In this document: piece after piece, positions 1 to 45,681 of the stretch
Layout: every line of letters begins with the position of its first letter
Numbering within the stretch: the first letter of the stretch is position 1
Source: a bacterium
GTDB lineage: Bacteria; Patescibacteriota; Saccharimonadia; Saccharimonadales; Saccharimonadaceae
Direction of reading: 5' to 3'
Length of the DNA: 45,681 nucleotides
Assembly (NCBI GenBank): GCA_030431855.1
Contig: JAUIII010000001.1
Coordinates: 89,089-134,769, forward strand
The notes under the pieces: generated by a model
What the model was told of the DNA's origin: nothing
Database searches by the model: none
What the model saw: only the letters and a program-made list of their open reading frames with translations
Program-made: the position numbers and the translations under genes

Positions 1-78
1 ACCGTCGCGTTCGGATATTTCTTTTATCATGATGCGCTAAAGAAACAGGGTAATGGAAAACCTCCGCTTACAAGTTAG
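1..78 (+). CDS. 3' end of an upstream gene (partial)
   Basis: Frame 1 is open from the first base to a TAG at 76-78 and gives a 25-residue tail with an aromatic stretch (AFGYFFYHD) and a basic end. It would overlap the xseA start by 26 bases, in line with the overlapping genes downstream. The fragment is too short to identify, and a chance open frame cannot be excluded. Confidence 0.35.
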   Translation, partial: TVAFGYFFYHDALKKQGNGKPPLTS

Positions 79-1144
79 CGAATTTATCGCGCTTACCAAC
101 CAAACGCTCGAATATGCGTATCCGAGCGTAGAGATAGAGGGCGAGGTAAGTAGCTTCAAGGTGAATCAAAACAAGTATGTATTTTTTGATTTGAAAGATG
201 ATGAAGCGAGCGTAGGCTGCTTTATGACCGTGTGGCAACTACGCACGCCAATCGAAGATGGCATGAAGATTATCGTGACGGCCACGCCAAAACTTACGAA
301 TTGGGGAAAATTTAGCCTGACAGTTCGTGCTTTGCGGCCGAGCGGCGAGGGAAGTTTGAAAAAAAGCTTTGAACTGTTGAAAGCCAAGCTAGAAAAAGAA
401 GGCCTATTTAGCCCAGAGCGCAAACGGCTGTTGCCATCGCTTCCAAAACACATAGGCGTGATAAGCAGTACACAAGCTGCAGGATACGCAGACTTTATCA
501 AAATAGTGAACGACAGATTCGGCGGTATGACTATAGACGTCGCCCACGTACAAGTGCAGGGCGCCGCAGCCGCGGATCAGATAATAAAAGCCATCCGCTA
601 TTTCAATATGCTCGAGCAGATGCCGGAAGTGCTAGTGCTGGTGCGTGGTGGCGGTAGCGCCGATGATTTAGCTACGTTCAACGACGAGCAGTTGGTGCGC
701 GAAATCGCGGCGAGCCGTATTCCGGTGTTAACTGGTATTGGGCACGAAGTCGACGTGAGTCTAGCGGACATGGCAGCGGATGTGCGCGCGGCCACACCGA
801 GCAACGCAGCGCAACTTCTAGTGCCAGACAGACGCGAACTAGTGGCAGACGTGCGACACCGCATGCATGGCGTGATTCCAGCTATCGAGCGCCGCATAGC
901 AGATTATCACGACGATGTGGTGGGGCAGCTAGACAGTGCGCTGGGTGCAATAGATACACGGATAGATGACGTGCATAACGAGCTGACTATGACGAGTAGG
1001 GTGCTTGGCGAGTACAACCCGCAGAAAGTACTTGCGCGTGGCTACGCGCTGGTGCGAGGCGATGTAAAGCCGGGCGCAAATATAGATATAGAACGAGCAA
1101 ATGATGTAATAACCGCGGAGGTAAAACATGTCAAAGCAAAGTAA
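53..1144 (+). CDS. xseA: Exodeoxyribonuclease VII large subunit
   Basis: Large, catalytic subunit of exonuclease VII, which degrades single-stranded DNA in both directions to oligonucleotides during repair. The N-terminal OB-fold (about residues 1-100, with VEIEGEVSSFK and YVFFDLKD) is followed by the exonuclease core with PKHIGVISSTQAAGYADF, VLVRGGGSADDLATFND and PVLTGIGHEVDVSLADMAAD, all hallmark segments of XseA. At 363 residues it is clearly shorter than the roughly 400-450 of typical homologues. The loss is mainly in the C-terminal coiled-coil stalk, which normally binds XseB. It overlaps xseB by 17 bases, as expected for partners made together. The ATG at 53 has only a weak upstream AGGG. 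Confidence 0.95.
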   Translation: MENLRLQVSEFIALTNQTLEYAYPSVEIEGEVSSFKVNQNKYVFFDLKDDEASVGCFMTVWQLRTPIEDGMKIIVTATPKLTNWGKFSLTVRALRPSGEGSLKKSFELLKAKLEKEGLFSPERKRLLPSLPKHIGVISSTQAAGYADFIKIVNDRFGGMTIDVAHVQVQGAAAADQIIKAIRYFNMLEQMPEVLVLVRGGGSADDLATFNDEQLVREIAASRIPVLTGIGHEVDVSLADMAADVRAATPSNAAQLLVPDRRELVADVRHRMHGVIPAIERRIADYHDDVVGQLDSALGAIDTRIDDVHNELTMTSRVLGEYNPQKVLARGYALVRGDVKPGANIDIERANDVITAEVKHVKAK

Positions 1145-1328
1145 AACAATTGAAGAAAAAATGAACGAACTGCGTGAAATGACCGCATGGTTTGAAAGTG
1201 AAGAATTCTCACTTACCGAAGCTGCCGACAAGTTCAAACAGGCTAACGCGCTGGCAAAAGACATCGAGAAAGATCTCGGCGAGCTGCGCAATACGGTCAA
1301 CGAATTAAAGCAATCGTTTGAAACATGA
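1128..1328 (+). CDS. xseB: Exodeoxyribonuclease VII small subunit
   Basis: A 66-residue, highly charged helical protein with the XseB pattern: an EEKMNELREMTAWFES helix, the LTEAADKFKQANALAKDIEKDL segment, and a coiled-coil tail. XseB wraps the stalk of XseA and is needed for a stable, active exonuclease VII. The start codon lies inside the end of xseA, where GCGGAGG upstream (about 1116-1122) can act as ribosome binding site. The stop overlaps the next start (ATGA), so three genes are translationally linked. Confidence 0.93.
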   Translation: MSKQSKTIEEKMNELREMTAWFESEEFSLTEAADKFKQANALAKDIEKDLGELRNTVNELKQSFET

Positions 1329-1822
1329 TAGTGCTGTGGGTGCTGGCTGGGGTAGTCGCACTGTTTCTGCTGACTGTGCTGGTGGGTGCGCCGTATGTGC
1401 CGAGCAAACGAAAGGATGTTAGCGCTGCTTTTAGCGATTTGTATCCTCTTAGCGACACAGATGTACTGCTAGATATTGGCTCGGGCGACGGCGTGGTGCT
1501 ACGACAAGCCGCCGCATATGGTGCTAGGGCAGTGGGTTACGAGGTAAACCCGGTGTTGGTGGTAGTTAGCTGGCTGCTAAGCCGTGGGCAACCGCTGGTA
1601 CATACGCGAATCGCAAACTTTTGGTATACAGATTTTCCGGTTGATACCACTGTAGTATACGTGTTCGGCGAAACGCGTGATATCGCTCGCATGGCACGGC
1701 GAGTGCAGGCCGAGGCTAAGCGCTTAGGCAGGCCACTACAGCTGATTAGTTATAGCTTTGAGGTGCCAGGCAAGAAGCCACTTGCCAGCACAAATATGCA
1801 TCACCTCTATGAATTTCGCTAA
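1325..1822 (+). CDS. Membrane-anchored SAM-dependent methyltransferase-like protein
   Basis: A 165-residue protein with one N-terminal membrane helix (about residues 1-22, VLWVLAGVVALFLLTVLVG), then a small class I methyltransferase-like fold. The SAM-binding motif I is LLDIGSGDGVVL near residues 50-60, and GYEVNPVLV supplies the acidic residue after strand 2. The lone N-terminal anchor and short length recall the small membrane-bound DOT1-like or LDM methyltransferases of ultrasmall bacteria; the substrate cannot be inferred. It is coupled to xseB by an ATGA overlap, but a functional link to exonuclease VII is not implied. Confidence 0.7.
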   Translation: MIVLWVLAGVVALFLLTVLVGAPYVPSKRKDVSAAFSDLYPLSDTDVLLDIGSGDGVVLRQAAAYGARAVGYEVNPVLVVVSWLLSRGQPLVHTRIANFWYTDFPVDTTVVYVFGETRDIARMARRVQAEAKRLGRPLQLISYSFEVPGKKPLASTNMHHLYEFR

Positions 1823-1830
1823 TGCTTTCG

Positions 1831-1836
1831 TATAAT
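1831..1836 (+). promoter_or_regulatory. -10 box giving a leaderless start at 1844
   Basis: A perfect TATAAT ends 7 nt before the ATG at 1844. No Shine-Dalgarno sequence fits, since transcription would begin at or next to the start codon. Confidence 0.6.
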
Positions 1837-1843
1837 GATGAAC

Positions 1844-2506
1844 ATGAAACACACTACTCGTCACGAAGGTGAAAAAGGTATGGCCGCTGGTGTTGTGGTA
1901 GCGCTTGTCGCTATGGCGCTAGCAGTAATTATCTTTGCTGGCCTGGCCGTTTGGTCATTTATGCAGTACAACGAACAAAAAACCAATGTAGATGGCAAAA
2001 TATCGCAAGCCGTAGCCGAAGCAGAGCGCGACCAAGCCGCGAAAGATGAAGAAAAGTTCATCGAGCGCGAAAAGCAACCAAACCTAGAGTTTATTGGCCC
2101 AAGTGATTACGGCAGCCTCAGTTTCAAATACCCGAAAACATGGAGCGTCTACGTAGCAAGTGACGCCGCGGACGGCGGCGACTACGAAGCGTATCTTAGC
2201 CCGCGTCTTGTGCCGCCGGTCGACGATGAAAACCGCTTTGCTTTGCGTGTAACAATTCGCGAAGAAGCCTATTCCGACGTATTGGGCGAGTATGAAAGCG
2301 CCGTGAGCGAGGGCGACTTGAAAACAAGCGTCGTGAAATTTGGTACTGAAACGGGCACCAGGCTTGACGGCCAGATAGACGAAAACACTCGTGGCTCGAT
2401 AGTGCTGCTGAAAATACGCGACAAAACCGCCGTGCTACAAACAGACGCAAACACATTTAAATCTGACTTCGATAAAATTGTAAAATCGGTTACTTACAAC
2501 CAATAA
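1844..2506 (+). CDS. Membrane-anchored extracytoplasmic protein of unknown function
   Basis: Not recognised. A short basic N-terminus precedes a single membrane helix (GVVVALVAMALAVIIFAGLAV), then an acidic/basic helical linker (KISQAVAEAERDQAAKDEEKF) and a C-terminal globular domain rich in beta strands (SLSFKYPKTWSVYV). The last segment resembles the PsbP-like or DUF4367-type domains seen on Gram-positive surface anchors. I chose the ATG at 1844 over the in-frame one at 1835, because TATAAT at 1831-1836 overlaps the latter and lies exactly 7 nt before 1844. That spacing predicts a leaderless mRNA. Confidence 0.65.
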   Translation: MKHTTRHEGEKGMAAGVVVALVAMALAVIIFAGLAVWSFMQYNEQKTNVDGKISQAVAEAERDQAAKDEEKFIEREKQPNLEFIGPSDYGSLSFKYPKTWSVYVASDAADGGDYEAYLSPRLVPPVDDENRFALRVTIREEAYSDVLGEYESAVSEGDLKTSVVKFGTETGTRLDGQIDENTRGSIVLLKIRDKTAVLQTDANTFKSDFDKIVKSVTYNQ

Positions 2507-2564
2507 TAATCATCTTGCTATAGCTTTGAGCCTCTAGCCTAGCAGTGCTAAACTAGAAGTACTG

Positions 2565-3290
2565 ATGCAAGCGAGGGAGAACGAGTCAGCAGGGGCCAGG
2601 AGTGCCGATATATCATCGGTTGGGTTAGCTGCTCACGAGTTAAAATCACCGCTGGTGCTGCTGCGGCAACTGTCGCTCGAGCTTGCGAGCACCGAACTGA
2701 GTGCAGACGAACATCGGCGAGTGCTGGACCAGCTGCTACACACTACTGAAAAAGCATTGCGCCTAACTAGCGACCTGACTCGGGCCGAGCGTTTGCAGCC
2801 GTCGCTGTTTGAGCTGGCGCCTGTAAATCCAATTAGCGTGTGTGACGACGTGACCTTCGAACTGCAACGCATGTACGCAGCGCATGGACGTAGCTTGAAA
2901 CGCTCGCGTATTCGACACCTGCCACCTGTGGTCGCTAATCGAGATTTGCTGCGCCGAATACTTTTGAATTTTGCCGACAACGCACTGCACTATAGCGACG
3001 AGCAGGGCGCAGTGGAGCTACACGCGCAACTACTACGCGAAAAGGGTATGGTGCGTGTCGGCGTGCGTGATTATGGCCCTGCGGTGTCGCTGAAAAACTG
3101 GCGAGAACTGACCCAGGCAATTGCTAGCACAAAGCCAGTGCATGCTCGGCCGCAAAGTAGTGGACTGGGCATTTACATTGCTCATCAATTTGCGACTGCC
3201 ATGAACGGCCGTATTGGGGCTATTCGTCACCGCGATGGCGCATCGTTTTATGTAGAGTTGCCAATTTCTAAACAATTGTCGCTACTATGA
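2565..3290 (+). CDS. Soluble sensor histidine kinase
   Basis: A 241-residue cytosolic kinase with no membrane segment and almost no sensor region. The HisKA H-box is AAHELKSPL with His24 as the expected phosphorylation site. The HATPase_c domain follows: N-box NFADNALHYS (residues 135-144), G1 DYGP (169-172) and G2 SSGLGIYIAH (198-207). It overlaps the downstream response regulator by 4 bases and is its obvious partner. With no sensor domain, the input must come from a partner protein or from the first roughly 20 residues. A TAAACT box with an upstream TGC (2546-2554) ends 10 nt before the ATG, so the leader would be very short. Confidence 0.88.
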   Translation: MQARENESAGARSADISSVGLAAHELKSPLVLLRQLSLELASTELSADEHRRVLDQLLHTTEKALRLTSDLTRAERLQPSLFELAPVNPISVCDDVTFELQRMYAAHGRSLKRSRIRHLPPVVANRDLLRRILLNFADNALHYSDEQGAVELHAQLLREKGMVRVGVRDYGPAVSLKNWRELTQAIASTKPVHARPQSSGLGIYIAHQFATAMNGRIGAIRHRDGASFYVELPISKQLSLL

Positions 3291-3664
3291 CCCAGCAGCC
3301 CAGCGTCGTAATAGTAGAAGACGACCAGTGGTTGGCCGAGCAGTATACGCGTACGCTGAAGCGAGCAGGGTATGCTGTTCACTATGCGCCGCATGCCTTG
3401 GCGGCGATTGACGTGATTGATAAAGTAATGCCGCAGGCGATTGTGCTTGATTTGCTACTCACAGGCATTACAGCGATGGCGCTGCTAAACGAACTAAAAT
3501 CGCATGAAGATTTGGCCAAGATACCAGTGGTACTGGTAACAAACATTGCCGATCAGCTACAGTTGGATGACTTGCAGAGCTATGGAGTGAAACGGATGCT
3601 CGATAAGACGAGTATGCAGCCAGAAGATATCGCATTTGCGGTGCGAAGCGTGGTAGCGACATGA
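3287..3664 (+). CDS. Single-domain response regulator (REC only)
   Basis: A 125-residue receiver domain and nothing else. The acidic pocket is ED D at residues 11-13, the phospho-acceptor is Asp55 in VLDLLL, Thr85 matches the conserved Ser/Thr of VLVTN, and Lys107 in MLDKT is the conserved lysine. With no output domain it probably acts by protein-protein contact, like CheY or Spo0F. It is fused by ATGA overlaps to the kinase before and to recO after, so all three must be co-translated. Confidence 0.9.
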   Translation: MTQQPSVVIVEDDQWLAEQYTRTLKRAGYAVHYAPHALAAIDVIDKVMPQAIVLDLLLTGITAMALLNELKSHEDLAKIPVVLVTNIADQLQLDDLQSYGVKRMLDKTSMQPEDIAFAVRSVVAT

Positions 3665-4338
3665 AAATTATCCGCACCAAAGCCATAGTGTTACGCCGTA
3701 CAAACTATGGTGAAGCCGATAGGATTGTGAATCTTTTAACCCCAGAGTACGGCAAGCTGAGCGTGATGGCGAAAAGTGTACGGCGTGAAAAAAGTAAGCT
3801 AGCAGGTGGCATAGAGCTATTCGCGCGCTGTGACGTGACCGTGAATACAGGCAAGGGCGACCTTGGCATTCTAACCGGGGCTCGGCTGGAGCAATTTTAT
3901 AAAAATATCTTGAACGATTACGATAGGCTGCAATTTGGCTACGAAGTGATAAAGCAGATATCAAAAGCAGCCGACCAGCTAGACGAACCAGCGTTTTTTG
4001 ACCTGCTGGATCAAGCATTGGCGTCGCTGAATGATGAGGAAATTGACCTAAAGGTAGTGAAGGCGTGGTTTTGGCTGCAACTTGCCATTTTGCTGGGTGT
4101 CGGGCTGAATTTGGCAACGGACAATAACGGCATGAAGCTGGTGGAAGACGCGCGCTATAGCTTTGATAGCAACGACAGCGTTTTAGTGTTTCACGAAAAT
4201 GGCGACGTTCGCAGCGACCATATAAAGTTACTGCGCCTACTCAGCGCACAGCCACCAAAGGTGGCAATGCAGGTTCAGGGTGTTGGTACACTCATCGATG
4301 ATTGTTTGTGGTTGGCCGAGCAAGCGGTCGCTCACTAG
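3661..4338 (+). CDS. recO: DNA repair protein RecO
   Basis: Recombination mediator that helps RecR and RecF load RecA onto SSB-coated single-stranded DNA. The N-terminal OB-fold is diagnostic: MKIIRTKAIVLRRTNYGEAD, then LLTPEYGKLSVMAKSVRR and the GGIELFARCDVTVNTGKGDLGILTGA region. The C-terminal helical part is normal in length but lacks the CXXC zinc pair of many homologues. At 225 residues it is slightly short of the usual 230-250. The ATG overlaps the stop of the response regulator. Confidence 0.92.
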   Translation: MKIIRTKAIVLRRTNYGEADRIVNLLTPEYGKLSVMAKSVRREKSKLAGGIELFARCDVTVNTGKGDLGILTGARLEQFYKNILNDYDRLQFGYEVIKQISKAADQLDEPAFFDLLDQALASLNDEEIDLKVVKAWFWLQLAILLGVGLNLATDNNGMKLVEDARYSFDSNDSVLVFHENGDVRSDHIKLLRLLSAQPPKVAMQVQGVGTLIDDCLWLAEQAVAH

Positions 4339-4360
4339 TTGCAAGCAAAGAAAAATATTG

Positions 4361-4366
4361 TATAAT
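4361..4366 (+). promoter_or_regulatory. -10 box giving a leaderless start at 4375
   Basis: TATAAT ends 8 nt before the ATG at 4375. A possible -35 (TTGCAA, 4339-4344) lies 16 nt upstream. There is no Shine-Dalgarno sequence. Confidence 0.6.
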
Positions 4367-4374
4367 ACTCATAA

Positions 4375-5007
4375 ATGGGCAAAGCATCATTTCTCAACCC
4401 GTATGTGCGGGCACATAACAGATTACGCGATGAACGCAGACTTAGCGTACCGCCAGACATGGGCACGATGGCGATATTTTATGCTGTCGGTGGTTCTTCC
4501 TATAGTTTGTTGCGCCCCGAGACAGAAAAAGCAGCCTTTGCCGAAGAAGCCGAACGAGTTGCCGAGGAAAGTAAAGATAAATACGCGAGGGTCCGCGTAA
4601 TGCAGGTTTCAGACCGATTTCGTGTTTTCAACGCCTTGCAAGACCCGCAAGTAGCGGGGCTTACGCTGATAGGGCATGGTACCATCAGTGCATTTTATAC
4701 GGGCAATAAACCTCCGCGCTGGAGCGATGTGGCCACGGAAGTTCAAAAAGAAGATGGGCACCTAAAAATGGGTAAAATTGTGCAACGTTTTTGTGGTGGG
4801 GTAGACCAGCGGGATTCGATAACATGGGGTACATTTGCTGTGTACGATCAACGAAACGTGCTGGCGCCAATTGGCCAAGGTATCGAAGATCTCGACCCAG
4901 ACGAAGACGCATTCAGGCCTGTGTATAGCCATGAAGTTAATACGCCCAGGCAAATACTCGCGGCGCACGAACCATACAAAAAATCCAACAAACCATCGTC
5001 CCAGTAG
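4375..5007 (+). CDS. Unknown protein with a possible caspase/CHAT-like His-Cys pair
   Basis: Not recognised by overall sequence. It is a 210-residue soluble protein, and the middle holds GLTLIGHGTISAFYTGN followed about 40 residues later by KIVQRFCGG. A hydrophobic strand ending in GHG and a second strand ending in a cysteine is the arrangement of the catalytic dyad in clan CD peptidases (caspase, CHAT, clostripain). This is an inference from spacing only; no family signature is otherwise clear. The C-terminal 30 residues are polar and probably disordered. It has its own leaderless-type promoter and faces the next two genes with only 2 bases between the stop codons. Confidence 0.6.
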   Translation: MGKASFLNPYVRAHNRLRDERRLSVPPDMGTMAIFYAVGGSSYSLLRPETEKAAFAEEAERVAEESKDKYARVRVMQVSDRFRVFNALQDPQVAGLTLIGHGTISAFYTGNKPPRWSDVATEVQKEDGHLKMGKIVQRFCGGVDQRDSITWGTFAVYDQRNVLAPIGQGIEDLDPDEDAFRPVYSHEVNTPRQILAAHEPYKKSNKPSSQ

Positions 5008-5009
5008 AA

Positions 5010-5732
5010 CTATAGTAATTTTGCGCCAGTAGTTCGTACGATACGACTCTCGCGCAGTTTCTTAGGCGCGACGGTAGCAAATGCCGCAAAGCCGCTGCGA
5101 GCCAATGCCTGTGCACGGCGCTTTGCTTTGTAGCTGGGGCTTGCCTCGGGGTTGGGGTGCTGTACACGCGTGGCTGATTCACTGATGGCTGCAAGATACA
5201 GTGTGTAGACAACGCGAGCGAGGTTACCTAGCCGGTCGTGCTCGCCGTAAGCTTCGACAATCGCTAGTATTGCTGCGAAATTTACTTCGTATTGGTCGGG
5301 GCGAGGATCGGTCGATGCATTCCTGATTTCTTCTAATCCTCTAAGCAGCGGGACAAACGCCGCCATGGCATCCATGTCGGCATCACCAGACAGCTGCATG
5401 TGCATAATCAATCGGCCGTACATACAGCTACTAGCACCGAGTTCTCGCGCGACATCTTCACGGTTGTTGGGCAAGCCCTCTAGCTCGGCGCTTCGCGCGA
5501 GTTTGTTTTCCTCGGCAAAATACCTGACTGATTCGTGCAAGTCATCTTGCCAGTCCGTTTCGCCGTCTAGGTAACGCTCTTTTCCGCGGTCGCGGAGAGC
5601 TCGTGCGCGGTCAAAGTCATTTCTGTAGCTCATGATTGCTTCTGTCAAAAGTGCGATGCGTTCTGAATGGGACAGCCCTTCGGATGTCACGGCTTCGGCA
5701 TGAATCTGGTGCGGTGTCTGTGGTGTTTCCAT
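5010..5732 (-). CDS. Helical protein of unknown function
   Basis: Not recognised. A 240-residue soluble protein, almost all alpha-helical by composition, with many Ala, Arg and Glu residues and a basic C-terminus (KAKRRAQALARS). It has no membrane segment or signal peptide. It starts directly after the stop of the gene upstream on the same strand (TAAATG), so the two form an operon. The alternation of short amphipathic helices recalls TPR-like or other helical-repeat proteins, but no repeat is clear. Confidence 0.6.
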   Translation of the reverse strand: METPQTPHQIHAEAVTSEGLSHSERIALLTEAIMSYRNDFDRARALRDRGKERYLDGETDWQDDLHESVRYFAEENKLARSAELEGLPNNREDVARELGASSCMYGRLIMHMQLSGDADMDAMAAFVPLLRGLEEIRNASTDPRPDQYEVNFAAILAIVEAYGEHDRLGNLARVVYTLYLAAISESATRVQHPNPEASPSYKAKRRAQALARSGFAAFATVAPKKLRESRIVRTTGAKLL

Positions 5733-6473
5733 TTAGTAATCTTGGGGTAAATCAAATAATCTATGCATGCCTCGACGTACCGCGACGCGGTCGATAGTTG
5801 GCCTAGGCAACCCAAACCTCCGGCGACTGGTAGATACCAGACCTTCCATCGGTACATAGAGGGGTGGTGGAGCTACTGGTCCATGGATTTGTAGCCAGTC
5901 GTGCAAGCGGCCTAAGTGCACATCCGCGATGTCGGGCGTATCTTTTTCTGGCAATGCGACGTGTAGCTCGGTAGCGATCTCGGGGTCTATCCAGCCAGAG
6001 CCATCGATGGCTTCAGTACTTTTGACGCGCAAATAGTGTAAGCCATTGCTGATCTGGCGGGGGAGTTTGCTGACTGGCGAGTTTATCGCAGAGCGATTTT
6101 GCCTGGCAACAACGCCAAGAGTGCCTCGTGCCATGTGATGTACAAGTTGCAGGTGACGCTGTTCGGGTGGTGGATTTGGTTCGGTGTCTCGTGTGCCCTC
6201 TGGCGGGAGTGCATCGATAGCAGTCTCGGCCTGTGCGAGGGTAGCGGTATCTCCGATTAGTCCGCTGGCGGCGCCAATCATTGTCCAAAAGTCGAGACGG
6301 TCTTCTACTGTCTCGAACATTTGAATATCACGCAGTGCTCCGAGTGCCTTTGCAGCCATGCCGCGCCCCAGTGAATCTTCGGCAATTCGAAGATTGCCAG
6401 ACGTTTTCTCGGCCAATGTAGCTGTTGGGAACGTTTGGCGGTATGCAGGCATATCGACACCTCGACGTATCAT
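5733..6473 (-). CDS. Helical protein of unknown function, first gene of a two-gene operon
   Basis: Not recognised. A soluble protein with an alpha-helical N-terminal half (NLRIAEDSLGRGMAAKALGAL, TLAQAETAIDAL) and a proline-rich C-terminal half. The start at 6473 is preferred because TATAAT (6485-6480 on this strand) ends 6 nt before it, the leaderless pattern seen throughout the window. The alternative ATG at 6452 (MPAYRQTF) has a GAGGTG upstream and would give a 239-residue protein. The longest reading begins at 6506 but starts upstream of the -10 box. It is divergent to glyS and shares its short promoter region. Confidence 0.6.
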   Translation of the reverse strand: MIRRGVDMPAYRQTFPTATLAEKTSGNLRIAEDSLGRGMAAKALGALRDIQMFETVEDRLDFWTMIGAASGLIGDTATLAQAETAIDALPPEGTRDTEPNPPPEQRHLQLVHHMARGTLGVVARQNRSAINSPVSKLPRQISNGLHYLRVKSTEAIDGSGWIDPEIATELHVALPEKDTPDIADVHLGRLHDWLQIHGPVAPPPLYVPMEGLVSTSRRRFGLPRPTIDRVAVRRGMHRLFDLPQDY

Positions 6474-6479
6474 CTTTTC

Positions 6480-6485
6480 ATTATA
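6480..6485 (-). promoter_or_regulatory. -10 box for the 6473-5010 operon
   Basis: TATAAT on the minus strand, preceded by TGG (extended -10), ends 6 nt before the ATG at 6473. It lies 30 bp from the glyS -10 box on the other strand. Confidence 0.6.
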
Positions 6486-6515
6486 CCACAAAATATGCAA
6501 AAACACAAGTTCTGC

Positions 6516-6521
6516 TATACT
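6516..6521 (+). promoter_or_regulatory. glyS -10 box
   Basis: TGCTATACT is an extended -10 ending 11 nt before the ATG at 6533. The leader would be about four bases and has no Shine-Dalgarno sequence. Confidence 0.6.
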
Positions 6522-6532
6522 ATTTTACAGAT

Positions 6533-7948
6533 ATGAGCACAGAGGTAAAACTAGAAGACATTGTAAGCTTAGCGAAACGCCGAGGTTTTATTTATCAGGG
6601 TAGCGACGTATACGGTGGCCTATCTGGTACGTGGGATTACGGCCCGCTAGGTGTGGCGCTGAAACGCAACATTATGAACCTGTGGTGGCAGACATTTGTA
6701 GAAAACCGCGACGACATGTATGGTGTAGACGCGGCGATATTGATGAACCAAAAGGTGTGGCAGGCAAGTGGCCACACAAAGACATTCACTGACCCAATGG
6801 TGGAATGTGGTAATTGCTCAAACAAGTTTCGCGCAGATAAGATTGACATTTCAAAGTGTCCTTCTTGTGGCAAAGAGAACACATTCAGACCACCAGTCGA
6901 TTTCAATTTAATGTTCAATACGCAAATTGGAGCGAGTTGGGGAAGTATCGAAACTCCAGATGGCCAACACTGGGCTGGTGAACTTACTGCTGTTGAAAAT
7001 AAAACCGGAGAGGAAAAAGCAAAAGTTCCAATCACTGAAGGTGATTCATACAATGGCACAATGATGTTCGAAAAGACTGGTCGTGTTTATCTCCGACCTG
7101 AAACCGCCCAGGGTATTTTTACCAACTACAAAAACGTGCTAGATAGTTTCTACCCGGACTTGCCATTTGGTATTGCGCAGCAGGGTAAGGCATTTCGCAA
7201 CGAAATCAGCCCACGCGATTTCGTCTTCCGTAGCCGAGAGTTCGAGCAAATGGAAATTGAGTATTTTGTACACAAAGATAATTGGCAAGAAGAGTTCAAA
7301 AAGTGGGAAGAGGATATAGAAAAATTTCTTGAGGCACTCGGACTCCCAGAGAATAGTTATGAAGCCGTGGATGTTCCTGCTGAAGATCGAGCGCACTACA
7401 GTGAAAAAACCTTGGACTATGAGTTTAAGTTTCCGCACGGAAAGGACGAATTGCTCGGCCTCGCGTATCGTACCGACTTTGATCTAAAAAATATTGACGA
7501 AAACTCAGGCAAAAGCATGGAATATCGTGTAAAAGGTACTAACGAAACATTTATCCCGCATGTGATAGAACCGAGCTTTGGTGTAGAGCGCGCCCTAATG
7601 GCTGTGCTGACCAGCGCGTACCGTACTGACGAGCTGAATGGCGAACAGCGTATATATTTGGCCCTGCCAGAACATTTGGCCCCTGTAAAATACGCCGTAT
7701 CTCCGCTACTGAAAAACAAGCCAGAGCTAGTAGAAAAAGCCCGCGAAGTGTACCAGATGCTAAAGAAAAAATACGGCGCCGTAATGTGGGATGACAACGG
7801 CAACATAGGTAAACGCTACCGCCGGCAGGATGAAATCGGTACGCCGCATTGTGTGGTGATAGATTTTGAAACGCTAGAGAACAATACCGTCACAGTTCGT
7901 GACCGTGATACGACAGAACAAAAACGTATTGTCCTTGAAGAAATTTAG
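6533..7948 (+). CDS. glyS: Glycyl-tRNA synthetase, dimeric (alpha2) type
   Basis: Class II aminoacyl-tRNA synthetase that charges tRNA-Gly. The start MSTEVKLEDIVSLAKRRGF at 6533 aligns with the normal beginning of the family; the longer frame from 6425 runs through the promoter and is rejected. Visible features are YGGLSGTWDYGPLG, a zinc-binding insertion (CGNCSNKF and CPSCG, near residues 95-120), motif 2 (FRNEISPRDFVFRSREFEQ), motif 3 (EPSFGVERALMAVL) and a C-terminal anticodon-binding domain ending in DRDTTEQKRIVLEEI. At 471 residues it has the usual length of the single-chain bacterial/archaeal-type enzyme. Codons between about 6780 and 7090 are noticeably more T-ending than the flanks. 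Confidence 0.96.
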   Translation: MSTEVKLEDIVSLAKRRGFIYQGSDVYGGLSGTWDYGPLGVALKRNIMNLWWQTFVENRDDMYGVDAAILMNQKVWQASGHTKTFTDPMVECGNCSNKFRADKIDISKCPSCGKENTFRPPVDFNLMFNTQIGASWGSIETPDGQHWAGELTAVENKTGEEKAKVPITEGDSYNGTMMFEKTGRVYLRPETAQGIFTNYKNVLDSFYPDLPFGIAQQGKAFRNEISPRDFVFRSREFEQMEIEYFVHKDNWQEEFKKWEEDIEKFLEALGLPENSYEAVDVPAEDRAHYSEKTLDYEFKFPHGKDELLGLAYRTDFDLKNIDENSGKSMEYRVKGTNETFIPHVIEPSFGVERALMAVLTSAYRTDELNGEQRIYLALPEHLAPVKYAVSPLLKNKPELVEKAREVYQMLKKKYGAVMWDDNGNIGKRYRRQDEIGTPHCVVIDFETLENNTVTVRDRDTTEQKRIVLEEI

Positions 7949-7994
7949 AATCCATATTATGGATTAGGACGTTTAAAACTTGTTTCTATTGTGG

Positions 7995-8000
7995 TAGAAT
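7995..8000 (+). promoter_or_regulatory. -10 box of the wHTH-TIR gene
   Basis: TGGTAGAAT forms an extended -10. Unlike most promoters here it is followed by a leader of about 22 nt with a strong ribosome binding site (ATGGAGGTAG, 8016-8025) before the ATG at 8029. Confidence 0.5.
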
Positions 8001-8028
8001 GTAACCATATAAGTCATGGAGGTAGATT

Positions 8029-9120
8029 ATGACTGATGCAGAAAATATCAAGAAGAAACAAGTTCGCGTAAGTCAATCTGATATTCCAGCATACCCACTG
8101 AGAGACGCTCTTAGAATCGCTCAAGTTATCAATGATGAATTTGCTCGACAACCCGCAAAGCCTTTGCATCTTGCGCAAGGTTTGAATATAAAACCAGGTT
8201 CTTCGCACTTCCGCATGCTTACCGGTGCTGCTGTTGCATACGGCTTAACTACTGGTGCCTATAATTCCTCAGAGATAGGATTGACTGAACTTGGCAAGAA
8301 GTGCGTTGCTCCTACTGCTGATGGTGAAGACACCATCGCGAAACGTGACGCCTTGCTGAAGCCGCGAGTGCTGTCTAAATTTCTTCAAAGGTACAACAGT
8401 GCAAAATTCCCATCAGATAAGATAGGTGTAAATGTATTAGTTGATATGGGTATCGCACCGGAACGTGCAAGTGCGGTGTTAGAAATGATTAAGTCTAGTG
8501 CAATGGAATATGGTCTGACTAAGCAGATTAAAGCTGAACTATATGTCGATATCGACCATATTCAAAATACTACCAGCTCGGTAGTCGATTCAATTGACGT
8601 ATCTGATGACGAAGATCTTGGCAGTGACAATGATATGAGCACTAGCCAAGCCATGGAAGATCAGCCAGCGACTGCACAGTCTGATATCAACGTAATTAAA
8701 AAAGTATTTGTCACGCACGGCAAGAATAAAGAGATTGCAAATCAACTCCGTGAGTTGCTACAGTTCGGTAAATTCGAACCTGTTTTAGCTGTCGATCACG
8801 AAACTGTTGCAAAACCAGTCCCTCAGAAAGTTCTAGATGACATGAGGAATTGTAGCGCCGCAGTAATACATGTAGGCGCTGAGCTTAACCTTCTTGATTC
8901 TGAAGGTAAAGAGGTGAAAACTCTTAACCAGAATGTTCTGATAGAAATTGGTGCCGCGATGGCACTTTATGGACAGAAGTTTATCTTGCTAGTAGAGAAA
9001 GGTACAACATTGCCGTCAAATCTTCAAGGTCTATATGAAGTACGATACGAGGGCGATAAGCTAGATTATGAGGCAACAATGAAACTACTGAAAGCTTTTA
9101 ACGACTTCGTGTCGAGCTAG
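8029..9120 (+). CDS. Winged-helix plus TIR-like (PF10137-type) protein, probable defence effector
   Basis: A 363-residue two-domain protein. Residues 20-175 look like one or two winged-helix units (LRDALRIAQVINDEFARQP, SSHFRMLTGAAVAYGLTTG, LTELGKKCV). An acidic low-complexity linker spans about 180-220. Residues 223-360 match the predicted nucleotide-binding TIR-like family: KKVFVTHGKNKEIANQLREL, then AAVIHVGAE, then QNVLIEIGAAMALYGQKFIL, with Glu306 in the place of the TIR NADase catalytic glutamate. In CBASS and Pycsar this family degrades NAD after a phage trigger; that this protein does so is inference. It has its own promoter, a real SD and T-rich codons unlike its neighbours, which suggests transfer. 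Confidence 0.8.
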   Translation: MTDAENIKKKQVRVSQSDIPAYPLRDALRIAQVINDEFARQPAKPLHLAQGLNIKPGSSHFRMLTGAAVAYGLTTGAYNSSEIGLTELGKKCVAPTADGEDTIAKRDALLKPRVLSKFLQRYNSAKFPSDKIGVNVLVDMGIAPERASAVLEMIKSSAMEYGLTKQIKAELYVDIDHIQNTTSSVVDSIDVSDDEDLGSDNDMSTSQAMEDQPATAQSDINVIKKVFVTHGKNKEIANQLRELLQFGKFEPVLAVDHETVAKPVPQKVLDDMRNCSAAVIHVGAELNLLDSEGKEVKTLNQNVLIEIGAAMALYGQKFILLVEKGTTLPSNLQGLYEVRYEGDKLDYEATMKLLKAFNDFVSS

Positions 9121-9179
9121 TACAGGGGTATACGAGGCAGTATTAAACTGTCAGATTTTGAACCGCATAGGAGGAAGTT

Positions 9180-9491
9180 TTGGAATCCATTAATATTGAA
9201 ATCAGCGCAGAAAATCAGCAGCAAGCAGATGCGATATTGAACGCATTGCTAGAGAAAAAGCTGGTGACCGGTGGGCAGTTTATACAAGCGCCAGCGCGGT
9301 TTTGGTGGAAGGGTGAGGTGGTTGATATGGATTACATTACCATTACGTCGTTTACAGTAGAAGGCTACAAGCAGCAGATAATCGACGTAGTAGAGGCAGT
9401 CTCGGCCGAGGAAGTGCCAATGGTGCGATTTACAGAATTTGAAGGCAATGCGAAACTAGAGGCATGGATAAAGGAGACACTGGAAATATGA
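9180..9491 (+). CDS. CutA1-like divalent ion tolerance protein
   Basis: A 103-residue protein of the CutA1 family, small trimeric ferredoxin-like proteins linked to divalent metal tolerance but of uncertain molecular role. NIEISAENQQQADAILNALLEKKLVTGGQF followed by RFWWKGEVVDMDYITITSFT and a final EGNAKLEAWIKETL follows the family pattern, although the first strand is less conserved. The TTG at 9180 is the best start, 5 nt after AGGAGGA (9169-9175). The stop overlaps the next ATG. A decayed copy of the FKBP 5' end lies just upstream and supplies the sequence up to the SD. Confidence 0.75.
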   Translation: MESINIEISAENQQQADAILNALLEKKLVTGGQFIQAPARFWWKGEVVDMDYITITSFTVEGYKQQIIDVVEAVSAEEVPMVRFTEFEGNAKLEAWIKETLEI

Positions 9492-10234
9492 GTGATTCAT
9501 TAAAAGGCAAAGTAATCATCATCACTGGCTCTTCGCGCGGGATTGGCGCTGCTGCAGCCAGAATCGCCAGTGAGCGCGGTGCGAAAGTGGTGGTGCACGG
9601 AAAGACTGATAGTGATGCGCTGAGCGCCATCGCTAATAAACTTCATGCTTACAAAATTGTATGTGACGTGGCAGACAAAGAAGCGGTAGAAAATGCTGTA
9701 AACTCGGTGGTCGAGAAATTTGGCCGTGTCGACGGTGTAATCAATTCAGCTGGTATTGCGATGTCAAAACCGTTTTTAGAGCTAGAAGACGATGACTGGA
9801 TGGCTGAATTCCAGGTGAATTTGCTGGGTACTGTTCATTTCTGCCAAGCGGCCATACCGTATATGCAACAACAAAAAAGCGGTGCAATAGTGAATGTTTC
9901 CTCGCTACGAGGGCTTGCCGACTATTCATCTGTGCGAAATATGCCTTACGGTATATCGAAAGCTGGTGTGGTTTCACTTACGCACGGATTGGCAAACGGA
10001 TTTGGTCCTGATGTCAGAGTAAATTGCGTAGCACCCGGTGGTACGCTGACGGATATGGCAGAGAATTGGCCAGATGAGGTACGTAGAAAATATACGGAAG
10101 ATGCTGCGTTGCAAAGAGCTGCTCAGCCCGAAGAGGTTGCAAAGCTCATGCTATTTCTAGTGAGTGATGACGCTAGTGCGATTACAGGCGAAACAGTAAG
10201 TGCCGATACAGGGTACAGGACTTACGGAAAATAA
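9488..10234 (+). CDS. Short-chain dehydrogenase/reductase (FabG-like)
   Basis: A classical SDR of 248 residues. The cofactor motif TGSSRGIG is at 13-20, the structural NSAG at 86-89, and the active-site Ser138/139, Tyr154 and Lys158 lie in VNVSSLRG and PYGISKAG. The PGGTLTDM segment and the C-terminal SDDASAITGETVSADTGYR are typical of FabG-type reductases. Lys37 or His37-type positions after strand 2 (VVVHGKTD) suggest an NADP preference, which is uncertain. The start at 9488 (ATGA overlap with cutA, GGAG upstream) replaces the longer frame from 9464. Confidence 0.9.
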   Translation: MSDSLKGKVIIITGSSRGIGAAAARIASERGAKVVVHGKTDSDALSAIANKLHAYKIVCDVADKEAVENAVNSVVEKFGRVDGVINSAGIAMSKPFLELEDDDWMAEFQVNLLGTVHFCQAAIPYMQQQKSGAIVNVSSLRGLADYSSVRNMPYGISKAGVVSLTHGLANGFGPDVRVNCVAPGGTLTDMAENWPDEVRRKYTEDAALQRAAQPEEVAKLMLFLVSDDASAITGETVSADTGYRTYGK

Positions 10235-10236
10235 CC

Positions 10237-10290
10237 ATGGCATACGAAGGCACCAAGCTAGCAGATTTTGAACCGCGAGGTTACGTGTGA
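10237..10290 (+). CDS. 17-codon leader ORF copied from the FKBP N-terminus
   Basis: ATG at 10237 opens a 17-codon frame, MAYEGTKLADFEPRGYV, ending at TGA 10288-10290. Its first 14 codons are nearly identical in DNA and protein to the start of the FKBP gene at 11527. The TGA overlaps the GTG start of the HAD gene (GTGA), and a GAGG inside the leader sits 6 nt before that GTG. It therefore looks like a translation-coupling leader made by duplication of the FKBP 5' end. Whether the peptide has any role is unknown. Confidence 0.6.
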   Translation: MAYEGTKLADFEPRGYV

Positions 10291-10958
10291 AAGCCATCAT
10301 CTGGGATTTGGACGGAACGCTGATAGACAGTTTGTCTACGAATATTCCAGTGTTTACAGAAATTTTTCGTGAGCTCGGCTACCGAGCGCCGACAAAGGCA
10401 GAGTTTGATGCACATTACCACGGCACCTTGGATGAGACCATAGTCGGGCTGGCGGCAGACCAAGGCATAGAGATGACCGACGAGCTATTTTCTGAAATAG
10501 AAGACACATTCCTGCAGAAAAACATGGCGATATACCAAAACCCAGAGGCGCTGCTGTACCCAGATGCAATGACACTTTCTAAGAAATATGCAGAGCGTGG
10601 TGAGTATCGGCAGGCAATAGTGACAAACAGGCAACATGATAGGCGTGGACCTGCCAGCCCTAGAGAGATCGTGAAGAATTCGTACTTGAAAGATACCATC
10701 GAACAAGTGATCTGTGGTGATGACGGCGCGTATCGAAAGCCAGATGTGCGCGTGCTGGACGAGCTGGATTTCAATGTCGACCCGAGTGAATGTACTGTGA
10801 TAGGCGACCAGCATACAGATGCGCTGCTGGCGAAAAACATTGGATGCCAATGTATAATCGTAGACAGAGCAGGAAATGCAGTAGATTTTCTGACTGCAAT
10901 AGAAAACTGGCAGGATTTTTGCCAGGTAGTAAAGACATTAGATGAGGTAGAGGTATAA
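10287..10958 (+). CDS. HAD-superfamily hydrolase (phosphoglycolate phosphatase-like)
   Basis: A 223-residue haloacid dehalogenase-type phosphatase. Motif I is IIWDLDGTLIDS with Asp7 as nucleophile and Asp9 as acid/base, motif II is AIVTNR, and motif III/IV are the lysine of GAYRKPD and VIGDQHTDALLA. An alpha-helical cap lies between motif I and II, as in Gph/PGMB-like enzymes. The substrate cannot be told. The GTG start follows the coupled leader ORF, which provides the initiation context. The gene belongs to the 9180-11907 run. Confidence 0.88.
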   Translation: MKAIIWDLDGTLIDSLSTNIPVFTEIFRELGYRAPTKAEFDAHYHGTLDETIVGLAADQGIEMTDELFSEIEDTFLQKNMAIYQNPEALLYPDAMTLSKKYAERGEYRQAIVTNRQHDRRGPASPREIVKNSYLKDTIEQVICGDDGAYRKPDVRVLDELDFNVDPSECTVIGDQHTDALLAKNIGCQCIIVDRAGNAVDFLTAIENWQDFCQVVKTLDEVEV

Positions 10959-10960
10959 AT

Positions 10961-11530
10961 ATGGCATATGAAGGTACGAAGCGCGCAGTAATTTTACATG
11001 GCACTAATGGAAATCCTGGCAAGCATTGGTTCCCTTGGCTGAAGCAAAAGCTAGAATCTGAAGGCTATGAAGTATGGGTGCCGCTGTTGCCTGAAAATAG
11101 CACTCCTAACAAAGATGTGTATGGTGACTTTTTGTTTGGAAGTGACTGGGATTTTACTAATAATCTGATAGTAGGACATTCATCTGGTGCGGTTGAAATA
11201 CTGAATTTACTGATGGATGAGCGCTGCCCGAAAGTCAGAACGGCGGTTCTAGTGGGCGCGTGGAAAGGTGGAGCGCCAAATGAACATGACTATGAGACAT
11301 TCAAAAACCTATTTCCAAAAGACGGATTCAAATTTGAGCTAATAAAAAGCAAATCAGAAAAAATCGTTTTTCTACACGGCGATAACGACCCTTATTGCCC
11401 GCTAGAACAGGCAGAGTATCTAGCAAAGGAACTCGACGCACCAATTACGGTAGTACCTGGGGGTCGACACTTCAGTGGGGATTGCACAGAGATACCGGAG
11501 CTTTGGGACATTTTGAAGGAGGATGTATGA
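10961..11530 (+). CDS. Alpha/beta serine hydrolase (RBBP9/YdeN-like) with FKBP-derived N-terminus
   Basis: A 189-residue hydrolase of the small RBBP9/YdeN type. The core starts KRAVILHGTNGNPG, the nucleophile elbow is GHSSG with Ser74, Asp143 lies in HGDNDPY and His170 in PGGRHF, completing the triad. The first six residues, MAYEGT, are not part of the fold: they match the FKBP N-terminus, in DNA as well as protein. The gene seems to have gained its start region from the neighbouring FKBP gene. Its stop overlaps the FKBP start (ATGA). The natural substrate is unknown. Confidence 0.88.
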   Translation: MAYEGTKRAVILHGTNGNPGKHWFPWLKQKLESEGYEVWVPLLPENSTPNKDVYGDFLFGSDWDFTNNLIVGHSSGAVEILNLLMDERCPKVRTAVLVGAWKGGAPNEHDYETFKNLFPKDGFKFELIKSKSEKIVFLHGDNDPYCPLEQAEYLAKELDAPITVVPGGRHFSGDCTEIPELWDILKEDV

Positions 11531-11907
11531 CATACGAAGGCACGAAACTAGCAGATTTTGAACCGCGAGATGAAGTAAAAGAGCTCGAGATAATAGATAT
11601 AGAAGTGGGCACGGGCGAGGAAGTGCAGCCCAGTGCGACAATCACTGCGCACTACACCGGCGCGCTGTGTAAAAACGGCATAATATTCCAAAGCAGCCAC
11701 GATATAGGCAGGGCAATCACATTCCCGCTAAACGGCGTGATAGCTGGCTGGACGCAAGGTGTGCCTGGCATGAAAGTTGGCGGCACGCGCCGGCTAATAA
11801 TTCCGGCAGCGATGGCCTATGGCGCTAGCAGCCCCGCCAAAAACATCCCTGCAAACAGCGATTTGGTATTTGATATTGATTTGATGGAAATAAAACAAAA
11901 CGGCTAA
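11527..11907 (+). CDS. FKBP-type peptidyl-prolyl isomerase
   Basis: A 126-residue single-domain FKBP that catalyses cis-trans isomerisation of prolyl bonds. The domain (residues 22-124) shows ITAHYTGAL, FPLNGVIAGWTQGVPGMKVGGTRRLIIPAAMAYG (canonical VIxGWxxGxxGMxxGxxRxLxIP) and LVFDIDLMEI at the end. No signal peptide, so cytosolic. The ATG at 11527 overlaps the hydrolase stop and follows AAGGAGG. The leading segment MTYEGTKLADFEPR is the likely parent of the copies at 10237 and 10961. Confidence 0.93.
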   Translation: MTYEGTKLADFEPRDEVKELEIIDIEVGTGEEVQPSATITAHYTGALCKNGIIFQSSHDIGRAITFPLNGVIAGWTQGVPGMKVGGTRRLIIPAAMAYGASSPAKNIPANSDLVFDIDLMEIKQNG

Positions 11908-11915
11908 TAAACTAC

Positions 11916-11930
11916 CTCTGTGCAACAGAG
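11916..11930 (+). other. Short hairpin after the FKBP gene
   Basis: CTCTG TGCAA CAGAG can form a 5-bp hairpin just after the FKBP stop. No T-run follows, so it is at best a weak end signal for the 9180-11907 operon. Confidence 0.3.
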
Positions 11931-11979
11931 TATGGTATTATATCGCTAATTCCAGTAACGGGTGGCGTGAAAGGCTATA

Positions 11980-12651
11980 ATGGCAGAACCGACAGAAGGA
12001 CCTCTACCTGGTGAGGATGGATTTGATGAACTGATCACAGGAGCTGAAACGTGCCTGACAGCTGTAGTTAGTGACTTTGATTTTGCACGAAAGCAGATGT
12101 ATGAACAGCTGTCTGAGCTCGCAAGAAATTTCGCACCGGTGATGTATAGCGGGCAGACTTACACGATTGACATCGATAGTATAAGCGACCCATTCGAGGC
12201 GCTGCTGAGAGCAGTTCTAGAAAACTCTAAAGATGTTGACACTGATGTGAGACTGATAGTCGATGCATTTAAGGATGATTCTGACGAACGCGTAGATATG
12301 ATGAATAGTTTGATCAAATGTGAAAACGGCTGTATAGAATACTATGACCCAGACTATTTGGAAGGAAAGATTCGACAGCTATTGCTGACTGATGAACCGA
12401 TTGAAGAGCTTGCAGCATATTACGCTTTAGATATTCGGACTGATTGCGACAATTTTATGCAGCACCTGTTAGAAGAATTTAGAACCGACCATGTAAAACA
12501 TGCTCACAACGAAGAGGACAGCGATGACTATGAGATTGTTTCCGTGCGCAAAGAAGTAAGAGATCATGTATTTGATGTTGCAAAAGTTGCAGTCGGGACA
12601 TTGGTGGCTTTGGCGATGGACAGGGCGTGGCAGCGACGGCGGGGCAGATAG
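11980..12651 (+). CDS. Acidic protein of unknown function with C-terminal hydrophobic helix
   Basis: Not recognised. A 223-residue acidic protein, helical by composition, whose last 35 residues change to VFDVAKVAVGTLVALAMDR and a basic end RAWQRRRGR. That suggests a C-terminal amphipathic or membrane-associated helix. The start is an ATG 5 nt after AAGG (11971-11974). A TATAAT overlaps this ATG (11976-11981) and cannot serve it; a TATTAT at 11935-11940 is a possible -10 instead. Confidence 0.6.
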   Translation: MAEPTEGPLPGEDGFDELITGAETCLTAVVSDFDFARKQMYEQLSELARNFAPVMYSGQTYTIDIDSISDPFEALLRAVLENSKDVDTDVRLIVDAFKDDSDERVDMMNSLIKCENGCIEYYDPDYLEGKIRQLLLTDEPIEELAAYYALDIRTDCDNFMQHLLEEFRTDHVKHAHNEEDSDDYEIVSVRKEVRDHVFDVAKVAVGTLVALAMDRAWQRRRGR

Positions 12652-12670
12652 ACATATTGGCTTTATCGTC

Positions 12671-12676
12671 TAGAAT
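12671..12676 (+). promoter_or_regulatory. -10 box giving a leaderless start at 12683
   Basis: TAGAAT ends 6 nt before the ATG of the acetyltransferase gene, with no Shine-Dalgarno sequence between. Confidence 0.5.
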
Positions 12677-12682
12677 AAAAAT

Positions 12683-13150
12683 ATGAATATACGAATAGCA
12701 CGTGAATCCGACTTTGAAGTAGTTCAGGATCTGAATCACCAGCTGTTTGTTTCTGACAGTGAACACTCGAACGATTTGAACACGAACTGGCCGTATGAAG
12801 ACGAGGGCATTGTGTACTACAAAAAACGAATCGCAGCTGAAGGCGGTGTTTGCTTTGTTGCGGAAATCGATGACGAAATAGTTGGCTATGTAATCGGTGG
12901 CTGGAGCCATATAAATTTTAGCGCCTACAAAGGTGAACGCGGTGAGTTGGAGAATATTTATGTTCTGGAGGGGCATAGGAAGTCGGGCGTAGGCTCTGCG
13001 CTAATGGTAGAACTAGAGAAGTGGTTCAAAGAAAAGGGCGCGGAATACGTAATGGTAAACGCATTTGCTAAAAATGCAGGCGCGATCGCATTTTACGAGC
13101 ATGAAGACTTCGAGCGATACTCGACCACTTTGTGGAAGAAGATTGACTAA
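12683..13150 (+). CDS. GNAT-family N-acetyltransferase
   Basis: A 155-residue GNAT protein that transfers an acetyl group from acetyl-CoA to an amine. The order of motifs is typical: MNIRIARESDFEVVQDLNHQL, VCFVAEIDDEIVGYVIGG, the acetyl-CoA loop LENIYVLEGHRKSGVGSALM (Q/RxxGxG/A as RKSGVG), and the C-terminal NAGAIAFYEHEDFERYSTTLWK. The acceptor is unknown. It is 3 nt upstream of a kinase-like gene that has no SD of its own, so the pair is probably translated together. Its promoter is of the leaderless kind. Confidence 0.9.
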   Translation: MNIRIARESDFEVVQDLNHQLFVSDSEHSNDLNTNWPYEDEGIVYYKKRIAAEGGVCFVAEIDDEIVGYVIGGWSHINFSAYKGERGELENIYVLEGHRKSGVGSALMVELEKWFKEKGAEYVMVNAFAKNAGAIAFYEHEDFERYSTTLWKKID

Positions 13151-13153
13151 TCT

Positions 13154-14104
13154 ATGACTATTGATCGATTGGCATTTGATGGCAACGTTCGACCAATTTT
13201 GGAGCGTGCTTGTGATGCGTATGAAATTGGAAGCCTGGAATCATACGACGAAATCGAAGTCGGTTTCGAAGATTACAACGTAAAAGTACAGACAGCAAAA
13301 GGTATTTTTGTAGCCAAGCTTTTCTCGAAACAACGTGATGCAGCAGAAATTCACAGGAATATCGCGATATTAGAGGCGGTCAACAAGAGTGACATTAGCC
13401 ACCCTTCGCTACATAGACAGCCAAACGGAGATATCCATTATAAAGACTCAAGTGGGCTGAGTATGGTAGTGATGGACTACATAGAAGGCGATACTCTTTA
13501 TAGTGAAAATAGTGTGCCATCAAAGGCACAGCTCGAGCTCATTGCAGCTGAAGCAGTAAAGATAAACAATCTTGAAATAGAACCAGAATTTATCTTTGAT
13601 AAATGGGCGATACCAAACATTCATTGGATGTTTGAAAAAGTAAATGCGCATATTTCCGCTGATATGAGTGCGGCTATAACCAGTGTAATCACTAAATACG
13701 ACGCCATCGACATTGAAAGCTTACCGAAGTGTTTTGTCCATGGTGATATCATCAAATCAAATGTGATTATCGACAGAGAAAACAAGCCGTATATCATTGA
13801 TTTTTCTGTTTCTAACATATACCCAAAGGTGCAAGAAATAGCAGTGATGGCCGCAAATCTTTTAGCCGAAGATGGCGCAAACCTGGAGTCTCGAACACAA
13901 GAATGTATAGATGCATATGTAGCAGCGGGTGGCGAGCTGACCGACTATGAACGAAGTGTTGTTTACGACTACTCTTTGGCTGGTGTTGCTATGGAGTACA
14001 TGGGAAGTGTGTATGAACGCGTGTTCAATAATGAAGAGGGTGAAGAGGTAGACTATTGGCAAAGTTTGGCGGAAGACACATTGAAGCGACGAGAAGTTAG
14101 CTAG
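13154..14104 (+). CDS. APH/choline-kinase-like phosphotransferase
   Basis: A 316-residue protein with the eukaryotic-kinase-like fold of aminoglycoside and small-molecule phosphotransferases. The ATP lysine is probably Lys55 in FVAKLF. The catalytic loop is [10 protein letters not shown] (His196, Asp198, Asn203), and the metal-binding aspartate is Asp216 in [18 protein letters not shown] is the hinge. The N-terminal beta region is short but complete. The substrate could be a sugar, amino alcohol or antibiotic; nothing in the context decides. It ends 8 bases inside the convergent DUF2200 gene. Confidence 0.82.
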
Positions 14105-14447
14105 AACGCAGGATTTTTTCCATAGCTTTACCACCGGCGAGTTCGTCCACCAGCTTGTCGAGGTAGCGGATTTCCTGCATGGTGCCCGGTTCTAACTCTT
14201 CGACACGAATGCCGCAGATAGTGCCAGTGATGAGTTTGCGATTGGGGTTGAGCGCGGGCGCAGTAGCGAAAAAGGCTTCAAAGTCCGTGCCTTTTTCTAC
14301 CTCGGCTTCGAAAGATTTCTGTGTGTGCCCAGTGAGCCAGCAGATAACTTGGTCGAGCTCTGCCTGCGAGTGGCCTTTGCGTTCTACCTTTGCTACATAA
14401 TGCGGGTAAACGCTGTTGACTGGCATAGTGAAAATACGATGAGTCAT
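14097..14447 (-). CDS. DUF2200-family protein
   Basis: A 116-residue protein matching the DUF2200 pattern: [54 protein letters not shown] and a final [20 protein letters not shown]. The function of the family is unknown. The start at 14447 follows TACAAT by 6 nt and gives exactly the family N-terminus; longer in-frame starts upstream run through the divergent tfoX-like gene and are rejected. It overlaps the end of the APH-like gene tail to tail. Confidence 0.88.
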
Positions 14448-14453
14448 AGCACT

Positions 14454-14468
14454 ATTGTACGCTATACT
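14454..14468. promoter_or_regulatory. Back-to-back divergent -10 boxes in a 28-bp gap
   Basis: On the minus strand TACAAT (14459-14454) ends 6 nt before the DUF2200 ATG. On the plus strand TATACT (14463-14468) ends 7 nt before the TfoX-like ATG. Only 3 bp separate the two boxes and 28 bp separate the start codons, so each -35 region must lie in the other gene's coding sequence. Confidence 0.6.
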
Positions 14469-14475
14469 GAACGTG

Positions 14476-14808
14476 ATGGCACACGACACAACCCTCGAAG
14501 AACGAATAGATGAGATAGTGGCTGACTGGGGGCTGGACGTGCCAAAGCGCAAGATGTTTGGTGGGTTGGGGTATTTTATCAACCGCAACATGGCCTTTGG
14601 TATAAAGACTGATGAACTGATAGCCAAGGCAGACGAAGCGACATGCGAAAAGCTGCTGAAAGAAGACGGCGTGGGATATTTCACTTTTGGCAATAAAAGC
14701 ATGAAAAGCTGGCTACAAATAGAGCCCGAGGCACTAGACGAAGATAACTTGCTGCGGTACTTGGAAATAAGCCGTGACTACACGCTGACGCTGCCACCGA
14801 AAAAGTAG
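14476..14808 (+). CDS. TfoX N-terminal-domain protein
   Basis: A 110-residue protein consisting of the TfoX N-terminal domain: [37 protein letters not shown] and [20 protein letters not shown] are characteristic. In gammaproteobacteria TfoX controls competence, but stand-alone N-domains occur widely and may have other roles. Here the C-terminal half is missing, which is normal for this form. The start at 14476 is set by the leaderless-type promoter. DprA and a pseudopilin elsewhere in the window make a competence link possible, not shown. Confidence 0.87.
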
Positions 14809-14815
14809 CATAGGG

Positions 14816-14821
14816 TAGAAT
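14816..14821 (+). promoter_or_regulatory. -10 box giving a leaderless start at 14829
   Basis: TAGAAT ends 7 nt before the NUDIX ATG, with no SD sequence. Confidence 0.5.
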
Positions 14822-14828
14822 AGACTAT

Positions 14829-15302
14829 ATGCATGAACCACTATTTCACAGCGCTGTGTATGTGCTGCTGGTAAACCCCGAGGGCGAGTATCTGCTGCAG
14901 CGCCGTAAAAATACCGGCTACATGGATGGTTACTGGGATGCATCGGCGACGGGGCATGTTGAAACTGGCGAAAGTGTATTTGATACGGCCATACGTGAAA
15001 CAGCCGAGGAAATAGGCGTACAAGTGGCCCGTGAAAACTTGGAAATAGCTGCGGGCTGGCAGTTGAACCGACACGACAGACAGTACTTGAACTATATATT
15101 CGTGTGCAAGCAGTGGGAGGGCGAGCCGAGCATTGCCGAGCCTGAAAAATGTGATGGGTTAGAGTGGTTTGCGCCCGAAGAGTTACCTGAAAAAATTACG
15201 CCGGGATTATATGTATATCGTGAATCGCGGAAGCACAATGGATTTTACTTGGGCTATGTAGATGATTCTAAACACGACGAAATAGAAGGCGTAAACAGCT
15301 GA
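14829..15302 (+). CDS. NUDIX hydrolase
   Basis: A 157-residue NUDIX enzyme that cleaves a nucleoside diphosphate linked to another moiety. The NUDIX box begins at GHVETGESVFDTAIRETAEE and ends IGV, with RETAEEIG supplying the metal-binding glutamates. YVLLVNPEGEYLLQRRKNTGYMDGYWD before it and LEWFAPEELPEKI after it are close to MutT/YfcD-type members (YYWDxSxxGHV). The true substrate is unknown; 8-oxo-dGTP or an isoprenoid-type diphosphate are both plausible. Confidence 0.9.
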   Translation: MHEPLFHSAVYVLLVNPEGEYLLQRRKNTGYMDGYWDASATGHVETGESVFDTAIRETAEEIGVQVARENLEIAAGWQLNRHDRQYLNYIFVCKQWEGEPSIAEPEKCDGLEWFAPEELPEKITPGLYVYRESRKHNGFYLGYVDDSKHDEIEGVNS

Positions 15303-15315
15303 GCTTGAGCTGTGT

Positions 15316-15321
15316 TACAAT
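15316..15321 (+). promoter_or_regulatory. -10 box giving a leaderless start at 15328
   Basis: TGTTACAAT is an extended -10 and ends 6 nt before the ATG at 15328. No SD sequence is present. Confidence 0.5.
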
Positions 15322-15327
15322 AAACGC

Positions 15328-15582
15328 ATGATACTTATGCTTCACATAGTATTTGGGTTGGCTACATTGGTGGCTGGGCTAGCGGCGCTAGCACTACGCA
15401 AGCGTGGGCTGATTAAATACCAAGCGGCAGGCTTTGCAGGTACACTGCTAAGCGGTGTGGCACTGGTAATTATCGAGCCAAACACGCTGACACACCTATG
15501 CGCGAGTGGCGCGATGTTTACTATCGTAGCCCTGGCACTGTATTTCAAGACCCAAGAAGTGCTGGCTACACAGCGCGTGTAG
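15328..15582 (+). CDS. Small three-helix membrane protein
   Basis: An 84-residue hydrophobic protein with about three membrane helices (LHIVFGLATLVAGLAALAL, QAAGFAGTLLSGVALVII, LCASGAMFTIVALALYF) joined by short basic or polar loops. No family is recognised, although the histidine in helix 1 and the small-residue packing resemble small heme- or DUF-type membrane proteins. It sits between the NUDIX and YbaK-like genes with its own leaderless-type promoter. Confidence 0.65.
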   Translation: MILMLHIVFGLATLVAGLAALALRKRGLIKYQAAGFAGTLLSGVALVIIEPNTLTHLCASGAMFTIVALALYFKTQEVLATQRV

Positions 15583-15597
15583 TACACTAGAACAGAT

Positions 15598-16080
15598 ATG
15601 ATAACGAAGCAAGACAGCTTGGATTTTTTAGAGAAGCTTGGCATAGAGTACGAACTGGCCGAACATAAAGCCGTGTATACGGTGGAAGAGGCGATGGCGG
15701 AACTACCAGGCCGCACAGAGATAAAGAATTTATTTATACAAGATGACAAAGGCAAGCGCCAATACTTGGTAATAATGCCGGGTATGAAACGGCTAGACCT
15801 AAAACAGCTGGCAGTAGATTTGGGCGAGAAGAAGGTGCGATTTTGTAGTGAAGAGAAGGTAGTGAACATGTTGGGCGTGAAACCGGGCTCGGTGAGTATA
15901 TTTTGTTGCCTAAACGAAACGTCGCACCATGTGAAAGTGATTGTAGACGAAGACTTGCTGCGCGAGCCCGACCTCGGCTTTCACCCGATAGTGAACACGG
16001 CGACGGTATTTGTGCCGACTGATGCCATACATCACATACTGGAAAATCTGGCACAAGAATCGAAAATTCAGCCACTGTAA
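15598..16080 (+). CDS. YbaK/ProX-like aminoacyl-tRNA deacylase
   Basis: A 160-residue stand-alone editing domain that hydrolyses mischarged tRNA, close to the ProX/PrdX form acting on Ala-tRNA-Pro. It shows AEHKAVYTVEEAM, the catalytic-lysine region TEIKNLFIQDDKGKRQYLV, the MPGMKRLDLKQLAVDLG segment, GVKPGSVSIF and the PIVNTATVFVPT strand. The IKNLFI and PGSVS motifs identify the family. TACACT (15583-15588) ends 9 nt before the ATG, so the leader is a few bases at most. Confidence 0.88.
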   Translation: MITKQDSLDFLEKLGIEYELAEHKAVYTVEEAMAELPGRTEIKNLFIQDDKGKRQYLVIMPGMKRLDLKQLAVDLGEKKVRFCSEEKVVNMLGVKPGSVSIFCCLNETSHHVKVIVDEDLLREPDLGFHPIVNTATVFVPTDAIHHILENLAQESKIQPL

Positions 16081-16084
16081 ATGG

Positions 16085-16107
16085 TATACTAGTTTCATAA
16101 CGAAACT
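16085..16107 (+). promoter_or_regulatory. Extended -10 with inverted repeat at the transcription start
   Basis: TGGTATACT (box 16085-16090) is followed at once by AGTTTC ATAAC GAAACT (16091-16107), a perfect 6-bp inverted repeat spanning the expected transcription start. It could be an operator or a 5' stem-loop. A GAGGTG ribosome site follows at 16110-16115. Confidence 0.5.
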
Positions 16108-16117
16108 GCGAGGTGTT

Positions 16118-16741
16118 ATGGACGTAAAAAGGTTTCAACTACTAGAATGGGCGCGCGGGCTTTTTGTGGTGCTAACTGCGGTAATTGTATGGCTGCAAGT
16201 TCGTGGTGTTGAATCTCTTAGTATCTACGATATATTTCCACTGTTTGGACTATTGGCATTTGGATTGATGTGGACGCACTATGTAAATGGTGCGTTTCGA
16301 CGTATGTGGGGCGTGGCGAAGGCAAAAAATGACACCTACTGGGCAGTGTCGAGTGGCCTGGTGCTAGCGCTGATTATTTTGCACCCGCTACTGCTAAATT
16401 ATGGTTTAGTGCGTGATGGACTGGGCTTGCCACCTGCTAGCTATGCCGCGGCATACCCTGGCAACGAAAGCTTTGTGCTGCTTGGTACAGTGGCGTTGCT
16501 GGTGTTCCTAGCGTATGAACTACGGCGGTGGTACAAACACGCAAGCTGGTGGAAGTACATCAACTACGCACAGCTAGCAGCAATGGTAGCGATATTTATT
16601 CACGCGCTGATGCTAGGGCGCGAACTGTCGGTAGGATGGTATTTGGCACTGTGGTGGCTGTACGGCATTAGCTTTGTAATAGCGGTGGTGTATAGCCATT
16701 GGTATGATAACAAGAACAAGAAAGAGGACTCGCATGGATAA
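16118..16741 (+). CDS. Six-helix membrane protein, ferric-reductase-like
   Basis: A 207-residue integral membrane protein with about six helices. Histidines occur near helix ends or inside helices (THYVNGAF, IILHPLLL, IFIHALML, VYSHWYD), as in ferric-reductase-like or b-type heme membrane domains (YedZ-like). Heme binding is an inference. The ATG at 16118 with its GAGGTG is preferred over the longer frame from 16010, which runs through the promoter. The stop overlaps the cupredoxin gene by 8 bases, which points to a shared redox or metal role. Confidence 0.7.
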   Translation: MDVKRFQLLEWARGLFVVLTAVIVWLQVRGVESLSIYDIFPLFGLLAFGLMWTHYVNGAFRRMWGVAKAKNDTYWAVSSGLVLALIILHPLLLNYGLVRDGLGLPPASYAAAYPGNESFVLLGTVALLVFLAYELRRWYKHASWWKYINYAQLAAMVAIFIHALMLGRELSVGWYLALWWLYGISFVIAVVYSHWYDNKNKKEDSHG

Positions 16742-17234
16742 TCAACAGCAAACTGGGCTGCAAACAACACAGAAATCAAATAAAACATGGCTGTATGTAT
16801 TAGGCGTAGTGGTGGTACTGGCCTTGATAGGGCTGGGCGTATGGGCGCTGACGCAAAATGACGATGAAAGTGCGGAGACTACGACGCAATCATCGACCCA
16901 GACAACCACCGAGCAAACTGATACAGAAACAGATGCGGCCACAGCGCCTGAAGACGCTACGACGGAAGGCGTGGAAATTGTGTACACCGACGATGGTTTT
17001 GCCGAGAGTTCCTACACGGTGGCGGCAGGTAGTACTGTAACGGTAAAAAACGATTCATCGTCTGATCTACAGTTTTCATCAGATGATCACCCATCGCACC
17101 TAGAGAACAGTGAACTAAACCAAGCTGTGCTTGCAAGTGGGCAGAGCCAGCAATTTACTGTGAGCGAAACGGGTACCTGGGGCATTCACGACCATCTGAA
17201 CGCATCGAACACTACTACATTGGTTGTAGAATAG
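16734..17234 (+). CDS. Membrane-anchored cupredoxin-like protein
   Basis: A 166-residue protein: polar N-terminus, one membrane helix (TWLYVLGVVVVLALIGLGVWAL, about residues 18-39), a Thr/Glu-rich linker of about 40 residues, then a plastocyanin-fold domain (GFAESSYTVAAGSTVTVKND to the end). Potential copper ligands are the histidines of DDHPSH and GIHDHLN. The cysteine and methionine of a normal type 1 site are missing, so it may bind copper differently or not at all. AGAGGA lies upstream of the ATG at 16734. Exposed outside the membrane. Confidence 0.78.
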   Translation: MDNQQQTGLQTTQKSNKTWLYVLGVVVVLALIGLGVWALTQNDDESAETTTQSSTQTTTEQTDTETDAATAPEDATTEGVEIVYTDDGFAESSYTVAAGSTVTVKNDSSSDLQFSSDDHPSHLENSELNQAVLASGQSQQFTVSETGTWGIHDHLNASNTTTLVVE

Positions 17235-17291
17235 TTCACTTTTGCGGTAGCATTGACCCGCATAGAACTGCTAAAATACATACAACTACCA

Positions 17292-17306
17292 AAGGAGGGG
17301 AGTGTG
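17292..17306 (+). promoter_or_regulatory. Ribosome binding site deciding the MMPL start
   Basis: AAAGGAGGGG (17291-17300) lies just before GTG 17304. It favours this GTG over the upstream TTG at 17253. A TAAAAT at 17269-17274 is a possible -10. Confidence 0.6.
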
Positions 17307-19550
17307 CTGAAAGATATAAATAAAGTTCCGTTATGGCTGCGAATACTGATACCCGTTGTGCTGATATTTGTGTGGTTTGGTGCTGGCGCAGTGGGCGGCC
17401 CGTACTTTGGCAAGATTGAAGAAGTAGCCGACAACGGCTTTGTAGGCTTTTTGCCAAAAAGTGCCGAATCTACCGCTGTAAACGACAAGCTAGAGAAATT
17501 TCAAGACGACACCACGCTACCAGGCATTGCTATATTCTACAGCGACGAAAAGCTATCTGAGGCAACTCTGAAGCAAATCGATGCAGAAGCAGAGACAGTA
17601 GCAGATATTGAAGGCGTAAGCGGCGATGTGAGCCCGGCGCAATTATCTGACGATAAGAAAGCCGCCCTTGTAGTGGTGCCTATTGTTTCTGACGCAGCAT
17701 TGGACGAAGTAGTGCCTGAGGTAACGGCTGCGTACAAAGAAGCAGAGCTTGAGAATGTCGATTTTCGTATCACCGGCCCGGCAGGCTTCGCGGCGGATCT
17801 GAACAAGGCATTTTCTGGTATTGACGGTATATTACTACTGACAGCTCTCGCAGTAGTGTTCGTTATTCTGATTGTGGTATATCGATCGATTTTCCTCCCG
17901 ATAATCGTGCTGCTAACGAGTATTTTTGCACTGAGCGCGAGCATTTTAGTAATTTGGTATTTGGCAAAGAATGGAATTGTATCGCTGAACGGACAAGTGC
18001 AGGGGATTCTATTTATTCTTGTAATCGGCGCGGCGACCGACTACTCGCTGCTATTCGTAGCACGATTTAGAGAAGCGCTCTATGCACATACTTCGAAGCT
18101 CGATGCCATTGTAGATTCGTACAAGGGTGCGTTTGAACCAATTATCGCCAGTGGCGGCACTGTGATAGTAGGGTTGATGTGTTTGCTGCTGAGTGACCTT
18201 GGATCGAACAAAGCCTTGGCCCCAGTTGGCTCAATTGGTATCGCGTTTGCAATGCTATCGGCGCTGACATTCCTGCCATCCATGCTGTATGCACTAGGCA
18301 AGTGGAGCTTTTGGCCATTTGTACCAAGCGCCAAGCCTGCTGAAGCGAAAAAGCACAAGGCGCGCCTAGAGCGAGGTTTCTGGCACAAGGTGGGAACATT
18401 TGTTGAAAAGACATTCCGTCCGACTTGGATCGTGACGACATTGGTGCTGGCAGTGTTTGCACTGTTTTCGTTCCAACTAAAGGCAGACGGCGTAGAGCAG
18501 AGCGAGTTTATACTGGGTGAATCGACGGCGCGTGAAGGCCAAACACAACTCAACGAACATTTCCCGGGTGGTTCTGGCAGCCCTGCACAATTGATTGTGC
18601 CGGAAGATGACGTGCGAGCAGCGGTAAAAGTGATTGAGGCAACCGATGGGACAGATACGGTGGTAGCAGTCGCCACAGGCGTGGATGCTGGCATAGCACC
18701 ACTTGGCAGCTACGCAGCAGAAATAAAATCTGAAATTCGAAAAGAAGTAGAGAAAGAATACAAAGCACTCAGCAGTTTCGAGCGACAGTTCGCACCATCG
18801 GTAGACAGCGTGGTGGCGAGCGCATACCCATTTAAAGACGCAAAAGTAAAGAAAGTAGATGGCCTGGTGGCACTGAACGTAACGCTTGACGATGAACCCG
18901 ATAGCCAAGCGGCAAAAGATACAATCGTTGCCTTACGCAAAAATTTAGATGAAGTAAACAAGGGCATTCTGGTGGGTGGTCCGACAGCGATTCAGTATGA
19001 CACGATTGTGGCTTCGCAACACGACCGCGCGGTGATAATACCGACAGTGCTGGTGGCGATAACCATCATATTGATGTTGCTGCTGCGAGCTATCGTTGCG
19101 CCTATACTGCTACTGGCCAGCACAGTGCTATCGTTTATGGCGACACTCGGTTTAGCTGCGCTACTATTTAACAACGTGCTAGACTTTCCGGGTGCAGACC
19201 CAACCGTGATACTATTCGGGTTCGTGTTCCTGGTTGCACTTGGCATAGACTACAATATCTTTTTGATGACACGCGTGCGTGAAGAGTCGATTAAATATGG
19301 TACTCAGAAGGGCGTGATAAAGGGATTGGTAGTAACTGGTGGTGTGATTACCAGCGCGGGTATTGTATTAGCTGCAACATTCGCCGCATTAGGAGTTATA
19401 CCGATACTGTTCTTGTTCCAGATAGCGTTTATAGTGTCGTTTGGCGTGCTGCTAGATACATTTGTTGTTCGATCGTTGCTGGTACCGGCATTAATACGAG
19501 ACATTGGCTCGTTCGTATGGTGGCCATCAAAGTTGAAAGACAAGAAGTAA
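17304..19550 (+). CDS. MMPL-family RND exporter
   Basis: A 748-residue RND-type transporter with the MMPL layout: one membrane helix, an extracytoplasmic domain, five helices, a cytosolic stretch, then the same again. FRITGPAGFAADLNKAFSGIDG opens the first helix bundle, with VIGAATDYSLLFVARFREAL carrying the conserved proton-relay aspartate; the second half repeats this as LVALGIDYNIFLMTRVREE. Such proteins export lipids or hydrophobic compounds, or act in drug efflux, using the proton gradient. The GTG start is chosen by the SD. The gene follows the cupredoxin pair but has its own start signals. Confidence 0.92.
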   Translation: MLKDINKVPLWLRILIPVVLIFVWFGAGAVGGPYFGKIEEVADNGFVGFLPKSAESTAVNDKLEKFQDDTTLPGIAIFYSDEKLSEATLKQIDAEAETVADIEGVSGDVSPAQLSDDKKAALVVVPIVSDAALDEVVPEVTAAYKEAELENVDFRITGPAGFAADLNKAFSGIDGILLLTALAVVFVILIVVYRSIFLPIIVLLTSIFALSASILVIWYLAKNGIVSLNGQVQGILFILVIGAATDYSLLFVARFREALYAHTSKLDAIVDSYKGAFEPIIASGGTVIVGLMCLLLSDLGSNKALAPVGSIGIAFAMLSALTFLPSMLYALGKWSFWPFVPSAKPAEAKKHKARLERGFWHKVGTFVEKTFRPTWIVTTLVLAVFALFSFQLKADGVEQSEFILGESTAREGQTQLNEHFPGGSGSPAQLIVPEDDVRAAVKVIEATDGTDTVVAVATGVDAGIAPLGSYAAEIKSEIRKEVEKEYKALSSFERQFAPSVDSVVASAYPFKDAKVKKVDGLVALNVTLDDEPDSQAAKDTIVALRKNLDEVNKGILVGGPTAIQYDTIVASQHDRAVIIPTVLVAITIILMLLLRAIVAPILLLASTVLSFMATLGLAALLFNNVLDFPGADPTVILFGFVFLVALGIDYNIFLMTRVREESIKYGTQKGVIKGLVVTGGVITSAGIVLAATFAALGVIPILFLFQIAFIVSFGVLLDTFVVRSLLVPALIRDIGSFVWWPSKLKDKK

Positions 19551-19585
19551 TACAACAATAAATAGAGTGTAAGGAAAATAACAAC

Positions 19586-20557
19586 ATGGCCGAGACGGCA
19601 GAACCGACTGATGTATTTTTGTGGGCAAATCAAACCGACCGAGTAAAAAATGAGATCGGGCTTGAACTATTTGTTTTTAATAAAAACTACACGCCATACC
19701 AAATAAACTATTCAAAAGAACTAGAAAATCAGCTGCGCGCAATGTTTCTATATGATGCAATTAACACAGTGAACTTTGGCGCGGGCACAGGCATGAGCGT
19801 GCGCGACTATGAAATGAGCGAAGCCGAAGATAACGTGCTGCTGCGGACGGAACTTGGCAAAGTAGGCAGGGCAGATACGCTAATAAATTTGATTGAAAAA
19901 GAACGAGCGAGCATAGAGCAGTTTTCGGAAACAGACCATGAGTTTAAACGCGTGAAGGGAATAGTGCTGCGCTGCAAAGAAGCCGACAAGCCCGCGTTTT
20001 ACATCGTAAAGGCAGTACAACAAAGCAATGTGCTGCAAGGCGCGGTAAGCTGGGAGCTGAGTGGCGGTACGTTGGCACCATTTAAGGCAGACATAGGCGT
20101 GAAAATGCCAACAGACAACCAAGTGCTGATAGTCGATAAAGACATTTTTATTTTCAACCAAGGCAAGTTTGAAAAACTGTTCCAATATGAATACAAGAAG
20201 CAGCTACTGGCTGATGCAAAGGTAGCCGAGATAGAGAAAGCCTATAAGCTAAGCTTTGCAGAAGGGCTTGACCTTCAGACATTGGTGCGAGAACGAAAGA
20301 AAATAGTGAATAAATTGCAGAAGATGGAAATTGGCGCGGTGACGCAAGAGCAGGCGATAGAGTATGCCGACACGATGGAGCTGGAGCTGATGAGCGACGA
20401 GAAAGACCAGATAATCATAATGGATGGCAATGACCTGGACATGTTTGTGAACTTGATAAACGAAGATTACATTACCAGTGAATTAACCGGTAAGCGATAC
20501 GAGATAAAGAGCAAAAAACTACTGGGCGAACCAGAAGGCGAGCCGCCACGGGGCTGA
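19586..20557 (+). CDS. KwaB-like (DUF4868) protein
   Basis: A 323-residue soluble protein. The central and C-terminal part resembles DUF4868, the KwaB component of the Kiwa anti-phage system: DNVLLRTELGKVGRADTLIN, a substrate-like strand pair IVLRCKEADKPAFYIVKAV, then DNQVLIVDKDIFIFNQGKFEKLFQYE, followed by a helical tail (SFAEGLDLQTLVRERKKIVNKLQK). The match is by eye and moderate. KwaA, the small membrane partner, is not present next to it; an MMPL exporter lies upstream and a Pif1-like helicase follows 20 nt downstream. TAAGGAAAA upstream of the ATG is the likely ribosome site. Confidence 0.6.
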   Translation: MAETAEPTDVFLWANQTDRVKNEIGLELFVFNKNYTPYQINYSKELENQLRAMFLYDAINTVNFGAGTGMSVRDYEMSEAEDNVLLRTELGKVGRADTLINLIEKERASIEQFSETDHEFKRVKGIVLRCKEADKPAFYIVKAVQQSNVLQGAVSWELSGGTLAPFKADIGVKMPTDNQVLIVDKDIFIFNQGKFEKLFQYEYKKQLLADAKVAEIEKAYKLSFAEGLDLQTLVRERKKIVNKLQKMEIGAVTQEQAIEYADTMELELMSDEKDQIIIMDGNDLDMFVNLINEDYITSELTGKRYEIKSKKLLGEPEGEPPRG

Positions 20558-20577
20558 TGCATTATACTGGAGGATAG

Positions 20578-22104
20578 ATGAAACAAGCATTAGCCTTAGA
20601 GATAATGCTTTCGGGGGAAAGCGTGTTTTTAACCGGACCGGCTGGGTCGGGTAAAACTTTTGCGTTGAATCAATTCATTAAATTAGCGAAACATGATGGC
20701 AGGCACGTGAGCGTGACGGCGACCACTGGACTAGCGGCATCCCACCTGGGTGGTACGACCATCCACAGCTGGAGCGGTATTGGCGTGCACGATACGTTAC
20801 CACCGTATTTTATAGATAATTTGCCAAAAGGTCGCAGAGAGATTATTGAAAAAACTGATGTGCTCATAATTGACGAGATCTCGATGATGCACGACTACCG
20901 CCTGGATATGGTAGATGAAGTGTGTCGGCTAGTACGTAAAGAGCCAGACCTGCCGTTCGGCGGCATACAAGTAATATTGAGTGGTGACTTTTTCCAGCTG
21001 CCTCCCGTGAATCGGCGTGATTCGCGCGAAGGTGGGTTTGTAGTCACTTCTGAAGCTTGGCGTGAGCTTGACCCAGTAATTTGTTATTTGAGCGACCAAT
21101 ACCGACACGACGATGATACGTTGAGTGCAATATTGGATGCCATGCGTGCGCAAGATGTACGGCGCTCACATGCAGAAGCTTTATTGGAGCGTGCGGAAAT
21201 ACATCCACCAGCCGATGTAGTGTTTACCGAGCTTCACACCATGAATATTGATGTTGATACACAGAACGAGACCAGACTGGATGAGCTAGAAGGCGACGAG
21301 ATGACGTTTGAGCAAACTACGACGGGCAGCGCGAATTATGTTGAAAACTTGCAGCGTTCAGTACTAGCCCCGGCGCGTCTGCGACTAAAAACGGGTGCGC
21401 TGGTGATGGCGGTGAAGAATAGCGCTGACAAGAAATACTTTAATGGCAGTATTGGTACGGTGGTAGATTTTGACCCTGTAACACAGTATCCAATAGTAGA
21501 ATTTCTTAGCGGCAAAGAAGTGACGGTGTCACCCGACACTTGGGAGCTACGTGATGGTGATAAAAAGCGGGCTAGCATAACGCAAATCCCACTACGATTA
21601 GCCTGGGCAATTACTGTGCATAAGAGCCAGGGCATGACGCTTGATGCGGCGCTGATTGATCTTCGCAAGGCATTTGTAGAAGGAATGGGATATGTGGCAC
21701 TTTCACGTGTGCGCAGCCTCGATAATTTATATCTAAAAGGGATTAATCGTATGGCGCTTTCTATCAGCAATGAAGCGCACGCAATCGACAGCACCCTACG
21801 TGAAAAATCGAGCAGTGATAAAAAACGGTTCGCTCATTTGGAGGCGCAAGCAGAGGAACGGCAAAAGAATCCGCCAGTACAAACGAAAAAGTCTGGTAAA
21901 AAGAGTTGGCAAGATAAAATTGAAAAAATGCGCGAAACACACCCAAATGCCTACAAGCCATGGGGTACGCATGACGATAGCGAGCTAAAACAAGCATTCC
22001 AGAATGGCGAGAGTGTCGCGAATATGAGTAAGCAGTTTGGTAGACACGAGGGCTCGATACGGGCACGTTTGCATAAACATTTTGGTGAAGATGTTGAAGT
22101 ATAA
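20578..22104 (+). CDS. Pif1/RecD-like SF1 helicase with C-terminal DNA-binding domain
   Basis: A 508-residue superfamily 1B helicase. Walker A is GPAGSGKT (20-27), the TATTGLAASHLGGTTIHSW segment is motif Ia of Pif1, Walker B is LIIDEISMM (Asp99, Glu100), then LSGDFFQLPPV, LSDQYRHDD, and near the end ITVHKSQGMTLD and YVALSRVRSLDNLYL. A basic linker (KKSGKKSWQDKIEK) leads to a small C-terminal domain, YKPWGTHDDSELKQAF to GSIRARLHKHFG, that looks like a helix-turn-helix DNA binder. It unwinds 5'-3' and may resolve G-quadruplex or R-loop structures. GGAGGAT precedes the ATG; it is probably co-transcribed with the KwaB-like gene. Confidence 0.92.
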   Translation: MKQALALEIMLSGESVFLTGPAGSGKTFALNQFIKLAKHDGRHVSVTATTGLAASHLGGTTIHSWSGIGVHDTLPPYFIDNLPKGRREIIEKTDVLIIDEISMMHDYRLDMVDEVCRLVRKEPDLPFGGIQVILSGDFFQLPPVNRRDSREGGFVVTSEAWRELDPVICYLSDQYRHDDDTLSAILDAMRAQDVRRSHAEALLERAEIHPPADVVFTELHTMNIDVDTQNETRLDELEGDEMTFEQTTTGSANYVENLQRSVLAPARLRLKTGALVMAVKNSADKKYFNGSIGTVVDFDPVTQYPIVEFLSGKEVTVSPDTWELRDGDKKRASITQIPLRLAWAITVHKSQGMTLDAALIDLRKAFVEGMGYVALSRVRSLDNLYLKGINRMALSISNEAHAIDSTLREKSSSDKKRFAHLEAQAEERQKNPPVQTKKSGKKSWQDKIEKMRETHPNAYKPWGTHDDSELKQAFQNGESVANMSKQFGRHEGSIRARLHKHFGEDVEV

Positions 22105-22105
22105 T
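22100..22105 (+). promoter_or_regulatory. -10 box embedding the helicase stop codon
   Basis: TATAAT at 22100-22105 contains the TAA stop of the helicase gene and ends 8 nt before the ATG of the glycosidase gene. AGGTAGAG between them is only a weak SD, so the start is probably leaderless. Confidence 0.5.
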
Positions 22106-22113
22106 AGGTAGAG

Positions 22114-23367
22114 ATGATACGAACAAACGCTAGTTTTCCGAAGAAGTTTTTATGGGGGGCGTCTACAGCGGCGCACCAAGTAGAAGGCGGCAACCACAAC
22201 CAATGGAGCGTGTGGGAGCTCGAGAATGCACGTGCGCTTGCCATGAAAGCCGAGTATCATATTTCTGATTTGAACAAATGGGACCATATAAAAGACATTG
22301 CTCGGCAACCTGATAACTACGTGTCCGGCAAAGCGGTCGATCACTACAATCGCTACAAAGAAGATTTCGACTTGCTAAAAAAGCTACACATGAACGCATT
22401 CCGTTTTAGTGTGGAGTGGTCGCGCATCGAACCAGAAGAGGGCGTGTGGAGCGCTGAAGCAATCGAGCATTATCGCCAGTATATTATGGAGTTGAAAAAG
22501 CGCGATATTGAGCCGGTGATGACGTTATTTCACTTTACACTGCCCGTATGGTTTAGCGATATGGGTGGCTTTGAGAAACGGCGAAATGTAAAATATTTCG
22601 AACGATTTGCTGAAAAAGTAGCACACGAACTAGGGCCGGGCGTTCGCTATATCGTGACAATAAACGAGCCAAATGTATACCTAGAACAGAGCTATTTAGA
22701 AGGTAGCTGGCCACCAGCAAAGCAAAACAAGATAGTAGCCTGGAGAGTACTTGAAAACCTGGCCTATGCGCATAAACTAGCAGCCGCTGCGATACGTGAC
22801 GTGAGTTCTGACCATCTTGTGTCGATTGCGCACTCGACCACTTATACCTACGCAGGCGATGATTCATGGCTGAGTAGCATTAGCGCGTCGATTATGCAGT
22901 ATCTGAGCGATGATTATTTCTTGAAAAAGATTATAAAGCACTGTGATTACTTGGGTGTGAATTACTATTTTAGTGCTAGGGTGTATGGATACCGAGTGCA
23001 CAACCCCGACGAAAAACAGAGTGATTTAGGCTGGGACGCAAGCCCAATGAACTTACAATTCGCACTGGAACGCCTGTACGATAAGTACGACAAGCCGATA
23101 CTGATAACAGAAAACGGCATCGCTGATATGGATGACGAGCTGCGAAAATGGTGGATATCGCAAAGTATCGTCGCAATGAAGCTCGCGATGCAGAGAGGCG
23201 TCGACCTTATTGGGTACTTGCACTGGAGTCTGGTTGATAATTTTGAGTGGGCATATGGTAAGTGGCCGCGCTTTGGTTTGGCAGCGGTAAATTATAAAAC
23301 AATGGAGCGACGTCTGCGCCCAAGCGCCAAGTGGTTTGGCGCGGTGATTGCAAAACTACGCCAGTAG
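22114..23367 (+). CDS. Glycoside hydrolase family 1 enzyme (beta-glucosidase-like)
   Basis: A 417-residue retaining beta-glycosidase. The family start signature FPKKFLWGASTAAHQVEGG is intact, the acid/base is Glu185 in TINEPN, and the nucleophile is Glu333 in ILITENG. FRFSVEWSRIEPEEG and LHWSLVDNFEWAYG (aglycone/glycone site tryptophans) are also present. There is no signal peptide or PTS-related 6-phosphate marker that I can judge, so it probably acts in the cytosol on small beta-glycosides. It is slightly short of the usual 440-480. Confidence 0.94.
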   Translation: MIRTNASFPKKFLWGASTAAHQVEGGNHNQWSVWELENARALAMKAEYHISDLNKWDHIKDIARQPDNYVSGKAVDHYNRYKEDFDLLKKLHMNAFRFSVEWSRIEPEEGVWSAEAIEHYRQYIMELKKRDIEPVMTLFHFTLPVWFSDMGGFEKRRNVKYFERFAEKVAHELGPGVRYIVTINEPNVYLEQSYLEGSWPPAKQNKIVAWRVLENLAYAHKLAAAAIRDVSSDHLVSIAHSTTYTYAGDDSWLSSISASIMQYLSDDYFLKKIIKHCDYLGVNYYFSARVYGYRVHNPDEKQSDLGWDASPMNLQFALERLYDKYDKPILITENGIADMDDELRKWWISQSIVAMKLAMQRGVDLIGYLHWSLVDNFEWAYGKWPRFGLAAVNYKTMERRLRPSAKWFGAVIAKLRQ

Positions 23368-23380
23368 CTCATAGGCGTGG

Positions 23381-23386
23381 TAGTAT
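23381..23386 (+). promoter_or_regulatory. -10-like box before yvcK
   Basis: TAGTAT ends 7 nt before ATG 23394, matching the leaderless spacing elsewhere. The box is imperfect (4 of 6). Confidence 0.35.
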
Positions 23387-23393
23387 AGCTAAT

Positions 23394-24380
23394 ATGACAG
23401 AAAAAAAGAACATCGTGGTGCTTGGAGGCGGAACGGGGAGCTTTATGCTGCTGAGCGCCTTGAAGGCACATGGGCACAACCTGACAGCAATTGTAAGTAT
23501 GGCAGATGACGGGGGTAGTACCGGCGTACTGAGGGATGAGCTTGGCGCATTACCGGCCGGGGATATCAGACAGTGTTTGGTTGCACTGAGTGAATCTCCA
23601 AAACTTCGTGATTTATTTAGTTATCGATTTGATCAGGGAACTTTTTCAGGCCATTCGTTTGGTAACATCTTTCTCAGCACGCTTGAAAAAATGACAGGTA
23701 GTTTTTCGGAAGCAGTGGAAACTGCCTCGGAAGTACTGCGCGTCGACGGGCGCGTGCTGCCGGCAACACTCGACAATGTACGATTGAAAATGACGTGGGA
23801 CGATGAAAGTGTCGTGCTGAGCGGCGAGCATCAGATAGATGCGGACTATTTTGCTCACGACCCTCGTACTGCTCGCTTGTCACTAGAGCCAAGCGCGGCA
23901 CCCAATCCTGAAGCAATAAACGCGATACAATCAGCTGATTTAGTGTTGGTGGCACCGGGCGATATCTACACGTCACTTGGTCCGCTATTGGTCATTGAGG
24001 GTATTGGCGAAGCATTGCAGCAAACAAATGCCACCGTCGCGTATGTGTGCAACTTGGTGACAAAAGAAGGGCAGACAGATGGGTTTAATGTTGAAGATCA
24101 TGTGAGCGAAATTGAACGATTCGCCGGCAGTGCATGTATAGACGCTGTAATTTACAATGAAGAGCAACCATCTGGCGAATTGGCAGAACGATACAAACAA
24201 GAAGGTGCCTATATTGTGCAAATTGGTAATAGTGAAGAAGAGCATCACTATAGTCTGATCGCGGGGAATTTTATTGGTCAGCTGGCAGAGCCTAGCGCAA
24301 GGGATACGATACCAGTAACGCGCTCTTATATCCGTCACGACGGTGAACGATTGGCTGCAGAGGTGCTGAAGTTGGTATAA
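23394..24380 (+). CDS. YvcK/CofD-like gluconeogenesis factor
   Basis: A 328-residue protein of the CofD/YvcK fold. IVVLGGGTGSFMLLSALKAHG, SMADDGGSTGVLRDELGALPAGDIRQCLVAL and SGHSFGNIFLSTLEKMTG are the nucleotide-sugar-binding signatures; LVLVAPGDIYTSLGPLLVIEGI follows. YvcK binds UDP-sugars and is needed for cell shape and growth on gluconeogenic carbon in Firmicutes, in part by helping place cell-wall enzymes. Its position a few genes before the dcw cluster fits a cell-envelope role. The stop (TAA) overlaps the ATG of the next gene. Confidence 0.9.
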   Translation: MTEKKNIVVLGGGTGSFMLLSALKAHGHNLTAIVSMADDGGSTGVLRDELGALPAGDIRQCLVALSESPKLRDLFSYRFDQGTFSGHSFGNIFLSTLEKMTGSFSEAVETASEVLRVDGRVLPATLDNVRLKMTWDDESVVLSGEHQIDADYFAHDPRTARLSLEPSAAPNPEAINAIQSADLVLVAPGDIYTSLGPLLVIEGIGEALQQTNATVAYVCNLVTKEGQTDGFNVEDHVSEIERFAGSACIDAVIYNEEQPSGELAERYKQEGAYIVQIGNSEEEHHYSLIAGNFIGQLAEPSARDTIPVTRSYIRHDGERLAAEVLKLV

Positions 24381-25075
24381 TGAGCAAAGTCGAAACGTTT
24401 GTAGTACTAGATTTAGATAGAACACTGCTTGATAGTCCAAAACTTGTGTCGAGCATTGCGCCGCTGTTTGGTGAAGCTGGGGTGCCGATACTACAGCAAG
24501 CCGCGCTGTATGCGCATATACGCACCCAAGACGGGAACCAGTTTGACTACGTTTCATACCTCCGCAAAGAACTCGGAGACACGATAGTAAACAGAGTGGT
24601 AGATATGGTTCGCACAAAATTGGAAACAGGTGAATTGTACGCAAGTGAACTTTTTTTCGACGGAGTGCAGGAATTGTTCGAGGTGCTTGATGGGCGCGGC
24701 GTACCGCATGCTATTTTTACCGCAGGAGGCGACGAAACGCAGCAGCTGAAACTGGAGTTGCTAGAGGCTGCGTTTGGTAAACATGTGCCGGCGAAAATTG
24801 TCGACCATGCCAGAAAGGCGCATGTGATTCAATCAGAATGGTTCGATACAACTGAGCAGATGTACACGATTCCGACCGAGCTATGTCGTGAGGGTAGTGT
24901 GCAGGCAAAGCGCATCGTACTACTAGATGATAAGCCAGAGAATCTAGAGTACGATGGTGAGGGTATTGAAACATTTCTTATAGATAATGCCAACACTACT
25001 AGTGATGCTATTTCGATTGCAACATTTGTAGAGCGCCTCACGGCCGACCCAATGCTATTAGGTGTGAACGGATAG
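24380..25075 (+). CDS. HAD-like hydrolase
   Basis: A 231-residue HAD-superfamily protein. Motif I is VVLDLDRTLLDS with Asp11 and Asp13, motif II the threonine of AIFTAGG, motif III a lysine in HARKAHVIQ, and motif IV VLLDDKPENLEY. The helical cap is between motifs I and II. The DDKPENL form is common in uncharacterised HAD proteins of CPR bacteria. It starts on the A of the yvcK stop codon, so the two are co-translated. Confidence 0.82.
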   Translation: MSKVETFVVLDLDRTLLDSPKLVSSIAPLFGEAGVPILQQAALYAHIRTQDGNQFDYVSYLRKELGDTIVNRVVDMVRTKLETGELYASELFFDGVQELFEVLDGRGVPHAIFTAGGDETQQLKLELLEAAFGKHVPAKIVDHARKAHVIQSEWFDTTEQMYTIPTELCREGSVQAKRIVLLDDKPENLEYDGEGIETFLIDNANTTSDAISIATFVERLTADPMLLGVNG

Positions 25076-25123
25076 AATGGGTTACTTGACGTATGAGGGT
25101 GCCTGTGTAACCATAAGGGGGTT

Positions 25124-25333
25124 ATGAGTACACCTAAAAAGAAATCAGTGTCTAAAAAACACACATCGCGTGTAGCCGATTCATCGGTAAGTAAAATGAC
25201 TAGCCAAGACTTGAAAGACTCGCTACTAGTTGTTTCAGTGGTAGTGAACTTATTCTTTTTGTGCTTGTGGGTTGCGCTACAAGTAACTCCGCAATACGAC
25301 GAAGCCTTAATATGGTTTTTTATACATCGCTAG
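25124..25333 (+). CDS. Small single-pass membrane protein
   Basis: A 69-residue protein with a very basic N-terminus (PKKKSVSKKHTSR), a Ser/Lys linker and one long hydrophobic helix (LLVVSVVVNLFFLCLWVALQV), then a short aromatic end. The positive-inside rule places the N-terminus in the cytosol. Not recognised. AAGGGGG precedes the ATG. A short TTG-initiated frame (25086-25127, beginning MTYEGACV) ends on its start codon. It closes the operon and is followed by a strong terminator. Confidence 0.65.
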   Translation: MSTPKKKSVSKKHTSRVADSSVSKMTSQDLKDSLLVVSVVVNLFFLCLWVALQVTPQYDEALIWFFIHR

Positions 25334-25352
25334 TGCTAGCGTGATGTAAACC

Positions 25353-25380
25353 AAAATACCCCCACATGTGGGGTATTTTT
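25353..25380. terminator. Bidirectional rho-independent terminator
   Basis: ATACCCCCACATGTGGGGTAT, flanked by A-run and T-run, folds into a stem of about 14 bp with one bulged C. It ends in TTTTT on the plus strand. It separates the yvcK operon from the dcw cluster. Confidence 0.9.
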
Positions 25381-25396
25381 TATAGAGTGACGGCTT

Positions 25397-25418
25397 TTTT
25401 CCACAAAACTGTGGAAAA
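25397..25418. repeat. Inverted repeat upstream of the mraZ promoter
   Basis: TTTTCCACA AAAC TGTGGAAAA is a perfect 9-bp inverted repeat with a 4-base centre, located between the terminator and the MraZ boxes. It resembles a dimer operator or a pair of DnaA-like/MraZ-like half sites. Confidence 0.5.
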
Positions 25419-25453
25419 CTAAATCGTAGACTACCGACATATGCAAAAAAGAC

Positions 25454-25505
25454 TTGTAGTGGGTAAGCGTGGGTAGTATAGTAGACTCAGTGGAAAAAAG
25501 TGGGT
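25454..25505 (+). promoter_or_regulatory. mraZ promoter with four phased MraZ boxes
   Basis: TATAGT (25477-25482) with a weak TTGTAG 17 nt upstream is the likely promoter. Four GTGGGT/GTGGAA boxes start at 25459, 25469, 25490 and 25500, that is at steps of 10, 21 and 10, so all face the same side of the helix. Two flank the spacer and two cover the start site. This is the arrangement of the known MraZ autorepression operator (TGGG repeats about 10 bp apart), so mraZ probably represses its own operon. Confidence 0.75.
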
Positions 25506-25603
25506 AACCCCCATCAAAACAAAAACCACTGCACACTAAAAAACTAAAATACCTAATCGCCTGCATACAAGGGGCGGGAAAGCCCAAACGCTAGAGAGAA
25601 GCA

Positions 25604-25969
25604 ATGGACTATTTCGAACGAAAGCTTGATGACAAGCGTCGGTTGACTATACCGACTGAGCTTCGAAATGAATTTGCAACTGGCGTAGTGCTGACCCGAG
25701 GGTTCGGCAACTATTTGCATTTATACCCTCAGCAAGTATGGGATCGGGAAGTAGAGCCAGCGCTAACTGGTAGTATTCTCGACGAAACAACTGCAGACTT
25801 GAATGTGCGATTTAGGCGAGGCAAGACATCAGCCGATCTCGACCAAAAACAGGGTCGGGTAACGCTTGAGCAGCATCTACTCGACTACGCGGGAATTACG
25901 CGTGACGTTGTTGCTGTGAGGGCAGGAGCTTACTGGCGCATTATGGCTGCTGAGAATGCCGATCACTAG
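25604..25969 (+). CDS. mraZ: Transcriptional regulator MraZ
   Basis: A 121-residue protein made of two SpoVT/AbrB-type DNA-binding folds. The first is FERKLDDKRRLTIPTELRNEF, the second DLDQKQGRVTLEQHLLDYAGI. MraZ forms a ring and represses the dcw operon by binding the direct repeats ahead of its own gene, and these repeats are visible here. Length is slightly below the usual 140. The leader from the TATAGT box is about 115 nt; only AGAGAGA precedes the ATG, so no strong SD. Confidence 0.93.
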   Translation: MDYFERKLDDKRRLTIPTELRNEFATGVVLTRGFGNYLHLYPQQVWDREVEPALTGSILDETTADLNVRFRRGKTSADLDQKQGRVTLEQHLLDYAGITRDVVAVRAGAYWRIMAAENADH

Positions 25970-26019
25970 TGTTGCATACCGATTTCATCCAGGTACATTA
26001 ACAAACAAACATTGAAACA

Positions 26020-26290
26020 GATACCTCGAGACCACCTATCCAGGCAGTATGTGCAGTGGAAAGGGCAACACACGAAACAAGCCTTGTACCTTCCTCTACA
26101 AACAACACCTCCCAAAAAACTCCACCTCACACATAAGTCTCTCAAATTCTGTAAAGGTTCCGGTTTATGCTTGCTACTAGCAAACAACAACCTACTACAG
26201 CTTTTACAGAGTTGCTTATACACAAAAACAAACACATTTACAAAAACAAAATGCATACTACCGCCTGGTTAGGTGATCTCGATGTAACAA
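26020..26290 (+). ncRNA. Candidate structured RNA in the mraZ-rsmH spacer
   Basis: The 436-base gap between mraZ and rsmH has no credible gene but strong folding potential. Bases 26024-26045 (CTCGAGACCACCTATCCAGG core) pair with 26263-26284 over about 22 positions with three mismatches, and AGTATG (26046-26051) with CATACT (26254-26259) extends it to about 28 bp. Inside, TCTGTAAAG (26148-26156) pairs with CTTTTACAGA (26201-26210), enclosing TTGCTACTAGCAA. The remaining loops are C/A-rich and nearly free of G. It fits none of tmRNA, RNase P or SRP RNA signatures. It may be a separate RNA or the leader of rsmH. Confidence 0.55.
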
Positions 26291-26296
26291 AGAAAG

Positions 26297-26340
26297 GAGG
26301 GGCTCGCCCCTCTAGATAGAACTGAAGTGAATTCAGTTTC
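26297..26340 (+). other. Two tandem hairpins before rsmH
   Basis: GAGGGGCTCGCCCCTC (26297-26312) forms a very stable hairpin that buries AAAGGAGG, a perfect SD with no start codon near it. AGAACTGAA/TTCAGTTTCT (26318-26340) forms a second one. No T-run follows either, so they are not simple terminators. Confidence 0.5.
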
Positions 26341-26392
26341 TAGCTTCCACCCTCTAAGGCTTGGTCTTAACAGTCTCGTCGGATGAGAGTGG

Positions 26393-26398
26393 TATACT
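26393..26398 (+). promoter_or_regulatory. -10 box giving a leaderless start of rsmH
   Basis: TGGTATACT is an extended -10; it ends 7 nt before the ATG at 26406. This box decides the rsmH start. Confidence 0.6.
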
Positions 26399-26405
26399 GT
26401 TACAA

Positions 26406-27299
26406 ATGAGTATTAAAGAACATCCACCACATTTACATGTTCCTGTTTTACTAGATGCAACGCTCGACACAATGCAACCTATGAAGGGAGAGAAGTATCT
26501 CGACCTGACGGCGGGTTACGGCGGTCATGCGCGGGCATTTTTAGCTAAAACTGAAAACTTTTCAGAGTCCGTCTTGGTTGATCGTGATATAAACGCGATC
26601 GTAGAGCTAGACGAATTCAAAAGCAAGGGATCGAGGGTGCTTCATACTGATTTTCTGGCTGCTTCACGGCAGTTAGTCGCAGCAAATGAGCGCTTCGATT
26701 GTGTGCTTGTGGATTTAGGGGTGTCGTCACCACAGCTCGATAGAGCAGAACGAGGATTCTCGTTTCAACACAACGGACCGCTCGATATGCGGATGGACCC
26801 TTTGAAAGAGGGTACTGCCGCAGATATCGTGAACCGTGCGTCTGAGGCCGAACTGGTACGTATATTTACGACCTACGGCGAAGAAAAGTTAGGGTTTGCT
26901 AGGAGGATTGCAAAAGCAATTCGGTTCAACAGGCCCTTTGAAACGACGAAGCAACTCGCAGATGTGATATTGAGTCAACATCGTGGCAAGTGGAGTCGAA
27001 TCCACCCCGCTACGCGTACCTTTCAGGCGCTCCGTATCGTCGTAAACGACGAACTTGGACAAATCGAGGCGATGCTGCCACTACTGCCAAAACTACTTGA
27101 ACCTGGCGGAAGGGTTGGCATCATAAGCTTTCACAGCCTAGAAGATCGTATTGTGAAACAATACTTCAAAGAACAAGCTAGCTCTGGCTATGAAGCAGAA
27201 CTCGAGGTTGTCACGAAAAAAGTCATAGACGGAGCCACCTATGACGCTCACAATCCGCGAAGTCGTAGCGCAAAACTACGGGTCGCAGTGAAAAAATAA
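26406..27299 (+). CDS. rsmH: 16S rRNA m4C1402 methyltransferase
   Basis: RsmH (MraW) methylates N4 of C1402 in the decoding centre of 16S rRNA. Signatures are HLHVPVLLDATLDTM, KYLDLTAGYGGHARAFL (SAM site), FDCVLVDLGVSSPQLDRAERGFSF, GPLDMRMDP, and FQALRIVVNDELGQ with GGRVGIISFHSLEDRIVKQ. The length of 297 is normal. The ATG at 26406 (MSIKEHPPHLHVPVLLD) is chosen over 26361, because the latter lies upstream of the -10 box and adds residues not found in the family. Confidence 0.96.
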   Translation: MSIKEHPPHLHVPVLLDATLDTMQPMKGEKYLDLTAGYGGHARAFLAKTENFSESVLVDRDINAIVELDEFKSKGSRVLHTDFLAASRQLVAANERFDCVLVDLGVSSPQLDRAERGFSFQHNGPLDMRMDPLKEGTAADIVNRASEAELVRIFTTYGEEKLGFARRIAKAIRFNRPFETTKQLADVILSQHRGKWSRIHPATRTFQALRIVVNDELGQIEAMLPLLPKLLEPGGRVGIISFHSLEDRIVKQYFKEQASSGYEAELEVVTKKVIDGATYDAHNPRSRSAKLRVAVKK

Positions 27300-27320
27300 A
27301 ACAAACACATACAGGAAGGG

Positions 27321-27441
27321 GGCATACAAAACCTATGCCAATCCACATTCCCGTGCAGGACCGATCTGAGGACGTACAAGTCGTCGTTCGGTTCAAATAA
27401 CCTGACCTAGGTACAGGGCGCTTGGCCTTGCTATAGCGCCC
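27321..27441 (+). ncRNA. Run of four hairpins in the rsmH-ftsL spacer
   Basis: In 120 bases there are four successive stems: GGCATA/TATGCC (27321-27339); ACCGA/TCGGT around GACG/CGTC (about 27360-27393); CCTGACC/GGTACAGG (about 27411-27418 and partners); and GGGCGC/GCGCCC (27417-27441 region). This density is unlikely by chance. It could be a cis-acting leader of ftsL-ftsI or an independent RNA. I know no RNA family with this shape. There is no T-run for termination. Confidence 0.5.
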
Positions 27442-27449
27442 GCCATGGT

Positions 27450-27496
27450 TAGGTGTTACAAAAATAAACACACAAACACAAACATTAACACCACCA
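27450..27496 (+). promoter_or_regulatory. CA-rich loop closed next to the ftsL start
   Basis: GGTGTTA (from 27451) can pair with TAACACC just before the ATG at 27498, closing a loop of C/A-rich sequence with no G. No SD is present. GGTTAGGTG at 27447 is also found in the mraZ-rsmH spacer (26267-26275). Confidence 0.45.
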
Positions 27497-27497
27497 C

Positions 27498-27848
27498 ATG
27501 TCCCAATATTATTCCACCACAACCTATAATCGGCGCAGACAAAACTGGAATCGGAATCAAAATACCGTAGCGTTTACTTCTGCAATCAAACTTGGCCCTG
27601 TAACACATACAGTGCTCGTAGCACTGATGATTACCGTGCTTGGGTTGATTTATCTGACGCAGGCTACAAAAGCGACGGCATATGACTACCAAGCTCAAGA
27701 AGTTGATAGTAAAATTGCCGAACTAACGAGCGAGAAAACAGATCTCGAAGTTGAAAATGCTCGCCTGACAGCGCTGAACTCGGTGCGCAACAGTAGTGTC
27801 GCGCGGACTATGACAACGACTAACCAGTCTGACTTCGTCGACAATTAA
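27498..27848 (+). CDS. ftsL: FtsL/DivIC-like division protein
   Basis: A 116-residue bitopic protein in the position of ftsL (between rsmH and ftsI). The cytosolic N-terminus is polar and basic with Asn/Arg repeats, the membrane helix is VTHTVLVALMITVLGLIYLTQ (about 34-54), and the outer part is a coiled coil (EVDSKIAELTSEKTDLEVENARLTAL). FtsL scaffolds FtsB, FtsQ and FtsWI at the septum. Sequence similarity in this family is low, so the name rests on topology and location. Confidence 0.75.
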   Translation: MSQYYSTTTYNRRRQNWNRNQNTVAFTSAIKLGPVTHTVLVALMITVLGLIYLTQATKATAYDYQAQEVDSKIAELTSEKTDLEVENARLTALNSVRNSSVARTMTTTNQSDFVDN

Positions 27849-27862
27849 GGCATATCACCACT

Positions 27863-29596
27863 ATGTTTCCGCAGTTTCAGTCGCATAGCCGTATTCGTTT
27901 GCTCGCTTTAGCCATCATGGCAATCATGGCCGTATTTGTAATGCGGCTGTTTTATTTGCAGGTTATTCAGCACGGCACGTATGTGGCACTGGCCGATACA
28001 GAGCAGGTGAAACGACTCAAAATACCTGCACAGCGCGGAGAGATATATATGATGGACGATGGCCAGCCGGTGAAAGTTGTGCTGAATAATACGGTGTATA
28101 CGGTGTTTGTTGACCCGCAATACGTAGATAATAAGGCTGCTGTAATACGAACGATTCGCCAGGTCGCTGGTGGCAATACGGTTGATAATTTTGCAAAACT
28201 ACTGGATAAAACCGACACGCGGTACCAGATAGTGGCGCGAAATGTGTCTCGTAAACAAGCTGAGTTGATAAAAAAACGTGATTTAAAGGGTATTGGGTTC
28301 CAAGCGGTATCCGAGCGCGTGTACCCTGAAAAAAGCCTTGGAGGCCAAATTCTTGGGTTTGTGAACTGGGAGGGAAAAGGCCAATACGGCATTGAAGGCA
28401 AGTTCAATGATGAGCTGAAAGGCACCGAGGGTATGCTGCAGTCGGTGACTGACGTGGGAAATGTACCGCTTACTATCGGCAGTCACAACGTTGATATACC
28501 AGCAAAAAACGGTAAAAACGTGGTATTAACGGTTGATCGCAATATTCAGGCATACAGCGAGCAGGCGCTCAAAAATGGCCTGAAAAAGCTCGGAGCGCCG
28601 TATGGAAGTGTGCTTGTGATGGACCCTGAGAGCGGTAAGGTGCTGGCAATGGCTAATTATCCAAACTATAACCCTGGTGCGTACAATAAGGTCGCAGACG
28701 CCAAGGCCTTCAACAACGACATTATTAGTGACCCTTACGAGCCAGGTTCGGTCGTCAAGACCTTTACAGTTGCAACTGGTATCAATACAGGAACGATTAC
28801 ACCGCAAGCGACGTTTAATAATACAGACTATATTCAAGTTGAAGACCGCACCATTACGAACGCGACAAAAGGTCAAACTGGTCGTGTTACATTTGACCAT
28901 GCGTACACGTGGTCGCTCAATACTGGTATGGTAACGATTGCCCAGCGCCTGGGGGGAGGATCGATTAATAGTAAGGCACGTGGCGTGATGTACGATTACT
29001 TCCATGATCGTTTCCGTATGGGTGAACTAACAGGTATCGAACTGGCGGGTGAAGCGGCCGGTATTCTAGACAAGCCAAACATTGGAAATGGCGATGAGGT
29101 GCGCTACTCGAACATGTCATTCGGACAGGGAATGGCGCCAACAATGCTGCAGGTCGGCGCTGCGTTTAGTTCGGTGGTTAACGGCGGCACGTATTACACG
29201 CCTACGATTATTGAAGGAACGATATCTGATGACGGCACGTTTACTGAGGCGGAACAGAAGCCAACTGACGAAAATGTGGTGTCGAAAAGCACATCAAAGC
29301 AGGTGCAAGATATGGCAGTTCGCGCGCGCAAGGCGTTTTATGCAGGCAATGATAAAAAGGGCTATACGATTGGTGGCAAAACAGGGACGTCACAAGCTAT
29401 TGTCAACGGCAAGTACACATTCGATGAGACAACTGGCACGTATATCGGCTTTGGTGGCGACAGCGCCCCTAAATATGTCATAATGGTACGTGCATCAGGG
29501 CCGAATCAAGCGATTGGCGGCCAAGATGTTATACCGATATTTACCGACATTTCAAACTGGATGATTGATTACTTAAAACTTGAACCGAAAGGCTGA
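27863..29596 (+). CDS. ftsI: Septal peptidoglycan transpeptidase (PBP3-like)
   Basis: Class B penicillin-binding protein that cross-links septal peptidoglycan. It has an N-terminal membrane helix (LLALAIMAIMAVFVMRLFYLQV), the class B dimerisation region with PAQRGEIYMMDDG, and the transpeptidase domain with Ser296-x-x-Lys299 in EPGSVVKTF, Ser351-Leu-Asn353 in WSLNTG and Lys506-Thr-Gly in GGKTGTSQ. The 577-residue length is normal. The order ftsL-ftsI-mraY-ftsW is that of the standard dcw cluster. All active-site residues are intact. Confidence 0.95.
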   Translation: MFPQFQSHSRIRLLALAIMAIMAVFVMRLFYLQVIQHGTYVALADTEQVKRLKIPAQRGEIYMMDDGQPVKVVLNNTVYTVFVDPQYVDNKAAVIRTIRQVAGGNTVDNFAKLLDKTDTRYQIVARNVSRKQAELIKKRDLKGIGFQAVSERVYPEKSLGGQILGFVNWEGKGQYGIEGKFNDELKGTEGMLQSVTDVGNVPLTIGSHNVDIPAKNGKNVVLTVDRNIQAYSEQALKNGLKKLGAPYGSVLVMDPESGKVLAMANYPNYNPGAYNKVADAKAFNNDIISDPYEPGSVVKTFTVATGINTGTITPQATFNNTDYIQVEDRTITNATKGQTGRVTFDHAYTWSLNTGMVTIAQRLGGGSINSKARGVMYDYFHDRFRMGELTGIELAGEAAGILDKPNIGNGDEVRYSNMSFGQGMAPTMLQVGAAFSSVVNGGTYYTPTIIEGTISDDGTFTEAEQKPTDENVVSKSTSKQVQDMAVRARKAFYAGNDKKGYTIGGKTGTSQAIVNGKYTFDETTGTYIGFGGDSAPKYVIMVRASGPNQAIGGQDVIPIFTDISNWMIDYLKLEPKG

Positions 29597-29600
29597 TACA

Positions 29601-30641
29601 ATGAGCGAATTACTTAACATGGAACATCTTACGAGCGAACTGACGATTTTGACCTTGCTTAGCGCAGGTGCTTTCGTGCTTGGCATGGCGCTGACGCCTC
29701 TGTATACCTATCTTGCATATCGCTATAGATTTTGGAAGAAGCAACGTACAGCCAGTACGACGGGCGAGAAGCTTGAGGTGTTTACCAAGCTCCATGCAAA
29801 TAAGTTTCGTCGAAATATTCCCACCATGGCGGGCGTGATAGGCGTCGTAACCATCACACTACTGACTCTTGGGTTCAACCTCGACAGGGGACAGACATGG
29901 CTACCACTTGCAGCGTTAGTGGGCGGAGCGTTCGTTGGCTTGCTGGATGACATCATCAACCTGCGCAGTAATGGCCACGGCACAGCGGGCATGCGCACCA
30001 ACGTGAAGTTCTCGATGATAGTGTCGCTCGGTCTTGCACTCGGGTGGTTTTTCTTCGCGAAGCTCAATTTTAGCGCGGTACATGTCCCGTTCCTTGGTTC
30101 TGTAGAGCTTGGCTGGCTGATTATTCCCATTTTTGCATTCGTGGTAACCGCTACGGCAAATGCAGTTAATATTAGCGATGGTCTTGACGGCTTAGCTGGC
30201 GGGCTATTGACGATGAGTTACGGCGCCTTTGGCGTGATAGCGCTTTTGCAGGGCTATCCACTATTAGCGGGCTTTTGTTTCACTGTTATTGGCGCGCTTT
30301 TGAGCTATCTTTGGTTCAATATCTACCCGGCACGATTCTTCATGGGTGACGTGGGTAGTTTCGCGTACGGCGTGAGTCTTGGCGTGATTGCCATGCTAAC
30401 AGATTCGCTGTTCCTGCTACCGATTATTGGTGTACTCTTTGTTGTGGAAGCGGGCTCAAGCTTACTACAAATTGGCGCGAAACGTTTGTTTGGCAAGCGC
30501 ATATTCATATCGGCGCCAATTCATCACCACTTGGAGGCAATTGGCTGGCCTGAAGTGAAGGTAACGATGCGATTTTGGGTGATCGCAGCCGTCGCGGCAA
30601 CCCTTGGCGTGACTTTAGCGCTCATAGGAGGCCACATATAG
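29601..30641 (+). CDS. mraY: Phospho-N-acetylmuramoyl-pentapeptide transferase
   Basis: MraY transfers phospho-MurNAc-pentapeptide to undecaprenyl phosphate, making lipid I. It is a ten-helix membrane enzyme of 346 residues. Catalytic motifs are LLDDIINLRSN (Asp116, Asp117), TANAVNISDGLDGLAGG, FFMGDVGS and SAPIHHHLE (the HHH motif). The start is the ATG at 29601, 4 bases after the ftsI stop; the longer frame from 29580 overlaps ftsI and lacks support. Confidence 0.96.
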   Translation: MSELLNMEHLTSELTILTLLSAGAFVLGMALTPLYTYLAYRYRFWKKQRTASTTGEKLEVFTKLHANKFRRNIPTMAGVIGVVTITLLTLGFNLDRGQTWLPLAALVGGAFVGLLDDIINLRSNGHGTAGMRTNVKFSMIVSLGLALGWFFFAKLNFSAVHVPFLGSVELGWLIIPIFAFVVTATANAVNISDGLDGLAGGLLTMSYGAFGVIALLQGYPLLAGFCFTVIGALLSYLWFNIYPARFFMGDVGSFAYGVSLGVIAMLTDSLFLLPIIGVLFVVEAGSSLLQIGAKRLFGKRIFISAPIHHHLEAIGWPEVKVTMRFWVIAAVAATLGVTLALIGGHI

Positions 30642-31918
30642 TGGTTGAGACTATAAAACGCCTAGGAGGCACCACAAGCAGCGCTGTGCGTCGGCATAGG
30701 CCAGATTACCAGATAGTGCTCTACATGGGCCTACTGATGCTTCTTGGCTTGATAGTGATGTATGCAATTGGCCCACAACGCGCTCATGTGCTAAACACAT
30801 CATATGGCACTGATTTCTACACGGCGACGTATTTCTTTACGAAACAGGCAATCAGCTTGGGACTAGCGCTCGCAGTGTTCATTTTCATATCTCGTCTTCC
30901 GTATGAATGGCTGCATAAGTACGCGAAACACATCTTCCTGGCAGGTATTGGAGCCTCGGTATTACTGGCACTGGCTGGCTGGGCGAATCTGGGCATTGCG
31001 TATTGTAGCCTCGGCGCGTGTCGTTGGTTTGATTTGGGCCCACTGGGGAGTATTCAGCCAGCAGAGTTTTTGAAATTTGGTCTGCTGTTGTTTGTGGCTA
31101 GTTTTCTGGCTATCCGTGCAAAAATCGGGCTCATCAACGACTGGTATAAAACATTGATACCCGCGGGGGTTATCATGGCGATAGTGGCATTTCTTGTGGT
31201 GGGAATTCAGAAGGATATGGGTACGGGCATCGCTATGGTGTCGATTGTTGGTAGTATGCTGCTTATCGCTGGGCTAAATATGCGGACTGGCGCTATCTTA
31301 CTCTTAGTAGGGGTGCTGAGCGCGGTGGCCTTGATTGCCATTGCTCCACACCGACTTGATCGCGTCGCCACATTCCTAGCAGGCGATAATGCAAGCGATT
31401 CAGCCGCAACCTATCACATCAAGCACGCAAAAATCGCTATCGGCAGCGGCGGACTGCTTGGAGTGGGAATAGGTAACAGCGTACAAGCGACAGGCTATTT
31501 GCCTGAAGCGATTAATGACTCTGTATTTGCGATTATGGGAGAAACATTCGGCTTTATTGGTCTGCTTGTCGTATTGCTTCTTTTTAGCGCATTATTAATG
31601 AGGTTACTATTCACTTCCGACAGACTGACAGGAACATTTGAGCGACTGGTAGTGGCTGGCGTGTTTGGCTGGCTGGCAGCACACGTTGTACTAAACATTG
31701 CTGCGATGACAGGCGTGTTTCCACTCACAGGTATCACGTTGCCACTACTTAGCTTCGGCGGTACGAGCATGGTATTTATCGCGGGTGCACTTGGCTTAGC
31801 GTTTCAACTATCCGCGTATACATCACATTCAGTAGAAGAAAGGGGTGCCTATGAGAGTTCTCGCCGTGGGCGGGGGGTCGGGCGGACACGTTACGCCAGT
31901 CGCCGCAGTTATCGCTGA
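30641..31918 (+). CDS. ftsW: Peptidoglycan polymerase FtsW (SEDS family)
   Basis: SEDS glycosyltransferase that polymerises lipid II with FtsI at the septum. About ten membrane helices in 425 residues. Family signatures are ACRWFDLGPLGSIQPAEFLKFGLLLF, the AIGSGGLLGVGIGNS loop, INDSVFAIMGETFGFIG and FPLTGITLPLLSFGGTSM near the end. The catalytic aspartate region KDMGTGIAMV is present. The GTG at 30641 overlaps the mraY TAG and follows AGGAGG by 9 nt. The Arg-rich C-terminal tail is encoded by bases that also hold the start of murG. Confidence 0.95.
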   Translation: MVETIKRLGGTTSSAVRRHRPDYQIVLYMGLLMLLGLIVMYAIGPQRAHVLNTSYGTDFYTATYFFTKQAISLGLALAVFIFISRLPYEWLHKYAKHIFLAGIGASVLLALAGWANLGIAYCSLGACRWFDLGPLGSIQPAEFLKFGLLLFVASFLAIRAKIGLINDWYKTLIPAGVIMAIVAFLVVGIQKDMGTGIAMVSIVGSMLLIAGLNMRTGAILLLVGVLSAVALIAIAPHRLDRVATFLAGDNASDSAATYHIKHAKIAIGSGGLLGVGIGNSVQATGYLPEAINDSVFAIMGETFGFIGLLVVLLLFSALLMRLLFTSDRLTGTFERLVVAGVFGWLAAHVVLNIAAMTGVFPLTGITLPLLSFGGTSMVFIAGALGLAFQLSAYTSHSVEERGAYESSRRGRGVGRTRYASRRSYR

Positions 31919-33014
31919 GATCAAACGCCAAGCGCCGTCGGCTGAAGTTCGTTTTTGGTGTGATAGGAAATTTGCCCGCGAGGCAAAAGCAACGATGCAT
32001 CAGCAGCATCCAGATGTGTCGGTGCATACCATTATCTCTGGTAAATTTCGTCGCTATCACAACCTTTCTTTGTGGCGTCAGCTAGTGAACGTGCGTACAA
32101 TTGTGCTGCCAAATATTATCGATAGCTTTAAAATAGCGGCTGGAACGCTAGAAAGCGTATACAAGCTGCTGCGCTGGAAGCCAGACGTAGTATTTGCTAA
32201 AGGTGGCTTTGTGTGTCTGCCTGCGGGTGTCGCAGCGCGCGTACTTGGTATACCACTCGTTATTCATGACTCTGATACTCACGCCGGACTGACCAGCCGA
32301 ATTCTGTCACGCTGGGCAGTGTCGATTGGTACCGGTGCGCCGTTAGAGAATTACAGCTACCCCAAGGCGAAAACTCACTTTGTAGGTATTCCCGTCGCAA
32401 CAGGTTTGGCCCCTGTATCGAAGCAGAAGCAAACTGAACTACAGAAACAGTTTGGCATGGATTCTACTCGACCGTTAGTGGTGGTAACAGGGGGCGGGCT
32501 TGGCGCAAAGCGTATAAATGACACCACTGTCGCCGTAATCGATAACTTATTGAGTATTTGTAATGTGTTTCTCGTCACGGGTTCTGCTCAGTACGATAGC
32601 CTGAAAGACGTCACCAAACACTATAGCAAGTCGCAGTTTCGTATCGAGCCACACGTCCCTAGTAGTGAATTCGTCCAGGCGTTGGCAGCAGCAGATATTG
32701 TCGTCAGCAGGGCAGGGGCGACCACAATGCTCGAGATGGCCGCTTTAGCGAAGCCGACAATATTGATACCAAACGCACGGCTTACGGGTGGGCATCAGGT
32801 AAAGAATGCGCGCGCATATGAAAAGGGTAGGGCTGCAGTAGTACTCTCTGAAGAAGAGCTGGTGGTGTCACCTAACCTACTGGTTGATACGATTGGCTCA
32901 CTACTACACAACCCTAAAGAGCTTCAACGCCTAGCAAGCAGTGTTCATGCCTTTGCGACGCCACATGCTGCAAGGGATATGGCGGCACTAGTGATTGCAG
33001 CCCGTAAACGGTAG
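31851..33014 (+). CDS. murG: Lipid II synthase MurG
   Basis: UDP-GlcNAc transferase that converts lipid I to lipid II on the inner face of the membrane. The GT-B fold shows VLAVGGGSGGHVTPVAAV, VFAKGGFVCLPAGVAARVLGIPLVIHDSD, VVVTGGGLGAKRIN and DIVVSRAGATTMLEMAALAKPTILIP, with GHQVKNARAYEK near the UDP-sugar site. HDSD replaces the usual HEQN. The ATG at 31851 with AAAGGGG upstream is better than GTG 31845. It overlaps the end of ftsW by 68 bases in another frame, unusually long for this pair. Confidence 0.95.
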   Translation: MRVLAVGGGSGGHVTPVAAVIAEIKRQAPSAEVRFWCDRKFAREAKATMHQQHPDVSVHTIISGKFRRYHNLSLWRQLVNVRTIVLPNIIDSFKIAAGTLESVYKLLRWKPDVVFAKGGFVCLPAGVAARVLGIPLVIHDSDTHAGLTSRILSRWAVSIGTGAPLENYSYPKAKTHFVGIPVATGLAPVSKQKQTELQKQFGMDSTRPLVVVTGGGLGAKRINDTTVAVIDNLLSICNVFLVTGSAQYDSLKDVTKHYSKSQFRIEPHVPSSEFVQALAAADIVVSRAGATTMLEMAALAKPTILIPNARLTGGHQVKNARAYEKGRAAVVLSEEELVVSPNLLVDTIGSLLHNPKELQRLASSVHAFATPHAARDMAALVIAARKR

Positions 33015-33025
33015 TGCTTGTCTGA

Positions 33026-33031
33026 TACAAT
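33026..33031 (+). promoter_or_regulatory. -10 box before ftsQ
   Basis: TGATACAAT is an extended -10 ending 9 nt before the ATG at 33041, so the ftsQ-like gene can also be made from its own near-leaderless transcript. Confidence 0.5.
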
Positions 33032-33040
33032 AAATGAAGT

Positions 33041-33994
33041 ATGGCAAAGTTTTTTAAACAAAAAGATGCGAATTCAGACCTGCCACGACGACGTCAGCAG
33101 CGAAGTAGTGATTCTAGCGAGACTGAAACGAGCAGTAGCTACCGTGCGGCGTTCCACAGAAACCGAACCATTACTGGTAGTTCTTCGCGTAGTATCTCTA
33201 GCACAAATGAATTAAATGCACAGATGCGCTCACCCAGAGCAAGCGCGCATCATTTAGCGATTGCCAGGCGACGACTATTAGCGTATCTTGCTGTCGTGCT
33301 GGCTGCGAGTGCAGTACTGTTTATCTTTGTACAGCAGTTTGTAGCGACGGAAGTCGTGCAAGTGGCGGGCAATCAAGCGCTGACAAGCGAACAAATGCAA
33401 CCCTACAAGGATTCCGCCGAACGCTATTTTGCTATGCGGCCTATTCAGCGTTTTCGGTTCTTGTTACACACAGAGGATTTTCTGCGCAGCCTACAGGTGG
33501 ATAATCCAGAGATAAAGACATTACATGTTGATGCCGGTAGCTCGTTTGGTCAAGCATTGATTACTATTACGCCACGCGAGCCTATAGCACGCTGGAATAC
33601 GTCAAACAAGCGGCAATTTGTTGATGCAGATGGCGTTGTATTCACAAAGAACTATTTCAAAGATCCACGTGTCGAGATACGTGATAATAGCGGTATTGAG
33701 ACGAGCGGCAGTACTGTAGTGACAAGCAAGCGTTTCCTCGGCTTTGTTGGCCGAGTCATCGGCGAGTCGGACAAGGCTGGCTACACAGTTCGCACCGCCA
33801 CTATTCCGTCACTTACAACCAGGCAAGTACGTATAACAGTGAAGGGGGTACGCCCGTACTTCACGTTCTCAGTTGACCGTCCACCAGCAGAGCAGGTAGA
33901 GGACATGACGCGGATTATACGCTATCTTCGAAAGAAGGGAATCTCGGCACGCTACGTTGATGTGCGCGTGCAGGGCAAAGCATTTTATCGGTAG
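33041..33994 (+). CDS. ftsQ: FtsQ/DivIB-like division protein
   Basis: A 317-residue bitopic protein. The cytosolic N-terminus is long (about 85 residues), basic and Ser-rich; the membrane helix is LLAYLAVVLAASAVLFIFVQQF; the outer part begins with a POTRA-like domain (VVQVAGNQALTSEQMQPY, then FLRSLQVDNPEIKTLHVDA, LITITPREPIARWN) and continues with the FtsQ domain (QFVDADGVVFTKNYF). FtsQ links FtsL/FtsB to the rest of the divisome. It ends the dcw cluster; ftsA, ftsZ and murC-F are not in the window. Confidence 0.82.
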   Translation: MAKFFKQKDANSDLPRRRQQRSSDSSETETSSSYRAAFHRNRTITGSSSRSISSTNELNAQMRSPRASAHHLAIARRRLLAYLAVVLAASAVLFIFVQQFVATEVVQVAGNQALTSEQMQPYKDSAERYFAMRPIQRFRFLLHTEDFLRSLQVDNPEIKTLHVDAGSSFGQALITITPREPIARWNTSNKRQFVDADGVVFTKNYFKDPRVEIRDNSGIETSGSTVVTSKRFLGFVGRVIGESDKAGYTVRTATIPSLTTRQVRITVKGVRPYFTFSVDRPPAEQVEDMTRIIRYLRKKGISARYVDVRVQGKAFYR

Positions 33995-34684
33995 AATACC
34001 CCTGCTATATCGAGCACTAGTTCTATTTTTGTTCTAATTACTATAATGCAAAAAAACTATACGAAAGCAGGGGATTACGAAAAAGTCAAATACCATGCAA
34101 AACGGGGAAAAAGAGTAGGGGGAAACAATTTTTCGAAAAATGCAAATCGCGCGTGAAAACTTTGCCGAGTGTGGATAACTAGCCGGATCGTTGTAAATTC
34201 ATACAACACAGTGCGATTGTATGCTATGGGTGTGGTATGGCGAAGTGTACATAGTAGATAGAGTGTTACTGTACGAAACAAAAGTAGAAATGCGTAGATA
34301 TAAGCCCAAAGTCCCCTGTTAGGGCCTTGGCAGAAGGTATAGTGAATCAACTTTGCTGATAATACTCAATGTCGTAAAAGATATATTGTGCGACGTTAAG
34401 TCTATAACTACATTCTGATTCATCATACGTCCCTGTCATGCATGTGTTGCGCTATATTTTTCTGTATTTTGCACGCACTTCCCGGCTTTGTATGCGCGCA
34501 CCCTTTTCTAGCCCGTATACAATGTTTTCTGCCATTTTTCTAGTATGCGTCGCAACGTTGCTGTTAATCATAGCTCTGCATCCTGGCCAATATACTAAGT
34601 TCTATATTTGTTCTATACATGTTTGCATGTGCATGGTGCTTATGATAGACAAGAGGTGGTTCTCGAGGTAGTATAGGGTAAGCT
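33995..34684. other. 690-base spacer with hairpins and a DnaA box
   Basis: I find no convincing gene here. CCCCTGCT (33999-34006) is repeated inverted as AGCAGGGG (34066-34073). ATTTTTCGAAAAAT (34128-34141) is a perfect palindrome. TGTGGATAA (from 34171) is a perfect single DnaA box. GTTGTA (34190-34195), CATACAAC (34200-34207) and TTGTATG (34217-34223) allow two mutually exclusive hairpins sharing the middle element. TATAAT (34042-34047) may start a transcript. A hydrophobic frame at 34438-34671 has no ribosome site and looks accidental. Confidence 0.45.
34672..34677 (+). promoter_or_regulatory. -10-like box before the split gene
   Basis: TATAGG ends 7 nt before the ATG at 34685, the leaderless spacing used elsewhere. 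The box is imperfect. Confidence 0.35.
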
Positions 34685-35650
34685 ATGACATCAATTGACC
34701 AATTACCAGTGGGTGGAGTTGAATCTGTTACGGATATCAGTACCAATGATGATACGAGTAGTATTGTAGAGCGAATGCTTGAAGGCCGTATGGATGTATA
34801 GATAGATGACGTGCTCGATATGATGAATGTGTACTATTGGTGGCATGTAGACACTACAGAAGCCATCAGCGCGGCTCATGTTACTCCTCAGGATACGCTG
34901 ATGTCTATATTGATTGATCTCAGTGAAGAGCAGCAAGCGTCCGCCATGAGCGCGATACACGATGCTTTCAACGGCCATTGCTTCTTGTGTCTAGGAACCG
35001 GTAGCGGGAGTCATCAGAAGTGTATGGACTTTTATCAAGACATGGATAGAGTAGCTCCTGAAGATGGTCACGAAGATAAGGATGGTGCCGCACTGCCCCA
35101 CATCGTTCGTCCGTTCGTTTTTACCGCTATGATGCAAGGGGCATTTCATGAAACTCGTGGCTTCGGTGATTCGTATGACCCCGGCCCTACTATCCTCGAA
35201 ATGCTTAAAGACTACAATATCCAGCGCCTACTAGACGCTGGTTTGAGCGATATTGAAAGCTTGGATGCGCCTAATGTGCTTGACCACGAGATAGATCGTC
35301 GAATACTTGCCGGCTTTTCTGACGGAATGGTCCTTCCCTATTCACAGTCTGAATACGAGGCTTTCTATGAAGCTGGCGGTGACTTAGATGGCTATATTCG
35401 TAAAGTCGCAGAGGACTGCGCTGATGACGAAGACGCTTTTGTAATAGTGATGAGTGCGTTCGAAGATGTTCCTGATGATGCTCAGGGTTGGTCTATCGAT
35501 AAAAAACGAGCGTTAGCACGACGATTACTCTTTTCTATGGAATCGCAGCTTGCAGACTTTGAAGTGACACGAGCATGGAAAAATGACGGTGTGCTCCCTC
35601 ACTACCTCTATCGATTTCAAGATGCCTTCCCTTCTAGCGAGCCAATCTAA
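34685..35650 (+). pseudogene. Unknown gene with one in-frame TAG (broken, recoded or two-part)
   Basis: ATG 34685 opens 38 codons (MTSIDQLPVGGVESVTDIST and on to EGRMDV) ending at TAG 34799-34801. The same frame then continues without another stop to TAA 35648-35650, giving 279 residues if started at GTG 34811. The join MDV-stop-IDDVLDMMN reads smoothly, so this looks like one ancestral gene of 321 codons. The product is acidic, soluble and not recognised; it has a CFLCLGTGS segment with two cysteines and many Asp/Glu-rich helices. GTG 34811 has no SD, but lies 9 nt after the stop, so reinitiation is possible. Mutation, sequencing error and amber readthrough are alternatives. Confidence 0.55.
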
Positions 35651-35652
35651 TA

Positions 35653-35686
35653 TAAAAAAGCAGCCTCCCAGGAGGCAGCTCTTTTA
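35653..35686. terminator. Bidirectional terminator between convergent genes
   Basis: AGCAGCCTCC CA GGAGGCAGCT folds into a stem of about 9 bp with one A-A mismatch. It is flanked by AAAAAA on the left and CTTTTA on the right, so it can end transcription from both sides. Confidence 0.85.
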
Positions 35687-35694
35687 TGAGGGGT

Positions 35695-35943
35695 TTAGAC
35701 GCTCATCGAGAGCAGCGTCCACGATCCTCCCCTGTTATCACTGCGTAGCTTGAACTCGCGTGTACCGTCGGTCATGGTGAGGAGTTGAACAAACTTCTCT
35801 CCCTTGCCGATGACACAGCTGAGTCCTGCGTCGATGAAGCTGTAGCTTTTGCCGTCAAACTCCATCCTTTTAGGGTAGGCCATGAGGCCTTTTCGAAACC
35901 CTAGCGCAGTAATAATAACTGGTTTGTTTATTGATTGTGTCAT
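35695..35943 (-). CDS. Small protein of unknown function
   Basis: An 82-residue soluble protein with alternating beta-type segments (KPVIITALGFRKGL, KSYSFIDAGLSCVIGKGEKF, TREFKLRSD, SWTLLSMSV). No family recognised. The ribosome site CAGGAGT lies 7 nt before the ATG at 35943, so this gene has a leader, unlike most first genes here. An inverted repeat GCTAAT/ATTAGC (35981-36002) in its upstream region could be an operator. It shares a terminator with the split gene opposite. Confidence 0.65.
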   Translation of the reverse strand: MTQSINKPVIITALGFRKGLMAYPKRMEFDGKSYSFIDAGLSCVIGKGEKFVQLLTMTDGTREFKLRSDNRGGSWTLLSMSV

Positions 35944-36251
35944 GTTTTCACTCCTGACTCGTGGTGGATATGCCTACGAGGCTAATGCTTGATATGATTA
36001 GCGAACGGATTTTGGAGTGAGCCACTCTACTGACAGGGCGTGTTGACCGCTCGAAACGACGCCTTTTTACAGAGGTGACTAGTGTAAATGTACATCCCTT
36101 TTGTGCGCGGGATATAATGCTTCTCACCTGTTGGTAGAAAGGCTCTAGGCCAGTACCAACATGGCTGTACTTAGTATAGCGTGCTGATTTGGTGCACTGT
36201 CAATGCATGTGTTCAGGCTTTTTCGGTGTAGTAAATGCAACGTTTATACCG
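35944..36251. other. 308-base spacer with possible small RNA signals
   Basis: It holds the inverted repeat GCTAAT/ATTAGC (35981-36002); a plus-strand terminator-like hairpin (GGCGTGTT with AACGACGCC, 36037-36063, followed by TTTTT); and TATAAT (36113-36118) followed by GTTGGTA (36130-36136) pairing with TACCAAC (36154-36160). The last stem sits directly before an 8-codon frame, MAVLSIAC, at 36161. No gene of ordinary size is supported. A short plus-strand RNA starting near 36125 is possible. Confidence 0.4.
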
Positions 36252-38960
36252 TTAGCGGAGTGAAATGTCGGCACTTCCACTTTCAGGCAGTGTACCTTCC
36301 GCTGGCTGCTTCGTACGTGTCGTAGTAGTCTCTTTTGTGGCGGATTCACTGCTGTCTGAAGCCGCGTCGGTTCCTTCGCCATCTGTCTTTTTCTTTCGCT
36401 TGCGCTTGCGTTTTTTCTTAGCAGGGGCGTCGCCTTCTCCGCTACCAACCGCCTGCGATGGCGCGCTCGCCGCAGCGCCTGCTTGTGGGCTCATGTCACC
36501 GTTTTGGGGCAAAGCACGGCCGTCTTTATTGCTGCCACTCATCATCAGTTGAGCTATCTCTGTCTCGACATCTCCCCTATCGCGGCTGTAATTCAGGCGT
36601 GTGTGTTCGATAATACGACCAGTGTTGTCTGTTTGCGGCGCGGGCAAATTGAGTGTTCGTGCGCTAAATGCCGGTGTTTTCTCTCCGTTTATCACCATGT
36701 TTATCACAAAGTTTCGGTTGTGCATCTGCAAGAGGTCGAGCGCCTCGAAGTTTGGCTCGAACTGCTTTGATAATATCGGAGCGTCGTCGGCGGACACACG
36801 GAATGTAATCATCGTGCCCACGTTACCAAATACCGCGTCGCGCACCGTTTCCGACATCTGTGATATGTATTGGTTTGCTACAGTCAGGTTCAGGCCGTAC
36901 TTGCGCGCCTCAGACAAGATGGTGGCAAATGAATCGGTGGCGAAGTTCTGGAACTCATCAACGTAGAGGTAAAACGGCGTGCGATCTTCGATATTTGGAA
37001 TGTCTTGCCTGCTCATGGCTGCCAGCTGGATTTTAGTTACCATAAATGAGCCCAAAATTGCCGCGTTGTCTTCACCAATGAGCCCTTTTGAAAGGTTCAC
37101 AACCAGAATTTTACCTTCGTCCATGATCTGGCGAATGTTGAAGGTACTCTTTGGCTGACCGATGATGTTACGAATGATAGGGTTGGCCGTGAAGGCGCCT
37201 ACCTTGTTCAGGACCGGAGCGATAGCTTCTGCTTGAAACTTCTCGTTCCAGCTATTGAACTCGATGTTCCAAAACTGTAGCACTACCGTATCGGTACAGC
37301 TTGCTAGTACTTCTTTGCGGAACTTCTTATCTGTCAGCATGCGCGTGATATCAAGCATAGTGGTATTGGGGTGGTCAAGCAGTGCTAATATGGTGTAACG
37401 CAAAATGTACTCTAGGCGTGGCCCCCAGCTTTCGCCAAACATTCGTTTGAGTACACCAATTACCTCTGATGAGATGTTGGTTTTCATATTTGGGTCGGTC
37501 ACCTCCAACGGGTTGAACCCGAGCGGGTACGCGGTATCGGCGGGGTTGAAGTATACAACGTCTTTCAGTCGACTACCAGGGATAAAACGCATGTTATTCA
37601 CGGCAAAGTCACCGTGCGGGTCTATCACTGCATAGCCGTGGCCGTGAAAAATATCACTGAGTGCGAATAGCTCGAGCAACCCAGACTTACCTGCTCCGGT
37701 CTGGCCAATAATATACACGTGACGTGAGCGGTCGTAGCGCAGCATGCCAAACTGGTGGTTGATGCCGCGGAAATTTGTGACACCGAATGCTGAAATATTC
37801 TCGTCGATTGCATCGTTGCCAGTGATAACCGGCAGTTTTGCGGGTGGTTCAGCTGTTTTATTACTCGCCCATACGATGTTTGGCGTCTCGACGTTTGTGT
37901 GTGGCAAGTGAAAGACGGAAGCGAGCTCTTCGATATTCAGTACGAATCCTCTATCGGCGAAGGCGCGCGTTTTGTAGCTCGTTAGATCTTCTTTTTTGAA
38001 GCTCGTTTGCACCATGCGAAAGCCGTTGAGGTTGGTACTATTGAATTGCTTAAAGGTGCCTACGATGGCCTGCATGCGTAGCTTTGCGTTTGTTTGACTA
38101 TCGCCAAGGTACGCCAGGCGAATTTTCACCTGATACCCAAGCTTGGTTGCCTTCTTTTCTACCTCGCTGATGCGTGTCTTGTCGCGCTCAGACAGCTCTT
38201 TTGGCGCGCCTGAGGCGCCTGCACCCTGCTCTGGTGGTTTCCATAGCGCCTCAAAAAAGCTGCCAAACCAACGAAAGTCGACGTTGCCACCACTAAAAAG
38301 TGCAAACGGATTACCGCCGCGAAGCGCGCTCACCCATCGTTCGCTTACTTTATGCCAATCGTCAGCGATGGGTCGAGTTAACACTTGTACCCACAGCTCT
38401 TCACCGGTAGATTCAAGCTTGGCAAGCGTACCGGTGATGCCGGCGAGTGGGTCAACCTCGAAATTCTGGAAGGTTTTAATGGGCAATACTTCGTTGTCAG
38501 TTACGGTAATCTCAGAGGTGTAGACAACACTGTGTCGCCGTTCGTGGCTCACGTAATCTTCTTCTGCAGTATGAATTTGCACAGTGGGATATTGAGCATA
38601 AATTTGCCCCTCGACGAAACTCTGCAAGCTGCGAGGCACCCATACGTAAAAGCGGATTTGTCCATTCACCGAGGCTATCTCGAAACTAAGGTATTCTTGC
38701 ATGCCACCGTTTAGTCGTAGTTCGGCTTTATCACGCAAAATACCGTGCAAACTAGCAAATAACTGCTCTGCAGCTAGCTCAGACTTATCGTTTGCTTTTG
38801 GAATCTCTAGGATGAGTAAGATACTATCAACTGGCTTGGTCGGCGCGACTTGGCGATAGTTACGCCATGTTCCGTACAGCAACAAGAGTACTAGGGGTAT
38901 CCACACGTACCACTGTAAAAGCGTTTCTAGTACCCACTGCAAAATAGACATAAGGTTCAT
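36252..38960 (-). CDS. VirD4/TraC-like type IV secretion or conjugation ATPase
   Basis: A 902-residue membrane-anchored hexameric-type ATPase. One N-terminal helix (YVWIPLVLLLLYGTW), a long domain of about 370 residues that resembles the extracatalytic part of CPR conjugation proteins, then the motor: Walker A IIGQTGAGKSG, Walker B FYLYVDEFQNF, and SEARKYGLNLTVANQYISQM as in TraG/TraD-type DNA pumps. The C-terminal 110 residues are low complexity with a lysine/arginine block (KKKRKRKRKKK) and a Thr/Glu-rich end. It probably moves DNA or protein across the membrane. GACAAT ends 5 nt before the ATG. It lies 40 nt after the sigma4-HARE gene, in one operon. Confidence 0.85.
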   Translation of the reverse strand: MNLMSILQWVLETLLQWYVWIPLVLLLLYGTWRNYRQVAPTKPVDSILLILEIPKANDKSELAAEQLFASLHGILRDKAELRLNGGMQEYLSFEIASVNGQIRFYVWVPRSLQSFVEGQIYAQYPTVQIHTAEEDYVSHERRHSVVYTSEITVTDNEVLPIKTFQNFEVDPLAGITGTLAKLESTGEELWVQVLTRPIADDWHKVSERWVSALRGGNPFALFSGGNVDFRWFGSFFEALWKPPEQGAGASGAPKELSERDKTRISEVEKKATKLGYQVKIRLAYLGDSQTNAKLRMQAIVGTFKQFNSTNLNGFRMVQTSFKKEDLTSYKTRAFADRGFVLNIEELASVFHLPHTNVETPNIVWASNKTAEPPAKLPVITGNDAIDENISAFGVTNFRGINHQFGMLRYDRSRHVYIIGQTGAGKSGLLELFALSDIFHGHGYAVIDPHGDFAVNNMRFIPGSRLKDVVYFNPADTAYPLGFNPLEVTDPNMKTNISSEVIGVLKRMFGESWGPRLEYILRYTILALLDHPNTTMLDITRMLTDKKFRKEVLASCTDTVVLQFWNIEFNSWNEKFQAEAIAPVLNKVGAFTANPIIRNIIGQPKSTFNIRQIMDEGKILVVNLSKGLIGEDNAAILGSFMVTKIQLAAMSRQDIPNIEDRTPFYLYVDEFQNFATDSFATILSEARKYGLNLTVANQYISQMSETVRDAVFGNVGTMITFRVSADDAPILSKQFEPNFEALDLLQMHNRNFVINMVINGEKTPAFSARTLNLPAPQTDNTGRIIEHTRLNYSRDRGDVETEIAQLMMSGSNKDGRALPQNGDMSPQAGAAASAPSQAVGSGEGDAPAKKKRKRKRKKKTDGEGTDAASDSSESATKETTTTRTKQPAEGTLPESGSADISLR

Positions 38961-39000
38961 CTTTTATTGTCCCACCTGTCGCCTCTGTTTGCAAGGCTCG

Positions 39001-40056
39001 CTATTTGACAGGGTCTGCAAGCGTGTAGGTTGCTTTTGAAACACGTTTGAATTGAGGCTTGCTCTGCAGGTTCAATAGGATAGTCGTTTCTTTTACCTGG
39101 CGGCTCTTCAGTACGCGCTTGACAATTTCATCGCGGTGTAGCGGTTCGCCAGCTTTTTTCAGTACATCGGTAATGATGTCGGCAACAGTACCCTTTGAAT
39201 AGCCCCACTCATTCAGCGCGTAAATACCGCGACCAATGAGCACGAAGCGCTTGTCTTTAATGAGCTCGTTGTGGATTGCCTGTGTGGTTACGTCTTTGCG
39301 CTTGAAGTCACTTTTTTTGATGTGCTTGGCAATTTCAGAAAAGTGCATTGGTTTGCCGTCTTCGGCTAGAATCACGTAGATTTTGTCGCGAATATTCTTT
39401 GGGTTTACAGTCGGCCACTTTACTAGGCCCCAGTTGTCGCGCAGGTGCGCCAACTTCTTGCTCAGGCTAGCTAGCGCGGCAACGTGGCTCGGGTGTTCAT
39501 GGTTGAGCTTCGTGTGAAGCGTTTCAGCAGTAACAGGCTCACCGTGTTCTTTAATGGCCTTTACGATTTCTTCTACGAATGCTTTTACTTTTTTCTCGTC
39601 GCCGTATTCTTTGATGCCGATCGAGTGATAGTAGTCATCGTTTTCGTTTACCACAGTGAGGTTTGGTGAAAGTTCTGCTATAAACCCAACATGTGCACGC
39701 GTGAGAGCGTCGGCGCCCTCGCCAGCGATTGCCAAGGTCGCGTCTTGTACGCGGGCTACACGCCCCTTTTCAGAAAGATGACGCACGATGGTGCGCTCTG
39801 CGTCTTTCAGGCTTGGTACCTTGCCTTCTTCACTGGCAAGCTTCAGGCGAATCAAGATAGCTTTTTCTAGCTGGCGCACGCGTTCACGGGTAATACCTAG
39901 CAGTTCGCCAATCTGTTCAAGTGTCTCTTTTCGGTCAAAAAGTCCAAAGCGGCGTGAGATGATTTCGCGTTCACGGTCCTGTTCGATAACCCCCAAAATA
40001 TCGTTAACAGCTTGCTTTAAGCTGCCTGCCATATCTGCTTGGTTGGTTTCGTCCAT
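39001..40056 (-). CDS. Sigma-70 region 4 fused to HARE-HTH domains
   Basis: A 351-residue transcription-related protein. Residues 15-75 are a sigma-70 region 4 helix-turn-helix: EREIISRRFGLFDRKETLEQ, then IGELLGITRERVRQLEKAIL. There is no region 2, so it cannot itself melt a -10 box. Two later segments (about 160-215, and 230-345 with KPMHFSEIAKHIKK, AIHNELIKDKRFVLIGRGIYAL and EPLHRDEIVKRVLK) look like HARE-HTH winged helices, as in the delta subunit RpoE of Firmicutes. It may tune RNA polymerase at -35 elements. It starts an operon with the VirD4-like ATPase. AAAGGATAA is the ribosome site. Confidence 0.85.
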   Translation of the reverse strand: MDETNQADMAGSLKQAVNDILGVIEQDREREIISRRFGLFDRKETLEQIGELLGITRERVRQLEKAILIRLKLASEEGKVPSLKDAERTIVRHLSEKGRVARVQDATLAIAGEGADALTRAHVGFIAELSPNLTVVNENDDYYHSIGIKEYGDEKKVKAFVEEIVKAIKEHGEPVTAETLHTKLNHEHPSHVAALASLSKKLAHLRDNWGLVKWPTVNPKNIRDKIYVILAEDGKPMHFSEIAKHIKKSDFKRKDVTTQAIHNELIKDKRFVLIGRGIYALNEWGYSKGTVADIITDVLKKAGEPLHRDEIVKRVLKSRQVKETTILLNLQSKPQFKRVSKATYTLADPVK

Positions 40057-40116
40057 ACTGGTTTTATCCTTTCGGCCACACCGCGATTTATACTGTTATA
40101 GTTCTCTATGCATTAC

Positions 40117-40145
40117 ATTATAAAACAATGTATGTTCAATGTCAA
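40117..40145 (-). promoter_or_regulatory. Perfect consensus sigma-70 promoter
   Basis: On the minus strand TTGACA (40145-40140) and TATAAT (40122-40117) are separated by exactly 17 bases: a full consensus match. Transcription would start near 40110, about 54 nt before the ATG at 40056. Confidence 0.9.
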
Positions 40146-40166
40146 ACACATTTTCCCATATGTTTT

Positions 40167-40175
40167 ATTATAGCA
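40167..40175 (-). promoter_or_regulatory. Second, extended -10 promoter of the same operon
   Basis: TGCTATAAT on the minus strand (box 40172-40167) lies 50 bp upstream of the perfect promoter and would give a leader of about 100 nt. Confidence 0.5.
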
Positions 40176-40214
40176 CATACTAGACGCTTATGGTAAATAG
40201 TATTTTTAGACTTT

Positions 40215-40223
40215 TTATCCACA
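40215..40223 (+). promoter_or_regulatory. Single perfect DnaA box
   Basis: TTATCCACA is present once in the AT-rich gap between the pseudopilin and the sigma4-HARE gene. It could let DnaA control the operon; one box is not an origin. Confidence 0.45.
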
Positions 40224-40273
40224 GAAAATGTGTTTAGCCTAAAAACGTAAACTGTTTTGTGTCAAAGTTACCC

Positions 40274-41026
40274 CTATGGATAGTACATCAGGCCGGTTGT
40301 GTCGCAGGCTCCCTCTGCGGGGGTGCTGTCGGTATGAGTAGTGTGGAATACGATTGATGGATCGTTGGCAACCCGGTTTTCAAGACAAAATGCGGTCGCG
40401 TCATTGCTTGGGGTAACGGTAGGATCTGGTAGCGGTACTGTATTGCCATTAATAACCACCGGAAACGTGCCACCTTGGTCGAGAAAATCTTGAATCATAG
40501 ATGCGACGCCAGCGTTACAGGCGGCTCCACAGCTGAGTGATGGAACGCTATCGCAGCTGGGGTGTTGCCCAAGGTTTTGACATACGGCGCTATTCCATAT
40601 GGTATTAGAACCCGAAGTTCCCTTTACGTGCATCTTTGCGCCGTTTTTATTACCAGCAAACGAACACGAGGTTACGGTTGGCAGCGAAGAAAGATTGGCG
40701 TTACATGCGTTCAAAAAGAGCTGTGCATTTTGGTCTTCATCGAGTCCGGTATACTGCCACGAGCCAGTCGCGTTGGTGTATAGCACCATAGCCGAACGGA
40801 CTGATGGCGCGAAATCGGTGCCCGCAAGGTTTGGTGGAAAATAATCTTTAAAGTTAAGATTAGATTTTAGTGCGCTGGTGGCGAGCTGCAGGTCGCTTTT
40901 TATTGCATTGGTGGACGTGCGGGTTTGCCACGCACCGTACGCGTACACGGATACACCGGCAAGTATGGCGAGTGCAGCAATAATCACGAGGACTTCTACT
41001 ACTGTAAAGCCGAGGCGTTTATACAT
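40274..41026 (-). CDS. Type IV pseudopilin-like protein
   Basis: A 250-residue secreted filament-type protein. The N-terminus MYKRLGFTVVEVLVIIAALAI is a class III prepilin signal: prepilin peptidase would cut between Gly6 and Phe7, leaving Glu at position 5 of the mature chain and a long hydrophobic assembly helix. The globular part contains about ten cysteines (CNANL, TSCSF, SAVCQ, PSCDS, LSCGAACNAG, FCLEN, GACDTT), so it is probably disulfide-bonded outside the cell. It could be a minor pilin for competence or host attachment. No assembly ATPase or PilC is in the window. It has a leaderless-type promoter. Confidence 0.85.
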   Translation of the reverse strand: MYKRLGFTVVEVLVIIAALAILAGVSVYAYGAWQTRTSTNAIKSDLQLATSALKSNLNFKDYFPPNLAGTDFAPSVRSAMVLYTNATGSWQYTGLDEDQNAQLFLNACNANLSSLPTVTSCSFAGNKNGAKMHVKGTSGSNTIWNSAVCQNLGQHPSCDSVPSLSCGAACNAGVASMIQDFLDQGGTFPVVINGNTVPLPDPTVTPSNDATAFCLENRVANDPSIVFHTTHTDSTPAEGACDTTGLMYYP

Positions 41027-41032
41027 AAGCTT

Positions 41033-41041
41033 ATTGTAACA
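41033..41041 (-). promoter_or_regulatory. -10 box giving a leaderless start of the pseudopilin
   Basis: TGTTACAAT on the minus strand (box 41038-41033) is an extended -10 and ends 6 nt before the ATG at 41026. Confidence 0.55.
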
Positions 41042-41060
41042 AATAAAGAGATAAAACGAA

Positions 41061-41121
41061 AAGAGCCCGCCCCCGAAGAGCGACCTGGCGAACGAAGATA
41101 TCTCTTCGGACGCGGGCTCTT
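41061..41121 (-). terminator. Terminator-like hairpin after the 41139 gene
   Basis: AAGAGCCCGC (41061-41070) and GCGGGCTCTT (41112-41121) form a perfect 10-bp stem. The 41-base loop has its own small stem (CCGAAGAG with CTTCGG-type pairing). On the minus strand it is followed by TTTTCGTTTT. Confidence 0.75.
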
Positions 41122-41138
41122 GACGGGTGCGGGCTGGG

Positions 41139-41468
41139 TCACGCGGGCTGCGGCGACGGCGCGTCGTGGTGGACGAAGAGCAGCGGCATGACCACCGCTC
41201 CGATCATCAGCATGATCGCGAGGGCGGTCGGGAGCATGACGAACGACATCAGCATGTCGGTTCGGTGCGTCAGATCGCTGATGTAGTAGCCGTCGCAGGC
41301 GCCGCTGATGGCGCAGTCTGCCAGGTTGGCCTTGTTGCGCAGGATCGCGCTCCAGCCTGTCCACGCCTCCCGGGCGAAGTACAGGCTCTCTGCGACCGTG
41401 ACAGTCACCAGTGTCGCGATCAGGGCGACCTCTCCCTTGCTCAGCTTCTTGCGTGTGTGCGAACGCAT
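41139..41468 (-). CDS. Small GC-rich membrane protein, probably acquired
   Basis: A 109-residue protein with two membrane helices (EVALIATLVTVTVAESLYF and MLMSFVMLPTALAIMLMIGAVVMPLLF) and a short outer loop with two cysteines (LADCAISGACDG). Not recognised. The gene is visibly richer in G and C, with C/G-ending codons, unlike its neighbours. It still has its own signals: TATAAT (41513-41508), AAAGGAG 4 nt before the ATG, and a strong hairpin terminator. A recent transfer, possibly from a high-GC actinobacterial host, is plausible. Confidence 0.7.
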   Translation of the reverse strand: MRSHTRKKLSKGEVALIATLVTVTVAESLYFAREAWTGWSAILRNKANLADCAISGACDGYYISDLTHRTDMLMSFVMLPTALAIMLMIGAVVMPLLFVHHDAPSPQPA

Positions 41469-41507
41469 GGCACTCCTTTCGATAGGTACGGGCCTTACGT
41501 TGCTAGT

Positions 41508-41513
41508 ATTATA
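41508..41513 (-). promoter_or_regulatory. -10 box of the GC-rich gene
   Basis: TGATATAAT on the minus strand is an extended -10 about 40 nt before the ATG at 41468, with SD AAAGGAG at 41479-41473. Confidence 0.6.
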
Positions 41514-41570
41514 TCACAAAAATTAGAATAAGTAAAGTACTTGCGCTACCAACAGCACTTGCGTCCTCTG

Positions 41571-43895
41571 CTAGCTAGCTTTTTTACGTGCTCGTGGGCG
41601 GCGGGCGCCTTTGGCGGGTGCTTCGGCCAGGAGTTTCTTGGCTTCGTCGTGGGTGATGCTTTTTGGGTCGGTGTCTTTGGGGATCTTGGCGTTCTTTTTG
41701 CCATCGGTAATGTAGGGGCCAAAGCGGCCGTTCAGTACTTTTATACCGTCGCCAAAGTCAGCAATGTTCTTTTCGGCCTCGGCCTTGAGCTTTTCAGCGT
41801 ACAACTCGAGTGCACGCTCTAGCGTGATATCGTGCGGGTCGTCTTCTTTTAGGCTGACGTACAGTGGTTTCGTAGATTTTGTCTTGGTGCCGACCTGCAG
41901 GAATGGTCCAAAACGCCCAACATTCGCGCGAATTGGCAGGCCGTCTTCTGTTTCGCCGAGGAGGCGTGGTAGTTTAAATGCCTCGAGCGCTTCTTCAAGT
42001 GTAATCGTCTCTAGTTTCGCCCCTTTTGGCAAGGGTGCAAACTCTGGTTTTTCATCGTCGTCTTGGCTGCCTAGCTGTAGCATAGGGCCGAAACGGCCGA
42101 AACGAGCCAAAATAGGTTTGCCGCTCTTCGGGTCGATGCCGACTTCTCTGTTCGTGCCTACTTTACTGCGGTCAATATCGCCAGATTTAGCGATGAGTTC
42201 ATGGAATGGATCGTAGAAATCTTGCAGCATTTTATTGCGAGCCAAGCTATTTTCGGCAATGTCATCAAAATGCTCTTCTACGCTAGCGGTAAAACCGTAG
42301 TTCACGATGGGTTCAAAATGATTCGTCAGAAAGTCAGCGATGAGTTCGCCAGCAGGGGTTGGGATCAGCTTTCCTTTGGTTGACCCCGTCTTTTCCTGTA
42401 CAATTTCGCGGTCTACTTCACCCTCGAGTAGTTTTAACACCACTACATCACGCGGTTCGCCCTCGCCGTCACCCTTTTCTACGTAGCCACGGGTCTGCAC
42501 GGTGTCGATAATCGTCGCGTAGGTGCTCGGCCGGCCAATACCCAGTTCTTCGAGTTTCTTCACTAGACTACCTTCAGTGTAGCGTGCTGGTGGCCTAGCA
42601 AACACTTCCCTCGCCTCTATTTCAGATGCGCCCAGCGTATCTTTGGCTTTTAATGGTGGTAAGATTTCTTCTTTGCCACCACCGTACACGCGCAGGAAGC
42701 CATCAAAGACGATCACCTCGCCCTTAGCGATGAATGTTCGTTTATCGCTAGAGATTGTCACCGTCACAGTGGTTTTTTCTAGCTTAGCAGGTGCCATTTG
42801 GCTGGCGAGTGTGCGGCGTCGTATCAAATCATATAATTTCTGATCGTATTCATTGTTGCTGGCGGTTTCGCGGGTCATGTCGGTCGGACGAATGGCTTCG
42901 TGCGCTTCCTGGGCAGATGCATTCTTTGCCTTGAACTTGCGCACGGTTGAATATTCTGGGCCATAGAGTGACTTTATATAGTCGGTGGCTGCAGCGATTG
43001 CTTGTCCAGATAGTACAGGACTATCGGTACGCATGTAGGTAATTTTTCCGTCTTGGTACAGCTTTTGCGCGCTCGACATAGTGGCTTTAGAGCCATAGCC
43101 AAGCTTGCTGTTGGCTTCCTGCTGCAAGGTGCTGGTAGTAAATGGTGCGGCGGGGTTGCGCGTACCAGGCGTTTTTGACACGTCACTTACAGTGTACACA
43201 GCGTCTTTTAGGCTCGCCAGGAACGTGGCGGCGTCGGCTTCGCTGTCAAATCGCTCGCTCAGCTCGGCTTTGAATTCTTGGCCATCGTGAAATAGCATCG
43301 CGGTGACTTTAAATTGGCTGCTGCCTTCAAACGCGTTGATTTCGCGTTCGCGCTCGACCAGGAGTCGCACCGCAGGGCTCTGTACGCGGCCAGCACTCTT
43401 GCCACCAGGTACCTTTTGCCATACAACTGGGCTCAGTTCAAAGCCCACGATTCGGTCGAGAATCTGACGCGCTTGCTGAGCTTCTACAAGATGCATATCT
43501 ACTGTGCGCGGGTTCTTCACCGCCTCTTCTATGGCAGTTTTTGTGATTTCGTGGAACACGATACGCTTGGTGGTTTTCGTATCCAGGCCCAAGACTTCAC
43601 ACAAATGCCAGGCAATGGCTTCCCCTTCGCGGTCTTCATCGGTCGCTAGCCATACGGTGTCAGATGCTTTCGTAGCTTTTTTTAGCTCGCTAATTACTTT
43701 TCGTTTCTCAGGGTCGATTTCATATATAGTTTCAAATCCATTCGCTACGTCAACACCTGGGCGGCCGTCTTTGGTCTTTTTCGCGATACTGCGAATATGG
43801 CCAATACTCGAGAGTACGGTAAAATCACTCCCGAGATATTTCTCGATAGTTTTCGCCTTGGCTGGTGACTCTACGATGACTAGGTTTTTGCTCAT
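41571..43895 (-). CDS. topA: DNA topoisomerase I
   Basis: Type IA topoisomerase that relaxes negative supercoils. The Toprim domain is at the start (KNLVIVESPAKAKTIEKYLG, then ATDEDREGEAIAWHLCEVLG), HEITKTAIEEAVKNPR follows, and the catalytic tyrosine is in KITYMRTDSP. After the core come two or three C-terminal repeats of the form LGETEDGLPIRANVGRFGPFLQVG and DGIKVLNGRFGPYITDGKKNAKIPK, typical of bacterial enzymes without zinc fingers, and a basic tail (GARRPRARKKAS). The 774-residue length is normal. TATTAT (43931-43926) is the probable -10. Confidence 0.96.
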   Translation of the reverse strand: MSKNLVIVESPAKAKTIEKYLGSDFTVLSSIGHIRSIAKKTKDGRPGVDVANGFETIYEIDPEKRKVISELKKATKASDTVWLATDEDREGEAIAWHLCEVLGLDTKTTKRIVFHEITKTAIEEAVKNPRTVDMHLVEAQQARQILDRIVGFELSPVVWQKVPGGKSAGRVQSPAVRLLVEREREINAFEGSSQFKVTAMLFHDGQEFKAELSERFDSEADAATFLASLKDAVYTVSDVSKTPGTRNPAAPFTTSTLQQEANSKLGYGSKATMSSAQKLYQDGKITYMRTDSPVLSGQAIAAATDYIKSLYGPEYSTVRKFKAKNASAQEAHEAIRPTDMTRETASNNEYDQKLYDLIRRRTLASQMAPAKLEKTTVTVTISSDKRTFIAKGEVIVFDGFLRVYGGGKEEILPPLKAKDTLGASEIEAREVFARPPARYTEGSLVKKLEELGIGRPSTYATIIDTVQTRGYVEKGDGEGEPRDVVVLKLLEGEVDREIVQEKTGSTKGKLIPTPAGELIADFLTNHFEPIVNYGFTASVEEHFDDIAENSLARNKMLQDFYDPFHELIAKSGDIDRSKVGTNREVGIDPKSGKPILARFGRFGPMLQLGSQDDDEKPEFAPLPKGAKLETITLEEALEAFKLPRLLGETEDGLPIRANVGRFGPFLQVGTKTKSTKPLYVSLKEDDPHDITLERALELYAEKLKAEAEKNIADFGDGIKVLNGRFGPYITDGKKNAKIPKDTDPKSITHDEAKKLLAEAPAKGARRPRARKKAS

Positions 43896-43962
43896 GGTTC
43901 ATTTCTCACTGAAACACAAGGCTTAATAATACGCAACTTTTTAAAAAATGCAAATAAAACTG

Positions 43963-44086
43963 TTGACATCTGGCGCAAGCAGGAGCACTATAGGGGTGTA
44001 GACGCGATTAATGTATTTTGTTAATCACACCATTGACGACATACGAACCTTGCGGATACAAACACTAAAACCAAAGGAGAAGGACT
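43963..44086 (+). promoter_or_regulatory. Promoter and folded leader of the 44087 ORF
   Basis: TTGACA (43963-43968) is a perfect -35, but the -10 is unclear (TATAGG at 43989 is 20 nt away). The leader contains GGTGT and ACACC arms around GATTAA/TTAATC (about 43995-44032), a two-part stem. AAAGGAGAAGG precedes the ATG. Confidence 0.5.
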
Positions 44087-44335
44087 ATGCAAAGACCACA
44101 ACCATTTGAGGGAGATTATTCGCATTTAGCAGAACGAGGAGTTCGATTTATTGACGCAGAACAAACGCTAGGCGTGGTAGGTGTCGCAATGACATCAGTC
44201 AGCGTTGAAGCCACTCCGTCGCGTAGGCCAATGCCGCGCCCCGTGGCTGGTCACCCAGAGGCGGATCCGCGCACTCGCGAAACCCACGTTCAGCCTCGCT
44301 ACACGGGCGTTATTTACGACTCAACCACCTACTAG
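44087..44335 (+). CDS. Small Pro/Arg-rich protein of unknown function
   Basis: An 82-residue soluble protein without membrane helix or cysteine. The N-terminal half may fold (FEGDYSHLAERGVRFIDAEQ, TLGVVGVAMTSVSVEATP); the C-terminal half is rich in Pro and Arg (SRRPMPRPVAGHPEADPRTR) and is probably flexible. Not recognised. AAAGGAGAAGG gives a very good ribosome site, and a -35 TTGACA lies 120 nt upstream. It is followed by a 22-codon ORF with its own SD. Confidence 0.55.
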   Translation: MQRPQPFEGDYSHLAERGVRFIDAEQTLGVVGVAMTSVSVEATPSRRPMPRPVAGHPEADPRTRETHVQPRYTGVIYDSTTY

Positions 44336-44371
44336 CACGCAGCCACGATATAAAACACACAGGAGACAAAC

Positions 44372-44440
44372 ATGAAACAACCAGGCAAATCACCCAAACA
44401 AAAGCTCGGCGTCGCAGCGCTTGAAGCTAGTAGTCACTAA
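44372..44440 (+). CDS. 22-codon microprotein ORF
   Basis: ATG 44372 after ACAGGAGACAAAC opens MKQPGKSPKQKLGVAALEAS and two more residues, ending at TAA 44438-44440. The SD and spacing are as good as those of real genes. It is basic at the start and helical at the end. The stop overlaps the end of dprA on the other strand by 4 bases. It is probably co-transcribed with the 44087 ORF. Function unknown. Confidence 0.45.
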   Translation: MKQPGKSPKQKLGVAALEASSH

Positions 44441-45294
44441 CGTAGAGTCCACTGGTTCGCGCCGAGCGAACGAATGGTACCGGCGATTTCCAGCATGGTG
44501 AGTGTGGTGGCGAATTCGCTTGAGCCCGCTCCTGTTTTCTGCAACAACGCATCGCCGTCTCGGGTACCTGCCTGTAGCAGCTGTATGATCTCTGTTTCGA
44601 GTGGCGTGCTACCCAGCGCCAAGCTTGCCTGTGGCTGCAATGTATCGGGCGCGATACGCTCGAGTACGTCTGTGTAGCTGGTAATTGGCGTGGCACCTTG
44701 TTTCAGCAGTGCGTTACAGCCAGCGCTCAGAGGGCTGGTAATATTACCTGGTACCACGAAAATCTCTTTCCCTTGCTCTAGCGCATGCGCGGCAGTATTC
44801 AACGTGCCACTTTTAGCCGCGGCTTCGGTAATGATGATGGCATCGGCAAGCCCGCTGACAATGCGATTTCTTTCCAGGAAATAGTGCGGCCTGGCTTCTT
44901 CGTCACGTGCGTATTCGCTCAGAATCGCGCCACCTTTCCCTACGATCTCTTCGGATAGACCTTTGTGCGCAGATGGATATATGCGTGGCAAGCCACAGCC
45001 GAGCACGGCGATAGTGGTCCCGCCTGCCTCTAGCGCACCCCTATGCGCGATACCATCAACACCAAGCGCGAGACCAGATACCACCACTACGCTACGCAGG
45101 GCCAGTTCGTATGCGAGCTGATGGGTAATTTCTCTACCATAGGCAGTGGGTTTTCGCGTGCCGATGATTGCCACAGATGGGCGACGTGTTTCAGGCAATG
45201 TACCGTAGCAATCTAATGTTTTAGGAGCATTAGCAATATTGGTTAATATCTGTAGATAATCTTGTTTCTCTGGAGAGAATGTATTGATTTTCAT
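44437..45294 (-). CDS. dprA: DNA processing protein DprA (Smf)
   Basis: DprA protects incoming single-stranded DNA during transformation and loads RecA on it. The Rossmann-like domain shows VAIIGTRKPTAYGREI, VVVSGLALGVDGIAHRGALEAGGTTIAVLGCGL, IYPSAHKGL, SEYARDEEARPHYFLERNRIVSGL and EAAAKSGTLNTAAHALEQGKEIFVVPG. A C-terminal winged helix follows (LGSTPLETEIIQLLQ to GTIRSLGANQWTLR). The N-terminal SAM-like domain is reduced, so the length of 285 is on the short side. TTGACA-16-TATCAC ends 7 nt before the ATG, a leaderless start. Confidence 0.95.
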   Translation of the reverse strand: MKINTFSPEKQDYLQILTNIANAPKTLDCYGTLPETRRPSVAIIGTRKPTAYGREITHQLAYELALRSVVVVSGLALGVDGIAHRGALEAGGTTIAVLGCGLPRIYPSAHKGLSEEIVGKGGAILSEYARDEEARPHYFLERNRIVSGLADAIIITEAAAKSGTLNTAAHALEQGKEIFVVPGNITSPLSAGCNALLKQGATPITSYTDVLERIAPDTLQPQASLALGSTPLETEIIQLLQAGTRDGDALLQKTGAGSSEFATTLTMLEIAGTIRSLGANQWTLR

Positions 45295-45301
45295 AAAAAA
45301 A

Positions 45302-45329
45302 GTGATAAAAAGTATTGACTTTATGTCAA
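45302..45329 (-). promoter_or_regulatory. dprA promoter
   Basis: On the minus strand TTGACA (45329-45324), 16 bases, TATCAC (45307-45302), then 7 nt to the ATG at 45294. Confidence 0.6.
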
Positions 45330-45343
45330 ATAAGTGCTAATAT
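45315..45343 (+). promoter_or_regulatory. Strong promoter of the edge RNA, interlocked with the dprA promoter
   Basis: TTGACT (45315-45320), exactly 17 bases, TAATAT (45338-45343). The -35 faces the dprA -35 within the palindrome TTGACTTTATGTCAA, so the two promoters cannot easily be used at once. Confidence 0.8.
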
Positions 45344-45349
45344 GGTGCA

Positions 45350-45681
45350 TGATTGGTTGATCTGCGAGGACAACCAAACGCACCTTATACCCCCTATTCT
45401 AACAGAATTCTGGTTCGCCAGAATTCATATGTTAGGTTGTGTATAGTGGCCGCTTGGCAGTAATCTACCCTCCACTTCCATCGGTAAAGGCTTCGGCCGG
45501 AAACACTATACGCATACTAACCCCTTTAACCCTTTTTCATTGGTTTTGTCGTATAAACGACTATCCAGTAGCACATCTGATGTGGGCGCCCACTTTCCGT
45601 GGAGTTATGTGCGAGCGCTTCGTTTGATGAAACCAGGGTGGTTGAAGGGTCAAATGGCCTCAGGTGATGCCCACCCTTACC
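45350..45681 (+). ncRNA. Folded non-coding RNA of unknown family (runs off the window)
   Basis: No gene-like frame exists, but stems are dense. GGTTG/CAACC (about 45355-45375) comes first. Next is CTAACA GAATTCTGG, a TTCG tetraloop and CCAGAATTC ATA TGTTAG (45399-45435), 15 bp with one bulge. GTATAGTG (45441-45448) pairs with CACTATAC (45504-45511) over 8-11 bp, enclosing GGC-TTCG-GCC (45489-45498). GTGGGCGCCCAC (45582-45593) follows. With a strong promoter this looks like an abundant stable RNA. I see no RNase P, tmRNA, SRP, T-box or 16S/23S start signatures. It could also be a long rRNA leader. Confidence 0.55.

Follow-up and report, generated by a model that had tools for sequence, protein, structure and literature searches.

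What occupies the spacer between mraZ and rsmH in this member of the Saccharimonadaceae? In the window (the whole stretch of 45,681 nucleotides that was analysed; all the features below lie on its forward strand), mraZ runs from 25604 to 25969 (Pfam PF02381, E 1.5e-14) and rsmH, also termed mraW, from 26406 to 27299 (Pfam PF01795, E 2e-89), and the distance from the mraZ stop at 25969 to the rsmH ATG at 26406 leaves the 436 bases that a first-pass annotation, made from the letters and their open reading frames, had counted correctly. That annotation saw in the spacer an RNA, regulatory or independent, belonging to the cell division cluster. This reading is supported on both points that the annotation itself had named as checks, compensatory changes in relatives and a fold far better than that of shuffled controls: positions 26000-26360 fold at -97.6 kcal/mol (z = -6.5, with 0 shuffles reaching that value), and the RNA by itself, 26020-26286, reaches -75.4 kcal/mol (z = -8.2, equalled by 0 of 200 dinucleotide shuffles). 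The RNA is present in one copy in its own genome. A protein-coding spacer was ruled out by eye, the indels of the relatives not being multiples of three. The existence of the RNA is near certain; its function is what we infer below.

The architecture is dominated by a long-range helix, P1, of 22-28 bp, which ties the two ends of the RNA together. Its 5' strand, supported by the fold and by covariation, lies at 26022-26053 and its 3' strand, which contains AGGTGATCTCGA and whose counterpart in other orders bears the rsmH Shine-Dalgarno sequence (SD), lies at 26252-26285; these arms bear out the helix of about 28 bp predicted earlier. In a gapless register of 22 pairs, 138 distinct sequences gave 90% standard pairs versus 72% (sd 0.7) after partner swapping; this test favours pairing, since its register was anchored at GGT and picked for complementarity in each sequence. 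Seven of the 22 pairs lie above a tree-simulated covariation null, whereas all 924 non-helix pairs fall short of it. When every pair was tested for covariation on a plain alignment, a test of little power, a single one, 26049-26260, was significant, and this falls within P1. Swapping partners among 68 sequences weakened the duplex energy from -41.3 to -28.7 kcal/mol. Compensatory changes among relatives, on which the first-pass annotation had staked its helix, are therefore plentiful, in the covariation of P1, in the swap tests and in the pairs of a pseudoknot.

This pseudoknot follows the 5' strand of P1. Its stem S1 pairs 26056-26059 with 26068-26071 (stem and loop, 26056-26071) and has changed on both sides in relatives, where it appears as GUGG/CCAC, GUGC/GCAC, GUGA/UCAC or GUAG/CUAC; its stem S2 (26063-26084), supported by a swap test and by pair counts, joins GGGC in the S1 loop (26063-26066) to GCCU beyond an A-rich linker (26081-26084), which makes the whole an H-type pseudoknot. 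All seven tested pairs have changed on both sides among relatives, and the observed values were matched by 0 of 500 shuffles; pairing is 78% in register and 33-48% in slid registers. The structure described earlier was real, and what that description missed was the pseudoknot (26056-26084) and a boxA-like element, GTACATTAACAA, at about 25993-26004, some 20 nt 5' of the long helix. The latter is supported by the consensus of the relatives, GnaCtTTAACAATt at 75 loci, and by its likeness to the boxA of the 16S rRNA leader in the order, GnacgTTAAAAATT in 20 leaders. In G001, a complete relative, the 16S leader carries GTACGTTAACAATTTAG, and the element upstream of the RNA is GGTACCTTAACAATCTG. 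As in transcripts controlled by boxA and Nus factors, the boxA here resembles the organism's own rRNA-leader boxA; each of the 14 genus genomes has a NusB gene (PF01029), and an RNase III gene is present too.

Between the pseudoknot and the 3' strand of P1 lies a C/A-rich single strand (26086-26145) comprising GTACCTTCCTC, CACCTCCC (26106-26113), CTCCACCTCACA (26120-26131) and ATAAGTCTCTCAA. It is unpaired in the predicted fold and nearly invariant in alignments, which show CACCUCCC-An-CUCCACCUCACACAUAAGUCUCUCAA almost unchanging across the window's order. This is followed by P2, in which ATAAGT (26133-26138) pairs with GCTTAT (26214-26219) around a variable hairpin domain, P3; the P2 pairing, as AUAAGU/ACUUAU, is kept in most relatives. 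The internal 9-bp stem of the first-pass annotation exists and is longer than stated: in the fold it has about 15 bp plus inner stems. After the P2 domain comes an A/C-rich single strand with a conserved ACAAAAACAAACACA motif (26220-26250). In some genomes, hairpins are inserted between CACCUCACA and AUAAGU. A near-identical GGGGCCCCCACAAAAACTTGTTTTT hairpin was also seen in L033, L061 and L079 between CACCTCACAC and ACATAAGTC, inside the otherwise invariant stretch, and L030, L044, L074, L092 and L093 carry different hairpins at the same insertion point. In other orders (L277-L288 and L296), P2 and P3 are replaced by a shared conserved hairpin, AAGGACUUAUU...AAGUCCUUACCACA, after CUCCACCUCACA.

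Two further hairpins, at about 26293-26345, one of them with the orphan SD AAAGGAGG, had been assigned to the RNA. This assignment fails: most relatives lack them, and fragments 18-63 bases long turn up at unrelated places of related genomes, so that the orphan-SD hairpin can be set aside as a component of the RNA. Since the 3' hairpins are not conserved with the RNA, the proposed pairing of the orphan SD with CCTCC also lacks comparative support; the CCTCC-containing stretch itself is nearly invariant. Within 26292-26378, pieces of a short GC-rich hairpin (AGGAGGGGCTCGCCCCTC) and of its neighbour occur elsewhere in G004, G005, G007, G012 and G750, and L073, L087 and L093 have hairpins similar to the AGGAGGGGCTCGCCCCTC hairpin at the equivalent spot.

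How widely is the RNA distributed? Searching with the spacer DNA brought up a homologue from every one of the 14 genus genomes, each of them lying between mraZ and rsmH. A search of named genomes with MraZ gave 80 loci, mostly from named Saccharibacteria and including oral TM7 and strain TM7i; at 79 of them (a degenerate copy at L101 included) the RNA lies 3' of mraZ, in the spacer before rsmH, and the 80th is cut short by the edge of its contig. Matches to the exact pattern CACCTCCCAAAN{0,8}CTCCACCTCA were found in 213 of 391 genomes of the class, and its reversed control is absent from the class-genome matches listed. A covariance model built on the 5' 120 positions of the RNA matches 152 of 155 genomes sampled from the class (Saccharibacteria/Saccharimonadia), other orders included, and 36 of the 37 class members in a phylum-wide sample; outside the class there were ten weak matches (E 1e-4 to 0.01), which lie near neither mraZ nor rsmH and look like chance. 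Whereas rsmH adjoins the RNA at every locus with an identifiable neighbour, mraZ was undetected in L116, L118 and genus g3, where a promoter-like sequence, boxA and the RNA persist upstream of rsmH. The retention of the RNA without mraZ, and also where it does not overlap the ribosome-binding site (RBS) of rsmH, indicates that it is kept independently of both.

This last point brings in the position of the RNA relative to rsmH, for which there are two arrangements. In the other orders (L277-L288 and L296), P1 has a 3' strand of the form ..AAUAGGUGACCUUGACAAUG, and at 11 of 13 loci this strand contains AGGUGA or AGGUAA some 8-10 nt 5' of the rsmH AUG, complementary to the 16S tail GGAUUACCUCC; the P1 duplexes of these orders have energies of -30 to -47 kcal/mol, and in L282 and L285 the rsmH ATG directly follows P1. 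The window and most of its order, in contrast, have no such SD inside P1, and rsmH lies farther from the RNA than in the other orders. There, a -10 element (at least five of six matches, within 28 nt of the rsmH ATG) was found at 66 of 123 loci versus 18 expected from shuffles. In the window, this element is TATACT at 26393-26398, as read from the sequence and in keeping with the order-wide count, and it suggests a near-leaderless rsmH transcript from an adjacent promoter. Across the G001 genome, no hexamers are more frequent than TATAAT and TATACT at 4-20 nt before gene starts, and for this reason leaderless mRNAs look common in G001 and the window's order. Inverted repeats flank the rsmH -10 element in several relatives, e.g., L031, L034, L044, L076 and L097, where a read-through RNA could form a hairpin across the start region.

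Does the RNA belong to a known system? No Rfam 15 family matches it at the window locus or in nine relatives, and no description of it was found in a literature search whose scope excluded most subscription journals and bioRxiv preprints. The nearest analogue by position is the mraW RNA motif (RF01746) of Actinomycetales, also a structured RNA upstream of mraW/rsmH, and the mraW of C. glutamicum has a reported transcription start and read end (PMC2864571, PMC3890552). That motif, however, belongs to another phylum, and its covariance model fails here: cmscan gave no match in 25300-26500 of the window (up to E 10) or in nine relatives (up to E 1). Another parallel is offered by boxA/Nus leaders, those of rRNA and of E. 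coli suhB, where boxA and Nus factors repress translation, Nus factors also promoting rRNA folding (PMC5725501). The likeness lies in a boxA that matches the rRNA leader of the same organism; the difference is that boxA here precedes a conserved, structured pseudoknot RNA of 220-290 nt in a division cluster, and that Nus binding is predicted. The processing stalks of pre-rRNA likewise consist of a boxA followed by a long-range helix closing a large RNA, and RNase III is encoded here, but the enclosed RNA is not rRNA and its processing is putative. Finally, 6S RNA, RNase P RNA, tmRNA and SRP RNA are single-copy structured bacterial RNAs of similar size, but none gives an Rfam match at this locus, the model for 6S RNA (RF00013) included; RNase P RNA and tmRNA are, moreover, located elsewhere in 14 of 14 genomes.

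On balance, with confidence a little better than even, the RNA can be taken as a new family with two forms: in some orders a leader of rsmH that is headed by boxA and occludes the RBS, in others a non-coding RNA in its own right. A single-copy RNA of about 220-290 nt would be transcribed from the mraZ promoter, or directly where mraZ has been lost. NusB and S10 on boxA would hold RNA polymerase in the antitermination mode across the untranslated stretch, preventing premature termination, and, as happens in pre-rRNA, would help to bring the far-apart strands of P1 together. P1 would, in the other orders, hide the rsmH RBS and so switch the translation of this 16S rRNA methyltransferase; in the window's order, the RNA would work apart from rsmH translation, probably after excision at P1, possibly by the encoded RNase III, and would exert its effect through the invariant single strand, as a binding site for a protein or a second RNA. 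A purely cis role has nevertheless to be reckoned with in the window's order, given that the RNA adjoins rsmH wherever the neighbour is identifiable. One could go further and suppose that the RNA is everywhere a cis leader or attenuator of the rsmH operon, its C-rich, G-poor strand serving as a Rho loading site and its boxA gating the polymerase that reaches rsmH and the division genes. The constant adjacency to rsmH, which outlasts the loss of mraZ, the presence of boxA, the base composition of the strand and the location of the rsmH RBS within P1 in the other orders would all fit. Rho sites are degenerate, however, whereas this stretch is almost letter-for-letter invariant across the order, and rsmH in the window's order often has its own promoter 3' of the RNA, which makes this explanation possible but, in our view, unlikely.

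Another possibility is that the unpaired CACCUC sites pair in trans with SDs, the RNA being a small RNA that acts as a decoy or as a repressor of translation. CACCUC is present in both invariant sites, is complementary to SDs and lies in a stretch that is unpaired in the fold; moreover, g3 retains only CACCUCCC, the other orders only CUCCACCUC and the remaining groups both, so that every group examined has at least one site. This retention makes an SD-like or protein-binding role plausible, as judged from sequence. Specific SD targets were nonetheless unsupported: in a comparison of hexamer counts at gene starts, the complements GAGGTG and GGGAGG were not enriched beyond ordinary SDs (GAGGTG 6 versus AGGAGG 39), and no single target emerged. 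Nor did the invariant stretch turn out to have a conserved partner in rRNA, tmRNA or RNase P RNA, to which it is no more complementary than shuffled queries are. Pairing with SDs in trans is, then, distinctly doubtful, and somewhat more so is a leader that senses a ligand or a protein and opens P1, whether as a riboswitch or through autoregulation by RsmH, with the RNA mimicking the 16S rRNA substrate. Such a leader would account for a pseudoknot and a conserved single strand beside an RBS-hiding helix in the other orders, and ACACACCUCCC resembles in its sequence the 16S ACACACCGCCC around C1402, the RsmH site; yet the likeness is a short one, and the very orders where RBS occlusion applies lack the CACCUCCC site. 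As for the idea that the structure arose by chance in a spacer without function or derived from repeats, to which the dispersed-repeat pieces in the two 3' hairpins might point, it is refuted by class-wide conservation, synteny, covariation and the fold (z = -8.2 for the RNA), and can for practical purposes be dismissed.

An RNA in 152 of 155 class genomes, with stretches invariant across the largest order and absent from Rfam 15, is likely to have a central role. It would connect the rRNA-type control by boxA and Nus factors with the peptidoglycan and division cluster and with a 16S rRNA methyltransferase, in bacteria that are reduced and depend on a host. With confidence clearly short of even, the RNA can be read as a new class of non-coding RNA in essentially all Saccharimonadia, undetected elsewhere in the phylum and under boxA control of the rRNA type, with an invariant C/A-rich strand that would influence translation or the assembly of ribosomes in trans and thereby tie the division operon to ribosome production in these ultra-small epibionts. 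The novelty applies to the RNA family; its mode of action may be a variant of boxA-led leaders. The family also lends itself naturally to comparing a leader that hides an RBS with an RNA that stands apart.

The start of the transcript that carries mraZ and the RNA is probably set by TTGTAG - 17 nt - TATAGT at 25454-25482, a likely promoter on reading of the letters. It is overlapped by TGGG repeats that resemble MraZ boxes, and the regions upstream of mraZ in relatives keep both TATAGT and the TGGG repeats. Within 25454-25540, a conserved leader (CAGTGG...AACAAAAACCACTG) lies 3' of this promoter with its TGGG repeats, and the leader is still present in L116 and L118 despite the loss of mraZ there.

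Follow-up and report, generated by a model that had tools for sequence, protein, structure and literature searches.

Large structured RNAs such as OLE, GOLLD and raiA are found in bacteria and have no assigned function. They are free-standing, hundreds of nucleotides long and lineage-restricted, with conserved joining regions. The RNA described here resembles them in all these respects, including a likely pseudoknot, but differs in having no Rfam match, in its two-domain plan with C-rich elements, and in that only its 5′ domain is carried by phages. Other known RNAs resemble it in single features. Staphylococcus RNAIII and other small RNAs with C-rich loops likewise have several such loops, and their terminator hairpin also bears one. 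In contrast to RNAIII, however, no conserved mRNA complement was found for our RNA among the start regions of half a genome, its terminator loop has a likely internal partner, and its elements are conserved over longer stretches. The CsrB/RsmY sponges repeat a short single-stranded motif that suits an RNA-binding protein; here the motif is UACCCYC instead of GGA, is present in two or three copies, and sits in a fixed architecture. Phage imitation of host RNAs is a known idea, and small anti-CRISPR RNAs are phage-encoded trimmed copies of a host RNA, whereas the host RNA in our case is a core chromosomal one and not part of a CRISPR system. In the portions of the open-licence literature available to us, including PMC10633639, PMC8172020, PMC10768705, PMC4508563 and PMC12911398, there was no description of this RNA, although one may have been published elsewhere, nor of any core regulatory RNA of Saccharibacteria.

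Locus, promoter and extent of the RNA

The window (the whole stretch of 45,681 nt analysed) lies at the end of contig C6; the genome measures 830 kb. The initial annotation had placed a structured RNA at its edge, with stable stems, two UUCG loops and no coding potential, and our results bore out each of these points. The first 89 bases of contig C4 exactly repeat the last 89 of the window, and three same-genus genomes (L007, L008, L010) are unbroken across the C6/C4 junction; thus, the RNA runs ~20 bases past the window and is completed by C4. Its total length is ~345 nt, from a predicted start near 45349 to the terminator. The RNA ends in the hairpin GGCCTCAGGT-GATGCCCACCCTT-ACCTGGGGC followed by TTTTT, and a terminator hairpin with a T-run is also found in relatives. 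Extending the contig, as had been recommended, revealed the terminator and then protein genes, with no 16S rRNA, which ruled out an rRNA operon leader. The features of the locus are as follows.

44437..45294, − strand: dprA, divergent neighbour (Pfam DNA_processg_A, 4.2e-71)
45315..45343, + strand: RNA promoter, −35 TTGACT (45315-45320), 17 nt, −10 TAATAT (45338-45343)
45315..45329, no strand: palindrome TTGACTTTATGTCAA over the −35; possible operator, without a dprA −10 at the right distance
45349..45681, + strand, with the last ~20 nt on C4 (L003 90-108): structured RNA, start predicted from the −10
45351..45379, + strand: P1 hairpin (GATTGGTTG / CAACCAAAC), predicted fold
45380..45398, + strand: J element GCACCTTATACCCCCTATT, unpaired, near-invariant, retained in phage miniatures
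45399..45435, + strand: P2 hairpin, CTAAC (45399-45403) / GTTAG (45431-45435), carrying an insertion (stem plus UUCG loop)
45437..45516, + strand: helix P3 (45437-45448 / 45504-45516), enclosing P4 and the UUCG hairpin P5 (45489-45498)
45462..45473, + strand: L4, C-rich loop AATCTACCCTCC of hairpin P4, retained in phage miniatures
45517..45521, + strand: P2′ strand CTAAC, alternative partner of GTTAG 45431-45435, excluding P2
45522..45649, + strand: P6 (45522-45530 / 45641-45649), around the variable central domain, which is here in its long form
45636..45641, + strand: GGGTGG, which probably pairs with the terminator loop in a pseudoknot
45656..45681, + strand: terminator 5′ arm and C-rich loop GCCCACCC (45669-45676); the 3′ arm and T-run are on C4

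Positions 45345-45681 folded at −110.5 kcal/mol on the + strand (z = −3.77), and none of 100 shuffles equaled this value. The reverse strand gave z = −2.83, so fold stability alone cannot settle the strand; promoter, terminator and alignment settle it as +. The two UUCG loops lie in hairpins 45404-45426 and 45489-45498. Only short overlapping ORFs were present, with no conserved frame, and relatives keep the helices while lengths change, as opposed to conserving a reading frame. We concluded that this is a predicted non-coding, free-standing RNA with a sigma-70-type promoter and a terminator of its own. As a side observation, the contigs of G000, G004, G012 and G088 end within or just after the RNA gene, for which strain variation or an insertion site at the 3′ end could be the cause.

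The near-consensus promoter noted earlier (TTGACT-17-TAATAT) is an arrangement kept throughout: TTGACN-16..18-TANNNT lies upstream of the RNA in 100/100 distinct members. Within 582 bases, such sites occurred once, compared to 1.0 in shuffles (no excess). The palindrome reported over the −35 is exact at 45315-45329. TTGAC-N5-GTCAA occurs once in the window vs. 0.04 expected, and TTGAC-N3..8-GTCAA is kept in 48 of the 100 members. A half-site array, TGTCAA-N6-TTGACA-N3-TGTCAA (+ strand), was often seen around the palindrome in part of the family. Either the palindrome or the array could be the operator of some regulator.

The initial annotation had gone further, proposing that the −35 of the RNA faces that of dprA in this palindrome, so that synthesis of the RNA and expression of dprA should compete; we considered such competition as a possible role of the locus. 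The 48 members that keep the palindrome, and the divergent dprA upstream of the RNA in 51/62 loci, fit this proposal. However, a minus-strand TTGAC with TANNNT at 16-18 nt was found in just one of these 48; because the other 47 have no −10 at the right distance, a dprA promoter on the palindrome is unsupported, and the palindrome itself is absent from 52/100 members. Moreover, dprA was not detected beside the RNA in 11/62 loci. In six of those 11, the topA start is 231-663 nt from the RNA's conserved element, leaving no room for dprA, and the RNA persists there. We concluded that dprA is not needed for presence of the RNA, and we consider promoter competition highly improbable as its role. Tn-seq in Southlakia epibionticum did not place dprA among the fitness genes (PMC10633639). 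Between topA and dprA there are also two small ORFs, at 44087-44335 (+) and 44372-44440 (+), convergent with dprA; they encode 82 aa (MQRPQPFEGDY...) and 22 aa (MKQPGKSPKQK...), and each is preceded by a purine-rich ribosome-binding site.

Two domains, covariation and distribution

The RNA has two domains. The 5′ domain consists of P1, the unpaired ACCUUAUACCCCC, P2, and P3/P4 with the CUACCCUCC loop, and the 3′ domain consists of P6, a variable centre and the terminator hairpin. The central part takes either a short form (GCGGACCUC...GUGAGGUGGGUCACGC) or a longer branched form, and the RNA in the window has the long form. For the alignment, 128 parsed loci were reduced to 100 distinct members; the anchor parser failed on 50/178 loci, which were cut by contig ends or were variants outside its patterns. 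Pair counts used 97 rows (L121, L122 and L030 were left out for lack of GTTAG), and the count for P2 used 94, as no P2 5′ strand was found in L098, L117 and L118.

Covariance among relatives, a check proposed with the initial annotation, supported the fold. Helix P3 showed changes on both sides at 12 of its 13 positions; its cells were paired in 84.5% of cases vs. 34-59% with slid partners, and much of the unpaired remainder came from a purine-A mismatch that is conserved at position one. P6 was paired in all cells, and two of its pairs had double changes. The L4 loop is 11-12 nt long with the core CCUCCAC, and its stem paired at 5.06 of six positions vs. 4.18-4.44 with exchanged partners. J and L4 share the motif UACCCYC.

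The sequence GUUAG could pair with the upstream CUAAC (P2) in all 94 rows scored and with the downstream CUAAY (P2′) in 97/97, the latter with one double change; GUUGG opposite CCAAU in L096 is a double change favouring P2′. Where sequence is inserted between the arms of P2, it folds into stems that lengthen this helix, and in the window's own RNA the P2 and P2′ states are 3 kcal/mol apart. Two mutually exclusive pairings that are both always possible suggest a switch, but they may be folding intermediates instead of a regulatory device. A pseudoknot with the terminator loop is likely from the placement of its partners. GGUGGG/GGGUGG, facing CCCACC in the terminator loop, either immediately precedes the P6 3′ strand or overlaps its start in 86/100 members, and is inside the central domain in eight more (L019 was misread in this tally), and is missing in L101. 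The partners do not covary because the loop hardly varies, and pairing at the +1 slide register reached 95%.

To survey the distribution we relied on R1, a covariance model covering the 5′ domain (27 sequences, 152 positions). R1 matched 179 of 246 genomes of the order, in 107 of 132 genera, with one match per genome in all listed positives except G088, which had two. The misses listed within the order are in three genera of the window's own family (g2, g11, g12), and another 47 genomes of the order without a match fall outside that list. In a phylum-wide draw of 379 genomes, R1 was found in 24, all from the 32 genomes of the order included; it matched none of the 347 genomes outside the order, five of which belong to the same class. 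A DNA-similarity search matched 33/61 genomes. The 24-mer GCACCTTATACCCCCTATTCTAAC was found in 69 stretches among 84,980 species genomes, under titles that were Saccharibacteria-type, Patescibacteria or unassigned. Three members of the same family, L121, L122 and L030, have a strongly changed RNA (R1 E-values 0.0011 for L122 and 0.0028 for L030; L121 was not found). They keep P6 and the terminator, have a P4 loop of ACCUCC instead of ACCCUCC, and have lost J, which is therefore not needed everywhere. Judged by these searches, this structured RNA of ~345 nt is a single-copy core element of one order of Saccharibacteria.

The initial annotation could match the RNA to no known class, and neither could we. 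A search of Rfam 15 (4227 families) returned no match above curated cut-offs for the window or for the loci of 20 diverse relatives; matches of the RNA region itself were at chance level (E 2.5-8.9). A known Rfam RNA, for example rnpB, had been named beside an rRNA leader as an alternative identity, and neither was found at this locus. RNase P RNA (RF00010) and tmRNA (RF00023) did not match at the locus, and the genome has its own copies at C26:15018-15364 and C26:18182-18578, respectively. The 6S RNA model (RF00013) found nothing in the window or the rest of the genome, with only 5/14 controls positive. Because it fits no catalogued family, we regard the RNA as categorically new.

SRP RNA deserved separate attention, as it too would be a single-copy core RNA. 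A hidden SRP RNA was attractive while that RNA was missing: models RF00169 and RF01854 were positive in 0/41 and 0/40 genomes (controls, 11 and 6 of 14), and the S-domain motif was found in 1/41. The candidate was rejected once the Ffh M domain proved absent from all 41 genomes, with 14/14 controls positive. The SRP seems to have been lost altogether in this lineage, so the RNA is not a hidden SRP RNA. SRP loss has already been described for Parcubacteria (PMC4508563).

Miniatures of the 5′ domain in phages

Scans of IMG/VR revealed four viral contigs of 33-41 kb (L195, L196, L197, L199) that carry a miniature of the 5′ domain of ~100 nt. Each miniature combines ACCUUAUACCCCCUAU and a P2 hairpin with a P3/P4 hairpin that bears the CUACCCUCCAC loop; an A-rich 3′ bulge is present as well, and the end is U-rich. 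Three of the four have a 5′ hairpin upstream. P6 and the 3′ domain are absent from all four. Because phages carry the 5′ domain alone, it is a self-contained module. R1 E-values of the miniatures were 1.2e-12, 3.9e-8, 4.2e-9 and 1.6e-9, and the L195 miniature folded with z = −4.04. The P3 arms share 2-4/7 bases between phages; pairing was 7/7 within each phage, vs. an average of 3.6/7 when arms were combined across phages. A reversed 17-mer used as a control found one viral contig, compared to four with the real 17-mer. In L195, L196 and L197 the neighbours are phage genes (RecT, endolysins, NinG, exonuclease VIII); for L199, 1.2 kb was read. We infer the hosts of the four contigs from the RNA alone.

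A fifth viral contig, L194, carries a full-length copy of the RNA with its promoter; the 3′ domain was thus found in hosts and in this one viral contig. L194 also encodes RecT, FtsK-like and methyltransferase genes and, at 2839-3084 (−), a KH protein of the KhpA/KhpB type (PF13083, 9.8e-16). Because the RNA copy is near the contig end, there is a small chance that it belongs to a host flank. A search with the L194 KH protein did not turn up a close relative on any other viral contig.

Searches of phage records with the L195 miniature, and of plasmid records with the window's own 5′ domain, found no similar sequence. No miniature on a host chromosome was seen among the loci screened before L197 and L199 were added; the four entries of that screen were the miniatures L195 and L196, a divergent full form (L083), and a locus cut by its contig end (L173). 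Contig L198, a phage contig with a portal protein (R1 E 0.014), was left out of the miniature count. At ~7020-7140 (−) it has the J element and, nearby upstream, UACCCUCC in reversed order, followed by a short terminator-like hairpin, and it is possibly a permuted mimic. L242 was rejected as a chance match inside a coding frame.

Possible partners of the 5′ domain

What hosts and phages have in common is the pair of exposed C-rich stretches, together with their supporting hairpins, and this points to one conserved partner. We tested whether this partner could be reached by base pairing, using the start regions of 401 ORFs from half of genome G005 (L201-L220), the 16S rRNA of G130, tmRNA and RNase P RNA. 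For J, the best complements were located where lexA, a pilin gene and dnaA start, with values that equalled or went beyond the minima of shuffles. The complement was not kept in the orthologues that could be read, the window genome's lexA and the dnaA of G178; a second dnaA, in G126, is at a contig start without upstream bases. Complements in 16S rRNA, RNase P RNA and tmRNA were no better than those of shuffled motifs, apart from J against RNase P RNA, which gave a weak signal (−15.9 vs. a minimum of −15.2 in 20 shuffles).

These results bear on the idea that the RNA acts in trans as an antisense regulator in the manner of RNAIII, its C-rich loops pairing with G-rich ribosome-binding sites to block translation and the miniatures doing likewise on host messages. 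The L4 core is anti-Shine-Dalgarno-like, CCUCC is present even in divergent members, and the lexA, pilin and dnaA complements point the same way. But the lexA and dnaA complements were not kept in the one orthologue of each that could be read, and there was no excess for 16S rRNA or tmRNA; these results count against it, and J is conserved over 13-17 nt, more than seed pairing needs. In the half of G005 scanned, GGAGG precedes only 26/330 ORFs and GGAGGG three, and the 6-mer seen most often just before start codons is TATAAT, which hints at frequent leaderless mRNAs in the lineage. The scarcity of GGAGG and the TATAAT at many starts speak against a general anti-Shine-Dalgarno role, and we judge the antisense explanation to be rather unlikely. 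A cis-acting leader, a riboswitch or attenuator of the downstream gene, could make use of the terminator hairpin at the RNA's end, which could be regulated. The genes downstream vary among relatives, however, pth is convergent there in 41/62 loci (many loci being too short to reach it), and the 5′ domain is a separate unit in phages; we give the leader almost no credence.

RNA polymerase is a common target of phages, which would suit a regulator that binds it in place of 6S RNA, with the miniature steering transcription for the phage. The missing 6S match in the genome and a promoter of the abundant-RNA type in all 100 members agree with such a role, but the RNA lacks a long bulged hairpin like that of 6S RNA, and with the 6S model detecting so few controls the missing match is weak evidence. 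We therefore hold this possibility to be very doubtful. We put equally little weight on a part in an anti-phage response, with the miniatures as anti-defence decoys. The conservation of contact elements in the four separate phage miniatures would fit that role, but the RNA gene belongs to the core set, is inherited vertically and sits in a fixed place, unlike mobile defence systems, and no defence gene is tied to it.

The explanation that we prefer, to which we give about an even chance, is that a core RNA shows the C-rich motifs of its 5′ domain to some conserved factor of the host, which is probably a protein, and that phages imitate this domain. The pairing tests on this set of RNAs and start regions, having failed, make a protein a likelier partner than an mRNA, and it is mainly by that route that we arrive at a protein. 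In this model, the 5′ domain would display its two copies of UACCCYC to a single factor conserved in the hosts, for which an RNA-binding protein is most likely, and the exchange of P2 for P2′ would open or close the platform and serve as the host's means of control. The miniatures have no downstream CUAAY and thus no P2′ exchange; they may be decoys for the platform's factor or may recruit the same factor for the phage. A KH protein would be the first candidate partner, with the link to KhpA coming from one contig, L194. The more specific version, in which a global RNA-binding protein of the KH type (KhpA/KhpB-like) docks switchably on the 5′ domain of this new order-specific core RNA through its paired UACCCYC motifs and the 100-nt phage RNAs are decoys, is distinctly unlikely as it stands. 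If it held, the viral contig with the whole RNA would supply its own KhpA, and host and phage would contest a global post-transcriptional regulator.

Saccharibacteria include cultured, transformable epibionts (PMC10633639). A once-per-genome RNA across an order is a candidate for an essential or near-essential component of these bacteria, and the phage miniatures could be used as they are, as minimal ligands with which to isolate its partner. The miniatures may also be markers that tie anonymous phage contigs to the Saccharibacteria host group.
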